Positions 1 through 64,000 of a stretch of DNA of 64,000 bases are shown here, piece by piece. The DNA comes from Rhodothermales bacterium (GTDB lineage: Bacteria; Bacteroidota; Rhodothermia; Rhodothermales; UBA10348). The notes beneath the pieces were generated by a model. The model had not been told where the DNA came from and searched no databases. It saw nothing but the letters and a program-made list of their open reading frames with translations. Numbering within the stretch: position 1 is the first letter of the stretch; the number at the start of each line of letters is the position of its first letter. The stretch is from NCBI GenBank assembly GCA_040221055.1, contig JAVJVN010000016.1:62001-126000 (forward strand), in the 5' to 3' direction. Both the position numbers and the translations under genes were made by a program.

Positions 1-420
1 AGTCCCGTCATGCGCATAGACCGGCTCCGGACCGGTGACGGCGAACCGATGGCTTTCGACCGTACCTGGCTGCCCATGTTCTACGCGCAGTTGCTGTCGG
101 ACTTCGACATGGAAAAGGAGACCATTTTCACGGTGCTGGAACGGGAATACGACATCTGTGTCTGTCGTGGCCGTTTCCGTATTGAAGCGGTCAACGCGCC
201 CAATGATGTTGCCCAGTTCCTGGATGTCCCCTGGGGCCGGGCGCTGCTCGTGATCGAGCGGACCTCCTACACGGAACAGAATCGTCCCATCTACTACCAG
301 CAGCGGTTCTACCGCAGCGACCGGGTTGCCTACGACATCGAGTTGAAGCGATCCCGGAACGGATCGGCCCTGTCACCGGGGTTGCCCCTCACGGAATTCG
401 AGCCCGTATTCAAGAAGTAG
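1..420 (+). CDS. GntR/HutC-family regulator, C-terminal UTRA domain (5' end outside window)
   Basis: The reading frame is open from the first base, so this is the 3' part of a longer gene. The visible 139 residues look like a UTRA ligand-binding domain. A stretch with E-R-T-S and Y-T-E-Q-N-R-P-I-Y-Y-Q-Q-R-F-Y-R corresponds to the conserved core strand in which an Arg-Thr pair and a Pro-Ile pair hold a small ligand in HutC-type regulators. The winged-helix DNA-binding domain must lie upstream of the window. The ligand cannot be told from this fragment. The gene ends 7 bases before the convergent moeA, so the two share a 3' intergenic point with no room for separate terminators. Confidence 0.75.
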   Translation, partial: SPVMRIDRLRTGDGEPMAFDRTWLPMFYAQLLSDFDMEKETIFTVLEREYDICVCRGRFRIEAVNAPNDVAQFLDVPWGRALLVIERTSYTEQNRPIYYQQRFYRSDRVAYDIELKRSRNGSALSPGLPLTEFEPVFKK

Positions 421-427
421 GGCCTGT

Positions 428-1732
428 TCAGACGACCGGGATCGCCCACGGCAGCCACTGGATGGAAACCTTCCATCCGGCAGCGGGAGCGGCGACCCCC
501 TCGGGAACGTGCACCACGCAGTTGGCCTGCAGTACGGATCCGTACAGGTTGGACCCCTGGGCTCCTGTGGTGCGCACACGCCATCCTTCGTCACCGGGCC
601 GCGCCACACCGCGCACGAACGTGTGCAGTCCTTCCGGCTTCCGGATGTCCTCCTCCAGGATGGCCGTCACCAGACCCTCACCGGCGGACCAGTCCGCGGG
701 CGTCCGGCCGGCCATCGTTTCCATGAGAGGGCGGACATACATCTCGAACCCCATGGCGGCGCTTACCGGATTGCCCGGCAGGCCGAAGACGTGGCAATGG
801 CCCGCACGGCCATACAACAGGGGTTTTCCGGGTCGTTGGCGCACTTTCCAGAACAGGAGTTCGACGCCGGCCGCGCGCAGCGCGTCCTGCACGTGATCGT
901 GGGCGCCCATGCTGACGCCGCCCGAAAGAACGACGACATCCGCCCGGCGCACGGCCTCTGCGACCTGTCCGGTGAGCGCCTCCAGGTCATCCGGCACGTG
1001 CGTCCACGCCCGCCCGTCGCCCGCGAGTCGTCCTCCCGCCAGCAGCGCCTGGGCCGCCAGGCCTGGCCCGTTCGTATTGCGCACCTGTCCGAACACCGGG
1101 TCCGACGCCGGATCCACGATTTCATCTCCCGTCGAGACGATCCTGACGCGGGGTTGGAACTGCACGGCCAACCGGTCTACGCCGAGTCCGGCCAGGACGC
1201 CCACCACCGGCGGTGTGATCACGGTCCCGGCGCGCAGCACCCGCTGCCCCGCGCGCACGTCCTCGGCCGCCGGGCGCACATGTTTGCCCGCCTCAATGCC
1301 GCGGTCCACGATGACGGACCCGTCGACGGAGGCCCAGCCCTCTTCATCGTTTCCTTCCACCTTGGTCCACTCGACCGGTACCACGGCATTGGCGCCCACC
1401 GGCACCGGCGCCCCGGTCATGATCCGCACGGCCTCGCCGGCCGTGAGTGGCCGGGCCGTCGGTCGTCCGGCCGCCGCATGCGACACCACCCGCAGCACGC
1501 CGCCATCCGGTCCCAGGTCCTCATGACGGACCGCGTATCCATCCATGGCCGAACTCGCGAAATCCGGGACATCGACCGTAGCTACCACATCCCGCGAAAT
1601 CCGCCGCCCCAGAATGCCGTGCAGTTGGTCTGCATCGAGCCAGGCGCCCGGCTCCAGCCATTCATCATCTCGCTTGCGGACATCGTCCAGGACCAGGCGC
1701 AGGGCGGGCCCCACGGACAGGAACGTTCTCAT
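428..1732 (-). CDS. moeA: Molybdopterin molybdenumtransferase MoeA
   Basis: This 434-residue protein has the normal MoeA length. The family signature D-V-P-D-F-A-S-S-A-M-D-G-Y-A-V-R is at residues 54-69. The MoCF_biosynth core carries V-L-S-G-G-V-S-M-G-A-H-D in its middle and F-G-L-P-G-N-P-V-S-A further on. MoeA inserts molybdate into adenylylated molybdopterin, the last step of molybdenum cofactor synthesis, in the cytoplasm. No other moa/mog gene is in the window, so the remaining Moco genes must be elsewhere. It is divergent from pgi across a 78-base gap and convergent with the UTRA regulator. Confidence 0.95.
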   Translation of the reverse strand: MRTFLSVGPALRLVLDDVRKRDDEWLEPGAWLDADQLHGILGRRISRDVVATVDVPDFASSAMDGYAVRHEDLGPDGGVLRVVSHAAAGRPTARPLTAGEAVRIMTGAPVPVGANAVVPVEWTKVEGNDEEGWASVDGSVIVDRGIEAGKHVRPAAEDVRAGQRVLRAGTVITPPVVGVLAGLGVDRLAVQFQPRVRIVSTGDEIVDPASDPVFGQVRNTNGPGLAAQALLAGGRLAGDGRAWTHVPDDLEALTGQVAEAVRRADVVVLSGGVSMGAHDHVQDALRAAGVELLFWKVRQRPGKPLLYGRAGHCHVFGLPGNPVSAAMGFEMYVRPLMETMAGRTPADWSAGEGLVTAILEEDIRKPEGLHTFVRGVARPGDEGWRVRTTGAQGSNLYGSVLQANCVVHVPEGVAAPAAGWKVSIQWLPWAIPVV

Positions 1733-1810
1733 TTCTGACGGTATTTCGTACTACTTTGGCATGCTCCGACTCCCGGGCATACGCACCAGTTTACAACCCT
1801 GCTCCGCACC

Positions 1811-3085
1811 ATGCTTTCCTTCGATTTCACGGGCAGCAACGCCCACCTGCCGGAACCGGATCGCCAGCGCATGCTGCCCCGTGCCCGGGCCGCCCATCGC
1901 GCCCTGCTCCAGGGGACCGGCGCCGGTCCCGAGTGGCTGGGATGGCGACGCCTGCTGGCCGAGCCCGACGATGCCCTGCTGGACCAGGTCGAACAGGTGG
2001 CCCTCGAAATCCGTGAGCGGGCCGATGTGCTGGTCTGTATCGGAATCGGGGGATCCTACCTCGGCGCCGATGCCGTCATCCAGGCCCTGACGCCCGCCTT
2101 TCCGGACGCCGGACGGACACCCGTCGTTTTTGCAGGCCATCACCTGTCCACGGAATACCTGGCCGGCCTGCTGGAATGGCTGAAGGGCAAGTCGGTCTAT
2201 GTGAACGTAATCTCGAAGAGCGGCACCACGCTCGAGCCCGCCCTGGCCTTCCGGTTCATCCGCGCGTTCATGGAGGAGACGTTCGAGGATGCCGATCGCC
2301 GCATTATTGCCACGACCGATGCCCACCACGGTGCCCTGCGCACGCTCGCATCGGAAAAAGGCTACCGCACATTCACCATTCCGGGCGACGTAGGGGGCCG
2401 GTTCTCGGCCCTGACGCCCGTCGGCCTGTTGCCGATGGCCGCGGCCGGCATCGATATCCGAACGCTGTTCTACGGATCGGTCACGATGATGCGCACGTTG
2501 GCATCGGAGGACGACAATCCCGCCCTGGAATATGCCATGCGCCGTTGGCTGCTGCATGAGGCGGGCTATACGACCGAGGTGCTTTCGGTGATGGATCCCC
2601 GAATGACGCGGATGGGGGCCTGGTGGCAACAACTCTTCGGGGAATCGGAGGGCAAGAACCATCAGGGACTGTTCCCCTCGGTCTGCACCTTCACGACCGA
2701 CCTCCACTCCGTGGGTCAGTTCATCCAGGAGGGGCGGCGTACGCTCATCGAAACCTTCCTGACGGTGGAGTCGGGCTCGTCAACGCTCCGTGTGCCGGGT
2801 GATCCGGCCGATCTGGACGGGCTTTCGTACCTGGAGGGCCGCAGGATGCGGGACGTCAACCGCGCCGCATTCGAGGGTACGCTGAAGGCCCATATCGCCG
2901 GCGGCGTTCCCGTCACCCATATCGGGATGCCGGCCGTGAGTGCCGAGTCCATTGGCCAACTCATGTACTTCTTCGAACACGCCATTGCCGTCATGGGGTA
3001 TTTGCTTGGCGTCAATCCGTTCGATCAACCGGGGGTCGAAGCCTACAAGAAAGAGATGTTCACCGCGTTGGGCAAACCGTGTTGA
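1811..3085 (+). CDS. pgi: Glucose-6-phosphate isomerase
   Basis: This 424-residue protein is of the shorter, Bacillus-type PGI class. It carries the sugar-isomerase motifs C-I-G-I-G-G-S-Y-L-G-A near residue 80 and S-K-S-G-T-T-L-E near residue 137. The active-site region G-E-S-E-G-K-N-H-Q-G-L-F-P holds the catalytic glutamate. The C-terminal Q-P-G-V-E-A-Y-K-K contains the conserved lysine. It interconverts glucose-6-phosphate and fructose-6-phosphate in glycolysis and gluconeogenesis. It is a single-gene transcription unit between divergent moeA and a long non-coding stretch of 396 bases. Confidence 0.96.
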   Translation: MLSFDFTGSNAHLPEPDRQRMLPRARAAHRALLQGTGAGPEWLGWRRLLAEPDDALLDQVEQVALEIRERADVLVCIGIGGSYLGADAVIQALTPAFPDAGRTPVVFAGHHLSTEYLAGLLEWLKGKSVYVNVISKSGTTLEPALAFRFIRAFMEETFEDADRRIIATTDAHHGALRTLASEKGYRTFTIPGDVGGRFSALTPVGLLPMAAAGIDIRTLFYGSVTMMRTLASEDDNPALEYAMRRWLLHEAGYTTEVLSVMDPRMTRMGAWWQQLFGESEGKNHQGLFPSVCTFTTDLHSVGQFIQEGRRTLIETFLTVESGSSTLRVPGDPADLDGLSYLEGRRMRDVNRAAFEGTLKAHIAGGVPVTHIGMPAVSAESIGQLMYFFEHAIAVMGYLLGVNPFDQPGVEAYKKEMFTALGKPC

Positions 3086-3481
3086 AACCGCGTTGGTAAT
3101 TGGTGGGAGATGGGATTCCCGGCGTACGGTTGTTGGAAACCACCGACCTTCGCACAATCCATGAGACGGCTTTCCACGGACAACCCGGATGGAGTTTCCA
3201 ACAAGCCCCCGGCAACGCCTGTTGAAAGATCCGGGACAACGGGAAGGAACCCGTTCCATCCATGCACAGCGGCATCCGTCAAGTCCGTTGACAACTTCCG
3301 TTGGCACCGGGTGAAGCTGTGGATGGAGGAAACGTTTCCACATATCCACAGGCCCTACTACAACTATCCTTTCCAATAAATTTCCAATCAATACTCGGAA
3401 AGCGTGTGGACAGTCTGTTTGGCAGGACCCTTCGGATTGTATACTTTCACCATCTGCAATCCCACATTCGTCCTGCCTGCC
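3086..3481. other. 396-base non-coding stretch with DnaA-box-like sites and TTTCCA repeats
   Basis: No convincing gene lies here. It contains an exact 11-base inverted repeat, TTGTTGGAAAC (3130-3140) and GTTTCCAACAA (3194-3204). There are five further copies of TTTCCA or its complement. Four sites resemble the DnaA box: 3318-3326 (complement CCATCCACA, 7/9), 3334-3342 (GTTTCCACA, 7/9), 3342-3350 (ATATCCACA, 8/9) and 3405-3413 (complement CTGTCCACA, 7/9). An AT-richer stretch, unusual in this genome, lies between them at 3353-3400. The end of the region must also hold the promoter of the stress protein. Confidence 0.6.
3418..3448 (+). promoter_or_regulatory. Candidate promoter of the universal stress protein gene
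   Basis: TTTG at 3418-3421 is followed after about 20 bases by TACTTTC (3442-3448). This resembles the Bacteroidota -33/-7 pair TTTG/TAnnTTTG but departs from it at two positions in the -7 element. It would start transcription about 30 bases before the ATG at 3482. The call rests only on spacing and partial match, so it is weak. Confidence 0.3.
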
Positions 3482-4321
3482 ATGATCAAACGCATCCTGG
3501 TTGCCCTTGATGTCGATTCCGACACTCCTACCGCCACCAAATACGCCATTGACATCGCAAAACGCTCCGGTGCACGCCTGACCGGATTGGCCGTCGTGGA
3601 CATGGGGGGCATTGAATCCACCAGCCGGGGCGGCGGCATCGGATCCATGTACTACATGGAAAAACTGCGGGAGAAGCTGACGGAAGAGACCCGTCAGAAG
3701 GCCCGTTCCCTCCTGGAGTCGTTCCGGAAGACCGTGGATGCCGCAGGATGTGAGCATGTGGAAACCGTCGCCGAAGGCGTCCCTTTCCAGCGCATTGTGG
3801 AGGACATGAAGTACCACGACCTGTTGGTCATCGGGAAGGATCCCCACTTTTTCTATGCGCACCCGAAGCAGGATACGAACACCCTGGCTCACGTCATCGA
3901 GTCCACCATCGGCCCCACACTGGTGATTCCGAAGACGTACCGGCCCATCAAGAAGGTGCTTTTTGCGACGGACGGGTGCAATCCGTCCGCGCGGGCGCTT
4001 CGACGCTTCATCCATCTTGCGCCATTCGGACCCGACATCGAGTTGACCGTGCTGCACGTGGACGATGAGGATCCGACGGACAGCGACCTGTACCTGACGC
4101 TGGCCAAGGATTATCTGTCGGCCCACGGCTTTGCGGCCAACGTGCTGCGGATGCAGGAGCGGGATGTGGATACGTGCATCCTGACGCAGGCCAAGGCCAT
4201 GGGTGCCGATTTGATTGTGGCGGGAGCCAAGACGAAGCGGTCGCTGCGAAGCCTGCACCTGGGCAAGTCCACGGAGCATTTGCTGAAGGGCGCGCCGGTT
4301 GCGGTATTCATTGATCACTGA
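3482..4321 (+). CDS. Tandem universal stress protein (two UspA domains)
   Basis: The ATG at 3482 gives a 279-residue protein that begins exactly at the first Usp strand (M-I-K-R-I-L-V-A-L-D). The frame stays open further upstream, but those codons encode nothing Usp-like. Two Usp folds are in tandem: residues 1-150, ending in G-P-T-L-V-I-P, and 155-279, starting I-K-K-V-L-F-A-T-D and ending A-P-V-A-V-F-I. The second domain has G-A-K-T-K-R-S-L-R-S-L-H-L-G-K-S-T, close to the ATP-binding G-x2-G-x9-G-S/T motif though not a perfect match. The role is general stress survival; the partner is unknown. Its stop overlaps the stop end of convergent comEC by 7 bases. Confidence 0.88.
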   Translation: MIKRILVALDVDSDTPTATKYAIDIAKRSGARLTGLAVVDMGGIESTSRGGGIGSMYYMEKLREKLTEETRQKARSLLESFRKTVDAAGCEHVETVAEGVPFQRIVEDMKYHDLLVIGKDPHFFYAHPKQDTNTLAHVIESTIGPTLVIPKTYRPIKKVLFATDGCNPSARALRRFIHLAPFGPDIELTVLHVDDEDPTDSDLYLTLAKDYLSAHGFAANVLRMQERDVDTCILTQAKAMGADLIVAGAKTKRSLRSLHLGKSTEHLLKGAPVAVFIDH

Positions 4322-6651
4322 TCCGGTGGTGAAATCCACGCGCCGTCGCTGAACGTAACGTGGACCCGGGCTCCTGAGCGGGCCCATCGGTCAACGACGG
4401 ACGGGTCGGGATGCGCGAACCGGTTGTTCCTGCCGGCGCTGATGAGGGTGGTGGCAGCCGATGCGTGCGCGATCAGTTCCGGCGTGCTGCTGGTGGCCGA
4501 ACCGTGATGGCCCGCCTTGACGACATCCACGTCCAACATCGGGCCCATGTGACGGACCAGGCTCCGCTCGGCGGGTGCCTCGGTGTCTCCGAGGAAAAGC
4601 CATGAACGGCGTCCGACCTGGAGGCGCAGGACGACGGAGTCGTTGTTCGCGTCGCGTATCGGGTGCCGTGCCGGGCCGAGCACGTATAATCGTGCGCCAG
4701 GGCCCACGTCCACGGTATCGCCCCGCCGGAGGGTGTGTTGGGATGCGAACGTCTGAACGGGCAGGAGATGCGCCAGGCGCGGCGTGCCCCCGGTATGATC
4801 GGCGTGTTCGTGGGAATGGATGAGCCCGTCGATGCGTCGCCGCCCCCATCCCGTGATGTGTGCCGCCACGGTTTCCCCCGACCGGTTCGATGGGCCGGAA
4901 TCGATGACGAGGGTACGTCCCGGGAGCATGATGATGGATGCATCGCCCTGCCCCACATGAAGTTGCTGCACGATGGGGGGATGCTGGCGGGGCGTCAGGA
5001 CAAGCAGCAGGATGCTCACCCATATCCCGATCGTGGACCGGCGAGTCCGGGCACGCGGCGGTCCCGGACGCAGCGCCCACAACCCCATCCACGGGAGCAG
5101 CAAGAGCGGAGTGAAGACCCCGGGCGGGGCTGACCAGCGCGTCCAATCCGGCCACGAGGATCCGAACCGCGCCATGGCATGGAGTGTGGCCGCCAGGGCT
5201 TCCGTCAGCAACACGGACAGGGGTCCCGGATCCACGAGCGCGGAGAGGGAGGTCAGGAGCATGGGGGCCATGAGGGGTACGGCCAATGGGCTCAGGGCGG
5301 CGCCGGCAGCCGGGCTCTGGCCGAAGCTCAGTACGAGTACCGGCGCCGTCCCGAGCCACGCCGCTGCCGTGACGACGAGCGCCGAGGCCGCCGGCCGCCT
5401 GCGGAGCCGGGACAGCCACGGCAGAACCAGGAGGATGGCGCCGACCGCGCTGAAGGACAGCTGCCACCCGACCGAGCGCCACGCGGTCGGCGTCATGAAC
5501 AGGGAGAGCAGTATGGCCCAGGCAAACGCAATCCGCGGTGAGGGCTTGCGGCGGAAGGCGCCCGATACCAGCAGCGCCGCTCCCATGATGGCTGCCCGTT
5601 CCACCGACGGAGCAGGCCCCATCCACCAACTGAGCCCGACCAGTCCGACGGCCGCCATGGTTCCCGTGACGGCGCGGCGGACGCCCTCGGCCACCTTGAC
5701 GCGGCGCAGTACCATGCGGAGGGCCGCCACCAGTGCCAATGCCACAAAGCCGACATGCAGTCCCGATACGGCCAGTACATGGGCCAGGCCCGAATCCGCG
5801 AAGGTGGCCTGCACCTCCTCCGGAATGTGCGACCGGTCTCCCAGCCAGAGCGCGCGGGCCAGGGCGCGGCTGAGGGGTGTGGCCAGCGTGCGGTCGAAGG
5901 TATTGGCCGCCTGCCGGTGGAGGTGCATCCGGACCGTCTGAATCCTGCCGGCGCCATGGATGGAATACAGGCCGGTGACCTCGTCAATGACCCCCACGGC
6001 GCCCAGGCCCCGCAGCCAGGACGCCTCGTCGAAATCGAACGGGTTCAGGGGATGCGCGGCGGCCCGGAGACGGCCACGCACGACCACCCGGCTCCCGGCG
6101 GCAAAGATCGGGAGGGTATGGGAAGAGGAGGGAATGCTTCGGGCCGGGGCGGGGTAGGGCTGTGGCAGGCGGACCAGCACACAGGCCTTCCGGCGGCAGA
6201 GCAGGAATCCGCTCCCGCCGCCCGTCACCCGCTCCACGGATCCCTCGACCACCTGCAGGCGCGGCTCCTGCCGGAACGGGGCGGGAGTCGCCCCGGAATG
6301 GAAGCATCCCAGGACAAATCCGGTCAGGGCCATGACCGCCACGCCCAGCAACGGAAGGAGAGTGTGAGCGCCCGTTGCAGGACCTTGTGGATGGGTAGAG
6401 CCGGGGCGCTGGCGGCGAAGAGCCAGTACCAGCCCCAGCACCGCCCATCCGGTGCCCAGCGCGAGGACAGGGACGGCACCCGTACCCGTCCACACCAGCC
6501 TGCCGGATGAACCCCCCAGAACCAGACCCCCGCTGACGACGAGTGGAAGCCACGTGTGGGGCGCAATGCGGGGAACGAGTGGCATGACGGGTGGGCCTGC
6601 TCGGGTCGGTATACTGACGGTAGACCCGCGCCGCTGTCCGGCATAACGCAT
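4315..6651 (-). CDS. comEC: ComEC/Rec2 DNA-uptake channel with C-terminal metallo-beta-lactamase domain
   Basis: This 778-residue polytopic membrane protein has the ComEC layout. There are hydrophobic segments at the N terminus and a soluble OB-like region around residues 130-230. The competence transmembrane block is at about 260-530 and includes L-A-V-S-G-L-H-V-G-F. A metallo-beta-lactamase-like domain with S-H-E-H-A-D-H-T-G-G follows from about residue 555. ComEC carries single-stranded DNA across the inner membrane in natural transformation. The metal motif is intact, so the domain may be an active nuclease. An alternative start at 6585 (residue 23) is equally possible; neither has a Shine-Dalgarno sequence. 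No other competence gene is in the window. Confidence 0.93.
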   Translation of the reverse strand: MRYAGQRRGSTVSIPTRAGPPVMPLVPRIAPHTWLPLVVSGGLVLGGSSGRLVWTGTGAVPVLALGTGWAVLGLVLALRRQRPGSTHPQGPATGAHTLLPLLGVAVMALTGFVLGCFHSGATPAPFRQEPRLQVVEGSVERVTGGGSGFLLCRRKACVLVRLPQPYPAPARSIPSSSHTLPIFAAGSRVVVRGRLRAAAHPLNPFDFDEASWLRGLGAVGVIDEVTGLYSIHGAGRIQTVRMHLHRQAANTFDRTLATPLSRALARALWLGDRSHIPEEVQATFADSGLAHVLAVSGLHVGFVALALVAALRMVLRRVKVAEGVRRAVTGTMAAVGLVGLSWWMGPAPSVERAAIMGAALLVSGAFRRKPSPRIAFAWAILLSLFMTPTAWRSVGWQLSFSAVGAILLVLPWLSRLRRRPAASALVVTAAAWLGTAPVLVLSFGQSPAAGAALSPLAVPLMAPMLLTSLSALVDPGPLSVLLTEALAATLHAMARFGSSWPDWTRWSAPPGVFTPLLLLPWMGLWALRPGPPRARTRRSTIGIWVSILLLVLTPRQHPPIVQQLHVGQGDASIIMLPGRTLVIDSGPSNRSGETVAAHITGWGRRRIDGLIHSHEHADHTGGTPRLAHLLPVQTFASQHTLRRGDTVDVGPGARLYVLGPARHPIRDANNDSVVLRLQVGRRSWLFLGDTEAPAERSLVRHMGPMLDVDVVKAGHHGSATSSTPELIAHASAATTLISAGRNNRFAHPDPSVVDRWARSGARVHVTFSDGAWISPPDQ

Positions 6652-6776
6652 CCACCGGGCCAGGACGTGTCAGTCGTGTAAAGGAACCCTTCATGAATCC
6701 GGGAACGCCGATTGCATGGCAGCCGGAAACCGCCCTATCCTGTGATTCTGTTTTTTGACGAACACGGTGTCCACCC

Positions 6777-7232
6777 ATGAGTACGCGACGCGAAGCGCGT
6801 GAGCGCGTCATGCAGGCGGTTTACGCATTCACGGTAGGCGTGGACAATGCGGATCACGTCATCAAGACCATCATCGATGGGCAGATGGATGACCGCGAGG
6901 GCATTGCATTCGCCACGAAACTCTTTCTCCGGACCCTCGACGCCACCGATGAGACCAACGCGCTGCTTGAGAAATACACGCAGAACTGGGACATTTCCCG
7001 GATTGCCCTGGTCGACCGCATCGTACTGCGGATAGCCATTGTCGAATTGAAGTACTTCCCGGACATCCCGCCCAAAGTGACCATCAACGAGGCCATTGAA
7101 GTCGCCAAGCGCTACTCCACGGAACGTTCCGGTCAGTTCGTCAACGGCATCCTGGACGCCATCCTGGCGGACCTGAAGGCCGAAGGGCAGCTCAAGAAAT
7201 CCGGCCGCGGCCTTATCGGGCTGGAGGGCTGA
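6777..7232 (+). CDS. nusB: Transcription antitermination factor NusB
   Basis: The 151-residue protein begins S-T-R-R-E-A-R-E-R-V-M-Q-A-V-Y-A, the typical NusB N terminus. It contains the family stretch D-R-I-V-L-R-I-A-I-V-E-L and ends with the N-E-A-I-E-V-A-K-R-Y-S and F-V-N-G-I-L-D helices. NusB binds the boxA RNA with S10 (NusE) and allows RNA polymerase to read through rRNA operons. It is 5 bases upstream of the phosphatase gene, so the two are likely co-transcribed. Confidence 0.95.
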   Translation: MSTRREARERVMQAVYAFTVGVDNADHVIKTIIDGQMDDREGIAFATKLFLRTLDATDETNALLEKYTQNWDISRIALVDRIVLRIAIVELKYFPDIPPKVTINEAIEVAKRYSTERSGQFVNGILDAILADLKAEGQLKKSGRGLIGLEG

Positions 7233-7237
7233 CCGGC

Positions 7238-7894
7238 ATGGGATTGATAGCCATCGGTGACATCCACGGTTGCGCACGGTCCCTGAAGGCCCTCCTCACG
7301 CAGCTCGACGTCCAGCCTGACGACCACCTGGTATTCGTGGGCGACTACATCGACCGGGGGCCGGATTCGAAAGCGGTCATCGACCACTTGCTGGAGCTCC
7401 GGAAAACCATCACGTGCACGTTCCTCCGGGGCAATCACGAGGACCTGTTCCTGGGGTGGTTGGACCGCGACGAATATGAGTTGTTCGCCATCAACGGGGG
7501 AACGACCACGCTGGAAAGCTACCGGGACGACACCGGGACGATTGTCATCCCCGATGAACACATCGCGTTCATCCGGGAAACGGATTTGTGGTACGAGACC
7601 GACGAATTCGTGTTTGTCCATGCCGGACTCAATCCCACCATGTCGGTGGCCCAGAACCTGGAACTGGCCGATCCCCAGGTGTTCATGTGGGAACGGTCCC
7701 ACATGAAAACGGACATGCTCCTGTGGGAAAAGACCGTTGTCTGCGGGCATACCCCGGTCAGTATGCCCATCAACCGGGAGCGGCTCATCAACATCGACAC
7801 GGGGTGCGTCTTCCACGCGAATTCCGCGCTGGGTATGCTGACGGCGGTGCGTCTTCCGGAGCGCGACTTCGAACAGGTCCCGTTCTCGGGCTGA
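7238..7894 (+). CDS. PrpA/PphA-type Ser/Thr metallophosphatase
   Basis: The 218-residue calcineurin-like phosphoesterase has all core metal motifs in order: G-D-I-H-G-C (7-12), G-D-Y-I-D-R-G-P-D-S (about 34-43), R-G-N-H-E-D (about 66-71), F-V-H-A-G-L and C-G-H-T-P-V. The compact size and the order match bacterial PPP-family protein phosphatases rather than diadenosine tetraphosphatases, although ApaH-like activity cannot be excluded. It follows nusB by 5 bases. With a Ser/Thr kinase 15 kb away it is a candidate partner phosphatase, but nothing in the sequence links them directly. Confidence 0.88.
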   Translation: MGLIAIGDIHGCARSLKALLTQLDVQPDDHLVFVGDYIDRGPDSKAVIDHLLELRKTITCTFLRGNHEDLFLGWLDRDEYELFAINGGTTTLESYRDDTGTIVIPDEHIAFIRETDLWYETDEFVFVHAGLNPTMSVAQNLELADPQVFMWERSHMKTDMLLWEKTVVCGHTPVSMPINRERLINIDTGCVFHANSALGMLTAVRLPERDFEQVPFSG

Positions 7895-7912
7895 GGGCAG
7901 GCCGTAAGCACC

Positions 7913-8506
7913 CTACAACGGCAGCCAGAGTCCCATCCGGAACGAGGGCCCCACGGTCCCCAACTCCGCAAACCACACGCGGCCGGGCCGCGTGGCGCTC
8001 TTCCAGGGCCGGGCATGGGTAATCCGGACGGCCGGTTCCAGCAGCAGCGCGAAACGGTTGTTGCGGGCCACAAGGTCATCCCGGGTGGAAAACGAAACGG
8101 CGGGGCCGGCGCGCAGCGCCACGTCCACGTCGAAACCACGGTACGGCACGTTTCCGATGGTGCGTTCAATCCCGTAGACCCGCACGGCCACGCCCACCAG
8201 CAGGGCAACGCGTGATTGGTCCTCGCTCTTGCGGAACAGCGGCTCGATATCCCCGATGAAATGCACCTCCCGGGTGAACATGCGTCCGGCCATCACCCCG
8301 CCCACCGCGACGCCCTCTCCGCCCAGCACGGCGGGCCCCACCTGCACGAAGGTCCCCTCCGGAGCCCGGCTCAGTCCGAGGGACGTGGTCTGGGCGTGGA
8401 CGCCCGGCGCCAGGGCAGACAAGAGGGCGAGCCACCCGAGCAGGGCCGCGCAGATATACGCGCAAAAGGCCAGGCAAAAGGCCGCGCACCGGGTCCTCAC
8501 CGCCAC
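7913..8506 (-). CDS. Small exported outer-membrane-type protein, function unknown
   Basis: An open frame extends to 8611. The stretch before the signal peptide looks non-coding, and that start would crowd the ychF promoter. The GTG codons at 8506 and 8500 place a hydrophobic signal sequence directly at the N terminus (V-A-V-R-T-R-C-A-A-F..., cleavage after V-H-A-Q). The mature part, about 160 residues, has alternating hydrophobic strands such as V-G-V-A-V-R-V-Y-G and A-L-L-L-E-P-A-V-R-I, and ends G-L-W-L-P-L. This suggests a small beta-barrel or surface protein. No family was recognised. It is divergent from ychF and convergent with the phosphatase. Confidence 0.6.
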   Translation of the reverse strand: MAVRTRCAAFCLAFCAYICAALLGWLALLSALAPGVHAQTTSLGLSRAPEGTFVQVGPAVLGGEGVAVGGVMAGRMFTREVHFIGDIEPLFRKSEDQSRVALLVGVAVRVYGIERTIGNVPYRGFDVDVALRAGPAVSFSTRDDLVARNNRFALLLEPAVRITHARPWKSATRPGRVWFAELGTVGPSFRMGLWLPL

Positions 8507-8619
8507 GTGGTCCTGAACGCATTTTTTGTGCAGTTGAAACAAAGTTGACCTTTCATGCTTGATGCGGGCGGCCCGAAACACACAAGAATCCGCCCCGCTT
8601 TCCCCTACCAACGTTCATC

Positions 8620-9714
8620 ATGGCACTCCGTTGCGGAATCGTCGGCCTACCCAATGTCGGCAAATCCACGCTCTTCAATGCGCTCAGCCAGGCCGGCGCT
8701 GAATCGGCAAACTATCCATTCTGCACGATAGAACCGAATGTCGGCATGGTCCCGGTGCGCGACGAGCGCCTGGAGCGGTTGGGAGAGATCAACAAGTCGG
8801 TGAAGATCGTCGCCACGACCATCGAGTTCGTGGACATTGCCGGTCTTGTGGCCGGAGCATCGAAGGGCGAGGGCCTGGGCAACCAGTTCCTGGGCCATAT
8901 CCGCGAAGTGGATGCCATCGTGCACGTGGTCCGCTGCTTTGAGGACGACAACGTGGTCCACGTGTCCGGCCGGGTGGATCCGGCTTCCGATATCGAGGTC
9001 ATCGAAACGGAACTCCTGCTGAAGGATATCGAGGCGGTCCAGAAGCGCATTGAGCGCACCATGAAAGTGGCCCGCAGCGGGGACAAGAAGGCCAAGGAAG
9101 AGCTGGCGTTCTACGAGCGGCTCCTGGACTTCCTGTCGGACGGAAAGGCCGTACGCACGTTGCAGACCACGGACGCCGAGGCCGAATGGCTGGCGTCGCT
9201 GTTCCTGCTCACCGCCAAGCCTGTGCTGTACGCGGCCAACGTGAGCGAGGACGACATCCACACCGGCAACGCCCATGTGGAGAAGGTCCGGGAGATTGCC
9301 GCCGCCGAGGGTGCGGGCGTGGTCATCGTATCGGCCGAACTGGAGTCCCAGATGGCCGAGCTCGACGATACCGAGCGGGCGGAATTCCTGGCGGACCTGG
9401 GCTTGGACAAGGGCGGCCTCGAGCGACTCGTCGTAGCGGCCTATGACCTGCTCGGGCTCATCACCTATTTCACCTCCGGTCCGAAAGAGACGCGTGCGTG
9501 GACGATTGCCCGGGGAACGAAGGCCCCGCAGGCCGCCGGTGCCATCCACAGCGACTTCGAGCGGGGCTTCATCCGCGCCGAAACCATTGCCTACGACGAC
9601 TATGTGCGGCTCGGCGGTGAATCCAAGGCACGCGAAGCAGGCGTCCTCCGGTCCGAAGGCAAGGAATACACGGTGAAGGACGGCGACGTCATCCTGTTCC
9701 GCTTCAACGTATAA
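8620..9714 (+). CDS. ychF: Redox/ribosome-associated ATPase YchF (OLA1 family)
   Basis: The 364-residue protein opens with G-I-V-G-L-P-N-V-G-K-S-T-L-F-N-A-L, the YchF P-loop. It has D-I-A-G-L-V-A-G-A-S-K-G-E-G as switch II and a C-terminal TGS domain beginning about residue 280 (L-L-G-L-I-T-Y-F-T-S-G, then V-K-D-G-D-V-I-L-F-R-F-N-V). YchF is an unusual Obg-family protein that prefers ATP and binds ribosomes and the proteasome-like machinery. Length and motifs are full. Its 3' end overlaps the convergent 9704 gene by 11 bases. Confidence 0.96.
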   Translation: MALRCGIVGLPNVGKSTLFNALSQAGAESANYPFCTIEPNVGMVPVRDERLERLGEINKSVKIVATTIEFVDIAGLVAGASKGEGLGNQFLGHIREVDAIVHVVRCFEDDNVVHVSGRVDPASDIEVIETELLLKDIEAVQKRIERTMKVARSGDKKAKEELAFYERLLDFLSDGKAVRTLQTTDAEAEWLASLFLLTAKPVLYAANVSEDDIHTGNAHVEKVREIAAAEGAGVVIVSAELESQMAELDDTERAEFLADLGLDKGGLERLVVAAYDLLGLITYFTSGPKETRAWTIARGTKAPQAAGAIHSDFERGFIRAETIAYDDYVRLGGESKAREAGVLRSEGKEYTVKDGDVILFRFNV

Positions 9715-10408
9715 GGCGTCCGAAGTAGACCAGGATCATGGGCGTCATGAGGACCTGGTCGGGCGGCTTTATGCTGCGCTCCAGAAGCTCGACGGGTTCG
9801 TGGAACCGGGATATCCGGAATCCGATGCGAACCCCCTGCGAGGCGCCCTCGAGTTCGCCGAAATTGGCGCCGATGGATGCACTGGCGGACAATCCGGGTA
9901 CAGCCCGCCCGCGGGTGACCCCGGACAAGGCGCCGTAGGTGCGCTCCCCGCTGTCGAAGGTGCCGTTGTTGTTGTCGTCCCCGAAATACGGGTAGACCCA
10001 GCCCAGTACCGGACCCGCCGAAACGTGGAAGAAGGGCCGGAAGTTGTCCTCGATGCGGGAACGGAACAGGCGCCGCTCCAGGCCCAGCTGCAGGGGAATT
10101 TCCAGGAGATAGTTCGCCTTGTTGGGGACGTCCTGGCGGCCGAACCGGTCGAAGAAGGCGACCTCCCGCTCGTCCTTCGTGTTCGATACGTTTACTTCGA
10201 CGGTGAAGACCTGGTCGTCCCGGAGCAGTCGCCGCACGTATCCCCCGAGTCCGAAACCGGAATTGGTCAGCATGACCTGGGCACCGATTCCCCGGGGGGC
10301 TTCCTGGTGGCCCGGCTCACGCTCCTGAGCGTGTGCCAGGGGCGCGACGAAGGCAAGGGCAACACATGCCACCCCGAGTACTCGTCGATATGCCGCGCAC
10401 GCATCCAT
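9704..10408 (-). CDS. Exported outer-membrane beta-barrel-like protein, unknown function
   Basis: The start at 10408 is preferred because it puts a signal peptide first (M-D-A-C-A-A-Y-R-R-V-L-G-V-A..., cleavage after A-H-A-Q). Upstream codons up to 10588 would overlap the divergent lipoprotein gene. The mature protein of about 205 residues has repeated amphipathic strands (I-G-A-Q-V-M-L-T-N-S-G-F-G-L-G-G-Y-V; V-F-T-V-E-V-N-V-S). It also has an acidic loop rich in D, N and G (Y-F-G-D-D-N-N-N-G-T-F-D), which could bind calcium, and it ends in L-V-Y-F-G-R-L-I-R. This fits a small outer-membrane beta-barrel. Genes of this shape flank ychF on both sides. Confidence 0.65.
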   Translation of the reverse strand: MDACAAYRRVLGVACVALAFVAPLAHAQEREPGHQEAPRGIGAQVMLTNSGFGLGGYVRRLLRDDQVFTVEVNVSNTKDEREVAFFDRFGRQDVPNKANYLLEIPLQLGLERRLFRSRIEDNFRPFFHVSAGPVLGWVYPYFGDDNNNGTFDSGERTYGALSGVTRGRAVPGLSASASIGANFGELEGASQGVRIGFRISRFHEPVELLERSIKPPDQVLMTPMILVYFGRLIR

Positions 10409-10497
10409 TTCCGGCACAAACCCGGCAGGCACCGGTATTGTTCGGGTAACGCCGTACTTTCGCATCCTCCGAAGATTCCACCCGACCGGCTCATCCC

Positions 10498-11334
10498 ATG
10501 CCATCCATTCCGCGCCTGCCCCAGATCTTGCCTCTGCTCCCCTTCCTGTTCCTGGCGGCTTGCACGTCCCCGTCCACCGAGACGCCACCTGCGGGCGTGA
10601 CCATGGACCTGCCGCCGCTCGAGACGCAGGCCGACTCGCTGGCCATGGATGTTTTCCATGCGGTCGGCGGGCCCGATGCCTGGTCCCGCGTCCGGTACAT
10701 CCGGTTCGACTTCGGCCGGGCGGCCGATTCCACGCGCACCGTGTTCCGCAGCCATCTCTGGGACCGGTTCACGGGCGACTACCGGGTGGAGCGCGATGTG
10801 GAAGGCGGCCGGGAGGTTGTTTTATTCAACGTGAATACACAGGAGGGATCGGCCTTTGTGGACGGCCAGGCGGTCGCCGCCGATACGCTGGCCGATTACG
10901 TGTCCCGGGCGTATGGCGCCTACATCAACGATACGTACTGGCTTTTGGCGCCCATCAAATTGCTGGATCCGGGTGTTTCACGGAGTTTTGTGCCCGACTC
11001 GTCGGACGCGGAATTTGCCGTCATCAAGACCACCTACGACAATGTGGGCCTGACGCCGGGCGACCAGTTCTGGTTCTGGATTGAACGGGAGTCGCGCATG
11101 CTGGATATGTGGGGATACATCCTCCAGGGCCGGACCGACCGGCCCATCACGAAATGGCGATGGGAGGACTACCAGGCCTTTGTCGTGGAGGGCGGCGATA
11201 CGGTCCGTGTGGCCCCGCGCAAGACGAACATGCCGGGGACGTCGGCCATCGTGACCGATCACGTGGACCTTCCCCGCACGGTCGCTCCCGATGCCTTCAC
11301 GCGCCCGACGTCCCTGCTGGACCAGGATGGGTGA
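10498..11334 (+). CDS. Lipoprotein of unknown function, upstream of LolC/E-type permease
   Basis: The 278-residue protein has a lipoprotein signal peptide ending L-A-A-C at about residues 18-21. The rest has a typical periplasmic beta-rich composition: W-S-R-V-R-Y-I-R-F-D-F-G, then W-D-R-F-T-G-D-Y-R-V, then D-Q-F-W-F-W-I-E-R-E-S. It contains the pattern H-A-V-G-G-P-D-A-W seen in several Bacteroidota lipid-binding-like lipoproteins (recollection, not checked). The stop overlaps the next start by 8 bases (ATGGGTGA), so translation of the permease is probably coupled. This suggests a role in lipoprotein or outer-membrane assembly. Confidence 0.72.
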   Translation: MPSIPRLPQILPLLPFLFLAACTSPSTETPPAGVTMDLPPLETQADSLAMDVFHAVGGPDAWSRVRYIRFDFGRAADSTRTVFRSHLWDRFTGDYRVERDVEGGREVVLFNVNTQEGSAFVDGQAVAADTLADYVSRAYGAYINDTYWLLAPIKLLDPGVSRSFVPDSSDAEFAVIKTTYDNVGLTPGDQFWFWIERESRMLDMWGYILQGRTDRPITKWRWEDYQAFVVEGGDTVRVAPRKTNMPGTSAIVTDHVDLPRTVAPDAFTRPTSLLDQDG

Positions 11335-12595
11335 CTACCGCCTGTTCATAGCCCGCCGGTACCTGTCCGGAAAACGATCCATGCCCCTGATTTCCCGGAT
11401 TACCGGGATATCGGTCATCGGTGTGGCACTGGGCGTGGCGGCGTTGATCGTGGTGCTGTCGGTCCTGAACGGTTTTTTCGATTTCGTTCGGGACATGCTG
11501 GTGTCCTACGACCCGCACGTGCGGATTGAGCACGTGGAGGCCAACGGTATTGCCCATGCCGACTCCCTGCTCGAACTGGCCGGGACCCACCCGGCGGTGG
11601 TCCAGGCGGTTCCCTACATCGAAGGCAAGGCCCTGCTCTTGCATGAGGGCGCGGGAGACGTGAACAAGGTGGTTGTCGTACGGGGGGTCGATCCGGCGCG
11701 GCTGCAGGCCGATGAAGGCGTGGTGGCCGGCACGACCTTTGGGTCGTTCAATCTGGCACGCGACGGCGGAAGTGGCGGCATCGTACTCGGCCGCCGGCTC
11801 GGCGAGCGGTTGCTCTTGTCGCCGGGGGGGCCGGGCCAGGAAGCTTCGCGCGTGGCGCTGGTGTCCGCCCCGGCCATTGAGCGCATGTTTACCCGCGTAC
11901 TCTCCGGAACCCCGTTGCATCAGTTCGAGGTGCGCGGACTGTTCCAGCTCGAGTCGGTGTTCGACGAAAGCCACGCGTTCATCCACATCGATGAAGCCCG
12001 GCGACTGTTCCGCATTCCGGACGCCGTCTCGGGCATAGATGTCCGCCTGTCGGACCTGGACGACGCGGCCGCGGTCAAGACCTGGCTCGAGGCCCGGCTT
12101 CCGGCCGGCCAGTACCGGGTCCAGACCTGGTACGACCTGCAGCGATCGCTCTACGAAGTCATGCAACTCGAGAAATACGGGGCCACGCTGCTGCTCATGC
12201 TGATCGTGCTGGTGGCGGCCTTCAACATCGTGGGCGCGCTGACCATGATCGTGATCGAGAAACGGCGGGACGTGGGGGTCCTGCGGGCCATGGGCGTCAC
12301 CCGGCGCAACATCCGCCGCATTTTCCTGGCCGAGGGGCTGTATATCGGTCTGTTGGGCAGCGGGGTGGGGGTGATGCTCGGTGTGGGTCTGGCCTGGGCG
12401 CAACAACGGTTCGAATGGGTTCCGTTGGCCGATGCGGGCTCGTTCCTGATCGATGCGTATCCGGTGGCCATCCGTCCCCTGGATGTCCTGCTCATAGGCT
12501 CCCTGGCCCTGGCATTGTGTATTCTGGCGGCTTGGTACCCGGCCGTCCGCGCATCCAAAATCAACCCCGCAGAAGCGGTCGCTGTGGACGGCTGA
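11327..12595 (+). CDS. LolC/LolE-type (FtsX-like) lipoprotein-export ABC permease
   Basis: Starting at the overlapping ATG gives 422 residues. The N terminus Y-R-L-F-I-A-R-R-Y-L-S-G-K-R leads into the first transmembrane helix (I-S-V-I-G-V-A-L-G-V-A-A-L-I). A large periplasmic domain, about 60-270, follows. Three C-terminal helices complete the FtsX-like permease, with E-K-R-R-D-V-G-V-L-R-A-M-G as the coupling motif for the ATPase. LolCDE pulls lipoproteins out of the inner membrane for delivery to LolA. No LolD ATPase is adjacent; it must be encoded elsewhere. Confidence 0.87.
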   Translation: MGDYRLFIARRYLSGKRSMPLISRITGISVIGVALGVAALIVVLSVLNGFFDFVRDMLVSYDPHVRIEHVEANGIAHADSLLELAGTHPAVVQAVPYIEGKALLLHEGAGDVNKVVVVRGVDPARLQADEGVVAGTTFGSFNLARDGGSGGIVLGRRLGERLLLSPGGPGQEASRVALVSAPAIERMFTRVLSGTPLHQFEVRGLFQLESVFDESHAFIHIDEARRLFRIPDAVSGIDVRLSDLDDAAAVKTWLEARLPAGQYRVQTWYDLQRSLYEVMQLEKYGATLLLMLIVLVAAFNIVGALTMIVIEKRRDVGVLRAMGVTRRNIRRIFLAEGLYIGLLGSGVGVMLGVGLAWAQQRFEWVPLADAGSFLIDAYPVAIRPLDVLLIGSLALALCILAAWYPAVRASKINPAEAVAVDG

Positions 12596-12648
12596 GCCGC
12601 ATTCACACAAATCAGATGGAACCCCGGGTCACTTCTGCCGGTTTGGCG

Positions 12649-12681
12649 TTTGCTTCGGGCACGATCTGTGCGCTATATTTA
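12649..12681 (+). promoter_or_regulatory. Promoter of rpmB-rpmG-DUF4295 (and probably the tRNAs)
   Basis: TTTG at 12649-12652 and TATATTTA at 12674-12681 are 21 bases apart. This is the Bacteroidota -33/-7 arrangement (TTTG/TAnnTTTG), about 50 bases before the rpmB ATG. The same spacing recurs upstream of DUF177-rpmF. Confidence 0.6.
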
Positions 12682-12730
12682 CCAGTCTGTGCTGTTTGAC
12701 AGCTACCCCCCCGAACACAGTTACAACACC

Positions 12731-12967
12731 ATGTCCAGAAAAGACCAGCTGACGGGAAAGGGCCCGGTTGCGGGGAACCACGTGTCCCACGCCAATAACA
12801 AGGCCAAACGTCGCTTTGAAGTGAACCTGCAGAAAAAGCGGTTCTACATTCCGGAAGAAGATCGCTGGATCACGTTGCGCGTCTCGGCAACAACCATCAA
12901 GACGATCAACAAGAACGGAATCACTGCCGTATTGAAAGACGCCCGTAAGAACGGCGTCAAGATCTGA
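12731..12967 (+). CDS. rpmB: Large-subunit ribosomal protein bL28
   Basis: The ATG at 12731 gives 78 residues beginning S-R-K-D-Q-L-T-G-K-G-P. The body is rich in basic residues and contains H-A-N-N-K-A-K-R-R-F-E-V-N-L-Q and W-I-T-L-R-V-S-A. Bacteroidota bL28 usually has this length. Codons upstream of 12731 stay open but fall inside the promoter. It is 10 bases from rpmG. Confidence 0.94.
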   Translation: MSRKDQLTGKGPVAGNHVSHANNKAKRRFEVNLQKKRFYIPEEDRWITLRVSATTIKTINKNGITAVLKDARKNGVKI

Positions 12968-12977
12968 GTAAACCACC

Positions 12978-13148
12978 ATGGCAAAGGCAAAAGACGTTCG
13001 CCACAAAGTCATCCTGGACTGCACGGAAGCTCCCGGCTCCTCCAGGTACTCAAGCATGAAGAACCGGCGCAACACGCCCGGACGGCTTGAGCTCAAGAAG
13101 TACAACCCCGTTCTGCGCAAGCACACGCTGCACCGCGAAACGAAGTAA
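12978..13148 (+). CDS. rpmG: Large-subunit ribosomal protein bL33
   Basis: The 56-residue protein reads [18 protein letters not shown], then [23 protein letters not shown] and H-R-E-T-K. This is the bL33 pattern. Only one cysteine is present, so it is the zinc-free (C-) form. It sits between bL28 and the DUF4295 protein. Confidence 0.93.
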
Positions 13149-13160
13149 CGCTGACGAACA

Positions 13161-13337
13161 ATGGCAAAGAAACAGGCATTCGGTGACAAGGTCCTCCGCC
13201 AGAAAGCGGAAGCCAAAAAAATGGCCAAACTGGTCGTCTCCGAGAAAAAATCCAATGGTCAGTACGCGTTCCGTTACAAGATGGTACACGTGGATGACGT
13301 ACAGAACGAACTCAAGGAAGCCAAGAACCGGCTCTAG
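13161..13337 (+). CDS. DUF4295 small basic protein (Bacteroidota ribosome-associated)
   Basis: The 58-residue, lysine-rich protein reads M-A-K-K-Q-A-F-G-D-K, then K-A-E-A-K-K-M-A-K-L-V-V-S-E-K and Y-A-F-R-Y-K-M-V-H-V-D-D-V. The order bL28-bL33-DUF4295 is a Bacteroidota hallmark. A protein of this type has been described as an extra ribosomal protein (bL38) in a Flavobacterium ribosome; that is from memory and unchecked. It starts 12 bases after rpmG and is followed 13 bases later by tRNA-Pro, so the tRNAs may be processed from the same transcript. Confidence 0.85.
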   Translation: MAKKQAFGDKVLRQKAEAKKMAKLVVSEKKSNGQYAFRYKMVHVDDVQNELKEAKNRL

Positions 13338-13350
13338 TTCGACGACACTT

Positions 13351-13428
13351 CGGGGTGTAGCGCAGCCCGGTTAGCGCATCTGCTTTGGGAGCAGAGGGTC
13401 GCAGGTTCGAATCCTGCCACCCCGACCA
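13351..13428 (+). tRNA. tRNA-Pro (anticodon TGG)
   Basis: The cloverleaf is complete. The acceptor CGGGGTG pairs with CACCCCG and the anticodon loop TTTGGGA reads TGG. The T arm is GCAGG TTCGAAT CCTGC, the discriminator is A and CCA is encoded (13426-13428). The anticodon TGG serves proline CCN codons. Confidence 0.95.
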
Positions 13429-13448
13429 TTTTGAAACGGAAGGCTCCT

Positions 13449-13522
13449 GCGCCCGTAGCTCAACCGGATAGAGCAGCGGTCTTCTAAACCGCAGGTTGCA
13501 GGTTCGAGTCCTGCCGGGCGCG
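13449..13522 (+). tRNA. tRNA-Arg (anticodon TCT)
   Basis: Acceptor GCGCCCG (13449-13455) pairs with CGGGCGC (13515-13521). The anticodon stem GCGGT/ACCGC holds the loop CTTCTAA, giving TCT. The discriminator is G, and the exact CCA is not encoded. It is 20 bases after tRNA-Pro. Confidence 0.95.
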
Positions 13523-13537
13523 CCCAACACGGATCCT

Positions 13538-13611
13538 GGTGACGTGGCCGAGTGGCTAGGCAAGGGTCTGCAAAACCCTGTACGGCGGTTCGAATCCGCC
13601 CGTCACCTCCA
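13538..13611 (+). tRNA. tRNA-Cys (anticodon GCA)
   Basis: Acceptor GGTGACG pairs with CGTCACC and the anticodon loop CTGCAAA gives GCA. The discriminator T at 13608 is the expected identity base for cysteine, and CCA is encoded at 13609-13611. Seventeen bases of its 3' end (13593-13609) are repeated exactly at 13769-13785. Confidence 0.95.
13593..13609 (+). repeat. 17-base direct repeat, copy 1 (inside tRNA-Cys 3' end)
   Basis: AATCCGCCCGTCACCTC within the T-arm and acceptor of tRNA-Cys. It is identical to 13769-13785, 176 bases downstream. Confidence 0.9.
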
Positions 13612-13645
13612 AAGAAAAGGCCCCCTCGTGGGGCCTTTTTCTTTG
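13611..13645 (+). terminator. Intrinsic terminator after the tRNA cluster
   Basis: A long stem AAAGAAAAGGCCCC / GGGGCCTTTTTCTTT closes over a five-base CTCGT loop. The pairing includes the A and T runs, and the 3' arm holds TTTTT. It directly follows tRNA-Cys. Confidence 0.85.
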
Positions 13646-13878
13646 GAGTGATGTGGCAGGGGTCGAACCGCCGAGGCGGTTCAAACGAGGGCCCCGTCAG
13701 GGGCCCGACTAACGAGCAAACCATGCTCGGCGGTAGTCGGATGGTTGGGGTGTTGATGTTTGCGAGTAAATCCGCCCGTCACCTCATGGATGAGCACCGC
13801 CGACACCGGACCGTATCAACTTTGCCCGGGATGGAATACTTTTCAGGCGGTCGTCGCTCATTCAACCCCGGAACCGTC
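13646..13878. other. Hairpin-rich non-coding stretch with tRNA-Cys 3'-end copy
   Basis: After the terminator come three more stem-loops. GAACCGCC-GA-GGCGGTTC is at 13665-13682 and GGGCCCC-GTCA-GGGGCCC at 13689-13706. A nested stem CCGACTA...TAGTCGG (13705-13711 with 13734-13740) encloses CGAGC/GCTCG. Then comes an exact copy of 17 bases of the tRNA-Cys 3' end (13769-13785). An open frame runs through but encodes nothing recognisable. The region may encode a structured RNA or be the scar of an integrated element. Confidence 0.6.
13769..13785 (+). repeat. 17-base direct repeat, copy 2 (att-like tRNA-Cys tail)
   Basis: Exact copy of tRNA-Cys bases 13593-13609, with no tRNA around it. A duplicated tRNA 3' end is what site-specific integration leaves behind. 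Confidence 0.9.
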
Positions 13879-14877
13879 ATGCCCCGCTTTCTTCTCGTCC
13901 TGCTGCTATCCGCTTCAGTCGGTTGCAGCCCTTCTCCGTCCACCGAATCACCCACCTCGACGCCTGAACCGGCCTACACCATTACGGCTGAGAACGGTCA
14001 CAACAAATGGAGCCGGACGTTTGAGCCGGTGTTGACCGTGGAGTCGGGTGCCGTTATTGAAGCGTTCCTTGTGGAAGCGTCGGGCGGGTACATGACGCCG
14101 CAAACGACGGCGAGCGAGCTTTCGTCCATCCTCGCAGCCGACCCGTTTCACGCGCTGACCGGCCCCGTGTACGTGCAGGGCGCCGAGCCCGGTGACTTGC
14201 TGGCTGTCACGCTTCATGAGATCGAGGTTCAGGACTGGGGTTGGTCAGCCGTTTTCCCCGGTTTCGGTTTTCTCGCAGATGAGTTCAATGAACCGTTCCT
14301 CAAGATCTATGAATTCGAGCCGGGCGATACGTCGGCCGACTTCGGTTACGGTATTGAAATTCCGTTCAGGCCGTTTCCGGGCGTGATGGGCGTCGCGCCG
14401 GCAACGGACTCCCTGCTCTCGACCGTTCCTCCACGGGCGAACGGAGGCAACATGGATGACAAGGACCTGGTCGCGGGCACGACGGCCTACTTCCCGGTGT
14501 TCGTCGAAGGGGGCCTGTTTTCCATCGGCGATCCACATGTAGCCCAGGGTGACGGTGAGGTGTCCGGAACCGCCATCGAGGGCCCGCTGCGTACGGTTTT
14601 TGAGATACGCATCATAAAGGGAGCGGGTGATATCCCGTCTCCCCAGTACGAAAACGACGAGTACTATGCGGTAACGGGATATGGCACGACGATAGACGAT
14701 GCGGCGCGGATGGCCACGCGGGCGATGGTTGACCATATTGCCGGGAAGTCGGGCATGTCGCGGACGGAGGCGTATGTGCTCGCCTCGACGGTGGCCGACC
14801 TGAAGATCGCTGAGACCGTGGACGTGCCCCACATGCTCGTGACCATGCGGATTCCGAAGCACATTCTCGGAGAGTAA
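13879..14877 (+). CDS. Acetamidase/formamidase-family lipoprotein
   Basis: The ATG at 13879 gives 332 residues with a lipoprotein signal (M-P-R-F-L-L-V-L-L-L-S-A-S-V-G-C). The earlier open frame crosses the terminator and hairpins and is not credible. The body matches the FmdA/AmdA fold: H-N-K-W-S-R near the N terminus, P-V-Y-V-Q-G-A-E-P-G-D-L-L-A-V, N-G-G-N-M-D-D-K-D-L-V-A-G-T-T, and F-S-I-G-D-P-H-V-A-Q-G-D-G-E-V. These carry the conserved metal and catalytic residues. The family hydrolyses short amides to ammonia and acid. The lipid anchor puts this one in the envelope, unlike cytoplasmic FmdA; its substrate is unknown. Confidence 0.87.
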   Translation: MPRFLLVLLLSASVGCSPSPSTESPTSTPEPAYTITAENGHNKWSRTFEPVLTVESGAVIEAFLVEASGGYMTPQTTASELSSILAADPFHALTGPVYVQGAEPGDLLAVTLHEIEVQDWGWSAVFPGFGFLADEFNEPFLKIYEFEPGDTSADFGYGIEIPFRPFPGVMGVAPATDSLLSTVPPRANGGNMDDKDLVAGTTAYFPVFVEGGLFSIGDPHVAQGDGEVSGTAIEGPLRTVFEIRIIKGAGDIPSPQYENDEYYAVTGYGTTIDDAARMATRAMVDHIAGKSGMSRTEAYVLASTVADLKIAETVDVPHMLVTMRIPKHILGE

Positions 14878-15012
14878 CGGGTGTACACGTGAGAATCGCA
14901 CGGGTACAATTCGTATGATCATCGGGGCCTTCCTGATGGTATGGGCAGGCCTGGTCGGACCCCGGCTCATCCTGGGCGTATCCGGCGTCCACACCGGTGT
15001 TCTGGCCGAAAA

Positions 15013-15432
15013 TCAGGGCTTAGCGTCCCTCGGCGGGTGGGGCGGACGAACCGTGTCCAGGCGCTCGGTGACCCGCGCCATCAACTCGTCCAAGGACGTA
15101 CAGGCGTTCATGTCCGACGCCGACAACAGGATTTCACAACGGTTATCCTTGTGGTTGTCCTTGTGGTTGTCCTTGTCCACAAGTACGCCCACCGGGAGCG
15201 CGGGCAGCGGCTGGCCGTCCGGGAGCGCGGGCATGCGGTCAGGATAGGTGAAGGCAACCTCGACCGGAAGCGATTCCACGAAGTCCGCCCACGCCCGCTT
15301 CATTCCGAGCGGTCCATACGTCAGTCCACACAGGGAGCACGCATACGTATCGGGCGAGACGATCTTGTGGACGAAGTCCAGCGCGCCGTTCAGGAGCCCG
15401 CTCTTGGCGTTGTAAATGAAGACGAGTCGCAT
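15013..15432 (-). CDS. Conserved hypothetical protein with C-S-L-C motif
   Basis: The ATG at 15432 gives 139 residues starting M-R-L-V-F-I-Y-N-A-K-S-G. The family pattern continues H-K-I-V-S-P-D-T-Y-A-C-S-L-C-G-L-T-Y-G and W-A-D-F-V-E-S-L-P. It is a widespread family of unknown function, sometimes labelled GTPase without visible G motifs. The C-x2-C pair could be redox-active or bind metal. A 12-base tandem repeat (15147-15176) encodes the low-complexity D-K-D-N-H-K-D-N-H-K-D-N. It is an isolated gene. Confidence 0.7.
   Translation of the reverse strand: MRLVFIYNAKSGLLNGALDFVHKIVSPDTYACSLCGLTYGPLGMKRAWADFVESLPVEVAFTYPDRMPALPDGQPLPALPVGVLVDKDNHKDNHKDNRCEILLSASDMNACTSLDELMARVTERLDTVRPPHPPRDAKP
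15147..15176. repeat. 12-base tandem repeat, 2.5 copies
   Basis: CCTTGTGGTTGT repeats exactly at 15147-15158 and 15159-15170, with a half copy following. It lies inside the gene at 15013-15432 and adds an in-frame K-D-N-H unit, so copy number can change without a frameshift. Confidence 0.85.
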
Positions 15433-15545
15433 CCAGCAGTATACCTGTGGAATTTTTGAAAAGGGAGAACCAAACGGGTCCATGCCCGGGTTGATATGGG
15501 CTTGGGTATTCCACTCGGCATATCCGTTTCAGCTGAACGCATCCC

Positions 15546-15926
15546 ATGCCTGTTGATCCAATCCAGATAGTTGCCGCCTGGGAGGAAGGCCTCCGCGTAC
15601 CGGATATCGCCGAGGCGTTTGGCGTATCGAACGAAACCGTGCACGGACACCTGACGCGGGCCGGTATCGCATCCCGCGAAGCAGAGCGGGAGTCCCGCGA
15701 GGAGGAGAAACGCCGCATGCGGCAACGCATCATGTCCATGGCGCGCAAAGGGTTTCGGACCATCACGATTGCCCGGATGACGGGCGTATCGCATGCCCAG
15801 GTCCGCAGCCTGATCACCTCCGCGTACATCATTACGCGCGATCATACGGGAAGCGAAGTCCTGTTGCCCAGGCACGAGAAGAACCGGATTGAGCGCCCGG
15901 GCCGGGACATCCGGTTCAGGCGATAG
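15546..15926 (+). CDS. Small protein with two helix-turn-helix segments
   Basis: The 126-residue protein begins near a resolvase-like HTH (V-P-D-I-A-E-A-F-G-V-S-N-E-T-V-H-G-H-L, about 18-36). A charged helix R-E-A-E-R-E-S-R-E-E-E-K-R-R follows. A second HTH-like stretch (T-I-A-R-M-T-G-V-S-H-A-Q-V-R-S-L, about 72-87) comes next, and the C terminus is basic. It could be a sequence-specific DNA-binding protein. No catalytic domain is present, so it is not a transposase or recombinase by itself. It ends 2 bases before the convergent 15929 gene. Confidence 0.6.
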   Translation: MPVDPIQIVAAWEEGLRVPDIAEAFGVSNETVHGHLTRAGIASREAERESREEEKRRMRQRIMSMARKGFRTITIARMTGVSHAQVRSLITSAYIITRDHTGSEVLLPRHEKNRIERPGRDIRFRR

Positions 15927-15928
15927 CC

Positions 15929-16852
15929 TCAGTAGGCCGGCTCGAACGTGTTCCAGACGGCGCGGGTGACATCCCGGATGAGGACATACCCGGCATTGTC
16001 GGCTTCCCAGCGGCGATCCTCCTGGTTCTTGGTCATGATGGTCAGCACGAAATCCCCGTGGGGCGCGTTCACCAGCAGCACCTCGGATTTGCTGGCGCTG
16101 ACCGCGCCCTGTTTCGAGGCCACCTGGACTGTGGGCGGCAGGACGGACAGCGCCTCGTCGTTCCAGTAGGTGCGGGTCAGGACCCGGTACATTTCTTCGC
16201 TGGCGGACGGACTGACGGCCCGTCCTTCCCGGATGGACACCAGGATGTCGGACATTTCGCGGGGTGTGGTCTGTCCCCACCCATAGCGCTCCCAGTCGCC
16301 CCGGCGGCCTTCGGTGCGCGAGTTCACCCGCGTATGCGCGTAGCCGTTCTCGGCCAGCCACGCGTTGATGGCGGTCCCGGTGCCGGCCGTTTCCTGCAGC
16401 CACAACGAGGCCGTATTGTCGCTGAGCGAAATCATGAGCATGACCAGCTGGTCCAGCGTGGTCGTGGCACTGTCGCGCAATTCCCCGGTCAGGTCCTCGT
16501 CGGAATAGAACAGGGAATCCCGATAGACCATTTCCTGGGTGTAGTCCAGTTCGCCCTTCTCCATCCGGTCGAAAATGCCGAGCATGATGGGCACCTTGAC
16601 TAGGCTGGCGGTCGGGAAGAGGGTGTCGGCCCTTATGCCCCACTCGTAGCCGGATTCCAGGTGACGCACGTGGATGCCGACGTCTCCGTTGAAAGCCTCC
16701 GCCAGGTCCTGGAGATCACGTTCCAGCCGGGCGGTGTCAGGAGCGGGCGTGCACGCGGACAGGCCGACCATCAGCAGGACGGGAATGCACAGGACGACCA
16801 GGAATGGGGTGGCGCGGGTGTGCGGGACCGGAGACGGCGTGGTTCTGTTCAT
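15929..16852 (-). CDS. Class A beta-lactamase-fold serine hydrolase lipoprotein
   Basis: The start at 16852 gives 307 residues with a lipobox L-S-A-C around residue 34. Active-site elements of class A beta-lactamases are present: S-L-V-K (S83, K86), S-D-N (144-146) and a glutamate in R-T-E (residue 181) at the position of the omega-loop E166. The third box is K-Q-G (K247) instead of K-T-G, and the N of E-P-E-L-N is absent. A lipid anchor and these changes suggest a cell-envelope hydrolase or esterase rather than a drug-resistance enzyme, but beta-lactam hydrolysis cannot be excluded. It is divergent from the 16906 sensor gene across 53 bases. Confidence 0.8.
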   Translation of the reverse strand: MNRTTPSPVPHTRATPFLVVLCIPVLLMVGLSACTPAPDTARLERDLQDLAEAFNGDVGIHVRHLESGYEWGIRADTLFPTASLVKVPIMLGIFDRMEKGELDYTQEMVYRDSLFYSDEDLTGELRDSATTTLDQLVMLMISLSDNTASLWLQETAGTGTAINAWLAENGYAHTRVNSRTEGRRGDWERYGWGQTTPREMSDILVSIREGRAVSPSASEEMYRVLTRTYWNDEALSVLPPTVQVASKQGAVSASKSEVLLVNAPHGDFVLTIMTKNQEDRRWEADNAGYVLIRDVTRAVWNTFEPAY

Positions 16853-16905
16853 GGCGACTATTGAACGTTTTGAAGTATCATGCCAGCGCATCCTGCCAAG
16901 ATACC

Positions 16906-17982
16906 ATGCCGACGATCGTAATCATTGACGACAACGAGGAACTCCGCGAACTCGCTGCTGAAGTGCTGCGGGAGGAGGGGCACATCGTGGAGGTCGCTGC
17001 CGATGGCCTGGCGGGCATGAGTGCCATTTCAAAGCTCGTTCCGGATCTCATCATCTCGGATATTTCCATGCCGGGCCTGGACGGGCTTGCGCTCCGGAGC
17101 CGACTGAATGACCTGCCGGGCCTGGCCGAGATCCCGTTCCTGTTCATTTCGGCCCACCGTGAGCCGGAGACCATCCGACGTGGCATGATGCTGGGCGCGG
17201 ACGACTACCTGACGAAACCCTTCAAGATCAACGACCTCCTGACGGCCGTCGGGAGCCGACTGAAGCGTCGGGATCTGACACTGGAGACCGAGCGCCGACG
17301 GGTATCGCACCTGTCGGAAAGCCTGCAACTCATTTTCCCGCACGAAATCAGCACGCCGCTCAGCCAATTGATGGTGGCGGCGTTGTTGCTGAAAGAGGTG
17401 GAGCCCTCGGAGGCGGGGGAGTTCGTGGACATCATCCAGCAGGCGGCCGAACGCCTGAACCGGTTGACCCAGGCCTTCCGGGACGTGACCACGTTGTCCA
17501 TGCGCGATGAACACGGAATGGCGGATTTGCCCATCCGTGTACCGGAGGCCGTGGACCAGGCCGCCTCGTTGGAGGCGTGGACGACCGAAACTGCCGCAGA
17601 CCTCGAGGCGACGGACCGGGTCAGGATCCACCTGTCCGGGTTCCGTACCGATGTCAATCCGGCCTATCTGCAGCGTCTGTTGATAGAGCTCCTCCGGAAT
17701 GCCATCCAGTATTCCGACGGGATCGTGGAGGTGGAGGCGGCCATCCAGAACGATCGGGCCGTCCTCTCCGTTCGTGACGAGGGGCCGGGGTTCGATCCCG
17801 CGGCGCTGGCCATACCCACGCCGTTTGTCCAGATTGACCGTCGGACGTCCGAGCGGCAGGGCCTCGGGCTGGGGCTGTTCCTGGTCCGTCGGATGGTCGC
17901 GCTCATGGACGGCACCCTCGGAATGAACCATCGGGACGGAGCCGGAATGGACATGCGGATCGAGATTCCCGCTACGGCATGA
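16906..17982 (+). CDS. REC-histidine kinase (response regulator fused upstream of a kinase)
   Basis: The ATG at 16906 begins the receiver domain directly, giving 358 residues. The receiver covers 1-122, with the acidic pocket D8-D9, phospho-acceptor D52 and K104. A linker leads to a HisKA-like segment (F-P-H-E-I-S-T-P-L, H146). A HATPase_c domain follows, with L-L-R-N-A-I-Q-Y-S (N box), D-E-G-P-G-F (G1) and Q-G-L-G-L-G-L-F-L (G2). There is no transmembrane or sensor domain, so it is a cytoplasmic phosphorelay component whose input is presumably phosphotransfer. The same architecture is encoded at 19197-20297. It converges on the T9SS gene with 11 bases of overlap. Confidence 0.9.
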   Translation: MPTIVIIDDNEELRELAAEVLREEGHIVEVAADGLAGMSAISKLVPDLIISDISMPGLDGLALRSRLNDLPGLAEIPFLFISAHREPETIRRGMMLGADDYLTKPFKINDLLTAVGSRLKRRDLTLETERRRVSHLSESLQLIFPHEISTPLSQLMVAALLLKEVEPSEAGEFVDIIQQAAERLNRLTQAFRDVTTLSMRDEHGMADLPIRVPEAVDQAASLEAWTTETAADLEATDRVRIHLSGFRTDVNPAYLQRLLIELLRNAIQYSDGIVEVEAAIQNDRAVLSVRDEGPGFDPAALAIPTPFVQIDRRTSERQGLGLGLFLVRRMVALMDGTLGMNHRDGAGMDMRIEIPATA

Positions 17983-19204
17983 TCAGGACGCGGGCGGTGA
18001 TCGGAGGCGCTCCCGATTCCTGGCCGCTCGTCGACAGCAGATAAACGCCCGCAGGCCACGAACCCACGTCCAGGCTCGTCCGGGCCTGGTCCAGGGGCAT
18101 GCGAACGCGCAATCGTCCCAGGCTGTCATGAATCCGGAGTACGCGGTCCCGGTCCGGAATACCGTTGCCCGTGGACCGCAGCGCGATGTCCAACCGCGAC
18201 GAAGCCGGGTTGGGCCACACGTCGAGCAAGGGATGACCATCCACTCCTGGCTGCGCCCCATCCTCCACACCGGTATTGGTGGTTACGGTGACTGTGGCCG
18301 AAACGTAGGTGGTCGAAATACCATCCGAGGCACCCACACGGATGATGTGGGAGCCGACCTGGCTCGGTCCCGGAACCCAGCGGAGCACGCCATTGGTAGG
18401 GGCAATAACGGCTCCCGATGGTAATTGCGAAGCCGTGAACAGGACCGTCTGCCCGTCCGGGTCCGAGGCCTCGTACCGGAAATCCAGCAACGCACCCACC
18501 GGCAGCGTCGTATCGGGCAAGGCGCGGGAAAACGTGGGGATGTTGTTCAGGATGCCCGTCACCGTGAAGGGAGGCAGGGCCAGATTCAGATGATGGGCGT
18601 TCTGACATATCCAACCCGCGGGATTGGCAATCCAGATGAGCAGCTCGGCCTGCCGCCCGATGGCCACGCCCGTGTAAACGACGTTTCGGCACCAGGGCAG
18701 GGATACGGCCGTGAATCCATTGATGAGCTGGGTGGGAAGCGTCGTATCGTGATCCGTCACGGCATCTTCCTGCCACCCGTCCCCCGGGGTGTTGTTGATG
18801 CCGAAGATGAAGCGGGGGGAGCCGTCGGCCGCGACCTGATACGCAAAGAGCTGGTCGCCGGACGATGCGAGCCCGGGTACTTGCCCCACGGTGCCGTTGA
18901 TGACCACGACCGTGCCGCGGTTCAGGTCCACGGGCGCAGTGTAGATCATGACATCCTCTTCTTCCCGGAACGTGCCACCGGATGTCCAGCCGTTGTCCGT
19001 GAACCTGATTTCGGTGCCGGCCGGTATGTCGACCAGCGCGACGAACGAGAATTCGTTCGGGTCGGTCATGTTCATGCCTACGATGGCCAGGTCGCCCGGT
19101 GACAGGAACTGGGCCCGTACTTCCACGGAACCGGCCCAGGCGAGCGCCAGCAGGACAGCGACCGTCCGGCAGGCTGCGGCGTATGTACGAAGAAGATTAC
19201 GCAT
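17972..19204 (-). CDS. T9SS-exported protein with lamin-tail-like and cadherin-like domains
   Basis: The start at 19204 gives 410 residues with a signal peptide (M-R-N-L-L-R-T-Y-A-A-A..., cleavage near R-A-Q). A domain beginning P-G-D-L-A-I-V-G-M-N and F-V-A-L-V-D-I-P-A-G-T-E-I-R-F-T-D-N-G-W follows, typical of extracellular lamin-tail-like proteins. Next is an Ig/cadherin-like repeat (L-R-W-V-P-G-P-S-Q-V-G). The C-terminal type A sorting domain runs from V-W-P-N-P-A-S-S-R-L-D-I to G-V-Y-L-L. The start overlaps the stop of the upstream REC-histidine kinase by 8 bases (ATGCGTAA), so a secreted surface protein is translationally coupled to a signalling gene. Confidence 0.85.
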   Translation of the reverse strand: MRNLLRTYAAACRTVAVLLALAWAGSVEVRAQFLSPGDLAIVGMNMTDPNEFSFVALVDIPAGTEIRFTDNGWTSGGTFREEEDVMIYTAPVDLNRGTVVVINGTVGQVPGLASSGDQLFAYQVAADGSPRFIFGINNTPGDGWQEDAVTDHDTTLPTQLINGFTAVSLPWCRNVVYTGVAIGRQAELLIWIANPAGWICQNAHHLNLALPPFTVTGILNNIPTFSRALPDTTLPVGALLDFRYEASDPDGQTVLFTASQLPSGAVIAPTNGVLRWVPGPSQVGSHIIRVGASDGISTTYVSATVTVTTNTGVEDGAQPGVDGHPLLDVWPNPASSRLDIALRSTGNGIPDRDRVLRIHDSLGRLRVRMPLDQARTSLDVGSWPAGVYLLSTSGQESGAPPITARVLIMP

Positions 19205-20297
19205 GGGACCGACGGGGCAATTCGACGGAGGCCCGGGTCTTGTCGCCCAACTGGGAGCGGATGAGCAGCGCACCACCATGGAGGGAGGCAATGCGGCGCA
19301 CGATGGCCAAGCCCAGTCCCAGCCCCGGTTGCCCGGACTCCATCCGGTCGAACTGCATGAAGGCATTCAGGGCGCCCAGTTGGTCCGCGGACATGCCCCG
19401 TCCACGGTCCGTCACGGACAGACCGAACCGGTCCTTGCTGAACGCCGCCGTGATGGTTACGGGTGTCCCCGCCTCGGAAAACATGAATGCATTGCTCGTA
19501 AGTTCGTCAATCACACGTACCATATAAGTACGTCCAATTGCTGCGTTTCCGCTCGACACGGATACGGTCAGATCCGATTCGCGTCCGAAAGCCGCTGCCA
19601 TGGCCCGGGTCCGGGCTTCCACGAGACGCCCCACGTTCGGTGTGGTCTGGGCCCGCAGATGGGTCAGTGCATGGGTGTCACCGTCCATGGCCATCAATTC
19701 CGCGTACAACAGCACGTTGTCTACGGATTTCCGGATGCGCAGCGCCGAACGCTCCATATGGCGGGCCATGTGCCGGATATCGGTCACGTCGGTGGTCGTA
19801 CCTGCCCGGTTCAGGATCTGCGTGAATCCGAGGATGGACTGAACCGGGTCGTGGATTTCAGCGGCGAGCATGGACGCCGCAAACCGGCCCACGTGTCCCC
19901 TGGCGAGGGTCCGGTCCGCCGAAATCCGTTCTTTCTTGGCCAGCTGCGTTCGGACCGCATCGCACAACTCCGTTGCGTTGAACGGTTTGGCCAGGAAGTC
20001 ATCGGCGCCCAGCGACATGCCTTGCCGTTGGCGCCCCTTGGAGGACCATCCCGTGATCATGATGAACGGAATGGACGCCGTGGTCGGATCGTTCCGGATG
20101 GCGGTCAGCAGTTCGTATCCATCCATGCCTTCCATGACGACGTCGCACACGATCACATCCGGCACATAGGCGCGCGCCCGGTCCAGGCCGACGCGGCCGT
20201 TTTCCGCAGGAATGGTCTCATATCCCTCCTCCACGAGGGCTTCCTGGATCATCTCCCGGTAGAGGACATCGTCGTCTATGACCAGAATGCGTGCCAT
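19197..20297 (-). CDS. REC-histidine kinase, second copy of the architecture
   Basis: The start at 20297 gives 366 residues, placing M-A-R-I-L-V-I-D-D-D at the N terminus. The receiver domain has D9, D52 as phospho-acceptor and K104. Then come a HisKA-like helix A-A-E-I-H-D-P-V-Q-S-I-L-G-F (H149) and a HATPase_c domain with D-E-L-T-S-N-A-F, D-R-G-R-G-M and L-G-L-G-L-A-I-V. No membrane segment is seen. It starts 4 bases after the Clp gene stop and overlaps the T9SS gene start. Receiver-first soluble kinases usually act in the middle of a multi-step phosphorelay. Confidence 0.9.
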   Translation of the reverse strand: MARILVIDDDVLYREMIQEALVEEGYETIPAENGRVGLDRARAYVPDVIVCDVVMEGMDGYELLTAIRNDPTTASIPFIMITGWSSKGRQRQGMSLGADDFLAKPFNATELCDAVRTQLAKKERISADRTLARGHVGRFAASMLAAEIHDPVQSILGFTQILNRAGTTTDVTDIRHMARHMERSALRIRKSVDNVLLYAELMAMDGDTHALTHLRAQTTPNVGRLVEARTRAMAAAFGRESDLTVSVSSGNAAIGRTYMVRVIDELTSNAFMFSEAGTPVTITAAFSKDRFGLSVTDRGRGMSADQLGALNAFMQFDRMESGQPGLGLGLAIVRRIASLHGGALLIRSQLGDKTRASVELPRRSHA

Positions 20298-20301
20298 GGA
20301 A

Positions 20302-22539
20302 TCAGTCCACCGGTTGGAATTCAAGGCCGGCGTCCATGACCCAATCCGGGGATTCCTGGAGACGGCCAGACAGGTGCAGGCGGCTAAGGGGCATGCGGAC
20401 CCTGCGTTCCACGGTCCGGTCCAATTCCCGGGCACCATACTGTTCACTGTAGCCCTCTGTCGCCAATTCAGTGACCGCCTTGCCCGTGAACGTGAGTCCG
20501 GTGTTCCACTCTTGCCGTACGTGGGTCCGGATGTCTTCCAGGCGATCCAGGACGATCTGCTGTACCGCGGATCGGGACAGTGGGCTGAATGTGACAATTT
20601 CTCCGATCCGGTTCAACAGTTCCGGCCGGAAGAAATCGGCCAGCCCGTCCTTCGTCCGGATGTTGGTCGTCAGGATGAACAGGTTGTTGCGGGCGTCGCA
20701 CGTCCGGCCCTTGGCGTCCGTCAGTCGCCCCTCATCGAACAGTTGCAGGAACAGGTCATAGACCCGATCGTGGGCCTTCTCCACTTCATCCATCAGGACC
20801 ACGGACCAGGGCTTGCTGCGGATTTCCCCGGTCAACTGGCCCTCCGCCTCGGAACCGACATAGCCGGGCGGCGACCCGATGAGGCGGGCCACGGTGTGCT
20901 CCGCCTGGAATTCGGACATGTCGAGTCGGATGAGATTCCGGTCGCTGCCGAACACGGACTGGGCAAGGCGACGGGCGACTTCCGTCTTGCCGACACCCGA
21001 CGGCCCGAGGAACAGCAGGACGCCCAACGGACCCCGGCGCGCGGTGACGGGCGCATGGGCCACCAGCACGCGTTCAGCGATCTGGTCGATGGCCGCATCC
21101 TGGCCGCGGACATGCTGTTTGAGTCGATCCGCCAATTCGAGGAGATGCGTTGCGTTTTCCTTCCGGACGGAGCCGGACACCCGATCGGGAGGCAGACCCA
21201 GCTTGCTGGCGAGGACGTCGGCCACGGCGGACACGGTAACGTCCTGCGGCACCCTTGCGCTCCCGTCCGGGGCATGGAGATCCATGCTGAGTGCCGCGAC
21301 CGTGGCGGCGGCACCGGCGCGGTCAAGCAGGTCGATGGCTTTGTCGGGAAGCCGGTGATCGGTGTCGAACTGCATGGACAGGTCGACGGCCGCGGTCAGG
21401 CTGGCATCCGGAAAGTGCAATCCGTAATGGGCCTCCAGGTCCTCGCGCAGGCCCTTCAACATGGCCAGCGTAGCGTCCCGGTCGGGTTCGGGCACCAGGA
21501 TCCGCTCGAAGCGCCGGTCGAGTGCCGGGTCTTTCTCGATGTGCCGGCGGTACTCGGCGGTCGTGGTGGCTCCAACTAGGCGCATGGTGCCACGGGCGAG
21601 TGCCGGCTTCAGGATGTCTGCCATGCCCGGAACGCTCATCACGGTGTGTATTTCGTCCAGGAACAGGATGAGCGTCGGGTCCGCTTCAGCCTGGGCCACT
21701 ATGTGTTGCAGGCGCTCTTCCAATTGACCGCGCACTCCGGCTCCGGCCAGGAGGGAGGGCATGCTCAATTCCACGATCCGGCATCCCCCAAGTACCTGCG
21801 GGTCCTTGCCGGCGACGGCGCGTTGTGCGAGCGCCTCCACGATGGCCGTTTTCCCCACGCCGGGGTCCCCGGTCAGGACGGGATTGTTCTTGCGCTGGCG
21901 GGCCAGTGCCTGGATGGTCTTCAGGATTTCCTCGCGCCGGCCGATGACCGGTCGGAGCGCCCCCTTCCGGGCCAATTCCGTCAGATCCCGTCCGAATTCC
22001 AGGTACGGTCCGGATTCCCCGACTGCTTTGGCGGGCGCGGACGTTGTTTCGGTGGGAGGGGACGGCGCGTCTGGGCGGTATTCCGGCAGCACGAGGTGGC
22101 GTCGCATGCGGGCGACCCGCCCACCGGCAGCCAGGATCCCCTCCAGGACACCCGGCTCCCCGGGCACGAGACACGCGGTCAACACATGCATGGCGGCCAC
22201 CGGCTGTCCTCCGGCCAACCTCGCGGCCTCGTGGAAAACGCCCCGGGACGCCCGGCTCCGGTGCACCACAGTGCCGTCGGGAAGGCCTGGCGAAGGCACG
22301 TGCACCGCACGCAGGCCTTTGCGCAGGGCACTCGGGGAGACCCCGGATGCATGGAACACCCGCGCGAGCGATGCCACTTCCACGCCATCCAGTTGCACCT
22401 GACCTGCTGCGGCCGTTGTCACCACGTCCAGCACGCCCAGGCACAGGTGGGCGGGCTCGATTTCACGCGAGTGACCATCCGCGGCTTCCCGGGCTGCCGT
22501 ATTCCAGGCCAATCTGGCCGAATCGGAGAGATCATTCAT
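20302..22539 (-). CDS. Clp-type double AAA+ unfoldase lacking M-domain and ClpP loop
   Basis: The start at 22539 (8-base ATGAATGA overlap with the kinase stop) gives 745 residues. A Clp_N-like region (about 1-150) is followed by AAA1, with Walker A G-D-P-G-V-G-K-T (224-231) and Walker B L-F-L-D-E (292-296). AAA2 has Walker A G-P-S-G-V-G-K-T (512-519), pore loop G-Y-V-G (559-562), Walker B V-L-M-D-E and arginine finger N-R (643-644). The AAA1 pore loop reads G-A-G-V-R-G where ClpA/B/C have G-x-K-Y-R-G, so the gripping tyrosine is lost. The coiled-coil M-domain of ClpB is absent. The segment that carries the I/L-G-F ClpP loop is reduced to about nine residues. It therefore looks like a dedicated remodelling ATPase. 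Confidence 0.9.
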
Positions 22540-24892
22540 GGGCATGCAACATTGATGGCGGAATCCAGGCGGGCCAGAGCAACACCATGGGCCGGACCCA
22601 CGGAATCCTGAACCGAGGCTCGAATCCATTGCTCAATACATGGGCCAGACGTTCCGGTTGCACGGGCCAGACCCGATCCCGGAACACGACATGCCACGGC
22701 GACGGATTCGGAAGGGGTCGCATCCGGGTCGTATGGGCGCTGAGCAGCCAGTTGCGGGCAGCAGGCAGGTCGCCCAGCATGAGGGCGGCTGCCCCGGCAT
22801 TATGGATGGCATCGGGCCACGCGTGGCGTTCGGTCAGCGCCATGAACAGCGCGCGTGCTTCCTCCGCCTGGCTGGCGGCAAGGAGCGCTACCCCAACGTT
22901 GAAATCCCGGATGTCCTGCCAGGGCTTTTCGGGGCGCACTTCCCGCAGTACTCCCAGACCGTCGAGGTCCTGGCCGAGATGCAGCCGTGCGGCGCCCAGC
23001 AGGAATGCCGCCGCGATATTGTCCGGGTGACGCGACAGGATGATGGTCGCCCTGGCAGCGGCCTCGGCATGCCGGCCTTCCACATGATGGAGGATGGCGC
23101 GATGGGTGGCAGGAACGGGCCAGGCCCCGTCATCGCCGGCAGCGTCCAACTCGGCCGTTACGTGCGACCATCGGCCCAAGCGGACCCATGCCGTGGCCCG
23201 GACCGCGTGCGCCGCTTGTGGTGCGGCTCCCTGGGCCAGGGCCAGGTCCCGGATGGCCGGGTGGACTCGGTCGGTCTGTGTGCGCATGACGGCACGGAAA
23301 ATCCGCTCCAGGGGCTTCAGGGGGCCGTGCCCCCGCAGCAGACGGAACTGATGGTCGGCTTCGTCAAACGCTCCGGCACAGACCAGCCAGCATGCCCGAT
23401 GGGCCGTGGCCTGCCTGTGCTGTGGCACGCGTTCCAGGACCTGGTTCGTCGCATCGAGTGCCTCGGTCCAGGACCCGATACCCGCCGCGAGGCGCCCCAG
23501 CAACAGCCACGCCTGGAGCAGCGACGCATCGTATTCAACGGCCCGGCGCGCGGAGGCCACGGCCGAGTGGACCTCTCCGTTCCATCCGTGCACCAGCGCC
23601 TGCCCGAAATGGGCATGCGCAGACGCTGGATCCCGGTCCAATGCCTGCCGGAAAAGATCGGCCGCCTGGTCCACACGGTCGGCCAGGAAACGGGCGTGCC
23701 CCCATCGGGCCAGGATGTCGGCCCGGTCCGGGGCACCTGCAGCCGCCTTCAAATGCGCCATTTCCGCCCCCTTGTGGTTTCCAAGATGGGCCAGGCATTC
23801 GCCCAGGTGGCTCCAGGCTTCGGACCGCGCCGCATCCCGTCGGACAACATCCCGATAAATGGAGGCAGCCCCCGTCCAGCGTTCCAGACGCCGGAGGGAG
23901 TCTGCACGTACCAGCAGGACCTCCACCGGCTCAACCGGGATGTCCGGACGGTAGGGCCTGCGTCTCCATTGCCGATGGCCCAATTGCTCCAAGGCCTCGC
24001 GAAGGACCTTGAAATCCGGATAGCGGTCGGTCGGTTGTTTCCGGAGGCACCGGGAAATGACGGGTGACAGGCTGAACGGTACCTCGGGCAATTCCGTTGT
24101 GCGGTGGGCCTGCTCCATGGCGCGCCACCAGCGGAGTCGGTTCTCCATGGAGGGATTCCCGGGCGGGGCCACATGGACGGCTTTCTTTCCCGTCAACAGC
24201 TCGTACAGGATGATTCCCAGTGCGTAGATATCCGTCCGTGCGTCACTCGCAGCGGCGTCCCCGAACTGTTCAGGGGGCATGTAGGCTGGCGTTCCGAATC
24301 CGATTCCGCGCACCGTCTGTCCACGGAACAGGTGGGCTACCGACCCGCTTTCCGGAAGTTCGGGGGTCCCCTCCGTCAGGAAGGGGTGTGTTGCCAACCC
24401 GAAATCCGTGATCTTGATGGATCCGGAGGCATCCACCATGAGGTTGGCCGGTTTCAGATCGCGATGGCTCCGGATGCCTCGTTGCGCCGCATATTCCATG
24501 GCATGGCACACCTGGATGGCCCATTCGGCGGCCGTCCGCTCGTCCACGGCACCCCTGGCCAGCCATCCTTCCACGGTATTGGGATGCGGTCCGCTGGCGG
24601 TCACGTATTCCATGGCGATGAACAGGCGCCCCTCCATGAGGTCCACCCGGTAGGCCTGTACGATGTGGGGATGGGAGCCGAGGGCAATCCAGACTTCGGC
24701 CTCCTGCTGGAAACGACGGATGGTCCGCAGATCGGCACCGTCGTGTGTCCAGGTTTTCAGCGCGAGCTCGTGTCCTTCGGGGATGGACGTGGCCCTGTGC
24801 ACGACTCCGAATCCGCCCCGGCCCAGAACTGCTCCTACCCGGTACCGACCACCTATGGTGTGTCCTGGTTCGATGTTACCAGGAATCGCCAT
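22532..24892 (-). CDS. Eukaryotic-like Ser/Thr protein kinase with TPR-rich tail
   Basis: The 786-residue protein has a kinase domain at about 15-300. It shows the glycine loop L-G-R-G-G-F-G-V-V (23-31), catalytic lysine A-L-K (K46), S-H-R-D-L-K-P-A-N-L (HRD 143-145), D-F-G (163-165) and G-T-P-A-Y-M-P-P-E (200-208). All residues for activity are present. The HRD-type motif is preceded by serine. Residues about 340-720 form repeated helix pairs of TPR type (W-S-H-L-G-E-C-L-A-H-L-G-N; A-H-F-G-Q-A-L-V-H-G-W). No transmembrane helix is seen, unlike PknB. It overlaps the Clp gene by 8 bases and the upstream hybrid kinase by 17 bases, so the three are probably one transcript and one pathway. Confidence 0.93.
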   Translation of the reverse strand: MAIPGNIEPGHTIGGRYRVGAVLGRGGFGVVHRATSIPEGHELALKTWTHDGADLRTIRRFQQEAEVWIALGSHPHIVQAYRVDLMEGRLFIAMEYVTASGPHPNTVEGWLARGAVDERTAAEWAIQVCHAMEYAAQRGIRSHRDLKPANLMVDASGSIKITDFGLATHPFLTEGTPELPESGSVAHLFRGQTVRGIGFGTPAYMPPEQFGDAAASDARTDIYALGIILYELLTGKKAVHVAPPGNPSMENRLRWWRAMEQAHRTTELPEVPFSLSPVISRCLRKQPTDRYPDFKVLREALEQLGHRQWRRRPYRPDIPVEPVEVLLVRADSLRRLERWTGAASIYRDVVRRDAARSEAWSHLGECLAHLGNHKGAEMAHLKAAAGAPDRADILARWGHARFLADRVDQAADLFRQALDRDPASAHAHFGQALVHGWNGEVHSAVASARRAVEYDASLLQAWLLLGRLAAGIGSWTEALDATNQVLERVPQHRQATAHRACWLVCAGAFDEADHQFRLLRGHGPLKPLERIFRAVMRTQTDRVHPAIRDLALAQGAAPQAAHAVRATAWVRLGRWSHVTAELDAAGDDGAWPVPATHRAILHHVEGRHAEAAARATIILSRHPDNIAAAFLLGAARLHLGQDLDGLGVLREVRPEKPWQDIRDFNVGVALLAASQAEEARALFMALTERHAWPDAIHNAGAAALMLGDLPAARNWLLSAHTTRMRPLPNPSPWHVVFRDRVWPVQPERLAHVLSNGFEPRFRIPWVRPMVLLWPAWIPPSMLHAHE

Positions 24893-26459
24893 GTCCGAAC
24901 AACCGTTCGAACCCCGAGTCGGTCAGCGTATCGTCTGCTGGCTGCATCGTGGATGTCGCTTCCTGGATGAGGGTGACCAGCTGGTCAATCCCGTAGGGTT
25001 TCTGCAGTACCTGGATGCCGTCCAGGCCGATGCCTTCACTGAGATGATGCTTTTCCGACAACCCGCTGACGGCAATGATGGGAATATCCGGTCGGATGTT
25101 CCGGATGTTCCGGATCATTTCTCCTCCATTCATGACCGGCATGCTGATGTCGGTCACGACGACGGCGAAGGCCGATGGGTCGGCCGCGAAAGCGTCGAGT
25201 CCGGCCCGTCCGTTCTCTGCCGTGGCGGTCCGGTACCCCATGCTCTCAAGCAGGTCCGCATTCATTTCCAGCATCATCGGCTCATCGTCCACGATCAGGA
25301 CCCGGAGAGCGTCGCCCTCAGCGGACTCGGCGGCAACAGCCGGGGGCGGCGCCACCGCCGTCGTGTCCTCAACTGCGTGCAGGACCGGCAACCAGACGGA
25401 AAACTCCGAACCCGTCCCCGGCGCACTTTCCACGGTGATGTCCCCACCGTGGGAGCGGACAATGGACAGTGACGTGGACAGCCCGAGTCCGGTCCCCTGG
25501 GATCGGACCTTTGTCGTGAAAAACGGCTCGAAAATCCGGTCGATGTCTTCGGCGGCAATGCCGACGCCCGTGTCCCGGATCCGGATCCGGACCCACGACC
25601 CGGCATGGCCCTGGACCGGCTGCCGTCCGGCTGCGGCCTCCTCCAGCGACCGGTTGTCGGCCGCGAGCGTCAGTGTGCCGCCGTCAGGCATGGCATCGCG
25701 GGCATTCACCATGAGACTCAGCAGCATCTGGCGCAGGAGGGAAGCGTCGCCCACCACCGTGTCCAGTTCGGGCGAAAAATCCGTCACAATGCGGATGGAC
25801 TTGCTGAACGTGTGTTCCGCGAATTGCACCAGTTCCTTCAGGATGTACCGCGGTTGGACCACGATTTTCTCCCCCTCCGTACCTCTCGAGAAGTCGAGGA
25901 CCTGTTTGACGATCTCGGCCCCCCGTTGTGCACTGGCCTCGATGCCACTCAGCTTCTTCAGGATCCACGGGTCCTCCACGCGGCGCCGGATCATGTCGGC
26001 GCCGATCAGGATGGGTCCGAGGACATTGTTGATGTCGTGTGCAACACCCCCCGCCAGCGTGCCGATGCTTTCCAGGCGCTGGGCCCGGACGATGTTCTCG
26101 TCCAACAGCCGGCCGCTGGCATCGTTGATTTCATAGACGAACCAGGCCGGGCCATCCATGCCACTACAGGACGGGATCGGGCTCCAGCGCGCCTCCAGGG
26201 ATACCCGGTTGCCGTGTACGTCTTCCCGCACGTGGTTCCCCGCCCAGGTACCCTGTTCCAGGCACAGCCGGACGATATCCTCGTAGTCGTGGGCGTCTCC
26301 GGGGTCGACGGGCGTCACCCCGTCCGCTTCGGGCCACCCGAACAACGCGCGGGCGGCTTGGTTGGCATAGAGCAGGCGACCATCCGACGTCCGGACGTGC
26401 ACCAGGTCGGCGACATCGTCCAGCCAGTCCAACCGACAGGCGTTCGAATTCTTGTCCAT
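24876..26459 (-). CDS. Hybrid histidine kinase: PAS-HisKA-HATPase-REC
   Basis: The start at 26459 gives 527 residues; an earlier start at 26540 is possible. The order is a PAS domain at about 12-115 (L-V-H-V-R-T-S-D-G-R-L-L-Y-A-N-Q-A-A), then HisKA with G-V-A-H-D-I-N-N-V-L-G-P (H141). HATPase_c follows, with L-M-V-N-A-R-D-A-M, D-T-G-V-G-I and G-T-G-L-G-L-S, and then a receiver (V-L-I-V-D-D-E and V-V-T-D-I-S-M-P). No transmembrane segment is present, so it senses a cytoplasmic cue through PAS. It is the first gene of the island and probably starts the phosphorelay with the two receiver-kinase proteins. It is divergent from the photolyase. Confidence 0.92.
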   Translation of the reverse strand: MDKNSNACRLDWLDDVADLVHVRTSDGRLLYANQAARALFGWPEADGVTPVDPGDAHDYEDIVRLCLEQGTWAGNHVREDVHGNRVSLEARWSPIPSCSGMDGPAWFVYEINDASGRLLDENIVRAQRLESIGTLAGGVAHDINNVLGPILIGADMIRRRVEDPWILKKLSGIEASAQRGAEIVKQVLDFSRGTEGEKIVVQPRYILKELVQFAEHTFSKSIRIVTDFSPELDTVVGDASLLRQMLLSLMVNARDAMPDGGTLTLAADNRSLEEAAAGRQPVQGHAGSWVRIRIRDTGVGIAAEDIDRIFEPFFTTKVRSQGTGLGLSTSLSIVRSHGGDITVESAPGTGSEFSVWLPVLHAVEDTTAVAPPPAVAAESAEGDALRVLIVDDEPMMLEMNADLLESMGYRTATAENGRAGLDAFAADPSAFAVVVTDISMPVMNGGEMIRNIRNIRPDIPIIAVSGLSEKHHLSEGIGLDGIQVLQKPYGIDQLVTLIQEATSTMQPADDTLTDSGFERLFGHGDSW

Positions 26460-26599
26460 GTCTGGGTGAAGTGTATATCCAACCGGATCCCCCGACGCTT
26501 CATCCGCATCCGCTCGCTGAACGGCTTCACGGAGGACCACCGTATTCTTTCCAAAGTAAACGATTCATACCCACTTTTCCAGATTCAGGTACAGATCCC

Positions 26600-27985
26600 A
26601 TGAAAGCGCTCGTCTGGATGCACCGCGACCTCCGGCTGGCCGACCATCCGGCCCTCGCACATGCGTCCCGCATGGCCTTGGATGTGGAGGTGGTGTGGAG
26701 TTGGTCCGATGCCGTCCATGGTGCCTGGATGCCCGGGGCTGCGGCCCGCTGGTGGCTGCACGAACATCTTCTTGAGGTGGCCGCCGGCCTGGCCCGACTC
26801 GGCATCCGGTTCACCGTGACCGACGGGTCCCCGCAGGCGGCCCTGACGGAGCGGCTGCGGGACGGGAAGGTACAGGCCGTCTTCTGGAATGAGCCGATTA
26901 CCCCGCACGCCCGGAAGACCGCTTCGGACATGACCCGACTGCTGGACCGTGCGGGCGTCCGGCACCAGGTGTTCCAGGGCGACCTGTTGCACGACCCGGA
27001 TGCCATCCGGACCGGGAAAGGGGATCCGTACCGGGTGTTCACCCCGTTCTGGCGATCGTTCCAGGAGCAGGTTCCGGCGCCCGGGGTGACGGCCGCACCC
27101 GGGAATCATCCGGAGCGCCCGGAAATCGATCCCGCCAGGGCGGAAGCCGTATGCTCGGCCATCCATGCCCTCCAGCTGGTCCCGGACCATCCCTGGGTGG
27201 ATAAATTGCGGCGCCACTGGACCCCCGGTGAAGCCGCTGCGCAGGCCCGACTGGGTGCATTCCTGGACGGGCCCGTGGACCAGTATGCCGAAGGGCGGGA
27301 CCAGCCCTCGGAAGACGGAACCAGCCGGATGTCACCGTGGCTGGCCGTCGGTGCCATCAGCCCCCGCCAGATCTGGACCCGGGCCATGGAACGCGCAGCC
27401 GAAGGATCCATCCAGGCGTTCCTCCGGGAAATCGGATGGCGGGAGTTCGGATACCATCTGCTGTACCACTTTCCCGCGACGACGGCAGCGCCGCTCAACC
27501 CGTCGTGGATCGGCTTCCCGTGGAAGGAGGATCCGGAAGGTCTGGCCCGGTGGGCGCACGGCCGGACCGGCTTCGCCATGGTGGACGCCGGCATGCGGCA
27601 ACTGTGGGAGACCGGATGGATGCACAACCGGGTCCGGATGATCGTGGCCTCGTTCCTGACGAAGGACCTGCTCATCAACTGGCAGGAGGGCGCGGCCTGG
27701 TTCTGGGATACGTTGATCGATGCCGATCTGGCCAGCAATACGCTCGGTTGGCAGTGGGCCGCCGGAAGTGGGGCCGATGCGCAGCCGTTCTTCCGGATAT
27801 TCAACCCGACCACGCAGGGGGAACGGCATGATCCGCACGGCATCTACGTGCGTCGCTGGGTACCGGAGCGGCAGGGACGGCCCGGAAAGGCCGTTCACGC
27901 TCCCATCCATCCCATGGTGGACCACGACGAAGCCCGGAAGCGGGCACTTGCGGTGTACGAGGCGCACCGCCGGGGCCAACGCTGA
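26600..27985 (+). CDS. phrB: Deoxyribodipyrimidine photolyase
   Basis: The ATG at 26600 gives 461 residues starting M-K-A-L-V-W-M-H-R-D-L-R-L, the N-terminal photolyase strand. The FAD-binding half carries R-M-S-P-W-L-A-V-G-A-I-S-P-R, W-R-E-F-G-Y-H-L-L-Y-H and M-H-N-R-V-R-M-I-V-A-S-F-L. The stretch N-T-L-G-W-Q-W-A-A-G-S-G follows and includes tryptophans of the electron-transfer chain. It repairs cyclobutane pyrimidine dimers using blue light. The next gene converges, leaving only 2 bases between the stops. Cryptochrome function is possible but the residues favour a CPD photolyase. Confidence 0.93.
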   Translation: MKALVWMHRDLRLADHPALAHASRMALDVEVVWSWSDAVHGAWMPGAAARWWLHEHLLEVAAGLARLGIRFTVTDGSPQAALTERLRDGKVQAVFWNEPITPHARKTASDMTRLLDRAGVRHQVFQGDLLHDPDAIRTGKGDPYRVFTPFWRSFQEQVPAPGVTAAPGNHPERPEIDPARAEAVCSAIHALQLVPDHPWVDKLRRHWTPGEAAAQARLGAFLDGPVDQYAEGRDQPSEDGTSRMSPWLAVGAISPRQIWTRAMERAAEGSIQAFLREIGWREFGYHLLYHFPATTAAPLNPSWIGFPWKEDPEGLARWAHGRTGFAMVDAGMRQLWETGWMHNRVRMIVASFLTKDLLINWQEGAAWFWDTLIDADLASNTLGWQWAAGSGADAQPFFRIFNPTTQGERHDPHGIYVRRWVPERQGRPGKAVHAPIHPMVDHDEARKRALAVYEAHRRGQR

Positions 27986-27987
27986 GG

Positions 27988-30900
27988 TCAGCGGGTGATG
28001 ACGATGGAACGGTGGACCGGTCCCGTCGGCATCGTGATATGGAGCAGGTACACCCCGGCAGGGTGACCCGTCAAGTCCACGTCCAGCAGGGAGGTCCCGG
28101 CGGGATGGACCACAGGCGGTTGGATGGCCGTACGCCGACCGTCCACGCGGTACACCGTGACCCCGACGGCTCCGGGCGCCGCAAGGGTCACGGGGATCCG
28201 GAAGCGTCCGGTGGTGGGCGAGGGCCACGCAGACCCGACCGAGGCGGTCCGCTCCGGGAGTCCATCCCATCCGGTGTCTGTGGTGACGGCGGAGCCGGCC
28301 CAGGGACCCGACCCCGCAAGCGTGCGCGCTCGGACCCGGGCCGAGACAGGAACGGGATCGTTCGGACCGATCGTCACGGTCCATACCGTGTCCGGTGTCG
28401 ATACGGATGAGACGAGCAGGCCATGATCGTCAAGCACCTCGGCCTCGTACGTGGCAAACGGATGTGGGGACCACGATACGACCACGTTTCCGTCCTCGAG
28501 GGACAGGCTCACACCGGCAGGAGCGCGGGGTTCGGGCACGACCGTCGGGAGACCACTGGCCGCATGGAGCAGGCGGCTCACGTAGCCCGAACGGTGCGCG
28601 GGAACGGGCAGCACATCCGGGGCGGGAACCAGGGTGGCCACCACGTGGGCACCGGACTGCACGACAAACACGTCCGGTCCCGTATCCACCAGGGGTTCCG
28701 GGGCGACCGGCGACCCGGGGCGCAGGCCGAGGGCCAGCGCGGGGAGGGTCGCCGGCCGCCCCGGCCATCCCTCGAAACTGCTGACCAACCGGGAGAAGGG
28801 GGGGACTTCGTTGGCTCCAGAACCGGAACGCGGCACCACGTCCACGCCGAACGTGTCGCGAATCCAGTCCTGTCCCTCCGTGGGCGGCGCCGACGACAGG
28901 ATAAGGACCACATGGGCGCCCGCCGCCATCGTGCGTTCGACCTCGGCACGGATGTCCGCGCGGGCCAGGTCGTCCGCGGAAGGCATCCACAGCAGCACGT
29001 CGTGCTCGTCGAAACGGCCGTTCGGAGGTCCGCCCCGCATGAACGTATCCCATCCATCGAAGGCAATGCCCGCGTGGCCCAGATCACTCCAGAGGTCGGC
29101 CGTGGGGACCGCGAACCAGGCCGAGGTCCAGACGGCCACGTCCGACGACCGCGAGAACGCGCGCGATGAATAGACCCCGTTCGTCAGCACCACCGTCCGG
29201 TTTCCGATCGCGTCCACCGCTTCCACGCGCAACCGGTAGTCTGCCTCCCCGGGCGGCCGGAACCGACCGGTCCAGACGCCATCCCGGTACGACAGGTCGC
29301 CGTGCGTACCCAGTACCCCGTTGTCCGCAAGGGTCATCCGGCCGATTTCCGAGGCCGGGTTGCGGGCATCCAGCAGGATCCCCGTGGCGGAAGCCACAGG
29401 CGAGCCGTCCCAGATGAGCGTCTCAATGTCCAGTCGGCCGCCCGGTAAGGCGTATCCGAGCCCCGTTTTCCGGGCGTGGGTGCGTACGATGGGCGCCTGA
29501 TTGTCGGGACCGGTGATCGGAATCCGGAGCGTATCGGCCGCCAGCACCAGGTTCCGTTCCGGGTGCAGGATGCGCCAGGGAATGACCGCTTCCGTTCCGG
29601 GTGGCGCATCGCCTGAAAACCAGATCATCGGGACCCGCTTGGACCAGAATGTGCCCCATGACGGGGTCAGCAGCCAATCCACCGAAGCCGACAACCAGGC
29701 GTCCGCCTGATCGCCCATCCATGGGACGGCTGAATCCGTGTCGAGGACCACCCGTGCTGCGGCCAAGCCACGCGGGACCTGCTCCTCGAACGTCAACGAC
29801 ACGCCGTACAGGCCGCCGGCAACGGCCGTCGACTCCCACTGCCCGGCCGCCGACTCGCCGACGGAAAGCAGGTTGGGTGAGCGGAGCAGGGCATAGGAAT
29901 CCAGCCGGAACGCTGCCGGCACCGCCACGTCCACGGGGGATCCCCGGGGAAGGACAACATCCGTTGTGGCCAGAAGCGTCCCCGCGTCTTCCACATGGAG
30001 CGTCCAGGTCCCACCGGGGGCCGTGTAGGGTATGCCGTCCAGCAGGAACGTCCCATCCCGGCCCGTACGGGTCTGCCGCTCCTCCATGGCCGGGCTGGAG
30101 GGCGCCGTGGAGACGAGGCGTATGACCACGTCGTCCAGCCCGGCGCCCCCCGTGTGCACGCGTCCGGCCAAGGTCGTGGCTCCGGCCGGAGCGTCGTTGC
30201 CCGACCCCAGGCCGAGCAGCAGGGAATAGGCCTGGGCGCCGCTGTCGAGTCCGCCCTTGTGGCGCACCGACACCCGGTAGGTCCCGGCTGGCAGACCGAC
30301 ACGGCTCACCTGTTCGACCACATCCACCCGGTTGTCCCCGAATCCGGCAGCCGCCGCAGGCCGGTCCGGGTCCAGGACCCAGGGGGACAGCACGTCGCCG
30401 GAAGGCGTGGTCACGCGGAGGTCCAGATCGTTCACCAGGCGGGGCGTCCGGTCATTCATAACCGGGTGGTCTTTCGCCCAGGGATCCTGGCCCGGAACAG
30501 GTACCGGGTCGGTCCACGCCAGGGTGACATGCAGCGGCTCCCCGTCCTGCAGGAGCAGTTCCCAGGCATCCTCCGTGCCTTCCTGCAGGACGGCTTCGTG
30601 CAATCGTCCCCGGGAAACCACGTGGGCGGCCCGCTCGGCGTTCACCAGTCCCCAGCCGAACCCGTAGTCCGGGCCCGGTGCCGGACCGGCCTCGTCGGTC
30701 GTATGGATGAGCAGCCCCTTCATGCTGGCGGCCGTCATGGGCACACCGAAGGTCGTGCGATGGAGGGATTGCAACAGGCCGGCCAGTCCGGCGACGGCAG
30801 GGGAGGCATGCGACGTCCCCGACGATGTGCCGTAGGCCGCGTCGCCCCACGTCATGCCGGACAGTACGAGTTCGCCGCTCGCCACCACATCGGGTTTGAT

Positions 30901-31998
30901 GCGGCCGTCATCGGTGGGCCCGCGGCTGGACCCGTCCAGCAGCTGGATATCGGCCAGCGACCGGTCGGCATGGGCGATGTCCCGCACGGCGCCGACCGTC
31001 AACACATTCTTGGCCACCGATGCGTCCACCAACGTATCGTAACCGTCCGTTCCCCCGTCGGGAAGCCGGGGCGTGTCCACGAGCCGCCACGCACCATCTT
31101 CCAGGACGTGATACGGCTCGCCCCGCGACGGTCCGGCCTGCAGGGCCTCGTTGCCAGCGGACTTTAAAATCATGTAGTAAGGAGCCGCTGCCGCGAGAGC
31201 ATCCCATGCCGCGGCCAGGTCATCGTAGAATCCGAAGCGGTAATCCTCCCACGCATCCACGGAAGGATCGCCCTGCCACACCCAACGACCGTCGCCGAGG
31301 GCGTTGAACACCCAACCGGCGGTCTGTCCGTAGGAGTGGTTCGACACGAGCCCTCCCTCGGCCGCCCACGCCGCCATTTCGGCGGTATCGTTGTTCCAGT
31401 CCCAGGCGTTCAGGGTTGCGGCCGGCGCCGCACCCCGGGCTTCCGGGCGGACGCCGGCCGCAACCATGGTGCCCGCCACGTGGGTGGCGTGATTCAGGTA
31501 GTGCCACGGCGCATCGCGTTGCACGACCCGCCCGACCAATTCGACGTGTGTCCGGCGCACACCCGACGCATCCCACAACCCGATCGTTTCTCCGGCCCCA
31601 TCCAGATTCCAACCCGTCGGGGATGCGGTGTGGAGGCGATCCACGCGGATGGTGGCCATGGCCCGATGATTGTGCGTCTGGTACCACCGGGGTCGACCAC
31701 CGACAACGTCCACGAGCTGCAGCGTTCCATCCGGCGTCTCATGGAATCGCGGCACACTGAAGGGTTGGGCCGCCAACCACGCAGAGACGCGCTGATCGGC
31801 GGTTTCGGCGCGGAGACGGTGCCCGTCCGCCATCAATGACAGTGATTGCGTCTGCCCGTGTGCCCCTACCGGTGCCAGTACCGCGGCCGCGGCAGCACAC
31901 GCCAGCAGCAGCGCTCCCAGACCGAGCCGGCCGGCGCTGTAAGGGATGGCGCGGTGACGGAAGGAGGGACGCCGTGAACGCGAGTGTCGAACGGGCAT
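27988..31998 (-). CDS. Large T9SS-secreted subtilisin-like protease
   Basis: The start at 31998 gives 1336 residues with a signal peptide (basic start, hydrophobic about 24-45, cleavage after A-H-G-Q). A peptidase S8 domain has D143 (G-L-W-D-A-S-G), H173 (N-H-A-T-H-V-A-G-T), oxyanion N283 (K-S-A-G-N) and S396 (S-S-G-T-S-H-A-S-P). The long middle includes a pre-peptidase-like C-terminal domain (L-A-W-T-D-P-V-P-V-P), an Ig-like carboxypeptidase-regulatory domain and a roughly 200-residue region with D-V-L-L-W-M-P-S-A-D-D. The end is a T9SS type A sorting domain, from A-W-P-S-P-T-T-G-R-F to G-V-Y-L-L-H-I. It should be exported and anchored at the cell surface or released. Confidence 0.9.
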   Translation of the reverse strand: MPVRHSRSRRPSFRHRAIPYSAGRLGLGALLLACAAAAAVLAPVGAHGQTQSLSLMADGHRLRAETADQRVSAWLAAQPFSVPRFHETPDGTLQLVDVVGGRPRWYQTHNHRAMATIRVDRLHTASPTGWNLDGAGETIGLWDASGVRRTHVELVGRVVQRDAPWHYLNHATHVAGTMVAAGVRPEARGAAPAATLNAWDWNNDTAEMAAWAAEGGLVSNHSYGQTAGWVFNALGDGRWVWQGDPSVDAWEDYRFGFYDDLAAAWDALAAAAPYYMILKSAGNEALQAGPSRGEPYHVLEDGAWRLVDTPRLPDGGTDGYDTLVDASVAKNVLTVGAVRDIAHADRSLADIQLLDGSSRGPTDDGRIKPDVVASGELVLSGMTWGDAAYGTSSGTSHASPAVAGLAGLLQSLHRTTFGVPMTAASMKGLLIHTTDEAGPAPGPDYGFGWGLVNAERAAHVVSRGRLHEAVLQEGTEDAWELLLQDGEPLHVTLAWTDPVPVPGQDPWAKDHPVMNDRTPRLVNDLDLRVTTPSGDVLSPWVLDPDRPAAAAGFGDNRVDVVEQVSRVGLPAGTYRVSVRHKGGLDSGAQAYSLLLGLGSGNDAPAGATTLAGRVHTGGAGLDDVVIRLVSTAPSSPAMEERQTRTGRDGTFLLDGIPYTAPGGTWTLHVEDAGTLLATTDVVLPRGSPVDVAVPAAFRLDSYALLRSPNLLSVGESAAGQWESTAVAGGLYGVSLTFEEQVPRGLAAARVVLDTDSAVPWMGDQADAWLSASVDWLLTPSWGTFWSKRVPMIWFSGDAPPGTEAVIPWRILHPERNLVLAADTLRIPITGPDNQAPIVRTHARKTGLGYALPGGRLDIETLIWDGSPVASATGILLDARNPASEIGRMTLADNGVLGTHGDLSYRDGVWTGRFRPPGEADYRLRVEAVDAIGNRTVVLTNGVYSSRAFSRSSDVAVWTSAWFAVPTADLWSDLGHAGIAFDGWDTFMRGGPPNGRFDEHDVLLWMPSADDLARADIRAEVERTMAAGAHVVLILSSAPPTEGQDWIRDTFGVDVVPRSGSGANEVPPFSRLVSSFEGWPGRPATLPALALGLRPGSPVAPEPLVDTGPDVFVVQSGAHVVATLVPAPDVLPVPAHRSGYVSRLLHAASGLPTVVPEPRAPAGVSLSLEDGNVVVSWSPHPFATYEAEVLDDHGLLVSSVSTPDTVWTVTIGPNDPVPVSARVRARTLAGSGPWAGSAVTTDTGWDGLPERTASVGSAWPSPTTGRFRIPVTLAAPGAVGVTVYRVDGRRTAIQPPVVHPAGTSLLDVDLTGHPAGVYLLHITMPTGPVHRSIVITR

Positions 31999-32174
31999 GC
32001 AGTCGGAAAGGGTACGATTCGGGCGGAAGAATACCACCTTCCGACCTCTGACCGCAACCATCTGCTGGATGGGACCCGTACAAGGCACCACTCGGAGCGG
32101 AGTTCGCAATCCGCTGACTGCCCTTTGCGCCGCCGGCCCTGTGCCGTCGGACAGCCCCACGAAACGGATGTCCC

Positions 32175-32240
32175 ATGAGTCTGCTGAAACGTCTCTCGCG
32201 CGCCCTGAAGGCCCGGATCTTTTTCTGGCGTCGTTCTTGA
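32175..32240 (+). CDS. Possible 21-residue cationic peptide
   Basis: ATG at 32175 opens M-S-L-L-K-R-L-S-R-A-L-K-A-R-I-F-F-W-R-R-S and stops at 32238-32240. It is an amphipathic, strongly basic helix with leucines on one face, resembling a membrane-binding N terminus such as that of PspA. It lies 76 bases upstream of terC in the same direction. It could be a small membrane peptide, a translated leader or chance. No start signal distinguishes it. Confidence 0.25.
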   Translation: MSLLKRLSRALKARIFFWRRS

Positions 32241-32316
32241 CCGCCTGTTCACCTATCTTCGACCCATCCGTCCCGCCCGCGGATGGTCTTGAGAACCGAA
32301 GAAGGTGAACCGCATC

Positions 32317-33042
32317 ATGTTTGACTGGATTGCCGATCCGAATGCCTGGGTCGCCCTGGCCACGTTGACGGCCCTGGAAATCGTACTCGGGGTCGACAAC
32401 ATCATCTTCATTTCCATCCTGTCGTCGCGTTTGCCTGCGGATCAGCAGCGCAAGGCGCGGATAATCGGCCTGGCCCTCGCGCTGTTCGGCCGACTGGCCC
32501 TGCTGTTGTCGCTGGCCTGGATCATGCGACTGACCGAACCGGTATTCACCGTCCTCGAGGCCGCCATTTCCGGCCGGGACATCATCCTCATCCTGGGCGG
32601 TCTGTTCCTGTTGGCCAAGAGTACCCGTGAAATCCATACCAGCCTGGAGGGCGGCGGGGGTCACCTGGCGTCCACCAAGGCGGTCACCTTCCGCAGCGTG
32701 CTCATCCAGATCCTCATCCTGGATGTCGTGTTTTCCCTCGACTCGGTCATCACGGCCGTCGGGATGGTCGACATCGTGCCCGTCATGGTGACGGCCATCG
32801 TAATTGCCATCCTGTTCATGATGTGGTCCGCCGAAGCCGTGTCCGAGTTCATCGAGCAGCACCCGACCGTCAAGATGCTGGCCCTGAGCTTTCTGTTGAT
32901 GGTGGGCGTGGCCCTGATCGCCGACGGATTCGCATTGCACATCCCGAGGGGATACATCTACTTCGCCATGGCCTTCTCGGTACTGGTCGAAATGCTGAAC
33001 CTGCGCGTCCGTGCCCGCTCCAGGGCAAAGGCTGAGGCGTAG
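32317..33042 (+). CDS. TerC-family integral membrane protein
   Basis: The ATG at 32317 (with AAGG about 10 bases upstream) gives 241 residues starting M-F-D-W-I-A-D-P, the usual TerC opening; a GTG at 32305 is possible. Seven or so hydrophobic helices carry the family motifs L-E-I-V-L-G-V-D-N-I-I-F-I-S-I near residue 20 and D-V-V-F-S-L-D-S-V-I-T-A-V-G near 140. Their acidic residues are thought to bind metal. TerC proteins take part in metal export or membrane-protein metallation. It converges on the RsbU-type phosphatase, 5 bases away. Confidence 0.9.
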   Translation: MFDWIADPNAWVALATLTALEIVLGVDNIIFISILSSRLPADQQRKARIIGLALALFGRLALLLSLAWIMRLTEPVFTVLEAAISGRDIILILGGLFLLAKSTREIHTSLEGGGGHLASTKAVTFRSVLIQILILDVVFSLDSVITAVGMVDIVPVMVTAIVIAILFMMWSAEAVSEFIEQHPTVKMLALSFLLMVGVALIADGFALHIPRGYIYFAMAFSVLVEMLNLRVRARSRAKAEA

Positions 33043-33047
33043 AAGGC

Positions 33048-34244
33048 TTACGGATCCCGCCGGATGATCATGAGCGTGGCATCGTCCTCGAGCAGGTCCG
33101 ATTCGTGGTCCAGGCTGAGGGCCCGCTCGAATACGGCATCGACAATTTCCGGCACGGGAAGGTCACGCACCGACTGGATGAGGTCAATCAATCCGGCTTC
33201 TCCGAACTCCGATCCGTCTTCCAGGAGACGCTCCGTGATGCCGTCCGTGTACAGGATGAAGAGACCGCCCGGGGGCAGCATGGCGTAGGCCCGCTCGAGT
33301 GGAATGTCCGGCAGCGGACCCATGATGGTTCCGGTGGGCTCCATGATCTGAACGTCATCGCCGGAAAGGATGATGCCCGAGGTGTGGCCGGCATTCGTGT
33401 AGAGGATGCCGCCGTGCGCCTCCAGTTCGGCGAAGAACACGCTGATGAACCGTGTCGAGTAGGTACTCTCGTGGATGACCCGGTTCAGCTTCTTCATGGT
33501 GTAGAGCATCTTCAGGTTGGTCCCGATGCCCATCCGGATGCCCATGATGACGTCGCGGACCAGGAGGGCGGCCGGCAATCCATGTCCCGAGGCATCGCCC
33601 ATGGCAATGCCCAGGATGTCGTCCCCCAGATCCAGGAAGTCATACATGTCGCCGCCCACGGCCTCGGCCGGCTGCGTCCGGACGGCGATTTCGTAGCCCT
33701 TGAAGACCGGCGGTTTGGTGGGCAGGAGACTCCGCTGGATGGCAGCCGCCTTGTCCATGTCGGATTGGGCTGCCTCCGCCTTCAGGCGGTAGTTCATCGC
33801 GAAGCGCGCACCGTTCAGACAGAAGGCGATTTCCTCGCGCTCCCACCCGGGCTGCAATCCGTAAAGGATGATGGCCGACATGCCCGGCGGACCCTGTATC
33901 TGGAACCCGACGAAGGCATTGAACGCGCCCAACCGGTAGAACCACGCGGGAGCCACATCGCGATCGTCGAAAATCACGCCGCCTTCGGCCTCGATCATGA
34001 GGACGACCTTGTCCTCGAACGGGAGCACGTCCGGGAAGATGGCCGGAGGATGCGTGGCCTCCACCAACCGGTATCCTTCCGTGGATTCCTGGTAGAGGTG
34101 GCCGCTGGCAAAATGCAGCTCTGCCCCGAACGCATTCTCCAATTCCACCAGGATGTGGCCGACGAATGCGCTTCCGGATCCGGTCTCGGCAATCTGCCCG
34201 AGTACCCGGTCCATCTTCCGGTAAAATTGTTTGGGGTCAATCAT
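33048..34244 (-). CDS. RsbU/SpoIIE-type PP2C protein phosphatase with GAF-like N terminus
   Basis: The 398-residue protein has an N-terminal GAF-like region at about 10-160. The PP2C/SpoIIE domain is from about 165, with A-I-Q-R-S-L-L-P, A-E-A-V-G-G-D-M-Y-D-F and M-G-D-A-S-G-H-G, whose aspartates bind two metals. Y-T-D-G-I-T-E, with its third metal ligand, comes later, and the C terminus ends D-D-A-T-L-M-I-I. These phosphatases dephosphorylate anti-sigma-factor antagonists in partner-switching. No STAS or HPK pair is adjacent, so the partner is elsewhere in the genome. It ends 5 bases from terC. Confidence 0.9.
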   Translation of the reverse strand: MIDPKQFYRKMDRVLGQIAETGSGSAFVGHILVELENAFGAELHFASGHLYQESTEGYRLVEATHPPAIFPDVLPFEDKVVLMIEAEGGVIFDDRDVAPAWFYRLGAFNAFVGFQIQGPPGMSAIILYGLQPGWEREEIAFCLNGARFAMNYRLKAEAAQSDMDKAAAIQRSLLPTKPPVFKGYEIAVRTQPAEAVGGDMYDFLDLGDDILGIAMGDASGHGLPAALLVRDVIMGIRMGIGTNLKMLYTMKKLNRVIHESTYSTRFISVFFAELEAHGGILYTNAGHTSGIILSGDDVQIMEPTGTIMGPLPDIPLERAYAMLPPGGLFILYTDGITERLLEDGSEFGEAGLIDLIQSVRDLPVPEIVDAVFERALSLDHESDLLEDDATLMIIRRDP

Positions 34245-34313
34245 TGGGAGGAATGAACCCGCATGGGGGTTCGGGGATCCATCCGTATGCGGGACACAAC
34301 GTTCGGCCCTCTG

Positions 34314-35804
34314 TCAGAAGGGTGCGTCGTCTCCACTGGTGAGGCTGGCACCGTCGCCGCTGTCTTCGGGTTTGAAATCGCCCGGAGCGTAATAGGTCGT
34401 CAGGTTTTCGAAACGGGCGTACTGATCGACCCAGGCCAGGGTTACATCCCCGATCGGACCGTTCCGCTGCTTGCTGACCAGGATTTCGGCAAGGCCTTCC
34501 GTGGAATTGCCGTTTTCGTCCACGGTAATGCCGTATCGGGCCGCCCGGTAGATGAACGCCACGACGTCCGCGTCCTGCTCGATGGATCCGGATTCACGCA
34601 AATCGGACAATTGAGGGCGCTTGTCGCCCCCGCGCGTCTCCACGGCCCGGGACAGCTGGGACAGGGCGATGACCGGGACATTCAGTTCCTTGGCCAGCCC
34701 TTTCAGCGACCGGGAAATCCCGGCGATTTCCTGTTCGCGATTCGAGTTCTTGCCCATGCCCGATCCGTGCATGAGCTGGAGGTAATCCACCACCACGAGT
34801 CCGATGCCGTGCTCGGCCTTGAGGCGGCGGCATTTGGCCCGCAGTTCCAGCGCGGTCAAGCCGGGCGTGTCGTCAATGAAAATCGGCGCATCGGACAGGC
34901 GACCCGCGGCCCGCACCAGTTTCGGCCAGTCGCCATCGGACAGGCGGCCCGTACGGGCGGCTTGCGCATCGACCCGGGCTTCGGAGGTCAACAGGCGCTG
35001 CGCCAGCTGTCCGGCGCTCATTTCAAGCGAAAAAATGACGACGCCAACGGGCTTGGCCGCGTGCATGGCGGCATTGCGCGCCATGGCCAGCGTAAGCGCC
35101 GTCTTTCCCATGGAAGGCCGGGCCGCGATGATGATGAGGTCCGACGGTTGCCAACCGCCGGTCATCTGATCGAGCCGCGAAAAACCGCTCGGAACCCCGG
35201 TAATGCCCCCTTCTCGCCCATGGATGGACTCCAGGCGGGCAATGGTATCCTTGAGCACGTCGCGCATGGACGTCGCCGACCGGCGCAATTGCGAGTCGGA
35301 TATCCGGAAGATGTCTCCCTCGGCCGTGTCCAGCAACTCGAACGCATCGGCGCCCGGATCGTAGGCCTGGCCGATGAGTGTGCTCATGGTCTCGATCATC
35401 TTGCGCAACAATGACTTCTCGGCAATGATGCGGGCGTGGTATTCCACGTTTGCCGCCGATGCCACCGCCGATGTCAATTCCGACAGGTAATAGGATCCCC
35501 CCACCGAATCCAGCTCGCCCCGCCGCTTGAGTTCGTCCGACAGCGTGATCATGTCCACCGGGTTGCCCCGGTCGAACAGGTTCAGGATGGCCGAATATAT
35601 CTTGTTGTGCCGCTCGGAGTAGAACGCGTCCGGAGCCAGGATCTCGATGGTCTTCGGGATGGCGTCGCGTTCCAGGAGCATGGCCCCGAGGACGGATTGC
35701 TCCACCTCCGTGGCCTGCGGAGGTACGCGCCCTGCCGGCAGCTGCGCGCCTCTCGGGATCGTGGTGATCGCTGTTTCCCGGGGTATGTGGGGATGATCGC
35801 TCAT
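34314..35804 (-). CDS. dnaB: Replicative DNA helicase DnaB
   Basis: The 496-residue protein has the N-terminal helical domain (V-E-Q-S-V-L-G-A-M-L-L-E). The RecA-like helicase has Walker A A-R-P-S-M-G-K-T-A-L-T-L and H4 motif L-S-Q-L-S-R-A-V-E, and ends with a linker rich in acidic residues. DnaB is the hexameric ring helicase at the replication fork. No intein is present although DnaB is a frequent target. The start overlaps the stop of the upstream uracil-DNA glycosylase homologue (ATGA), linking replication and repair in one operon. Confidence 0.95.
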   Translation of the reverse strand: MSDHPHIPRETAITTIPRGAQLPAGRVPPQATEVEQSVLGAMLLERDAIPKTIEILAPDAFYSERHNKIYSAILNLFDRGNPVDMITLSDELKRRGELDSVGGSYYLSELTSAVASAANVEYHARIIAEKSLLRKMIETMSTLIGQAYDPGADAFELLDTAEGDIFRISDSQLRRSATSMRDVLKDTIARLESIHGREGGITGVPSGFSRLDQMTGGWQPSDLIIIAARPSMGKTALTLAMARNAAMHAAKPVGVVIFSLEMSAGQLAQRLLTSEARVDAQAARTGRLSDGDWPKLVRAAGRLSDAPIFIDDTPGLTALELRAKCRRLKAEHGIGLVVVDYLQLMHGSGMGKNSNREQEIAGISRSLKGLAKELNVPVIALSQLSRAVETRGGDKRPQLSDLRESGSIEQDADVVAFIYRAARYGITVDENGNSTEGLAEILVSKQRNGPIGDVTLAWVDQYARFENLTTYYAPGDFKPEDSGDGASLTSGDDAPF

Positions 35805-36571
35805 GGGTTGGACACCAACGCGTCATAGTGCTGGCGCAGCAATTGCACGTCTTCCCAGGTCGGTCGTTTCCAGTTCGGGTTGCGCAGCAACGCGGCGGGA
35901 TGGTACGTCACCATGACGGGAATCCCGTGGTAGTCGTGGAAACGGCCGCGCATGTCGGCCAGCGAGGACTCGATGCCCAGGAGCGAGGTACCGGATGTGC
36001 GCCCGACGCACAGGATGAGTTTCGGTTGGATGAGCGCGATCTGGCGATGCAGGATGGGAAGATGTGCCTTGACCTCATCGGGCGTGGGGTTCCGGTTGTC
36101 GGGCGGCCGACTCTTCAGGATGTTCGCTATGTAGACGTCCTCCCGGGCGAACTGGACCGCCTCCAGGATCTTGTTCAACAGTTGGCCCGCGCGGCCCACG
36201 AACGGTTCACCCTGGCGGTCCTCGTCGGCACCGGGGGCTTCACCGATGACCATGAGGTCGGCATTCGGATTGCCCACGCCGAAAACGGGCTTCGTCCGGG
36301 ATGCGTCGAGGGGGATGAGGACGGTGCTGGCCACCCAGGCCGACATCTCCTCGAGGGACCCCATGCCCCGGAGGGCGGACCAGGGTTCGGTTTCAGGGAC
36401 AAGGTCGGCTATGCGGTCGTAAACAGTCATGGAACGGGTGGATGCGGGAGCCGGTTCAGGCTCGGCCGATGCATGCGAATGGGGCTCGTCGGCCGGAAGG
36501 AACGCACCGTGAACGTCAACCTGATGCTCGAACAAGCGCCTCAGGTCGTGCAATTCGCGGATATCGGGCAT
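35801..36571 (-). CDS. Family-4-like uracil-DNA glycosylase lacking Fe-S cysteines
   Basis: The start at 36571 gives 256 residues; codons further upstream extend into non-coding DNA. The catalytic core is clear: [18 protein letters not shown] (110-127), [14 protein letters not shown] and the loop H-P-A-A-L-L-R-N-P (224-232). Family-4 enzymes hold a 4Fe-4S cluster with four cysteines. Here the C-x2-C equivalents read A-S-T-V-L-I-P (about 81-87), the third is S154 and the fourth H170. The only cysteine is C188. It is probably a cluster-free variant. It precedes dnaB with a 4-base overlap. Confidence 0.85.
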
Positions 36572-36694
36572 GGAGAAGGACGGGAAACGGGATGGCCCGG
36601 GTGGAAGGCCGGGGTAGGGGCCTGAAAAATAGGGGATCCGGAGTCGATGGGCCATGCCGTGCCACTGTAAACCGGCGCACACACTGCCAACACC

Positions 36695-36703
36695 TTATCC
36701 ACA
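36695..36703 (+). promoter_or_regulatory. Perfect DnaA box outside oriC
   Basis: TTATCCACA, an exact match to the consensus, lies between the coaBC stop and the glycosylase start in a 134-base gap upstream of the glycosylase-dnaB operon. DnaA could regulate that operon. A single chance occurrence is also possible. Confidence 0.4.
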
Positions 36704-36705
36704 CG

Positions 36706-37923
36706 TCAGCCGATCACGGTGTACAACCAGATGGCGTCTGCCAACTCCGCTTTCGGCATGACCGGGAGCGCGCGTTCCGAACCGTCCGCCCCGAGGATGG
36801 TCACCTTGTTGGTACCGGGACCGAAACCGGCGCCCTCATCGGCGAGGTTGTTCAGGACGATCCAGTCCAGACGCTTGCGTTGCAGCTTGCGGCGGGCGTT
36901 GTCGGGGCCGTCTTCGGTCTCGAGAGCGAATCCGATGAGCATCTGCCCCTCACGTTTCCGGGAGCCGACATCGGCCAGGATGTCCACCGTGGGCTTGAGC
37001 GTCAGGGTCAGGTCGGCCGTTTCATCGGTTTTCTTGATCTTCGACCGGGCGGGATCGGCGGGCGTGAAGTCGGCGACCGCAGCCACCATGACAATCACAT
37101 CGGCGTCTTCATGCTCACGGACAGCGGCATGCATGTCGGCCGTGGATTCCACGTCCACGCGTCGGACTCCTGGTGGCACCTCCAACGCGGTTGGGCCGCT
37201 GACCAGGACGACGTCGGCGCCCCGTCGGGCCGCGGAGGCTGCAACCGCGTAACCCATGGTGCCGGATGAATGATTGGAAATGTACCGGACCGGGTCCAGG
37301 CGCTCCTGCGTAGGCCCGGCGGTTACCAGCACGCGCTTTCCGGCCAGAGGTCCCTCGCCCGACTGGCGGGTGTGCTCCAATACAGATACCGTCCGGGTCA
37401 GGATTTCCGCCGGCTCCGGCAGCCGTCCCTGGCCGATCAGACCGCTGGCCAGCGCCCCGAAGGCCGCCTCCATGATGTGATCGCCGCGGCCCTCCAGGGT
37501 GTCCAGGTTCGCCTGTGTGGCTGCGTGGACGTACATGTCGTGGTCCATGGCGGGACAGACCAGCAGCGGACACCGTCGCGACAGGGCGACCGCCGTCAGC
37601 ATGGAATCGCACACGCCGTTGGCCAGCTTGCTGATGGTCTGGGCAGTGGCCGGGGCGACTACCATGATATCCGCCCAGAGCCCGATGGCGACGTGTTTGG
37701 TCCAGCTGCCGGCTTCATTTTCCGGGAAGACATCCACCAGGACCTCGTTCTCCGACAGCGTCCCGAGGGTCAGGGGTGTCACGAACCGGGTGGCCTCGCG
37801 TGTCATCAGGACGCGCACCTCGGCCCCGGCCTTCCGGTACGCCCGCACCAATTCGGCGGTCTTGTAGGCGGCAATGCCGCCACATACGCCCAGAACGATA
37901 TGTCGTCCGGCCAGGGCGCTCAT
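36706..37923 (-). CDS. coaBC: Bifunctional phosphopantothenoylcysteine decarboxylase/synthetase CoaBC
   Basis: The 405-residue protein has the flavoprotein half first: G-V-C-G-G-I-A-A-Y-K, the active histidine in S-W-T-K-H-V-A-I-G-L-W-A-D, and C-P-A-M-D-H-D-M-Y. The synthetase half follows from about 190: V-L-V-T-A-G-P-T-Q-E-R-L-D-P-V-R-Y-I-S-N and S-S-G-T-M-G-Y-A. It makes 4'-phosphopantetheine precursor for coenzyme A. Its start overlaps gmk by 4 bases (ATGA). The usual rpoZ between gmk and coaBC is absent here. Confidence 0.95.
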   Translation of the reverse strand: MSALAGRHIVLGVCGGIAAYKTAELVRAYRKAGAEVRVLMTREATRFVTPLTLGTLSENEVLVDVFPENEAGSWTKHVAIGLWADIMVVAPATAQTISKLANGVCDSMLTAVALSRRCPLLVCPAMDHDMYVHAATQANLDTLEGRGDHIMEAAFGALASGLIGQGRLPEPAEILTRTVSVLEHTRQSGEGPLAGKRVLVTAGPTQERLDPVRYISNHSSGTMGYAVAASAARRGADVVLVSGPTALEVPPGVRRVDVESTADMHAAVREHEDADVIVMVAAVADFTPADPARSKIKKTDETADLTLTLKPTVDILADVGSRKREGQMLIGFALETEDGPDNARRKLQRKRLDWIVLNNLADEGAGFGPGTNKVTILGADGSERALPVMPKAELADAIWLYTVIG

Positions 37924-38504
37924 GCCGTTCTCCGGCAGGCGACCAGGAAATCCCCCACGACCGTCACCAAGCGCTCGGCCGCGGTATCCAGGTTGTCGTT
38001 CACAATGACCACATCAAAGTGGTCCTCCCAACCCAGTTCATGTGCCGCGCGATCCAGCCGGACGCGGATAGCCTCATCGGAATCGCTGGCCCGTGCCCGC
38101 AAACGGTGCTCCAGGACATCCAGGGAAGGCGGACGGATGAACACCGTCAGAACCCGGTCCCCATGGATTTCCTTGATGCGTGATGCACCTTTCACGTCGA
38201 TGTCCAACAGGATGGGATGGTCGGCATCCGATGCGTCGATCTCCGAGAGGAGGGTTCCATACCAGCAACCGGGATAGACTTCCTCGCATTCCGCCAGCCG
38301 TCCTTCCTCCCGTGCCTGCTCGAAGGCTTCCGGTGACAGGAAGTGGTAGTCCCGCCCGTCCACCTCCCCCGACCGCGGTGCCCGCGTCGTGGCGGAAACG
38401 GAAAACCGGATGTTCGGCAGGGCGGCCATGAGCCGGCGCGCCAGGGTGGTCTTTCCGGACCCTGAGGGCGCCGTCACGACCAGGATGCAGGGACTATTCG
38501 ACAT
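37920..38504 (-). CDS. gmk: Guanylate kinase
   Basis: The 194-residue protein has P-loop A-P-S-G-S-G-K-T-T-L, the GMP-binding S-V-S-A-T-T-R-A-P-R-S-G-E-V-D-G-R-D-Y-H-F-L and I-L-L-D-I-D-V-K-G-A. It converts GMP to GDP. Its 3' end overlaps coaBC and its start overlaps the yicC-family gene by 11 bases, forming a tight yicC-gmk-coaBC operon. Confidence 0.96.
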   Translation of the reverse strand: MSNSPCILVVTAPSGSGKTTLARRLMAALPNIRFSVSATTRAPRSGEVDGRDYHFLSPEAFEQAREEGRLAECEEVYPGCWYGTLLSEIDASDADHPILLDIDVKGASRIKEIHGDRVLTVFIRPPSLDVLEHRLRARASDSDEAIRVRLDRAAHELGWEDHFDVVIVNDNLDTAAERLVTVVGDFLVACRRTA

Positions 38505-39375
38505 TCTCGATCTGCTCCCGGATTTTTTCGAGGTCCTCCTTCATTCCGACAACGAGATGGGCCATTTCGGCATCGTTGGACTTGGACCCGATGGTATTGA
38601 CTTCGCGGTTCATTTCCTGGGACAGGAAATTCAACTTGCGCCCCACCGGCTCGCTGCTGCCGAGGGCCTGCCGGAAGAGGTGCAAGTGCGAGTGGAGGCG
38701 GACACACTCTTCCCGGACATCCAGTTTGTCCGCCAGTACGGCCATTTCGAATTCCAGTCGACTGCGGTCCAGTCGCTCATCTTCCATGAACTCCCGGAGG
38801 CGATCCACCAGGCGCTCGTGGGTGCCGGTTACGCGTAGCGGCGCCAGCCGCTCGATTTCCGCCAGGTTGGTCTCTATGCCGTCCAGCCGCTCCCGGAGCT
38901 CCCGGGCAAGCGCCTTTCCCTCGTCCAGGCGCATGGTGCGCATGCCGTCACCGGCCAGGTTCAATGCGGCCACCGTGGCGTTCCAGACGGCGTCCTCCGA
39001 GGGTTCCTCGGGGTCGACCGGCGTCAGGATTTCGGGGAAGCGAAGGATCTGATCCAGGGTGATGACCGGTTCCAGGCCCGCGGTTTCGGCTACGTGCTGG
39101 AGCAAGGCCCGGTATTGCCGAACGGCATTGTCGTTGACCACCACTGGCACCTCGTCCGCGGTCGGATCCTCGATCTGCACCTGCAGACTGATCCGACCCC
39201 GTGCGAACCGGTCCTTGACCAAGCGCTGCAATTCTGCATCGCGTGCGTTCAGCGAGCGCGGCAGCCGCGTACTGACTTCACAATACCGGCTGTTCACGGA
39301 CCGGAGTTCGACGGTGGCCGTGTATCCGCCCGATGTGGCTTCTCCGCGGCCGAAGCCGGTCATGCTCGCTATCAT
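38494..39375 (-). CDS. yicC: YicC-family endoribonuclease-like protein
   Basis: The 293-residue protein opens M-I-A-S-M-T-G-F-G-R-G and has V-E-L-R-S-V-N-S-R-Y-C-E. It ends with the DUF1732 region L-N-F-L-S-Q-E-M-N-R-E-V-N-T-I-G-S-K-S-N-D. YicC proteins are linked to stationary-phase survival and RNA turnover. It is the first gene of the yicC-gmk-coaBC operon, the usual Bacteroidota and proteobacterial order. Confidence 0.92.
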   Translation of the reverse strand: MIASMTGFGRGEATSGGYTATVELRSVNSRYCEVSTRLPRSLNARDAELQRLVKDRFARGRISLQVQIEDPTADEVPVVVNDNAVRQYRALLQHVAETAGLEPVITLDQILRFPEILTPVDPEEPSEDAVWNATVAALNLAGDGMRTMRLDEGKALARELRERLDGIETNLAEIERLAPLRVTGTHERLVDRLREFMEDERLDRSRLEFEMAVLADKLDVREECVRLHSHLHLFRQALGSSEPVGRKLNFLSQEMNREVNTIGSKSNDAEMAHLVVGMKEDLEKIREQIENVE

Positions 39376-39462
39376 GTAGGTGGGGATTGGATGCGATGAT
39401 CGAAGCTCATACGCAGCCGGACGGCACGCGATCCGCCAGGTCCGGGTGCGGACGCCATTCCT

Positions 39463-42417
39463 CTACTGAGGAGGCAGTCGCTCGGGGAACTGGATGTTCA
39501 TCCAGAACCGGGTTATCGACGCCCCCAGGGCATCGGTCCCGATGATGACCAGGTCCGCGTCGCCGTCTCCGTTGTAGTCCCCGGCCGCGAACCGGCCGAA
39601 CAGCGAGGTCGAAAGGTCCAACTCCGGAATCAGAGTGCCGTTGTCATTGCGGTACAATCGGGCGATGGCGGCCGAAAACGGCTCGGGGGCACCCTGTACG
39701 ATCAAATCCAGGTCACCATCCCCTTCGTAGTCGACCCATTGGACGTCACCATGCACGGCACCGACGAAGACGCCGGATTCGACCGTGAACCGATTGCCGT
39801 CCATATTTCGCACCAACACAGCCTGGGATGAAAGGAGGTCAGGGGTTACTTGTCCGCCCGTGAGGAACAGATCGGGGCGGCCATCCCCGTCCATATCTCC
39901 CCAGGACAGACTGCTCGCGAGGAGCGGGGGCAGGTCCGCACCGATGTCCACAAACGTGCCATTGTCGTTCCGGAAGATCCCGGAAAACGGCCGTCCATTG
40001 CCGACGTCGCCGGAGAGCGCCACGTCCAGATCCCCGTCGCCATCCATGTCGGCAAGACGGGCCTCGCCCCCGACGATGCCGGGAAGCAGGTCGGTGTGTA
40101 CCGTGAATTCGGACCCGGTACCGTACGCGACAACGGTTACCGGCTCATAGGGCGGCACCGTACTGTGCGTACCGGTCAGGAGCACGTCCAGGACTCCATC
40201 TCCGTCAATGTCCCCCGTCTCCACGCTGCCGTTCCACAGGTTCGGCAGCGAAGACGGCGTCAGCTCTTCCACGGATGATTGCCGGTTCAGGTACACGAGG
40301 GTCCTGGGCTCGCTGGATTCCGGTTCGAGTCCTGAATAGACGATATCCGGGAACGCGTCCCCGTCCACGTCGCCAAAGGCCACTTCGGAGAAGGCCAGGG
40401 GCAGGATGACCATTTCCATGGGGCTGTACGTCTTGAACACGAACGTGGCTCCTTCCGCATTGGGTATGGGATACACGGCATCCTCCAGACGCAGGACCCG
40501 AGCGACATGTCGGTTGCCCGTGAATCCGCTGACGAACAGATCCAGGTCCGTGTCCTGATCAAGATCGAAAAAGGCCACCGATCCCCGTCGCACGTTCGGC
40601 AGACCATAGTTGAAGTCCAGTGGAGCCTCCAACGTCGGATTCGGGCCCTGGGGCTGTCCGAAACTGAAGACGGCGGACTGCGAGCTCCGAACCGAATGGC
40701 CGTCGGTGGCCACCACGGACCAACGATAGATCTGGTTCGGGATCAGGTTGACCGTGGCCAGCTCGATCCGGGGTTCGGAAATACCCTCGAAGGCAAGTTT
40801 CGTACTGCGTCCCTCCAGATACAGGTTCCAGGAAACGTCGTCGCCATCAGCATCGGCCGGGTTTTCCCAGGACAATTCAATGGTCTCCGTGATGGTCTCG
40901 AAAAACGCCCCGTTGGACGGTTGCACCAAACTGAACGGAGGAGGTGGCTGATTCGGGCCTACGCCCTTGACCAGCCGGACGCGCTGGTTCGAAGCAAAGG
41001 GTCCGGGAAACTCCTCGACATCCCCGTCCGGCCAAGTCACCCGTATGGCATTCACCTGGGCTTGCGTACCGAGCCCGAAATAGGCCGTCAACTCGTCCGA
41101 CTGGGACGACAATCCGGAACCGCTGGCAATCGTCCGATACCGGGAGCCTTCATCGGTCACGATTTCTATGCGCGCGCCGATTCCGAGGCGATTGCCACCG
41201 GCCGCGCGCACGTCCACCGACAGCCATTGGTTCGACCCGCCGGCGTTGTACCACAGTCGGTGACCGGTCGGGCTGGGGAAGGCCAGATCCACATATCCGT
41301 CGCCGTTGAAGTCGCCCGACACCACCAGTTCGGCGGAAATCTCCTCCGGAAACGCGGTTCCCGCCACATCCGTGAACGTACCGTCGCCGTTGTTCCGGTA
41401 CAGCCGGGACGGGAAGCCGCTGTTGGCGACGAATACGTCGACCCAGCCATCATTGTCGAAATCGGCCGGAATGGCCACATTCGATGCTTCATTCGGTTCG
41501 CCGCCCAGTCCCGACTCCTCGGAGCGGTACTCCAGCACGACCGTGGAAGATGTGGGCGAGACCCGGCGGACGCGGTAAAAATCGTTGGTGCCAATGGCGA
41601 AGCCGTTGCGTTCGTTCAGCACATACAGATCGTCCATTCCGTCATTGTCGGCATCGAACCAAGCCGATGAACGCGATGAGCGTCCGGTCTGGATGCCCAG
41701 CTGACTTTCCGAAAACCGGCTGGCGCCGCTCGACTTCAGCTTGAAGTTGTTGAAGGATCCGTCCTCGGCGCATCGGCTGACGAACACGTCAAGGTCACCA
41801 TCCTGATCGACGTCCCTCACGGAGGTGGAACAGACAGGCGGCGCGGTTCCCGCGAGCATAGGGCCTGCCAGGTTGGAAAAGGATCCGTCCGGCGTCGCCG
41901 TGAACACGTGGGCATCGCCCGTGCGGCGCATCACATACAGATCCAGGCGACCATCATTGTTGAAATCCCCCCAATGTGCGCTCCGGACCTGCGGTCCAAC
42001 GCCGAGGTTCAACGATGATCCTGCCACCGCAAAGGAAGAACCGGACTGGTTGATGTAGGTGCGGCTTGCCGGATCCGTGGCAATGATGAACAGGTCCAGC
42101 ATGCCGTCGGCGTTCACGTCTCCGAAAACACCGCCCTGGGGCAACTCTCCATCCACGAGGATGCCGGCCTCGTTGATGACATTGCGGAACGTCCCGTCGG
42201 GTTGCTGCTGGTAGAGGCGCCCGGGATGATACAGGTCCAGGAGTCCGTCCGCATTGTAGTCGCCAACAGCGGCGCCGACGAACGAAACACCCAGCTCCGG
42301 GCCAATCTGGAACCGGTCCGATACGTCGACGAAGCGTTGCGCGAAGCTCGCGGAGGGGACGACAATCAGGGCAAGGAGGAGTGCGCTGAGCACCGGGCGG
42401 AATCGAAAGAAGGCCAT
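39463..42417 (-). CDS. Secreted FG-GAP/ASPIC beta-propeller protein
   Basis: The start at 42417 gives 984 residues with a signal peptide (M-A-F-F-R-F-R-P-V-L-S..., cleavage after F-A-Q). At least eight FG-GAP calcium-loop units follow, for example D-Y-N-A-D-G-L-L-D-L, D-V-N-A-D-G-M-L-D-L, D-F-N-N-D-G-R-L-D-L and D-V-D-Q-D-G-D-L-D-V. An ASPIC/UnbV-type segment is at about 435-515 (L-G-I-G-A-R-I-E-I-V, then V-T-W-P-D-G-D-V-E-E). An Ig-like domain and a second block of repeats follow. It ends R-F-W-M-N-I-Q-F-P-E-R-L-P-P-Q with no T9SS sorting domain visible. The role is probably surface adhesion or binding. Confidence 0.88.
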   Translation of the reverse strand: MAFFRFRPVLSALLLALIVVPSASFAQRFVDVSDRFQIGPELGVSFVGAAVGDYNADGLLDLYHPGRLYQQQPDGTFRNVINEAGILVDGELPQGGVFGDVNADGMLDLFIIATDPASRTYINQSGSSFAVAGSSLNLGVGPQVRSAHWGDFNNDGRLDLYVMRRTGDAHVFTATPDGSFSNLAGPMLAGTAPPVCSTSVRDVDQDGDLDVFVSRCAEDGSFNNFKLKSSGASRFSESQLGIQTGRSSRSSAWFDADNDGMDDLYVLNERNGFAIGTNDFYRVRRVSPTSSTVVLEYRSEESGLGGEPNEASNVAIPADFDNDGWVDVFVANSGFPSRLYRNNGDGTFTDVAGTAFPEEISAELVVSGDFNGDGYVDLAFPSPTGHRLWYNAGGSNQWLSVDVRAAGGNRLGIGARIEIVTDEGSRYRTIASGSGLSSQSDELTAYFGLGTQAQVNAIRVTWPDGDVEEFPGPFASNQRVRLVKGVGPNQPPPPFSLVQPSNGAFFETITETIELSWENPADADGDDVSWNLYLEGRSTKLAFEGISEPRIELATVNLIPNQIYRWSVVATDGHSVRSSQSAVFSFGQPQGPNPTLEAPLDFNYGLPNVRRGSVAFFDLDQDTDLDLFVSGFTGNRHVARVLRLEDAVYPIPNAEGATFVFKTYSPMEMVILPLAFSEVAFGDVDGDAFPDIVYSGLEPESSEPRTLVYLNRQSSVEELTPSSLPNLWNGSVETGDIDGDGVLDVLLTGTHSTVPPYEPVTVVAYGTGSEFTVHTDLLPGIVGGEARLADMDGDGDLDVALSGDVGNGRPFSGIFRNDNGTFVDIGADLPPLLASSLSWGDMDGDGRPDLFLTGGQVTPDLLSSQAVLVRNMDGNRFTVESGVFVGAVHGDVQWVDYEGDGDLDLIVQGAPEPFSAAIARLYRNDNGTLIPELDLSTSLFGRFAAGDYNGDGDADLVIIGTDALGASITRFWMNIQFPERLPPQ

Positions 42418-42520
42418 ATATCGGGGGATGCGTGCTGAGGGTGCGCGGAAGCGGACACAGCAGGTCAAAGTACAGCCTTTTACGGACAGGGGACAGGTAA
42501 AAAAGTGACCCTTATTCTGT

Positions 42521-42537
42521 GCGGAGAGGGAGGGATT
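42521..42537 (-). repeat. 17-base direct repeat, copy 2 (tRNA-Ser tail)
   Basis: GCGGAGAGGGAGGGATT on the plus strand, identical to 42708-42724 at the tRNA-Ser 3' end. It is 187 bases away, with no tRNA body around it. Confidence 0.9.
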
Positions 42538-42621
42538 ACTCCTCGCTTCGCTCGGCGTTAGCCTGAGGGGGAGCCTGCACAAGAGAAAGCCCGGTCGGCT
42601 CACTTCGTTCGCCGCTTTGGT

Positions 42622-42673
42622 CTTTTTCGTTCGCTACTCATTCGAGCAAGCTCGATTCGTGCGAACGAAAAAG
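42622..42673. repeat. Perfect 13-base inverted repeat forming a cruciform
   Basis: CTTTTTCGTTCGC (42622-42634) and GCGAACGAAAAAG (42661-42673) are exact complements. They enclose a second hairpin TCGAGC-AA-GCTCGA at 42642-42655. One arm shares bases with the tRNA-Ser terminator. Confidence 0.85.
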
Positions 42674-42702
42674 CCCAGCACGCTTGCGCGTGCCGGGCTT
42701 TC
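42666..42702 (-). terminator. Intrinsic terminator after tRNA-Ser
   Basis: Stem GCACGC/GCGTGC extended by CCC/GGG and AAA/TTT with one A-C mismatch and a TTGC loop, followed on the minus strand by TTTTT. Confidence 0.8.
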
Positions 42703-42707
42703 CTTGC

Positions 42708-42724
42708 GCGGAGAGGGAGGGATT
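42708..42724 (-). repeat. 17-base direct repeat, copy 1 (tRNA-Ser 3' end)
   Basis: Overlaps the acceptor and T arm of tRNA-Ser. Its exact copy is at 42521-42537. Confidence 0.9.
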
Positions 42725-42798
42725 CGAACCCTCGATACAGGGTCTACCTGTATACTCGCTTTCCAGGCGAGCCCCTTCAGCCACTCGGGCACCTCTCC
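42709..42798 (-). tRNA. tRNA-Ser (anticodon GGA)
   Basis: Acceptor GGAGAGG pairs with CCTCTCC and the anticodon loop CTGGAAA gives GGA. A long variable arm (ATACAGGTAGACCCTGTAT) is typical for serine, and the discriminator is G. CCA is not encoded. It follows frr on the same strand and may be processed from that operon's transcript. Confidence 0.95.
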
Positions 42799-42807
42799 GT
42801 TGGGGTT

Positions 42808-42826
42808 GGAGGTCGGTCAGACCTCC
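42808..42826 (-). terminator. Hairpin between frr and tRNA-Ser
   Basis: GGAGGTC-GGTCA-GACCTCC overlaps the frr stop codon. No T run follows, so it may be a processing or stability hairpin instead of a terminator. Confidence 0.35.
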
Positions 42827-43386
42827 ATGATTTCGGCTTCTTTGTGATCCAACAGCTTGTCGATCTTGGCAATGTGCTTGTCGGTCAACTGCTGAAGCTG
42901 CTCCTCGGCCTCGTACTGCATGTCTTCGGGGAGGTTTTCCTCCGTCTGGGCCTTCTTGATCTCTTCTTTGGAGTTCCGGCGCACATTGCGGACTGCGATC
43001 TTGGCATCCTCTCCACGGATGCGGGCCGCTTTGGCCAGTTCGACCCGGCGCTCCTGGGAAAGGGGAGGCACGGGCAGTCGGATGAGCGATCCGTCATTCG
43101 ACGGATTGAGTCCGAGGTTTGCCGACTGGATGGCTTTCTCGACCTCGGCCAAGGCCGAACGGTCCCAGGGCTGTACGACCAACAGATCGGACTGTGGCGA
43201 GCTGATGCTGGCCATCTGGTTCAGCGGCGTGATGGAGCCGTAGTAATCCACCCGGATATTCTCCAGCATGGCAGGTGTGGCCCGGCCGGCGCGGATGGTC
43301 TTGAGTTCACCCAGCAGGTGCTCAATACTGGCATCCATGTGCTCTGACGCATCGTCCAGGATCAGTTGCAGTGATTCAGAAATCAT
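42817..43386 (-). CDS. frr: Ribosome recycling factor
   Basis: The 189-residue, mostly helical protein has [30 protein letters not shown] and [13 protein letters not shown]. It splits post-termination ribosomes with EF-G. It overlaps pyrH by 4 bases (ATGA), the conserved rpsB-tsf-pyrH-frr order. Confidence 0.97.
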
Positions 43387-44117
43387 GATGGTTCACTCCA
43401 ATAGACGGTAGTTCCGACGTTTTCACCTTGTACAACCCGCTTGAGGTTGCCTTGCGTATTCATGTTGAACACGATGATCGGCACGTGCGATTCCCGGCAC
43501 AACGTGAACGCCGTCATGTCCATGACCCGCAGGTTCTTGGCAATGACTTCCTCTCCGTCGACCGAATCGTATTTCCGTGCGTCGGGATCCTGCTCGGGGT
43601 CGGCGGTGAATATACCGTCCACCCGTGTGCCTTTCAGGATGACATCGGCGTCGATCTCCAGCGCGCGGAGGGCGGCGGCCGTATCGGTGGTAAAATACGG
43701 ATTTCCGGTTCCCGCGCCGAAGATCACGACCCGACCCTTCTCCAGGTGGCGGATGGCCCGGCGGGGAATGAAGGGCTCGGCGATCTCGTTCATGTTGAGT
43801 GCCGATTGCAGGCGGGTCTGCAGTCCATGCTGTTCCAACGCGTCCTGCAGGGCCATGGCGTTGATCATGGTGGCCAGCATGCCCATGTAATCCGCATGGG
43901 AGCGGGACATCCCGGCCGAACCATTGTGTACACCCCGGAAGATGTTGCCTCCACCAATGACAATGGCGACTTCCGTCCCCATGGCCACTACTTCCCGGAT
44001 ATCCTCCGCATAGCGGTTGATGACCCGCTCATCGATACCGAAGTTCTTCTCACCGAGCAGCGCTTCGCCGCTCAGTTTGAGGAGGATCCGGCGGTATGAG
44101 GGTTCCGGGTGGTCCAC
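43383..44117 (-). CDS. pyrH: UMP kinase
   Basis: The 244-residue protein has [21 protein letters not shown] and [15 protein letters not shown], typical of bacterial PyrH. It phosphorylates UMP to UDP. The start codon is GTG, overlapping the tsf stop as TAGTG. No in-frame ATG is better placed. Confidence 0.96.
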
Positions 44118-44947
44118 TATTCACCCAAGGCGAACCGGGTGAAGCCGTGCACATCCACGTTGCGCGCCTTCAGCATCTGGGAGACCGTCTGGGAGGAATC
44201 CTTCACGAACGGCTGCTCGAGGAGGACGTTGTCCTTGTAGTACCGCTCCACCTTGCCCTGGGCAATCTTGTCGACGATCTGCGCCGGCTTGCCTTCGTTG
44301 AGCGCCGCGTCACGGGCGATTTCCATTTCCTTCTGTACCAGCTCGGCCGGGACATCGTCACGGGACGTGGCCACGGGGTTCATGGCTGCAGCCTGCATGG
44401 CTACGTCACGACCCGCGTCCTCGAGGTCGCCCGTTCCGGAAACATGGACCAGTACACCGAGACGGGAGCCGGGGTGGATGTAGGAAACAAGCTCTCCGTT
44501 GGAGACCGAGACCACGGCGACCTGCCGGACATCAATCTTCTCGCCGATCTTGCCGGTCATGTCCGTGAGGGCTTCACCCACGGTCCGGCCACCGGCCAGA
44601 TCCATGGTCAGCAGGGCCTCCCGGTCGGCAGGCTTCTGCTGCATGACGACATCGGCAATGCTGTCGGCAAACGCCTGGAAGTCTTCGTTGCGGGAAACGA
44701 AGTCCGTTTCGCAGTTCACTTCAACCATGATGGCCGTCGTGCGGTCAGCCGACTGTCGGGAGACAATCAGGCCCTCCTTGGCATCGCGGTCGGCACGATT
44801 GGCCGCAACCTTCTGGCCCTTCTTGCGAAGCAGGTCAATGGCGGCATCGAAGTCACCGTTGGCTTCCTGGAGTGCTTTCTTGCAGTCCATCATGCCGACG
44901 CCGGTCACATCACGGAGTTTCTTTACGTCTGAGGCGGAAATGGCCAT
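44117..44947 (-). CDS. tsf: Elongation factor Ts
   Basis: The 276-residue protein opens with the UBA-like domain ([19 protein letters not shown]). It has [13 protein letters not shown], which contacts EF-Tu. It recycles EF-Tu-GDP. It is 39 bases from rpsB. Confidence 0.97.
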
Positions 44948-44986
44948 GGAATCAGAATCGGTTTCGTGTTCAGGGAAAGGCGGGCC

Positions 44987-45835
44987 TTATTCTTCTTCTT
45001 CGGAAGAATCGTCGGCATCGGAAGTCTCGGTCTTCGTGCGGCGCTTCCGCTTGGGGGCTTCCTTGGCTGCGTTGGCCTCCGCGGCCTTCTTTTCCTTTTC
45101 CATCTTGGCTTCGGCTTCGGCCATGGAGCGCTCCTTGTCTCCTTCCTGGATGGCCTGGCTGATGACGGATGTGATCAGGTCGATGGACTTGACGGCATCG
45201 TCGTTGGCCGGAATGGGATAGTCGACCAGTTCCGGGTCACAGTTGGTATCGACGATGGCGATGATCGGGATGCCGAGCTTCTGCGCTTCCTGGACGGCAA
45301 TGTGCTCCCGGTTGATGTCCACGATGAAGATGGCGCCGGGCAGGCGGGCCAGGTTCTGGATACCGGACAGTACCGTCTGGAGCTTTTCACGCTCGCGGTT
45401 CTTCATGAGCCGCTCTTTCTTCTTGAGCTGGTCCATGGTACCGTCTTCTTCCATGCGCGCCAGGTCTTCCATGCGGCGGATGGACTTGCGGATGGTCTGG
45501 AAGTTGGTCAGCGTTCCACCCAACCAGCGCTCAACCACATACGGCGAATCGCAGGCTTCGGCGTGGCGGCGGATGACGTCGCGGCCCTGCTTCTTGGTAC
45601 CGGCGAAGAGGATCTTCTTTCCGCGCTTTGCAAGGCGGGTCACCGCATCGGCAGCCTCATCCAGGTACGCCTGGGTGTGGTTGATGTTGATGATGTGGAT
45701 CCCGTTGCGCTCCATGAAGATGTGATCGCGCATCTTCGGGTTCCAGCGGCTGGTGAGGTGGCCGAAGTGGGTACCGGCTTTCAGGAGATCTTCGATGGAG
45801 GCGCGGTGCGTCTCCGGGGCAGCTGTTTCGCTCAT
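44987..45835 (-). CDS. rpsB: Small-subunit ribosomal protein uS2
   Basis: The 282-residue protein has L-L-K-A-G-T-H-F-G-H-L-T-S-R-W-N-P-K-M and I-P-I-I-A-I-V-D-T-N-C-D-P. The last about 35 residues form a charged tail (E-A-P-K-R-K-R-R-T-K then D-S-S-E-E-E-E), an extension common in Bacteroidota. It begins the rpsB-tsf-pyrH-frr operon. Confidence 0.96.
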   Translation of the reverse strand: MSETAAPETHRASIEDLLKAGTHFGHLTSRWNPKMRDHIFMERNGIHIININHTQAYLDEAADAVTRLAKRGKKILFAGTKKQGRDVIRRHAEACDSPYVVERWLGGTLTNFQTIRKSIRRMEDLARMEEDGTMDQLKKKERLMKNREREKLQTVLSGIQNLARLPGAIFIVDINREHIAVQEAQKLGIPIIAIVDTNCDPELVDYPIPANDDAVKSIDLITSVISQAIQEGDKERSMAEAEAKMEKEKKAAEANAAKEAPKRKRRTKTETSDADDSSEEEE

Positions 45836-45947
45836 GGTTGTTGTATGTCGGGGTTGAGTCCGCTATACCTGTCATTCGCACGCCGAAACCCGGACGCGGA
45901 GTCCAGGCCACCCCGGTGTGCATCGAGGTATATGTGATGTAAGGAAC

Positions 45948-45972
45948 GGGCCCATCGCAAAACGATCGGCCC
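45948..45972. terminator. Hairpin downstream of rpsI
   Basis: GGGCCCATCG pairs with CGATCGGCCC (9 of 10) around a CAAAA loop, 15-40 bases after the rpsI stop. No T run follows. It may separate rplM-rpsI from rpsB. Confidence 0.4.
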
Positions 45973-45986
45973 ATCCGGAAAAAGTC

Positions 45987-46388
45987 CTAGCGCTTCGAGA
46001 ACTGGAAGCGTTTGCGGGCCTTGGGCTGTCCGTACTTCTTGCGCTCCACCATGCGCGGGTCGCGCGTCATGAAGCCGGCCGTACGAAGCAGGGGGCGAAG
46101 TTCTTCATTGAACTCCACGAGGGCACGGGAAATGCCCAGACGGATGGCTTCCGCCTGGCCCGTCATGCCGCCGCCGTGGGCGTTGACCACGACGTCGAAC
46201 GAGCCGGTGGTGTCCGTCACGTCGAACGGTGAGGTCAGGTTCTTCTGACGCCACACCGTCGGGAAGTATTCCGTGTACTCCCGCTTGTTGACGACGATCT
46301 TGCCGGAACCTCCCGGACGAAGGTACACACGGGCGACGGCGTTCTTGCGACGTCCGACGGCAGTGAATTGCTGAGGTGTTGTTGCCAT
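45987..46388 (-). CDS. rpsI: Small-subunit ribosomal protein uS9
   Basis: The 133-residue protein has [19 protein letters not shown] (without one residue) and the C-terminal [17 protein letters not shown] that reaches the P-site tRNA. It follows rplM by 15 bases. Confidence 0.96.
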
Positions 46389-46403
46389 GGTATTCTGAGT
46401 CGG

Positions 46404-46847
46404 TTACAGTTCCAGCGCCTGGGGCTTCTGGGCCTCGTGGGGGTGCTCTGTACCGGCGTACACGTGTAGTTTCTTGATCATCTGGCGTCCCAGACTGTTC
46501 TTGGGCAGCATGCCCTTGACCGCGTTCTCCACGATGAACTCGGGCCGGATGTCGCGAACCTCTTTGGGCGAGCGACTGCGGAGTCCACCGGGATAGCGCG
46601 TATGACGGTAGTACACCTTGTCCGTTTCTTTCGAACCGGAAAAGCGGACCTTGTCGGCATTGATGACCACGACATGGTCACCCGTGTCGACGTGGGGCGT
46701 GAAGCTCGGCTTGTGCTTGCCGCGCAGGATGGCGGCGACCGTGCTGGCCAGTCGGCCCACGATCATGTTCTCGGCATCGACCACGTGCCAGGCACGTTGT
46801 ACTTCGGCCGGCTTCGCGCTGAAGGTTTTGAAGCTGTTGACGTCCAT
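46404..46847 (-). CDS. rplM: Large-subunit ribosomal protein uL13
   Basis: The start at 46847 gives 147 residues: [28 protein letters not shown], and [13 protein letters not shown]. An upstream in-frame start at 46877 would only add ten non-conserved residues. Confidence 0.95.
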
Positions 46848-47199
46848 CGGGACAACCTGTCTTTGTAAATCGTGCAAACGCGGCCTGGTACGACGGGGAG
46901 GCGTATCCAGAAAAAACCGCAGACAACTAAAATAGCCATTTCACCACCATCCGTCAATGTGTTTCGCGGGTCGGTGGGACGACAGGCGGAGAAACTGTCC
47001 GGAATGGGGGCAAATCGGGTCGGTATGCACGCTTCAGGGGGGCAAAGGTTTGGTGCAGCCGCGTTTCTTCCGGCAATCTTAGAAATCGGGCCCCGGGCAG
47101 GTTGCGTTCCGGCCCGGGATGTGTCGTGATGAAAAGTGGGCCTGCGTTTATCGGTGAGCAGGCGCCGGGACCGTCACGATCACTCTCAACCCATCGCCC
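46848..47199. other. Divergent intergenic stretch between rplM and the sigma factor gene
   Basis: Apart from the rplM promoter (46927-46957), nothing recognisable is seen. The about 240 bases toward the sigma gene hold neither a convincing promoter nor an open frame. Confidence 0.6.
46927..46957 (-). promoter_or_regulatory. Promoter of rplM-rpsI
   Basis: On the minus strand TTGACG is followed after 20 bases (counted from TTG) by TATTTTAG, close to TAnnTTTG. It is about 80 bases before the rplM start. Confidence 0.6.
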
Positions 47200-47838
47200 A
47201 TGTCGTATCGCACTGAACTGCGGTCACTCGACTCACTGGCCTCCCACCTGCCTTTTGCCCTGGATGAAACCGAGCGCGTAAACGAAGCCTACAGTCGGTA
47301 CGTGGCCCACCCGGGACCGGCCGACGCCCGCCTCGTGGATTTGTGGACCTACTGCTATATCCGTCGCTACTTCCTCATCAAGTTCCTCCGGGAAACGGCG
47401 TTCCGCAGCTCCGAGCTGGAGCAGGTCGTGGAACGGACCTACAGAAAGGTCGAATCCCGTCGTCATCAACTGGAGCGCCTGGACAAATATGCCCAATGGG
47501 TCAGCGTCATCTGCCGCAATACGTATGTCAACTTCGTCTCGCGCCGCCGCACGGTTACGCCCCTCGAGTCGGTACCGCACCCTGCGGTCGAAATGCCAGA
47601 CGTTGAGCTGGATGTCGATGCCGGTGCCGTTTTCCTTGCCTTGACGGCGGCCATCGGCCGGCTTCCGGGCTTCCTGCAGCCCACGGCGCGCATGCGCTAC
47701 GTCGAGAACCTGTCCTACGAGGAGATTGCGCGCATTACCGGAAAGCGCGTGCCCACCATTCGTGCGTACGTCCACAAGATCTGTGCGCGATTCCGGAAGG
47801 ACCAGGGACTGTCTGCCTGGGCAGATCGGTACCTGTGA
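47200..47838 (+). CDS. ECF-type RNA polymerase sigma factor
   Basis: The 212-residue protein has a divergent sigma region 2 at about 45-115 (L-W-T-Y-C-Y-I-R-R-Y-F-L; W-V-S-V-I-C-R-N-T-Y-V-N-F). The region 4 helix-turn-helix is clear at about 165-195: Y-V-E-N-L-S-Y-E-E-I-A-R-I-T-G-K-R-V-P-T-I-R-A-Y. It redirects RNA polymerase to its own promoters. It sits on the opposite strand to neighbouring replication and ribosomal genes. The next gene, 57 bases on, encodes a membrane protein and is a candidate anti-sigma factor. Confidence 0.8.
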   Translation: MSYRTELRSLDSLASHLPFALDETERVNEAYSRYVAHPGPADARLVDLWTYCYIRRYFLIKFLRETAFRSSELEQVVERTYRKVESRRHQLERLDKYAQWVSVICRNTYVNFVSRRRTVTPLESVPHPAVEMPDVELDVDAGAVFLALTAAIGRLPGFLQPTARMRYVENLSYEEIARITGKRVPTIRAYVHKICARFRKDQGLSAWADRYL

Positions 47839-47895
47839 TTCATCAGGTTATGTTTCCCCGCGCACTGTGTCATACACGGGACAACCCCATCTGCC

Positions 47896-48711
47896 ATGAA
47901 ACTGTCTGACTCCATGCCGATCGCACTCTGGAACGCGGTACGTCGGGGCGCAATGCCATTCCGACGCCGGCGGGCATTGCGTGCCTTGCTCGTCGACGCG
48001 CGTCACCCGCTCGAGCCGGACAACGATGACAGGCTCATGGCATTCTGGGCCGTATTGGCCCGGACCGGCCTTCGGGACCACCAGGGTGAACTCCTGGATG
48101 CGGGTCGGCGGTTTGCCCGTCGCATGCAGCGGGATCCTCAGCGCCGGGCTGCCTGGACGCACATGCGACTGCGATTGGATGCACTGGAGGGGGCCCTCGA
48201 CGCACACGCCCATTTCGAACGGATATCGGGTCATCGGATTGAACCCGGCGAAACCGTCACGAATCGTCCGGCAGCGCGACACCATGTTCGCTCCCGCAAC
48301 CTCCGAAGCCCGGCACGGCGCGCCCTTCCGCGGCGCGGCATGCTCGCGACCCTGGCAGTCTGGCTGGTCCTGTTTACATGGACCAACACCACCGCCCCGG
48401 ACCCCTTCGCGTTCGAACCCGTCGGGCAGTCGGGCTACGCGTGGGAGCAGGTAGGCGAACGGACACGGGGCGCCACCCCGCTGCCGGCCGGGGGGGGGAC
48501 CGTGACCTATGCCGCGGCGCTGGAGCACGCCCGATCGGCGCGCTACACGTGGCTGGGACTGTTTCCCTCCTACGATGCCACCGTCCTCGGCGAGGCACGG
48601 GACATGATGGCCTTGGCCATTGAACAGGCGGATGGCGGGTATTCCGTCCCGGAGCAGGCCTACCGGACGCTGGACATCATAGACGGCCTGCTTGCCCAGG
48701 GCGCGCGTTAG
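47896..48711 (+). CDS. Membrane protein, putative partner of the ECF sigma factor
   Basis: The 271-residue protein has an arginine-rich cytoplasmic N-terminal part (about 1-147), one transmembrane helix at about 149-163 (L-A-T-L-A-V-W-L-V-L-F-T-W) and about 105 extracytoplasmic residues. This topology, next to a sigma gene, fits an anti-sigma factor, but no zinc-finger H-x3-C-x2-C is present. The family was not recognised. It overlaps convergent dnaN by 4 bases. Confidence 0.55.
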   Translation: MKLSDSMPIALWNAVRRGAMPFRRRRALRALLVDARHPLEPDNDDRLMAFWAVLARTGLRDHQGELLDAGRRFARRMQRDPQRRAAWTHMRLRLDALEGALDAHAHFERISGHRIEPGETVTNRPAARHHVRSRNLRSPARRALPRRGMLATLAVWLVLFTWTNTTAPDPFAFEPVGQSGYAWEQVGERTRGATPLPAGGGTVTYAAALEHARSARYTWLGLFPSYDATVLGEARDMMALAIEQADGGYSVPEQAYRTLDIIDGLLAQGAR

Positions 48712-49829
48712 GCGTAGGTGTTCAACATGACGGGCATGATGAGCATCATCATGGTTTCGCCGTCCTTCTGCTGGGCCGGCGTCACGACGCCTGCGCGATT
48801 CGGGGAGCTGAACTCGAACAGGACTTCCTCGGAATCCACGTTCTGGAGAACGTCCGTCAGGTACTGGGCATTGAACCCGATGACGAGCGCATCGCCCTGA
48901 TAGTCACACAGCACTTCTTCATGGGCCGAGCTGGAGCGCTCCAGATCCTCGGCTGAAATCCCGACCGTACCGCTTTCGACGGACAACCGGATCTGGTTGG
49001 TCATGGTCGAGGAATAGAGCGCCACGCGCTTTACTGCGGCAAGCATGGAATCCCGGTCGACCACCATTTTCTTGTCGTTGTCCACCGGAATGACCGCCTG
49101 GTAGTTGGGATACGGCTCATCGATCAACCGGGCCAGGACGCGGGACGATCCGAAGTCGAATCCGGCATATCCGCTGTCCACGATCAGACTGCACGGCCCG
49201 TCGGTCGCCACCTTGGCGGCGAGCGACATGGCTTTTTCCGGGACGATGAAGTCAATGTCCTCTTCCGACGTAAGGGCATCGAGGGTAAGCTTCACGAGGC
49301 TGCGTCCGTCCGTGGCCACGGCGCGACCGGAGTTCTTCGAGATCTGGAAATAGATGCCCATCATGGCCGGCCGCAGGGCATCCCGGCTGACGGCGAACTG
49401 GGTCTTGTGAATGGCCCGCTTGACAAGCGCCCCGTCGGTCTCAATGCGGGCACTGTCCGCAAGCTCGGGCAGGGCCGGATAGTCCGCACCGTCGAACCCG
49501 GCCATCTTGTACTCACCCTTGTCGGTCGTCACGAGGACGTTGAACTCCCCATCGGCCGAAAACTGGATGGGCAGGTCGGGCAGCGCCCGGAGGGTGTCAA
49601 TCAGTCGTTTCGCGGGCACGGCAACACGCGACGGTCCGGCGGTTTCCATGGTAACCGCAACCCGCTGGAGAATGGAGATCTCCAGGTCCGTTGCACTCAG
49701 GCGAAGTCCCCCGGCATCCTCTTCGAACAGGATGCATTCCAGGATGGGGAGTGTACTCTTGGACGGAACGGCTCCGCTGACAGTTTGAAGAGCTTTGAGC
49801 AGATCTGCGCTGGAAGCGGCGAATTTCAT
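48708..49829 (-). CDS. dnaN: DNA polymerase III beta subunit (sliding clamp)
   Basis: The ATG at 49829 gives 373 residues starting M-K-F-A-A-S-S-A-D-L-L-K-A-L-Q-T-V; an in-frame GTG at 49841 is less likely. Three clamp domains are present, with N-P-I-type features I-E-T-D-G-A-L-V-K-R-A-I-H-K-T-Q-F-A in the second and a C terminus ending L-I-M-P-V-M-L-N-T-Y-A. It holds polymerase on DNA. It follows dnaA by 56 bases, the classic origin-linked order. Confidence 0.96.
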   Translation of the reverse strand: MKFAASSADLLKALQTVSGAVPSKSTLPILECILFEEDAGGLRLSATDLEISILQRVAVTMETAGPSRVAVPAKRLIDTLRALPDLPIQFSADGEFNVLVTTDKGEYKMAGFDGADYPALPELADSARIETDGALVKRAIHKTQFAVSRDALRPAMMGIYFQISKNSGRAVATDGRSLVKLTLDALTSEEDIDFIVPEKAMSLAAKVATDGPCSLIVDSGYAGFDFGSSRVLARLIDEPYPNYQAVIPVDNDKKMVVDRDSMLAAVKRVALYSSTMTNQIRLSVESGTVGISAEDLERSSSAHEEVLCDYQGDALVIGFNAQYLTDVLQNVDSEEVLFEFSSPNRAGVVTPAQQKDGETMMMLIMPVMLNTYA

Positions 49830-49885
49830 GGCGGGTACCACATGATGACAGGATGGTGCAAGTTAACGTTCCGCTGCGGCCATGT

Positions 49886-51340
49886 CTACCCTGATCGGAC
49901 GTCCATTTTGTGACGGATTTCCTCGATCACGTCCCGGAAGGCCGCGTCGGTCTCAATCTGGTTCTCCACGCTCTGGTTCGCATGGATGACCGTGGAGTGA
50001 TCGCGCCCCCCGAAATGCAGGCCGATGGTCTTGAGGGAATGCGGGGTGAGTTGCTTCGAAAAGTACATGGCCACCTGCCGGGCTTGCACCACTTCCCGTT
50101 TCCGGGTCTTGGCGCGTACGAGGTCTTCGGCAATGTTGAAATACTCGCAGACCATTTTCTGGATCTGATCGATGGTCAGTGTGACCCGGGAGTCGCCCAT
50201 GAGGTCCTTGAGCACTTCGCGGGCCAGGTCCAGGTCGATCTCCCGGTTGTGCAGCGTGGCGTGTGCCAGCAAGCGGATGAGGGCCCCCTCCAGTTCGCGG
50301 ATGTTGCTGACAATGTTGCGCGCAATGAACTCCAGCACATCGTGGGCAATGTCAATGCCGTCTTCGATGGACTTGCGCCGCAGGATGGCCATCCGGGTTT
50401 CGAAGTCCGGTGCCTGGAGATCCGCCGACAGTCCCCACTGGAACCGGGACAGCAGCCGTTCCTCGATGCCCTGGATGTCCCGCGGCGCCCGGTCCGCAGA
50501 CAGCACGATCTGTTTGCCGCTCTGGTGCAGGGCATTGAAAATGTGGAAGAACTCCTCCTGCGTTTTTTCCTTTCCAGCGAAGAACTGGACATCATCAATG
50601 ATGAGCAGGTCGATTTGCCGGTAGAACATGGAAAAATCGCTGACCCGGTTGTGCTGGATGGCCTGCACGAACTCGTTCGTGAAACGCTCGCTTGAGATGT
50701 AGAGGACCGTGTCACCCGGCTGATTGGCCCGGATGTAGTTTCCGATGGCCTGGATGAGATGCGTCTTCCCGAGCCCCACCCCTCCATACAGCAGGAACGG
50801 GTTGAAGCTGGTGCTGCCGGGTTGCTGGGCGATGGCGAGGCTGGCGCTGCGGGCCAATCGGTTGCAATCGCCCTCGATGAACCGGTCGAAGGTGTAGTTG
50901 GCATTCAGCTGGCTGTCCACCTGAACCTTGCGGATACCGGGAATGACGAACGGGTTCGAAATGCCGCCATCGGTCTTCCGGGGCGCGAACCCCGTGACCG
51001 GCCGGGGTTCATTGGCCGGCTTCCGCGCCGGAAGATGCATGGTCTTGCCTTCGACGCCCTGGGCGACGTCCTCCTTGTGGATCTGTACGTCGTAGAAGAG
51101 CTTGCCCGATTCGCCCAGGACCTTCGTGATGGTCTTGCGGAGCAGCGTGAAGTAGTGCTCCTCCAGCCACTCGAAGTAGAAGCGACTGGGGAGCTGGATG
51201 GTCAGCTCTGCGACGCCGTCGGATTGTTCCATCCGGATGGGCCGGAGTGGCAGGAACCACGTGCGGAAACTCTGTCCACTGACGTTGTCCCGGATGATCT
51301 CCAGGCACTCGTTCCAGACCTGTTCCGCGGTACGCTCCAT
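49886..51340 (-). CDS. dnaA: Chromosomal replication initiator DnaA
   Basis: The 484-residue protein has domain I (V-W-N-E-C-L-E-I-I-R-D-N-V) and AAA+ domain III with Y-G-G-V-G-L-G-K-T-H-L-I-Q-A-I-G, Walker B L-L-I-I-D-D-V-Q-F-F and sensor motifs. Domain IV has the DNA-binding signature H-F-G-G-R-D-H-S-T-V-I-H-A. It opens the origin. Upstream non-coding DNA holds its boxes. Confidence 0.98.
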   Translation of the reverse strand: MERTAEQVWNECLEIIRDNVSGQSFRTWFLPLRPIRMEQSDGVAELTIQLPSRFYFEWLEEHYFTLLRKTITKVLGESGKLFYDVQIHKEDVAQGVEGKTMHLPARKPANEPRPVTGFAPRKTDGGISNPFVIPGIRKVQVDSQLNANYTFDRFIEGDCNRLARSASLAIAQQPGSTSFNPFLLYGGVGLGKTHLIQAIGNYIRANQPGDTVLYISSERFTNEFVQAIQHNRVSDFSMFYRQIDLLIIDDVQFFAGKEKTQEEFFHIFNALHQSGKQIVLSADRAPRDIQGIEERLLSRFQWGLSADLQAPDFETRMAILRRKSIEDGIDIAHDVLEFIARNIVSNIRELEGALIRLLAHATLHNREIDLDLAREVLKDLMGDSRVTLTIDQIQKMVCEYFNIAEDLVRAKTRKREVVQARQVAMYFSKQLTPHSLKTIGLHFGGRDHSTVIHANQSVENQIETDAAFRDVIEEIRHKMDVRSG

Positions 51341-51865
51341 GTTGACCCGCAGTCGGGAGGATGATTTACGTTTCAGTAAAAACTCTGGTCATGACAGGCA
51401 ACCCACCGTGCGGCAACGCCTTGGGCGCTGAGGTCCCTTGTAAACGGGTTCCCCACAATGCACCGTGCCGTGCGAATTCCCGACCAGAGGAGGGAGCCGG
51501 CCCGGGATTCCGGAGCCGGGTTCACACGGATGACATGTCGAAAAGCCTGCAAAACCTTGTATAACAAGTGGTTGCGGGTTCACGAGAGATACCCCGCCCC
51601 CGGATGATCGTGCAGACACGCCGTGCGTCCAGCCTGCACGGACGGTCCGTACACACCGGCTGTCCACAGGTTATCCACATGCCTCGGGAGTGTAGTGAAG
51701 CGGTGTCCGAAATTCAAGAGCAGGGGTTCCTTCACACGCTTTTCGGTGTTTTCAGAGGGCTGGTGTCGTTGCTATCGGGAACGGGACTGGCGTATATTGG
51801 ATGTTCTGTAGGTGCACGACGGAAGTCTGCACCGTGGGATCCATGCTGTAGACCAAGCGCCTGAC
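51341..51865. other. Probable chromosomal origin (oriC)
   Basis: This is a 525-base gap upstream of dnaA. It holds a perfect DnaA box TTATCCACA (51671-51679), a second box CTGTCCACA two bases before it (51660-51668) and TTCCCCACA (51449-51457, 7/9). It also has an AT-richer stretch at 51361-51390 and a palindrome CTTGT-ATA-ACAAG (51556-51568). Nearly all genes to the left (33-51 kb) are on the minus strand and all to the right are on the plus strand, as expected for two forks leaving this point. Box density is modest. Confidence 0.72.
51769..51800 (+). promoter_or_regulatory. Promoter of DUF177-rpmF-plsX-fab operon
   Basis: TTG at 51769-51771 and TATATTGG at 51793-51800 are 21 bases apart, the same spacing as the rpmB promoter, with one mismatch in the -7 element. 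It is about 65 bases before the DUF177 start. Confidence 0.55.
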
Positions 51866-52363
51866 ATGTTGCGTATCGACATCCGATCGATGAAGCCGGG
51901 GGTCCACGAGCGTACGCTCGAACCGACGGCAGCGGATCTGGACGTCGATCCGGATGCGTTCAAGGATATCCGTGCGGATGTCCGGATGGACTATTCCGGA
52001 ACGCGCATGCTGGTTTCCGTCAAGGTCTCGGCAACGGCCGTCCTGCGGTGCGATCGAACGCTCGTGCTGTTCTCCAAACATATTGAGGGCTCCTACGGTG
52101 TGCTTTTCGTGCCGCCGGAGTCCATTGATCCTGATACCGATGAGGACGACATCCGCCCGCTCCACGCGACGGATGAGGAAATCGACCTCACCGACATAGT
52201 ACGGGACACCTTGCTGCTGGCCGTTCCGGTGCGGAAAATCGCACCGGGCGCGGAAGACGCTGAAATACCCACCGTATTCGGCGAGCCTGAAGAGTCGGAG
52301 CCCGATCCCCGTTGGATTGCGCTCCAGAAGCTTCGGGACCAGGGCGAAGAGTCCAACCCGTAA
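51866..52363 (+). CDS. DUF177 (YceD) family protein
   Basis: The ATG at 51866 gives 165 residues. It has the family region V-S-A-T-A-V-L-R-C-D-R-T-L and later E-I-D-L-T-D-I-V-R-D-T-L-L-L-A-V-P, and lies directly before rpmF. YceD/DUF177 proteins are linked to 23S rRNA processing and fatty-acid synthesis control. It is the first gene of the operon, 16 bases before rpmF. Confidence 0.9.
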   Translation: MLRIDIRSMKPGVHERTLEPTAADLDVDPDAFKDIRADVRMDYSGTRMLVSVKVSATAVLRCDRTLVLFSKHIEGSYGVLFVPPESIDPDTDEDDIRPLHATDEEIDLTDIVRDTLLLAVPVRKIAPGAEDAEIPTVFGEPEESEPDPRWIALQKLRDQGEESNP

Positions 52364-52379
52364 ACAACCCCGACCAGTT

Positions 52380-52571
52380 ATGGCACATCCCAAACGGAAA
52401 CACTCCAAAGCCCGTTCACGCACACGCCGCGCCGTCTACTACGGTCGCCTGAAAGCGCCGACCACCATGGCCTGCGACAACTGCAATGAGACCAAGCTCA
52501 TGCACCGGGCCTGCCCGAATTGCGGTCATTACCGCGGCCGGAAGGTCGTTGAGCGCGCCGAATCGCTTTAG
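52380..52571 (+). CDS. rpmF: Large-subunit ribosomal protein bL32
   Basis: The 63-residue protein begins M-A-H-P-K-R-K-H-S-K-A-R and has a four-cysteine zinc ribbon C-D-N-C...C-P-N-C. Frames starting earlier are not conserved. It is 27 bases before plsX. Confidence 0.95.
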   Translation: MAHPKRKHSKARSRTRRAVYYGRLKAPTTMACDNCNETKLMHRACPNCGHYRGRKVVERAESL

Positions 52572-52598
52572 GCCTCCTCAACTTTCCGCTGCTGAACC

Positions 52599-53606
52599 AT
52601 GCCCACACGCGTTGCCATCGATGCCATGGGGGGCGATCACGCCCCTTCCGTAGTCATTGAGGGTACCGTGCGCGTTGTCCGGGAGCACCCCGACACCATC
52701 GCACCCATATTGGTCGGGCCGGAGAGCGTGATCGCCCCCCTGCTCGAGCAGCACGATCCCGAAGGTGCGCTCGGTATCCGCGTGCACCACGCTCCCGACG
52801 TCATCGGCATGGACGAGTCGCCGGCTACGGCCATCAAGACCAAGACCGGGTCGTCCATCCACGTGGGTCTCGGTCTGTGCAAGGCGGGTGCAGCCCAGGC
52901 GTTCGTCTCGGCCGGCAACACCGGGGCCGTCATGGGCGCCTCGCTGTTCCTGCTCGGACGCATCAAAGGCATTTCCCGCCCCAGTGTCATCGGGTATTAC
53001 CCCACGTTGAAAGGAACCTGCATCCTGCTGGATGTCGGTGCCAACGTGGACTGCAAGCCCGAACACCTGGTCCAGTTCGCCTGGATGGGCCGGATCTATG
53101 CCCAGCGCGTGCTCGACGTTGCGGACCCCCAGGTGGCGCTCATGAACATCGGGGAAGAGCCCGGCAAGGGCAACGAAACCGCGAAACTGGCGCATGAAGC
53201 CCTGACGGCCGCCACGGGTCTCGGATTCGTCGGCAATATCGAAGGGCGTGACCTGCTCCGCCACGCGGCGGATGTGGTCGTGTGCGACGGGTTCGTCGGC
53301 AACATCCTGCTGAAGTTCGGCGAGAGTGTGGCCTCGGTCCTGCCCCGGATGATCGGCGCCGAAATGGTGCGTCTCGGCATGCCCCCGGAAGAGCAGGCCA
53401 TCGTGGCCAAGGCACTGAAGGGCGTCAAGGACCGGTTCGACTACGAAGAATATGGCGGCATGCCCCTCCTGGGTGTCGATGGCAATGTCATCATCGGACA
53501 TGGCGGGTCGTCTGCGCATGCGGTCAAGAACATGATCCTGAGTGCCGACGCCCTCGTCCGGAATCGCGTTACGGAATCCATTGCGAAAGCCGTGGATGTT
53601 GCCTGA
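52599..53606 (+). CDS. plsX: Phosphate acyltransferase PlsX
   Basis: The 335-residue protein opens [12 protein letters not shown] and has [11 protein letters not shown] and [11 protein letters not shown]. It makes acyl-phosphate from acyl-ACP for phospholipid synthesis. It is followed by fabH, the standard order. Confidence 0.96.
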
Positions 53607-53643
53607 CGATCGCCCCAATCTGCAAAAACCACAGGAAAACATC

Positions 53644-54645
53644 ATGGCGCTCGCTCGCGCGGCCATTACGGCCGTAGGACATTACCTGCCTGAAGACCGC
53701 CTGACGAACAAGGACCTGGAAGCCCTCGTCGAGACGTCCGACGAATGGATCATGAGCCGGACCGGGATCAAGGAGCGGCGCATCCTCCGGGATCCGGAGA
53801 AGGCCACCAGCTTCATGGCCACGAAGGCCGCCGAGGAAGTGCTGCGCAAGCGCGGCATCGGTCCCGAGGAAATCGACCTCATCATTGTGGCCACGGTCAC
53901 GCCCGACATGTTTTTCCCGGCCACGGCCTGCATTGTGCAGGGAAACCTGGGCGCCACGAACGCCTGGGCCTACGATCTGTCGGCCGCCTGCTCCGGCTTC
54001 CTGTTCGCGCTCTCCACGGCGGCCCGATTCATCGAGTCCGGCAAACACACGAAGGTCCTGGTCATCGGTGCGGACAAAATGAGCAGCATCGTGGACTATA
54101 CCGATCGCACAACGTGCATCCTGTTCGGCGACGGGGCCGGTGCGGTCCTGGTCGAACCGTCCGCAGACAAGGACGGCATCCATGACAGCATCGAGGAGGT
54201 GGACGGAAAGGATTGGGCCGGGCTCTGCATGCTGGGAGGCGGAAGCCTGAATCCGCCTTCGCCGGTCACGCTCGAGAAGCGTCTGCACTATCTGTACCAG
54301 GACGGCCAGCCCGTGTTCAAGAAGGCGGTCGTCGGCATGGCCGAAGTGGCGGAACGCATCATGAAACGAAACGGCCTGACGGGCGATGACGTACGGTACT
54401 TGGTACCCCACCAGGCGAATCTGCGCATCATCGATGCCACGGCCCGCCGCATGGGCATCACCATGGACAAGGTCATGCTGAACATTGAACGGTACGGAAA
54501 CACGACCGCCGCTACCTTACCGCTGTGCCTCGCCGACTGGGAGAAGGACCTCAAGAAGGGGGACAACCTCATCCTGGCGGCCTTCGGCGGTGGTTTCACG
54601 TGGGGCTCCATGTACCTGTCCTGGGCCTACAACACAGAAGACTGA
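53644..54645 (+). CDS. fabH: 3-oxoacyl-ACP synthase III
   Basis: The ATG at 53644 gives 333 residues. The catalytic triad is C116 (L-S-A-A-C-S-G-F), H256 (V-P-H-Q-A-N-L-R) and N286 (R-Y-G-N-T-T-A-A). It starts fatty-acid chains by condensing acyl-CoA with malonyl-ACP. Three bases separate its stop from fabD. Confidence 0.96.
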
Positions 54646-54648
54646 CGC

Positions 54649-55566
54649 ATGTCGAAGATTGCTTACCTGTTTCCCGGTCAAGGCTCCCAGTATGCGGGCA
54701 TGGGCAAGGACCTGTACGCCGGTCATCCCGGGGCCCAGGCCTGCTTCGACATGGCCGACGACGTCCTCGGTTTCCGCCTGTCGGATATCCTGTTCGGAGA
54801 CGACGAGGCCGCCCTCAAGGAAACGCAGAACACACAGCCGGCCCTCTACGTGCACTCCATGGCCGTTCTGGCCGCCATGGACGATGCCGCGGACGACATG
54901 CACGCCGTGGCAGGGCACAGCTTGGGAGAATACACGGCGCTCACCGTTGCCGGCGCGCTTACGTTCGAGGATGGACTCATGCTGGTGCGCCTCCGGGGCG
55001 AGCTCATGGCCGATGCGGGCGCCCGGCGACCCGGAGCCATGGCCGCGTTGATCGGCATGGAGGACGCGGCGGTCGATGCGCTCTGCGCGGAACTGTCCCG
55101 TCCCGACTCGTTGGTCCAGGCCGCCAATTTCAATTCCCCCGGGCAGATCGTGATTTCGGGGGACGAGGATGCCGTGGCCCGTGTTGTCGAAGCCGCCCCC
55201 GATCGCGGCGCCCGCAGGGCCATCCCGCTGCCGGTTTCGGGCGCCTTCCATTCGCCCCTCATGGAATATGCCATTCCGGGCCTGGCCGCCGGGCTCAAGG
55301 AAGTCGAACTCCGCGAGCCCCGGGTACCGGTCTACCTGAATGTCACCGCCGAGCCCACCTCGGACCCCGAGGCCATCCAGAAGTACCTGCTGGAGCAACT
55401 GACCGCCCCCGTACGGTGGGCCCAGACGTTGGCGGCCATGCAACGGGACGGCGTCACGGAATTCGTCGAAATCGGAGCCGGCAAGGTCTTGTCCGGCCTG
55501 GTGAAACGCACGCTCGGCAAGGATGCCGGAACCCGTGCCATCGGAACCCTGGAGGACCTGATATGA
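54649..55566 (+). CDS. fabD: Malonyl-CoA:ACP transacylase
   Basis: The 305-residue protein has F-P-G-Q-G-S-Q-Y-A-G-M-G at the start and the nucleophile S91 in A-G-H-S-L-G-E-Y-T-A-L. It loads malonate on ACP. It overlaps fabG by 4 bases (ATGA). Confidence 0.96.
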   Translation: MSKIAYLFPGQGSQYAGMGKDLYAGHPGAQACFDMADDVLGFRLSDILFGDDEAALKETQNTQPALYVHSMAVLAAMDDAADDMHAVAGHSLGEYTALTVAGALTFEDGLMLVRLRGELMADAGARRPGAMAALIGMEDAAVDALCAELSRPDSLVQAANFNSPGQIVISGDEDAVARVVEAAPDRGARRAIPLPVSGAFHSPLMEYAIPGLAAGLKEVELREPRVPVYLNVTAEPTSDPEAIQKYLLEQLTAPVRWAQTLAAMQRDGVTEFVEIGAGKVLSGLVKRTLGKDAGTRAIGTLEDLI

Positions 55567-56312
55567 CCCTGGATTTCACTGGAAAACACGTGCTGGTGAC
55601 GGGCGGAACGCGCGGCATTGGCCGCGACATCGTGCTCTCCTTTGCCCGTGCGGGTGCAGACGTGGCGTTCACCTACCGCTCGTCGGTGGACGAGGCGACG
55701 GCCCTGGAGAAGGAGTTGTCGGACCTCGGGGTCCGCGCCCTGGCCTTCCAGGCCGACGCGGCCGATTCCACGGCAGCCGAAGAGATTGTCGGCAAGGTGG
55801 TCTCCGAATGGGGCCGTCTGGATGTGCTGGTCAACAACGCCGGCATCACCCGGGACGGACTCATGTTGCGCATGGGCCGGGAGGACTGGGATGCCGTCAT
55901 TTCCACCAACCTGGGCAGTGTTTTCAACTACTGCAAGGCGGCATACCGACCCATGATGAAGCAGCGGGCCGGACGCGTCATCAACATGAGCTCCGTGGTG
56001 GGTATCATGGGGAACGCCGGTCAGACGAACTATGCGGCGTCCAAGGCGGGAATCATCGGATTCTCCAAGAGCCTGGCCAAGGAACTCGGCGCGCGCGGCG
56101 TGACCGTGAACGTGGTGGCCCCGGGATATGTCGAGACCGACATGACGGCCCAATTGAATGATGCCGCCAAGGAAGCCATGCTCGGTTCGGTACCGGCAGG
56201 GCGGGCGGCCCAACCCGCAGACATTTCGGCTGCGGTACTGTTTTTGGCATCGGATCAGGCCGCGTACGTGACCGGTCAGGTGCTCCAGGTCGATGGCGGC
56301 CTGGCCATGTAA
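55563..56312 (+). CDS. fabG: 3-oxoacyl-ACP reductase
   Basis: The ATG at 55563 gives 249 residues: V-T-G-G-T-R-G-I-G (12-20), N115, S144, Y157 and K161 of the SDR tetrad, and the C-terminal V-L-Q-V-D-G-G-L. It reduces 3-oxoacyl-ACP with NADPH. The usual next genes, acpP and fabF, are not here. Confidence 0.96.
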   Translation: MTLDFTGKHVLVTGGTRGIGRDIVLSFARAGADVAFTYRSSVDEATALEKELSDLGVRALAFQADAADSTAAEEIVGKVVSEWGRLDVLVNNAGITRDGLMLRMGREDWDAVISTNLGSVFNYCKAAYRPMMKQRAGRVINMSSVVGIMGNAGQTNYAASKAGIIGFSKSLAKELGARGVTVNVVAPGYVETDMTAQLNDAAKEAMLGSVPAGRAAQPADISAAVLFLASDQAAYVTGQVLQVDGGLAM

Positions 56313-56322
56313 TACGAAGACG

Positions 56323-57774
56323 ATGTCAGCAAACAAATACACGCAGGTCATCGACCTGACCTCACGCGCCCAGGCAGAGCGGGTGGCGGAAAGCGCCAAG
56401 AAGGCGTTGGAAACGGACGAAAAGGACGTTCCCGAAATTGAAATCAAGGACCTGCCGGAGCGCATCCGTCAGGCGGTGGAAGCCGCCGGCTGGACGTCCC
56501 TCATGCCGGTGCAGTCGCAGGCCATCCCGTATCTCCTGGAAGGACGCGACCTGATCGTGCAATCCCGGACGGGATCGGGCAAGACCGGCGCATTCCTGCT
56601 GCCGCTCTTCGATATCCTGACCAACGGGGACCGCGGCGCACGCGTCCTCATCCTGTCGCCCACGCGTGAGTTGGCCGGGCAGATCTACAAGGAGTTCGAA
56701 CGCATTCGGGGGACGCAGGACATTCCGGGCGTGGTCATTTACGGCGGTGTGGCCTACGAGCCGCAGATCAAGGCCCTGAAGGACGGGGCGCAGATTGTCA
56801 TCGGAACACCGGGCCGGATCCTGGACCACATCCAGCGGGGCAACCTGCGCCTGGATGACCTGCAGGTCCTGGTGTTCGACGAGGCCGACGAAATGCTGTC
56901 CATGGGTTTCTACCCCGACATGCAACGGTTGAAGCGGTACCTGCCCAAAGAGCGCCAGTCGGCCATGTTCAGCGCCACCATTCCGCCGCGGGTGCGGAAC
57001 CTGTCGGAGGAATTCCTGAACAACCCGGCATTCCTGGCGCTCTCGACCGGGAATGTAAGTGTGGATGCCATTGACCATCGCGTGTACAAGGTCGATGCCA
57101 TGATGAAGGACCGGGTGCTCGCGCGCTTGATTGAGCTCGAGAATCCGGAAAGTGCCATCATCTTTGCCAACACCAAGCGCGAAGTCGAGTACGTGGGCAC
57201 CTTCCTGAAGAACTACGGATACGATGCGGACAGCATTTCCGGGGACCTGTCGCAGGCGGCCCGCGAGAAGGTCATGCAGAAGATCCGCGACAACCGGTTG
57301 CGCTTCCTGGTCGCGACCGACGTGGCCGCACGCGGCATTGACATCTCCGACCTGAGCCACGTGTTCATGTACGATGTCCCGCAGGACCAGGAGTATTACG
57401 TGCATCGTGCGGGTCGTACCGCGCGCGCCGGAAAAACCGGTACCGCCATTGTCTTGACGACCATAGACGACCACCGCAAACTGCTGGCCATCGGCCAGCG
57501 CTACAGCATTCCCATGACACAGCACAACGTTCCGAGCGAGGAAGATGTCCAGCAACGCGTGACCGAGCGCCTCACGGTTCTGCTCGAGTCCATGTACCGC
57601 GACCGCAGCAACCTGGAAAAGGAGCGGCTGACGCGGTTCCGCACGCTGGCCGAGGAATTGGCCAACGAAGAGCCGGAGTTGCTGGCCATGCTGCTGGACA
57701 AGGCCTACCACGAGAGCCTGCACCAGGTGTCGGACGAGAAGGGTGGTCGCGGCAAAGACCGGAGACGGGACTGA
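56323..57774 (+). CDS. DEAD-box ATP-dependent RNA helicase
   Basis: The ATG at 56323 gives 483 residues. The motifs are in order: Q motif (T-S-L-M-P-V-Q-S-Q-A-I), I S-R-T-G-S-G-K-T, II V-F-D-E-A-D-E-M, III S-A-T, and VI H-R-A-G-R-T-A-R-A-G. A C-terminal extension of about 100 residues is charged. It remodels RNA duplexes, probably in ribosome assembly or cold adaptation. Its stop overlaps the ChaN-like start by 1 base (TGATG). Confidence 0.93.
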   Translation: MSANKYTQVIDLTSRAQAERVAESAKKALETDEKDVPEIEIKDLPERIRQAVEAAGWTSLMPVQSQAIPYLLEGRDLIVQSRTGSGKTGAFLLPLFDILTNGDRGARVLILSPTRELAGQIYKEFERIRGTQDIPGVVIYGGVAYEPQIKALKDGAQIVIGTPGRILDHIQRGNLRLDDLQVLVFDEADEMLSMGFYPDMQRLKRYLPKERQSAMFSATIPPRVRNLSEEFLNNPAFLALSTGNVSVDAIDHRVYKVDAMMKDRVLARLIELENPESAIIFANTKREVEYVGTFLKNYGYDADSISGDLSQAAREKVMQKIRDNRLRFLVATDVAARGIDISDLSHVFMYDVPQDQEYYVHRAGRTARAGKTGTAIVLTTIDDHRKLLAIGQRYSIPMTQHNVPSEEDVQQRVTERLTVLLESMYRDRSNLEKERLTRFRTLAEELANEEPELLAMLLDKAYHESLHQVSDEKGGRGKDRRRD

Positions 57775-58709
57775 TGTCGGCGCTCTCCTTGTTGGTGGGG
57801 CTGCCCCTGTTCGGCGGGGTTCCAGCCAGCGCTTCGGCGGCGTTTGTGGCCCCCGCCGACACCGTCGAGGTTACGGTCGACCACTACCGCGTCTACACCT
57901 CCGATGGAACGCCTGCGACATTCGATGACATTGTGGCGGCCATTCCGATGGTAGACGTGGTGTTCGTGGGCGAGCATCACAACGATCCCGTGGCCCATGC
58001 CGTGGAGCGCTGGGTGCTCGAAGCCGCCCACGCCGCGTCGGACAACCGACCGGCTGCGCTGTCCCTGGAAATGATTGCCCGGGACGAACAGTACATCCTG
58101 GACGAATACCTGGCGGGCCACATTTCCGAGTCGCATTTCCGCTCCAGTACGAACCCCTGGACCAACTACGAGCAGGATTACCGTCCGCTCGTCGAGTTCG
58201 CCCGCGAGAACGGGCTGCGTGTGGTTGCCGCGAACGCCCCCCGGCGCTACGCCAACCTGGTGACGCGCAAGGGCCGTGAAGCCTTGCTCGAGCTCAGTGA
58301 TCACGCCCGGACGCATATCGCTCCCCTGCCGTACGGGCAGCCGTCCGAACGGTATCGGGCCCAATGGGATGCGGTGATGGGCGATGCCGCCGACGCGGAC
58401 AATCCCATGCACGGGATGATGGAAAACATGCTCCAGGCCCAGGCCCTGTGGGATGCGACGATGGCCTACTCCATCGCCGAGCATCTCATGCGCCACCCGG
58501 GCAGCCGTGTCGTGCACATGGTCGGGGGATTCCACTCGGAAACCGGCACCGGCACCCCTGAACACCTGGCGGCCTACCGTCCGGGTACGCAGACGCTCAT
58601 CCTGTCGGTGCAGCCGGTTGCGGACATTTCGGCGTTTGACCCCGAAGAACACGCCGGCCTGGGGGATTTCGTCATCCTGGCCGACGAGTCCCTTCCGCGT
58701 TCATATTAG
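57774..58709 (+). CDS. ChaN-family haem-binding-uptake-like exported protein
   Basis: The 311-residue protein has a signal peptide (M-S-A-L-S-L-L-V-G-L..., cleavage around A-S-A-A). The ChaN/Tiki-like core follows: D-V-V-F-V-G-E-H-H-N-D-P-V-A-H, then S-L-E-M-I-A-R-D-E-Q and V-V-H-M-V-G-G-F-H-S-E-T-G-T-G. ChaN proteins bind haem pairs at the outer membrane; related folds act as metalloproteases. No lipobox is seen. It is translationally coupled to the helicase. Confidence 0.85.
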   Translation: MSALSLLVGLPLFGGVPASASAAFVAPADTVEVTVDHYRVYTSDGTPATFDDIVAAIPMVDVVFVGEHHNDPVAHAVERWVLEAAHAASDNRPAALSLEMIARDEQYILDEYLAGHISESHFRSSTNPWTNYEQDYRPLVEFARENGLRVVAANAPRRYANLVTRKGREALLELSDHARTHIAPLPYGQPSERYRAQWDAVMGDAADADNPMHGMMENMLQAQALWDATMAYSIAEHLMRHPGSRVVHMVGGFHSETGTGTPEHLAAYRPGTQTLILSVQPVADISAFDPEEHAGLGDFVILADESLPRSY

Positions 58710-58766
58710 GGCTTAAGTTCGGTATGCGGCGTGTCGATACTTCCTGTGCACATAGACGGGAAGAAC

Positions 58767-59042
58767 ATGCGTTTACCAATCGACGAATACCAATTGGCCG
58801 GCTTCATGGCCGGCGAACTGTCGCAGTCCGAACGGGCGACGGTCACCAGTGCCCTGTTGCGCGACAAGGATCTCCGGGAATGGCTGCACATGGCCACCGA
58901 GGCCCTGTCGGCTGCTGAACGGAACGCTGACGACAACCCGCTGCTGCACGCCCTGCCCCGCATGCAACCGTCGCGTCCCGGCATCCGCCGCGAGGATCGC
59001 CACGCGGTGCCGGCTCCCAGTCGTTCGCGCCGGACGGGCTGA
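58767..59042 (+). CDS. Small protein with an anti-sigma-like N terminus
   Basis: The ATG at 58767 gives 91 residues; a GTG at 58731 is an alternative. The N-terminal helices D-E-Y-Q-L-A-G-F-M-A-G-E-L-S-Q-S-E-R-A and R-D-K-D-L-R-E-W-L-H-M-A resemble the N-terminal domain of anti-sigma factors, but no metal ligands are present. The C terminus is basic and disordered. It precedes htpG by 62 bases. The function is unknown. Confidence 0.5.
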   Translation: MRLPIDEYQLAGFMAGELSQSERATVTSALLRDKDLREWLHMATEALSAAERNADDNPLLHALPRMQPSRPGIRREDRHAVPAPSRSRRTG

Positions 59043-59104
59043 ACCGGCCGCCGTTTCGGGCGTTCCTATGGGCTGAAAAATGTCCAAAATGAACGGCCCG
59101 AACC

Positions 59105-60988
59105 ATGTCCGCCACTGATTCCACTCCCACCGGGGCAGAAGCACCCGAAACCCAGACGTTCGAATACCGCGCCGAGATGAAGCAGCTGCTTCATCTCATT
59201 GTGCATTCCCTCTACACGCACGAAGAGATCTTCCTGCGCGAGTTGATCTCGAACGCATCGGATGCGCTCAACAAGGCCCGTTTCCGCCTGTTGACCGACC
59301 GCACCATCGTGGACGCCGACGCCGAGCGGCGCATTGATATCGCGCTCGACGAAAAGGCCAACACCCTGGCCATCACCGATACCGGGATCGGAATGACACG
59401 CGAGGATCTGATTTCCCGGATTGGCACGGTGGCCAGCAGCGGTACGCTTGAGTTCGTACAGGAACTCAAGAAGCAGGATGGTCCGGTGGATGCGCAGCTC
59501 ATTGGCCAGTTCGGCGTTGGATTCTACTCGGCATTCATGGTCGCCGACCGCGTGGTTATCGATACGCGAAGCGCAGACCCGGATGCCGAAGCCGTCCGCT
59601 GGGAGTCGGACGGGGGTGGTCAGTACACCATCGAGGCCAGTGACCGTACGGCACGCGGGACCACCATTACGCTCCACCTCAAAAAGGAGAAGGAGGAGTT
59701 CGCCAAGTCGTGGCGCATCCAGCAGATCATCAAGAAGTATTCGAATTTTGTCGATTTCCCCATCTTCGTAGACGACGAGAAGGTGAACACCGTCAGTGCG
59801 CTCTGGCACAAGCCCAAGAGCGAACTGAAGGACGAGGAGCTGAAGGAATTCTACCAGTTCATTTCCGGCAACTACGACGACCCGATGGGGCACCTGCATC
59901 TGAGCCTGGAGGGTGTGGTGAGTTTCCGCTCGCTGCTCTTCGTGCCGTCGAAGGCGCCGCAGGGCATGTACCGCGAGGATTTCGAACACGGTCTGCACCT
60001 GTATTCCAGCAATGTGTTCATCCAGGACGACTGCAAGGCGCTGCTTCCGGAATACCTGCGGTTCGTGAAGGGCGTGGTGGACACGGAGGACCTGCCGCTG
60101 AATGTGTCCCGCGAGGTGACACAGCACAGTCCGGTCATGGCCAGGATCCGCAAGACGCTGGTCTCCAAGATCCTGGGCATGCTCGGCGAATGGGCGGCCG
60201 ACGACAAGGACCGCTTCGCCTCGTTCATGCGGGAATTCGGCCCGCTGTTCAAGAGCGGCCTGTCCACGGATTTTGAGCACCGGGACGAGCTCATCGAACT
60301 CATCCGATTCGAGTCGACCGCGACCGAAGCGGGATCGCTGTGCTCGCTGGCTGAGTACGTGGACCGGATGAAAGAGGGCCAGAAGGAAATCTACTACGTG
60401 TTGGGAGACAACAGGAAAGCGGCGGAACGCAATCCCAGCCTGGAGTATTTCCGGGCCAACGACATCGAAGTCCTGCTCATGACCGAGCCCGTGGATGCCT
60501 TCATTGTACCCGGCATCCCGAAGTACAAGGACCACGAGCTGGTGTCGGTGGAGAAGTCCGACCTGAAGCTGGACAAGAAGAAAGCCAAGGACAAGGGCGA
60601 TCTGTCCAAGTCGGACGCCAAGAAGCTGATTGAGCGCTTCAAGTCGGTGCTCGGTGACCGCGTCGAAGACGTGCGCGTGTCGGACCGGCTGGTGGATTCG
60701 GCGGCAACGCTCGTGACCGGTTCGAGCGGCATGGATGCCCAGATGGAGCGTATGATGCGCATGATGGACGAGAACTTCCAGTCGGCCAAGAAGGTGCTCG
60801 AGATCAATACCGGGCACGCCCTTATCCGGAATCTGGCCGCGCTCCGCGAGCAGCCGGGGAAGGAGGAACTGGTGGAGCAGGCTGTCGAGCAATTGTTCGA
60901 GGGCGCCTGCCTGCTGGACGGTTCGCTGGACAGCCCCCAGGACTTCGTTGCCCGCATGACGCGCATGATGGAGCGGGCGACGGGTTAA
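59105..60988 (+). CDS. htpG: Hsp90 chaperone HtpG
   Basis: The 627-residue protein has the GHKL ATPase: L-I-S-N-A-S-D-A-L-N-K (E/N catalytic), D-T-G-I-G-M-T, G-Q-F-G-V-G-F-Y-S-A-F, and later R-G-T-T-I-T-L-H-L. The middle domain has the V-S-R-E-V-T-Q-type stretch. The C-terminal dimer part is full length. It folds late-stage clients. Confidence 0.96.
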   Translation: MSATDSTPTGAEAPETQTFEYRAEMKQLLHLIVHSLYTHEEIFLRELISNASDALNKARFRLLTDRTIVDADAERRIDIALDEKANTLAITDTGIGMTREDLISRIGTVASSGTLEFVQELKKQDGPVDAQLIGQFGVGFYSAFMVADRVVIDTRSADPDAEAVRWESDGGGQYTIEASDRTARGTTITLHLKKEKEEFAKSWRIQQIIKKYSNFVDFPIFVDDEKVNTVSALWHKPKSELKDEELKEFYQFISGNYDDPMGHLHLSLEGVVSFRSLLFVPSKAPQGMYREDFEHGLHLYSSNVFIQDDCKALLPEYLRFVKGVVDTEDLPLNVSREVTQHSPVMARIRKTLVSKILGMLGEWAADDKDRFASFMREFGPLFKSGLSTDFEHRDELIELIRFESTATEAGSLCSLAEYVDRMKEGQKEIYYVLGDNRKAAERNPSLEYFRANDIEVLLMTEPVDAFIVPGIPKYKDHELVSVEKSDLKLDKKKAKDKGDLSKSDAKKLIERFKSVLGDRVEDVRVSDRLVDSAATLVTGSSGMDAQMERMMRMMDENFQSAKKVLEINTGHALIRNLAALREQPGKEELVEQAVEQLFEGACLLDGSLDSPQDFVARMTRMMERATG

Positions 60989-61005
60989 TACTGGAGTAAC
61001 ACACC

Positions 61006-61056
61006 GGAAGTACTCTTGCCGATGGAGCCAAAACCATCGCAACAAGAGATACTTCC
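61006..61056 (+). promoter_or_regulatory. 19-bp hairpin directly before the TonB receptor start
   Basis: GGAAGTA-CTCTTG-C-CGATGG (61006-61025) folds on CCATCG-CAA-CAAGAG-A-TACTTCC (61034-61056), leaving an 8-base loop and two small bulges. The 3' arm ends at 61056 and the ATG is at 61057-61059. It has no T run, so it is more likely a translation or RNA-stability element than an htpG terminator. Confidence 0.65.
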
Positions 61057-63942
61057 ATGGACACAGGATTCAGCTGGAGAAAAGCGGCAACGGCCGTTTT
61101 TCTTGCTGTTTTTCTCGTTCCGTCGCTTTGCAGCCAAGCGAATGCGCAGACAGGAACGCTCGTAGGCACCGTCATTGACGGTGAGTACGGAGACGAATTG
61201 ATCGGAGCCAACGTCCTCCTTGAGGGGACCATGATCGGGACATCCACCGGTCTCGACGGGACCTATCGGGTCACCAGTATCCCACCGGGTACCTACTCCG
61301 TCAAATTTTCATTTATCGGCTATCAGACCCTGACCGTGTCGGGCGTCGAGATCCTGCCGGGCGACATTACCCGGGTCGATGCCACGCTCGCCCCGGAGGC
61401 GTTCATGCTCGAGGGCGATGTGGTCGTCGAGGCCCGGGCCATCCGGGACAACGAAGCCACGCTGCTCAAGGACCGCCAGAAGGCCATCGCCGTGAGCGAC
61501 GCCATCAGTGCGGAAATGATGGCGCAGTCAGGTGTGTCGGATGCCGCTGGCGCCATGTCCCGTGTTACGGGAGCGTCCGTTCAGGACTCCAAGTACGTGA
61601 TCGTGCGTGGTCTGGGCGGACGTTACGGCAATGCACAGCTCAACGGCGCGTCACTTCCGAGTGCGGATCCCGACAAGAACGCCACGCAGCTGGACCTTTT
61701 CCCGACCGGATTGCTCGACAACATCGTCACGACGAAGACGTTTACACCGGACAAGCCGGGCAACTTCTCTGGCGGCAGCGTGGACGTCCGGACAAAGAAT
61801 TTCCCGGACCAGCTGTTGTTCAAGGTGACGACCTCCACCGCGTACAACTCGAACGTGTCCGGACGGAACGACCTGATCCTCGGCCAACGGTCCACCACGG
61901 ATTGGCGGGGTTTTGATGACGGTCTTCGCGACCTGCCTGAAATGTTGACGGCGGACGATCTGGAGATTCCGCGCGCCACTCAGGCACGCTCCAATGAGGA
62001 ACTCGCCACGATACTCGATACGTACTCGCGTTCGTTCCAGACGTCCATGGTTCCGGTTCGCCAAGATGCGTTCATGGACCAATCATACAGCGTGACATTC
62101 GGCAACCAGACGTCATTATTCGGTCGGCGTCTGGGATTCGTTGCGAGTGGGAGCTACGGGCGGGGTTTCTCGTCCATTGCTGACGGCCGGACGGCGCAAT
62201 ACAACCGTGCGGATCCGAACGTCGAGAGCCTGAATGCCGACTATGACCTGGTCGACAACAACGGGAAAGAAGAGGTTTCCTGGTCGGGGATGGGCAGTCT
62301 CGCTTACAAGATTCACCCGCTGCATGAGATCAGTCTTCAGGCCATGCGTTCGCAGGTGACGGATCATGAGGGACGTATCCAACAGGGCGTGTTTCCGAAG
62401 AACTCCCCGGAAACGGTCACCTTTGAGACCTTTTCGGTCCGATTCACGGAACGGTTTGTGACTTCACTCCAGGCGCGTGGAGAGCATGTGTTGGCGCCCA
62501 TCGGCAACCTGAAGGCAGACTGGCTGGTCTCGATGACCAACACGGAACAGGATGAGCCCGACCTTCGCTTCTTCTTCGACCAGTTCATAGAACGCACGCC
62601 TGGTGATCCCGACTCCAGGATTTACGACCTCGTGCTGGGTTCCTCCAATGCCAGCCCACCTACGCGGCTCTTCCGGTCGATGTCCGAAGAGAACCAGGAA
62701 ATGGCTTTCAACCTGGAGTTGCCGTTCAAGCTGGGATCCCGGAGTGCCAGCGTGAAGTCCGGAGTGGCTCGGCTCCAGAAGGACCGGGCGTTCCGTGAGC
62801 GGAAGTTCGACTATGTCAGCGGAGTCAACTCGTTCTCCGCGTTCAATGGGAATATCGCGGAGTACTTTGGTCCGGAGAATGTCGGGATCGTCGGAACGGA
62901 TCACCGGGGCCGGTATCAGTTCGGCAATACCATCCGTGACAACTCCATCCGTGCCAATAACTTCGACGGCGATCAGACCACCGCGGCCCTGTATTTGATG
63001 GCCGATGTACCGGTAACGCGTCGCATTCGTGTAATCGGGGGCGTACGAGTCGAGGATTCGGATATGGAGATCGTGAGCTTTGACTCCACCAAAGCTCCTG
63101 GCACGTTGGACAACCGGGACTGGCTGCCGTCGGTGAATGTGGTTTACGGACTCGGAGAGAATATGAACGTCCGTGCAGCCGTGACGCGGACCCTGGCTCG
63201 TCCCACGTTCCGTGAGAAAGCACCGTTTTCTGCCTTCGACTTTGCGGGTGGTCGCGTGACGGCCGGCAATCCGGAATTGCAGCGGTCCCTCATTTCCAAT
63301 TATGACCTCCGCTGGGAGTGGTTCTTGCGTCCAGGCGAACTGGTGTCCGTCAGCGGATTCTACAAGTACATCCAGGACCCCATTGAGCGGGTCATCGTCT
63401 CGAACAACAACCAGGAGACCTTCCAGAACGTGGGTCGCGCCGAGATCCTGGGTGCCGAATTCGAGGCACGGAAGCGCCTGGACTTCATCTGGAGGCACCT
63501 CGCCAACGTCATGGTGAGTGCCAATCTCGCAGTCATCGACTCCGATACGGACGTCCCCCAGCGCGAGAAAGACTTCGCCACGGGCTTCGAGATCGGCGAT
63601 GAGCGCCCATTCCAGGGCCAAGCCGAATTCGTGTTCAACACCGTTCTGTCCTGGGATGTACCGAAACACGCCATGTCGACCTCCCTCAGCTTCAACCGTC
63701 TGGGCCGACAACTTTCCAGTGTATCCATCGGCGGGACACCCAACATTTTCGAGTATGGACGCAACGACCTGAACGCGACGTTCTCGAAAACCTTCATCGG
63801 CAATGTCACCGTGTCGGTGGCCGTCAAGAACCTGCTTGACGACGACTACCTCACGGCCTACGAACTGGGTGGTGAACGCTACACGGCCACCCGCTACCGG
63901 CTCGGACGCACCTATTCCATCGGGGTGTCCTACGGACTTTGA
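61057..63942 (+). CDS. TonB-dependent receptor with carboxypeptidase-like N-terminal domain
   Basis: The 961-residue protein has a signal peptide (cleavage after A-N-A-Q) and a carboxypeptidase-regulatory domain (about 33-120; L-V-G-T-V-I-D-G-E-Y-G-D-E-L-I-G-A-N-V-L). The plug is about 140-240 (V-I-V-R-G-L-G-G-R-Y). A 22-strand-type barrel ends R-L-G-R-T-Y-S-I-G-V-S-Y-G-L. It imports a large ligand through the outer membrane. The plug resembles receptors that form pairs with a lipoprotein; the next gene begins 27 bases later but is cut off. The substrate is unknown. Confidence 0.93.
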   Translation: MDTGFSWRKAATAVFLAVFLVPSLCSQANAQTGTLVGTVIDGEYGDELIGANVLLEGTMIGTSTGLDGTYRVTSIPPGTYSVKFSFIGYQTLTVSGVEILPGDITRVDATLAPEAFMLEGDVVVEARAIRDNEATLLKDRQKAIAVSDAISAEMMAQSGVSDAAGAMSRVTGASVQDSKYVIVRGLGGRYGNAQLNGASLPSADPDKNATQLDLFPTGLLDNIVTTKTFTPDKPGNFSGGSVDVRTKNFPDQLLFKVTTSTAYNSNVSGRNDLILGQRSTTDWRGFDDGLRDLPEMLTADDLEIPRATQARSNEELATILDTYSRSFQTSMVPVRQDAFMDQSYSVTFGNQTSLFGRRLGFVASGSYGRGFSSIADGRTAQYNRADPNVESLNADYDLVDNNGKEEVSWSGMGSLAYKIHPLHEISLQAMRSQVTDHEGRIQQGVFPKNSPETVTFETFSVRFTERFVTSLQARGEHVLAPIGNLKADWLVSMTNTEQDEPDLRFFFDQFIERTPGDPDSRIYDLVLGSSNASPPTRLFRSMSEENQEMAFNLELPFKLGSRSASVKSGVARLQKDRAFRERKFDYVSGVNSFSAFNGNIAEYFGPENVGIVGTDHRGRYQFGNTIRDNSIRANNFDGDQTTAALYLMADVPVTRRIRVIGGVRVEDSDMEIVSFDSTKAPGTLDNRDWLPSVNVVYGLGENMNVRAAVTRTLARPTFREKAPFSAFDFAGGRVTAGNPELQRSLISNYDLRWEWFLRPGELVSVSGFYKYIQDPIERVIVSNNNQETFQNVGRAEILGAEFEARKRLDFIWRHLANVMVSANLAVIDSDTDVPQREKDFATGFEIGDERPFQGQAEFVFNTVLSWDVPKHAMSTSLSFNRLGRQLSSVSIGGTPNIFEYGRNDLNATFSKTFIGNVTVSVAVKNLLDDDYLTAYELGGERYTATRYRLGRTYSIGVSYGL

Positions 63943-63968
63943 AACCATCCCATCCCAAAGCAAGGAAC

Positions 63969-64000
63969 ATGAAAAAGACAGTACTGATTTTGATGACCCT
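63969..64000 (+). CDS. Start of an exported protein (cut by window end)
   Basis: ATG at 63969 begins M-K-K-T-V-L-I-L-M-T, a typical signal-peptide start, 27 bases after the TonB receptor. It may encode a partner of the receptor. Only about ten codons are visible. Confidence 0.6.
   Translation, partial: MKKTVLILMT

Follow-up and report, generated by a model that had tools for sequence, protein, structure and literature searches.

Organization of the tRNA-Ser and tRNA-Cys loci

The window analyzed here is a 64,000-nucleotide stretch of contig JAVJVN010000016.1 from a Rhodothermales bacterium, in which an Rfam search brings only four tRNAs to the gathering score. Behind two of its tRNA genes, tRNA-Ser(GGA) and tRNA-Cys(GCA), lies a structured unit that ends in a second copy of the gene's own tail. 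The features of the tRNA-Ser locus are as follows:

42708..42798, minus strand: tRNA-Ser(GGA) gene, carrier of the unit (tRNA search of the window)
42708..42724, minus strand: original tail of tRNA-Ser, from T-loop A58 to base 74
42670..42701, minus strand: terminator-like hairpin right behind tRNA-Ser, arms 42670-42683 and 42688-42701 (inverted repeat; covarying helix)
42618..42677, minus strand: long hairpin of the Ser-type unit (inverted repeat, fold, covarying helix)
42585..42594, minus strand: stretch that can pair with the 5' arm of the terminator (42693-42702) and would close the whole Ser fold (10-base perfect inverted repeat)
42538..42563, minus strand: right-end hairpin, GGCTAACG..GGAGT, adjoining the tail copy (sequence; aligned with relatives)
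42521..42537, minus strand: exact copy of the tRNA-Ser tail (repeat comparison)

The order 3' of the gene is thus terminator-like hairpin, long hairpin, a further hairpin, right-end hairpin and tail copy. The initial annotation had described an exact 17-base copy of the tRNA-Ser 3' end 187 bases away, with a terminator and a 13-base perfect inverted repeat in between, and each of these is present. The copy matches at 17/17 bases (19/20 over a longer stretch) with a start-to-start spacing of 187, and the 13-base repeat is the perfect core of the arms of the long hairpin (42618-42634 and 42661-42677), which are 17 nt long and 94% complementary. The pairing of 42585..42594 with 42693-42702 belongs to the minimum-energy fold and is absent from the consensus fold of Ser units. 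The longest mechanical open reading frame at this place (39463-42603, minus strand, 1046 aa) starts inside the Ser unit; an ATG near 42418 is the likelier start, which puts the unit just upstream of that gene.

The tRNA-Cys locus contains a second type of unit:

13538..13611, plus strand: tRNA-Cys(GCA) gene, carrier of the second-type unit (tRNA search of the window)
13593..13609, plus strand: original tail of tRNA-Cys (repeat comparison)
13607..13648, plus strand: terminator-like hairpin behind tRNA-Cys (inverted repeat)
13665..13689, plus strand: hairpin GAACCGCC/GGCGGTTC, then AAACGAG, invariant in second-type units (sequence; invariant columns)
13707..13768, plus strand: right end of the second type, GACTAACGAG to GCGAGTA (sequence; invariant columns)
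13769..13785, plus strand: exact 17-base copy of the tRNA-Cys tail at a spacing of 176 (repeat comparison)

The 17-base copy at spacing 176 likewise agrees with the annotation, which had seen the same design at both loci. This holds for the order of parts, the copy length, the terminator and the hairpin end beside the tail copy, but the two units are of different types, and the 13-base inverted repeat is a feature of the Ser type. The RNA folding z-scores of the Ser and Cys stretches are -4.5 and -6.0, and no protein gene is seen in either unit.

Tail copies behind tRNA genes of the family

To see how general the arrangement is, tRNA genes were surveyed in the genome of the window (G000), one congener and two other genera of the family (G003, G008, G015), with 151 of the 156 Rfam tRNA matches examined (all but four in G015 and one in G008). 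A copy of the gene's own tail at 16/17 or better lies within 500 bases downstream of 11/151 genes. The upstream control gives 0/151 at this threshold, with a best score of 12. Five of the copies are in the window's own genome, two in G003, four in G008 and none in G015. In the own genome, five of the 43 tRNA genes (Ser-GGA, Cys, Asn, Pro-CGG and Arg-ACG) are followed within 600 bases by an exact copy of 17-18 bases of their 3' end. After shuffling of the downstream sequence, the longest match over the 43 tRNAs is 8 to 12 bases. Chance matching was considered and is ruled out, with about 500 x 4^-17 = 3e-8 exact copies expected in 500 bases.

Pairing each gene with the tails of other tRNAs gave 20/1480 pairings at 14/17 or better and 10/1480 at 16/17 or better; near-identical tails are the likely reason for the high scores. 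Among 109 tRNAs (of 127 matches) in three genomes from other families of the order there is no unit. The one 17/17 downstream match in these genomes is the tail of a neighboring intact tRNA-Glu, and the same pair gives 17 upstream. Fisher tests on these counts yield 0.0008 and 0.003, values that are only rough since related genomes are not independent. The idea of a family of short tRNA-tail units is therefore borne out, by the own-tail survey as well as by the absence of units in the other families.

When 11 unit-bearing loci were compared with Rfam (E<=1), no family except tRNA scored up to its gathering threshold, and RtT did not appear among the matches. The junction motif CGAGTAAATCNNNCCCG matches the own genome 27 times with at most two mismatches, against 12 for the reversed pattern. 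Three of the 27 are the Asn, Arg and Cys junctions, and one other that was inspected (L099) stands without a tRNA tail.

All 11 copies lie behind tRNAs whose tail starts with AATC, a start found in 86/151 tRNAs of the four surveyed genomes (P = 0.0015).

Anatomy of the units

The loci fetched contain 22 distinct units with tail matches of at least 15/17, behind 11 tRNA species for 8 amino acids. The common layout is tRNA bases 1-57, the tail (58-74), the unit with its terminator, hairpins and a right-end hairpin often ending in GAGTA, and the second tail (58-74), with 73-216 bases between tail and copy. The copies begin at T-loop base A58 directly behind the hairpin end, often as ..GAGTA|AATC, and run to base 74 or beyond. 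Exceptions to the A58 start are Pro, where the identity includes base 57, and the Glu-TTC copy of G008, which differs at its first base. The end before the copy is CGAGTA in 6/11 cases (Cys, Asn, Arg, Pro of G003 and of G008, and Glu-CTC), GGAGT in the Ser unit of G000, and GCAA or GGCAA in two Ser units of G008; the Pro unit of the own genome and the Glu-TTC unit of G008 deviate from the usual end. Variants in other genomes are GACGTA, GAAGTA and CGAATA.

The units fall into two types, one at tRNA-Ser and one at other tRNAs, with unlike left ends. Among 13 aligned units of the Ser type, 18/27 predicted pairs show compensatory change on both sides. Nine aligned units of the second type share the invariant sequences GTTCAAACGAG and CGAGTAAA. 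In the consensus fold of these nine units, which comprises 9 pairs, no pair has changed on both sides, so that covariation is not shown for this type.

A tRNA-like minihelix, formed by an inverted piece of the tail and the tail copy, was considered as a general feature. It is rejected as a rule, because pairing with the own tail stood out in 4/22 units. Two tRNA-Pro-CGG loci (L149 in G003 and L171 in G008) seem to have units without a terminator hairpin behind the tRNA. The G003 locus has a tandem pair of units, whose left halves differ and whose right halves are nearly the same.

Distribution over genomes

A model of the Ser type matches 25/27 genomes of the same family (the match in G001 is an Asn unit) and, at 30 bits or less, 3/33 others; its presence in the family looks like vertical inheritance. 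The second-type model matches 10/41 genomes, all in the family. Of 51 fetched model matches, 44 lie on the same strand behind a tRNA called by ARAGORN. Among the other seven, L216 and L225 abut tRNA-Ser ends and the remaining five score 24-38 bits. G007 has four Ser-type matches, each beside a tRNA-Ser match.

The exact core pattern occurs in 2/394 genomes of the phylum, both from the genus of the window (G002 stands outside the 394). In genome contigs it gives nine stretches, of which three are real and tRNA-adjacent (L199, L200, L203) and six are without a tRNA; the three come from two Bacteroidetes/Bacteroidota MAGs and equal G001 and G002 at these loci. Viral contigs, searched with single patterns, gave two stretches for the first pattern, coding-like and without a tRNA, and none for the second. 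Phages queried with the Asn unit and plasmids queried with the Ser unit gave no match.

The covariation of the Ser type (18/27 pairs) and its wide presence in the family are what would be seen if the unit were a structured RNA kept for its function, as RtT of Escherichia coli may be, with the tail copy serving as a tRNA-like, processable 3' end. The annotated rttR RNA of strain K-12 ends at a tail copy, as such a role would have it. We nevertheless regard this explanation as improbable. Most units start with a terminator-like hairpin, so that, to judge from the sequence, the rest of the unit should be little transcribed, and the pairing between inverted tail piece and tail copy is not general.

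Comparison with the tyrT repeats and other known systems

The initial annotation did not recognize the units as a described class, but novelty of the kind is not supported. The 178-bp repeats of the E. coli tyrT locus, with the RtT RNA, share the order of parts and the T-loop start. Egan and Landy, and also Boesl and Kersten, reportedly did the original studies of the tyrT repeats, which to our knowledge have long been without an explained origin. The K-12 locus has six tRNA-Tyr tails, two of them inside tRNA genes, with an A58 start and a spacing of 178 in the RtT part. Its unit contains an inverted tail piece, a T-arm strand, hairpins and the junction GAGTA|AATCC. The likeness to the units described here thus includes similar length, position behind a tRNA, a tail copy starting at A58 at the end of each unit, the junction, an internal inverted tail piece and T-arm strand, tandem arrays with a partial end, and presence or absence of whole units. 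The difference is that the units here stand at many tRNA genes, mostly with a terminator at their start. By sequence organization they are a multi-tRNA variant, within one family, of the tyrT/RtT architecture, and the kind itself has already been described.

Between E. coli strains, tyrT varies by exactly one 178-bp unit. EcN_Sk carries an additional unit, and the DNA behind its last tail is identical at 893/905 positions; strain 361 has the spacer unit and USMARC-50748 lacks it; TUM13770 carries two tRNA-Tyr genes and lacks RtT. In 40 rows sampled across 5391 matching E. coli records, the match is annotated with the RtT sRNA in 34 and with only tRNA-Tyr in 6. The DNA behind the array holds a fatty acid desaturase gene in three strains (L264, L265, L269) and nar genes in three others (L266, L267, L268), which indicates that the array borders a variable junction.

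Common descent with tyrT is not proven. The Rfam RtT model (RF00391) exceeds its cut-off in 0/4 genomes of the family, with two chance-level matches in G002; among control genomes it does so in 1/14, with E. coli among the four that give a signal. The second-type model scores RtT units at 7.5 bits or less (E 0.08 or more). RtT annotations extend beyond enteric bacteria, judging by the available part of PMC8092127, where an RtT sRNA is reported to be upregulated in the cold in Thioalkalivibrio; the term RtT RNA also occurs in PMC2658671 and PMC7657543. By title and abstract, no paper found on tyrT/RtT, tail repeats or T-loop integration describes the multi-tRNA class, with subscription journals thinly covered.

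Other systems share single features. The cassettes of integrons are short arrayed units, each closed by an imperfect hairpin site, attC, whose box is GTTRRRY. The GTAAATC of the junctions here differs from this box, and the likeness is one of resemblance only. As in tRNA-integrated elements, a direct repeat of the tRNA 3' end restores the gene, but 73-216 bases leave no room for an integrase gene. The ssrA islands of Dehalococcoides, as far as the available text of PMC3146451 describes them, likewise insert at the T-loop, form a direct repeat of the gene's 3' end with a conserved motif immediately before it, and stand in series. They encode a serine recombinase and cargo, for which the units here seem too short. 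The partial tRNA 3' ends that integration leaves as attR fragments are also similar; the example in the portion available of PMC9897764 is a 21.4-kb island with 44-bp repeats, whereas here the unit itself is conserved and repeated.

These cases bear on the possibility that the tail copies are footprints of large integrated elements, each copy being an attR that remained when an island or prophage lost its interior. The T-loop start and the restored tRNA end are as in the tRNA and tmRNA integrations covered by the available parts of the same two papers. Anatomy and length, however, are conserved across tRNAs and genera, and there are tandem arrays. Random deletions would not leave such units, which refutes the footprint explanation in its simple form and makes it very improbable overall.

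Arrays and turnover

At Asn and Arg the units form arrays; in the window, Ser and Cys are each followed by a single unit. Over the first 48 bases behind the tail, Arg of G000 resembles the sequence behind the tail copy in G002 (36/49) more than that directly behind the tRNA (27/50), while G003 matches the latter at 47/48. At Asn, the G000 sequence agrees with positions two and three of the G002 array (38/49 and 39/49) better than with position one (24/48), and G003 agrees with position one at 39/48. That G000 and G003 match different positions of G002 shows that units with different terminators have been gained or lost, with tail copies as breakpoints. Since the cores are related, colinear alignments over greater lengths reach significance too. 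Flanks within the genus are too diverged for a comparison of empty sites, and unit-wise differences are seen in arrays only. Partial distal units occur in the Asn arrays of G000, G001 and G002 and in the Arg array of G002.

The Asn tail copies are 17/17 in five genomes with units only 46-76% identical, and two substitutions in the tail of the G002 tRNA-Arg recur in its copy. Related cores stand behind different tRNAs (Asn-Val 80-92%; Asn-Met 94% over 35 bases), each with the tail of its own tRNA. The Pro units of G000 and G003 have little in common except the tail. At 29 tRNA-Ser loci of relatives no exact copy of at least 14 bases was found, and many Ser-type tails have decayed to 10-13 of 17.

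Two oddities were seen in G002. A segment that is bounded by inverted repeats (AAGCGTTTTGAA..TTCAAAACGCTT) and resembles a small mobile element splits the second unit of its Asn array (L199). On contig C91 the same tRNA-Arg unit occurs with the same score at two places (L260, L261), a repeated region or an assembly effect, and is followed there by a reading frame resembling the start of an IS transposase.

Arrays could also arise without an enzyme, from an old unit at each tRNA, by slippage or unequal crossing-over between tail copies, aided by hairpins, with conversion keeping the tails alike. Slippage is a serious rival to insertion. It would produce the partial distal units, the exact one-unit differences between E. 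coli strains and the repeat identity at Arg of G002, which runs for 23 bases, beyond the tRNA end. It accounts for arrays, but not for the spread of related cores with host-specific tails over tRNA genes, the confinement to AATC or the fixed A58 start, and 17 bases are short for homologous recombination. The same division applies to simple tandem duplication, which the annotation had named as an explanation of the copies that would refute its reading: extra units within an array can be so explained, related units at different tRNA genes with their own tails cannot. As an account of the whole class, slippage appears somewhat unlikely.

A possible insertion mechanism

The units are a class that starts its tail copies at A58, is confined in the four surveyed genomes to AATC tRNAs, forms arrays, and is present or absent as whole units at tail copies. 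The mechanism we favor, and to which we give just short of an even chance, is that an enzyme acting in trans inserts units site-specifically at the T-loop. A piece of DNA would be inserted at T-loop base 58, restoring the tRNA 3' end and leaving the second copy downstream. Units may enter and leave by this event, with the right-end hairpin as the putative recognized end and a recombinase or integrase supplied in trans. New units would land beside the tRNA and older, distal ones decay, and the terminator in the unit may keep the tRNA transcript properly ended. Insertion is favored because the A58 start and the right end are conserved across tRNAs and genera, all 11 survey copies lie behind AATC tRNAs, and related cores behind different tRNAs carry host-specific tails. 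The unit-wise turnover, with the one-unit differences between E. coli strains, and the constancy of the Asn tail copies despite the divergence of their units also argue for it.

Against insertion stand the mostly decayed tails of Ser-type units in relatives, the vertical-looking distribution of this type, the scant likeness of the G000 and G003 Pro units outside the tail, and the left end, which is not conserved between types. An integration that carried a tail along would also replace the tail of the target tRNA, so that a plain integrase would need a target-copying step for units to spread. Integrase and Y1 searches and those of viral contigs, phages and plasmids found no enzyme, circle or autonomous partner. 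The search of the own genome, made with the broad Phage_integrase family, predicts five such genes, all more than 4 kb from any listed tRNA.

The richness in hairpins and the conserved hairpin end also recall REP-like or IS200/IS605 elements, which are moved by a Y1 transposase. A protein of this kind (PF01797) is absent from G000-G003 and G015, with one in G008, and we know of no such element that makes a 17-base copy of its target. This origin is hardly credible.

Site-specific insertion can be extended to a broader proposal, which we put forward tentatively as possible but short of probable. The units would be tRNA-tail cassettes that contain no gene, of a kind found also in distant bacteria, and they would move site-specifically between tRNA genes with copying of the last 17-19 bases of the target, or with exchange of tails via the folded hairpin end. 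The tyrT/RtT locus would then be one frozen example, and the polarized arrays would record successive T-loop insertions.

Implications

For annotation, tail copies of this kind could be mistaken for attR scars of lost islands. A tyrT-like architecture behind 11 tRNA species for 8 amino acids in a distant family provides natural replicates of the E. coli locus, and its origin becomes testable: what sets the A58 start, why the T-loops are AATC, and which enzyme, if any, moves the units.
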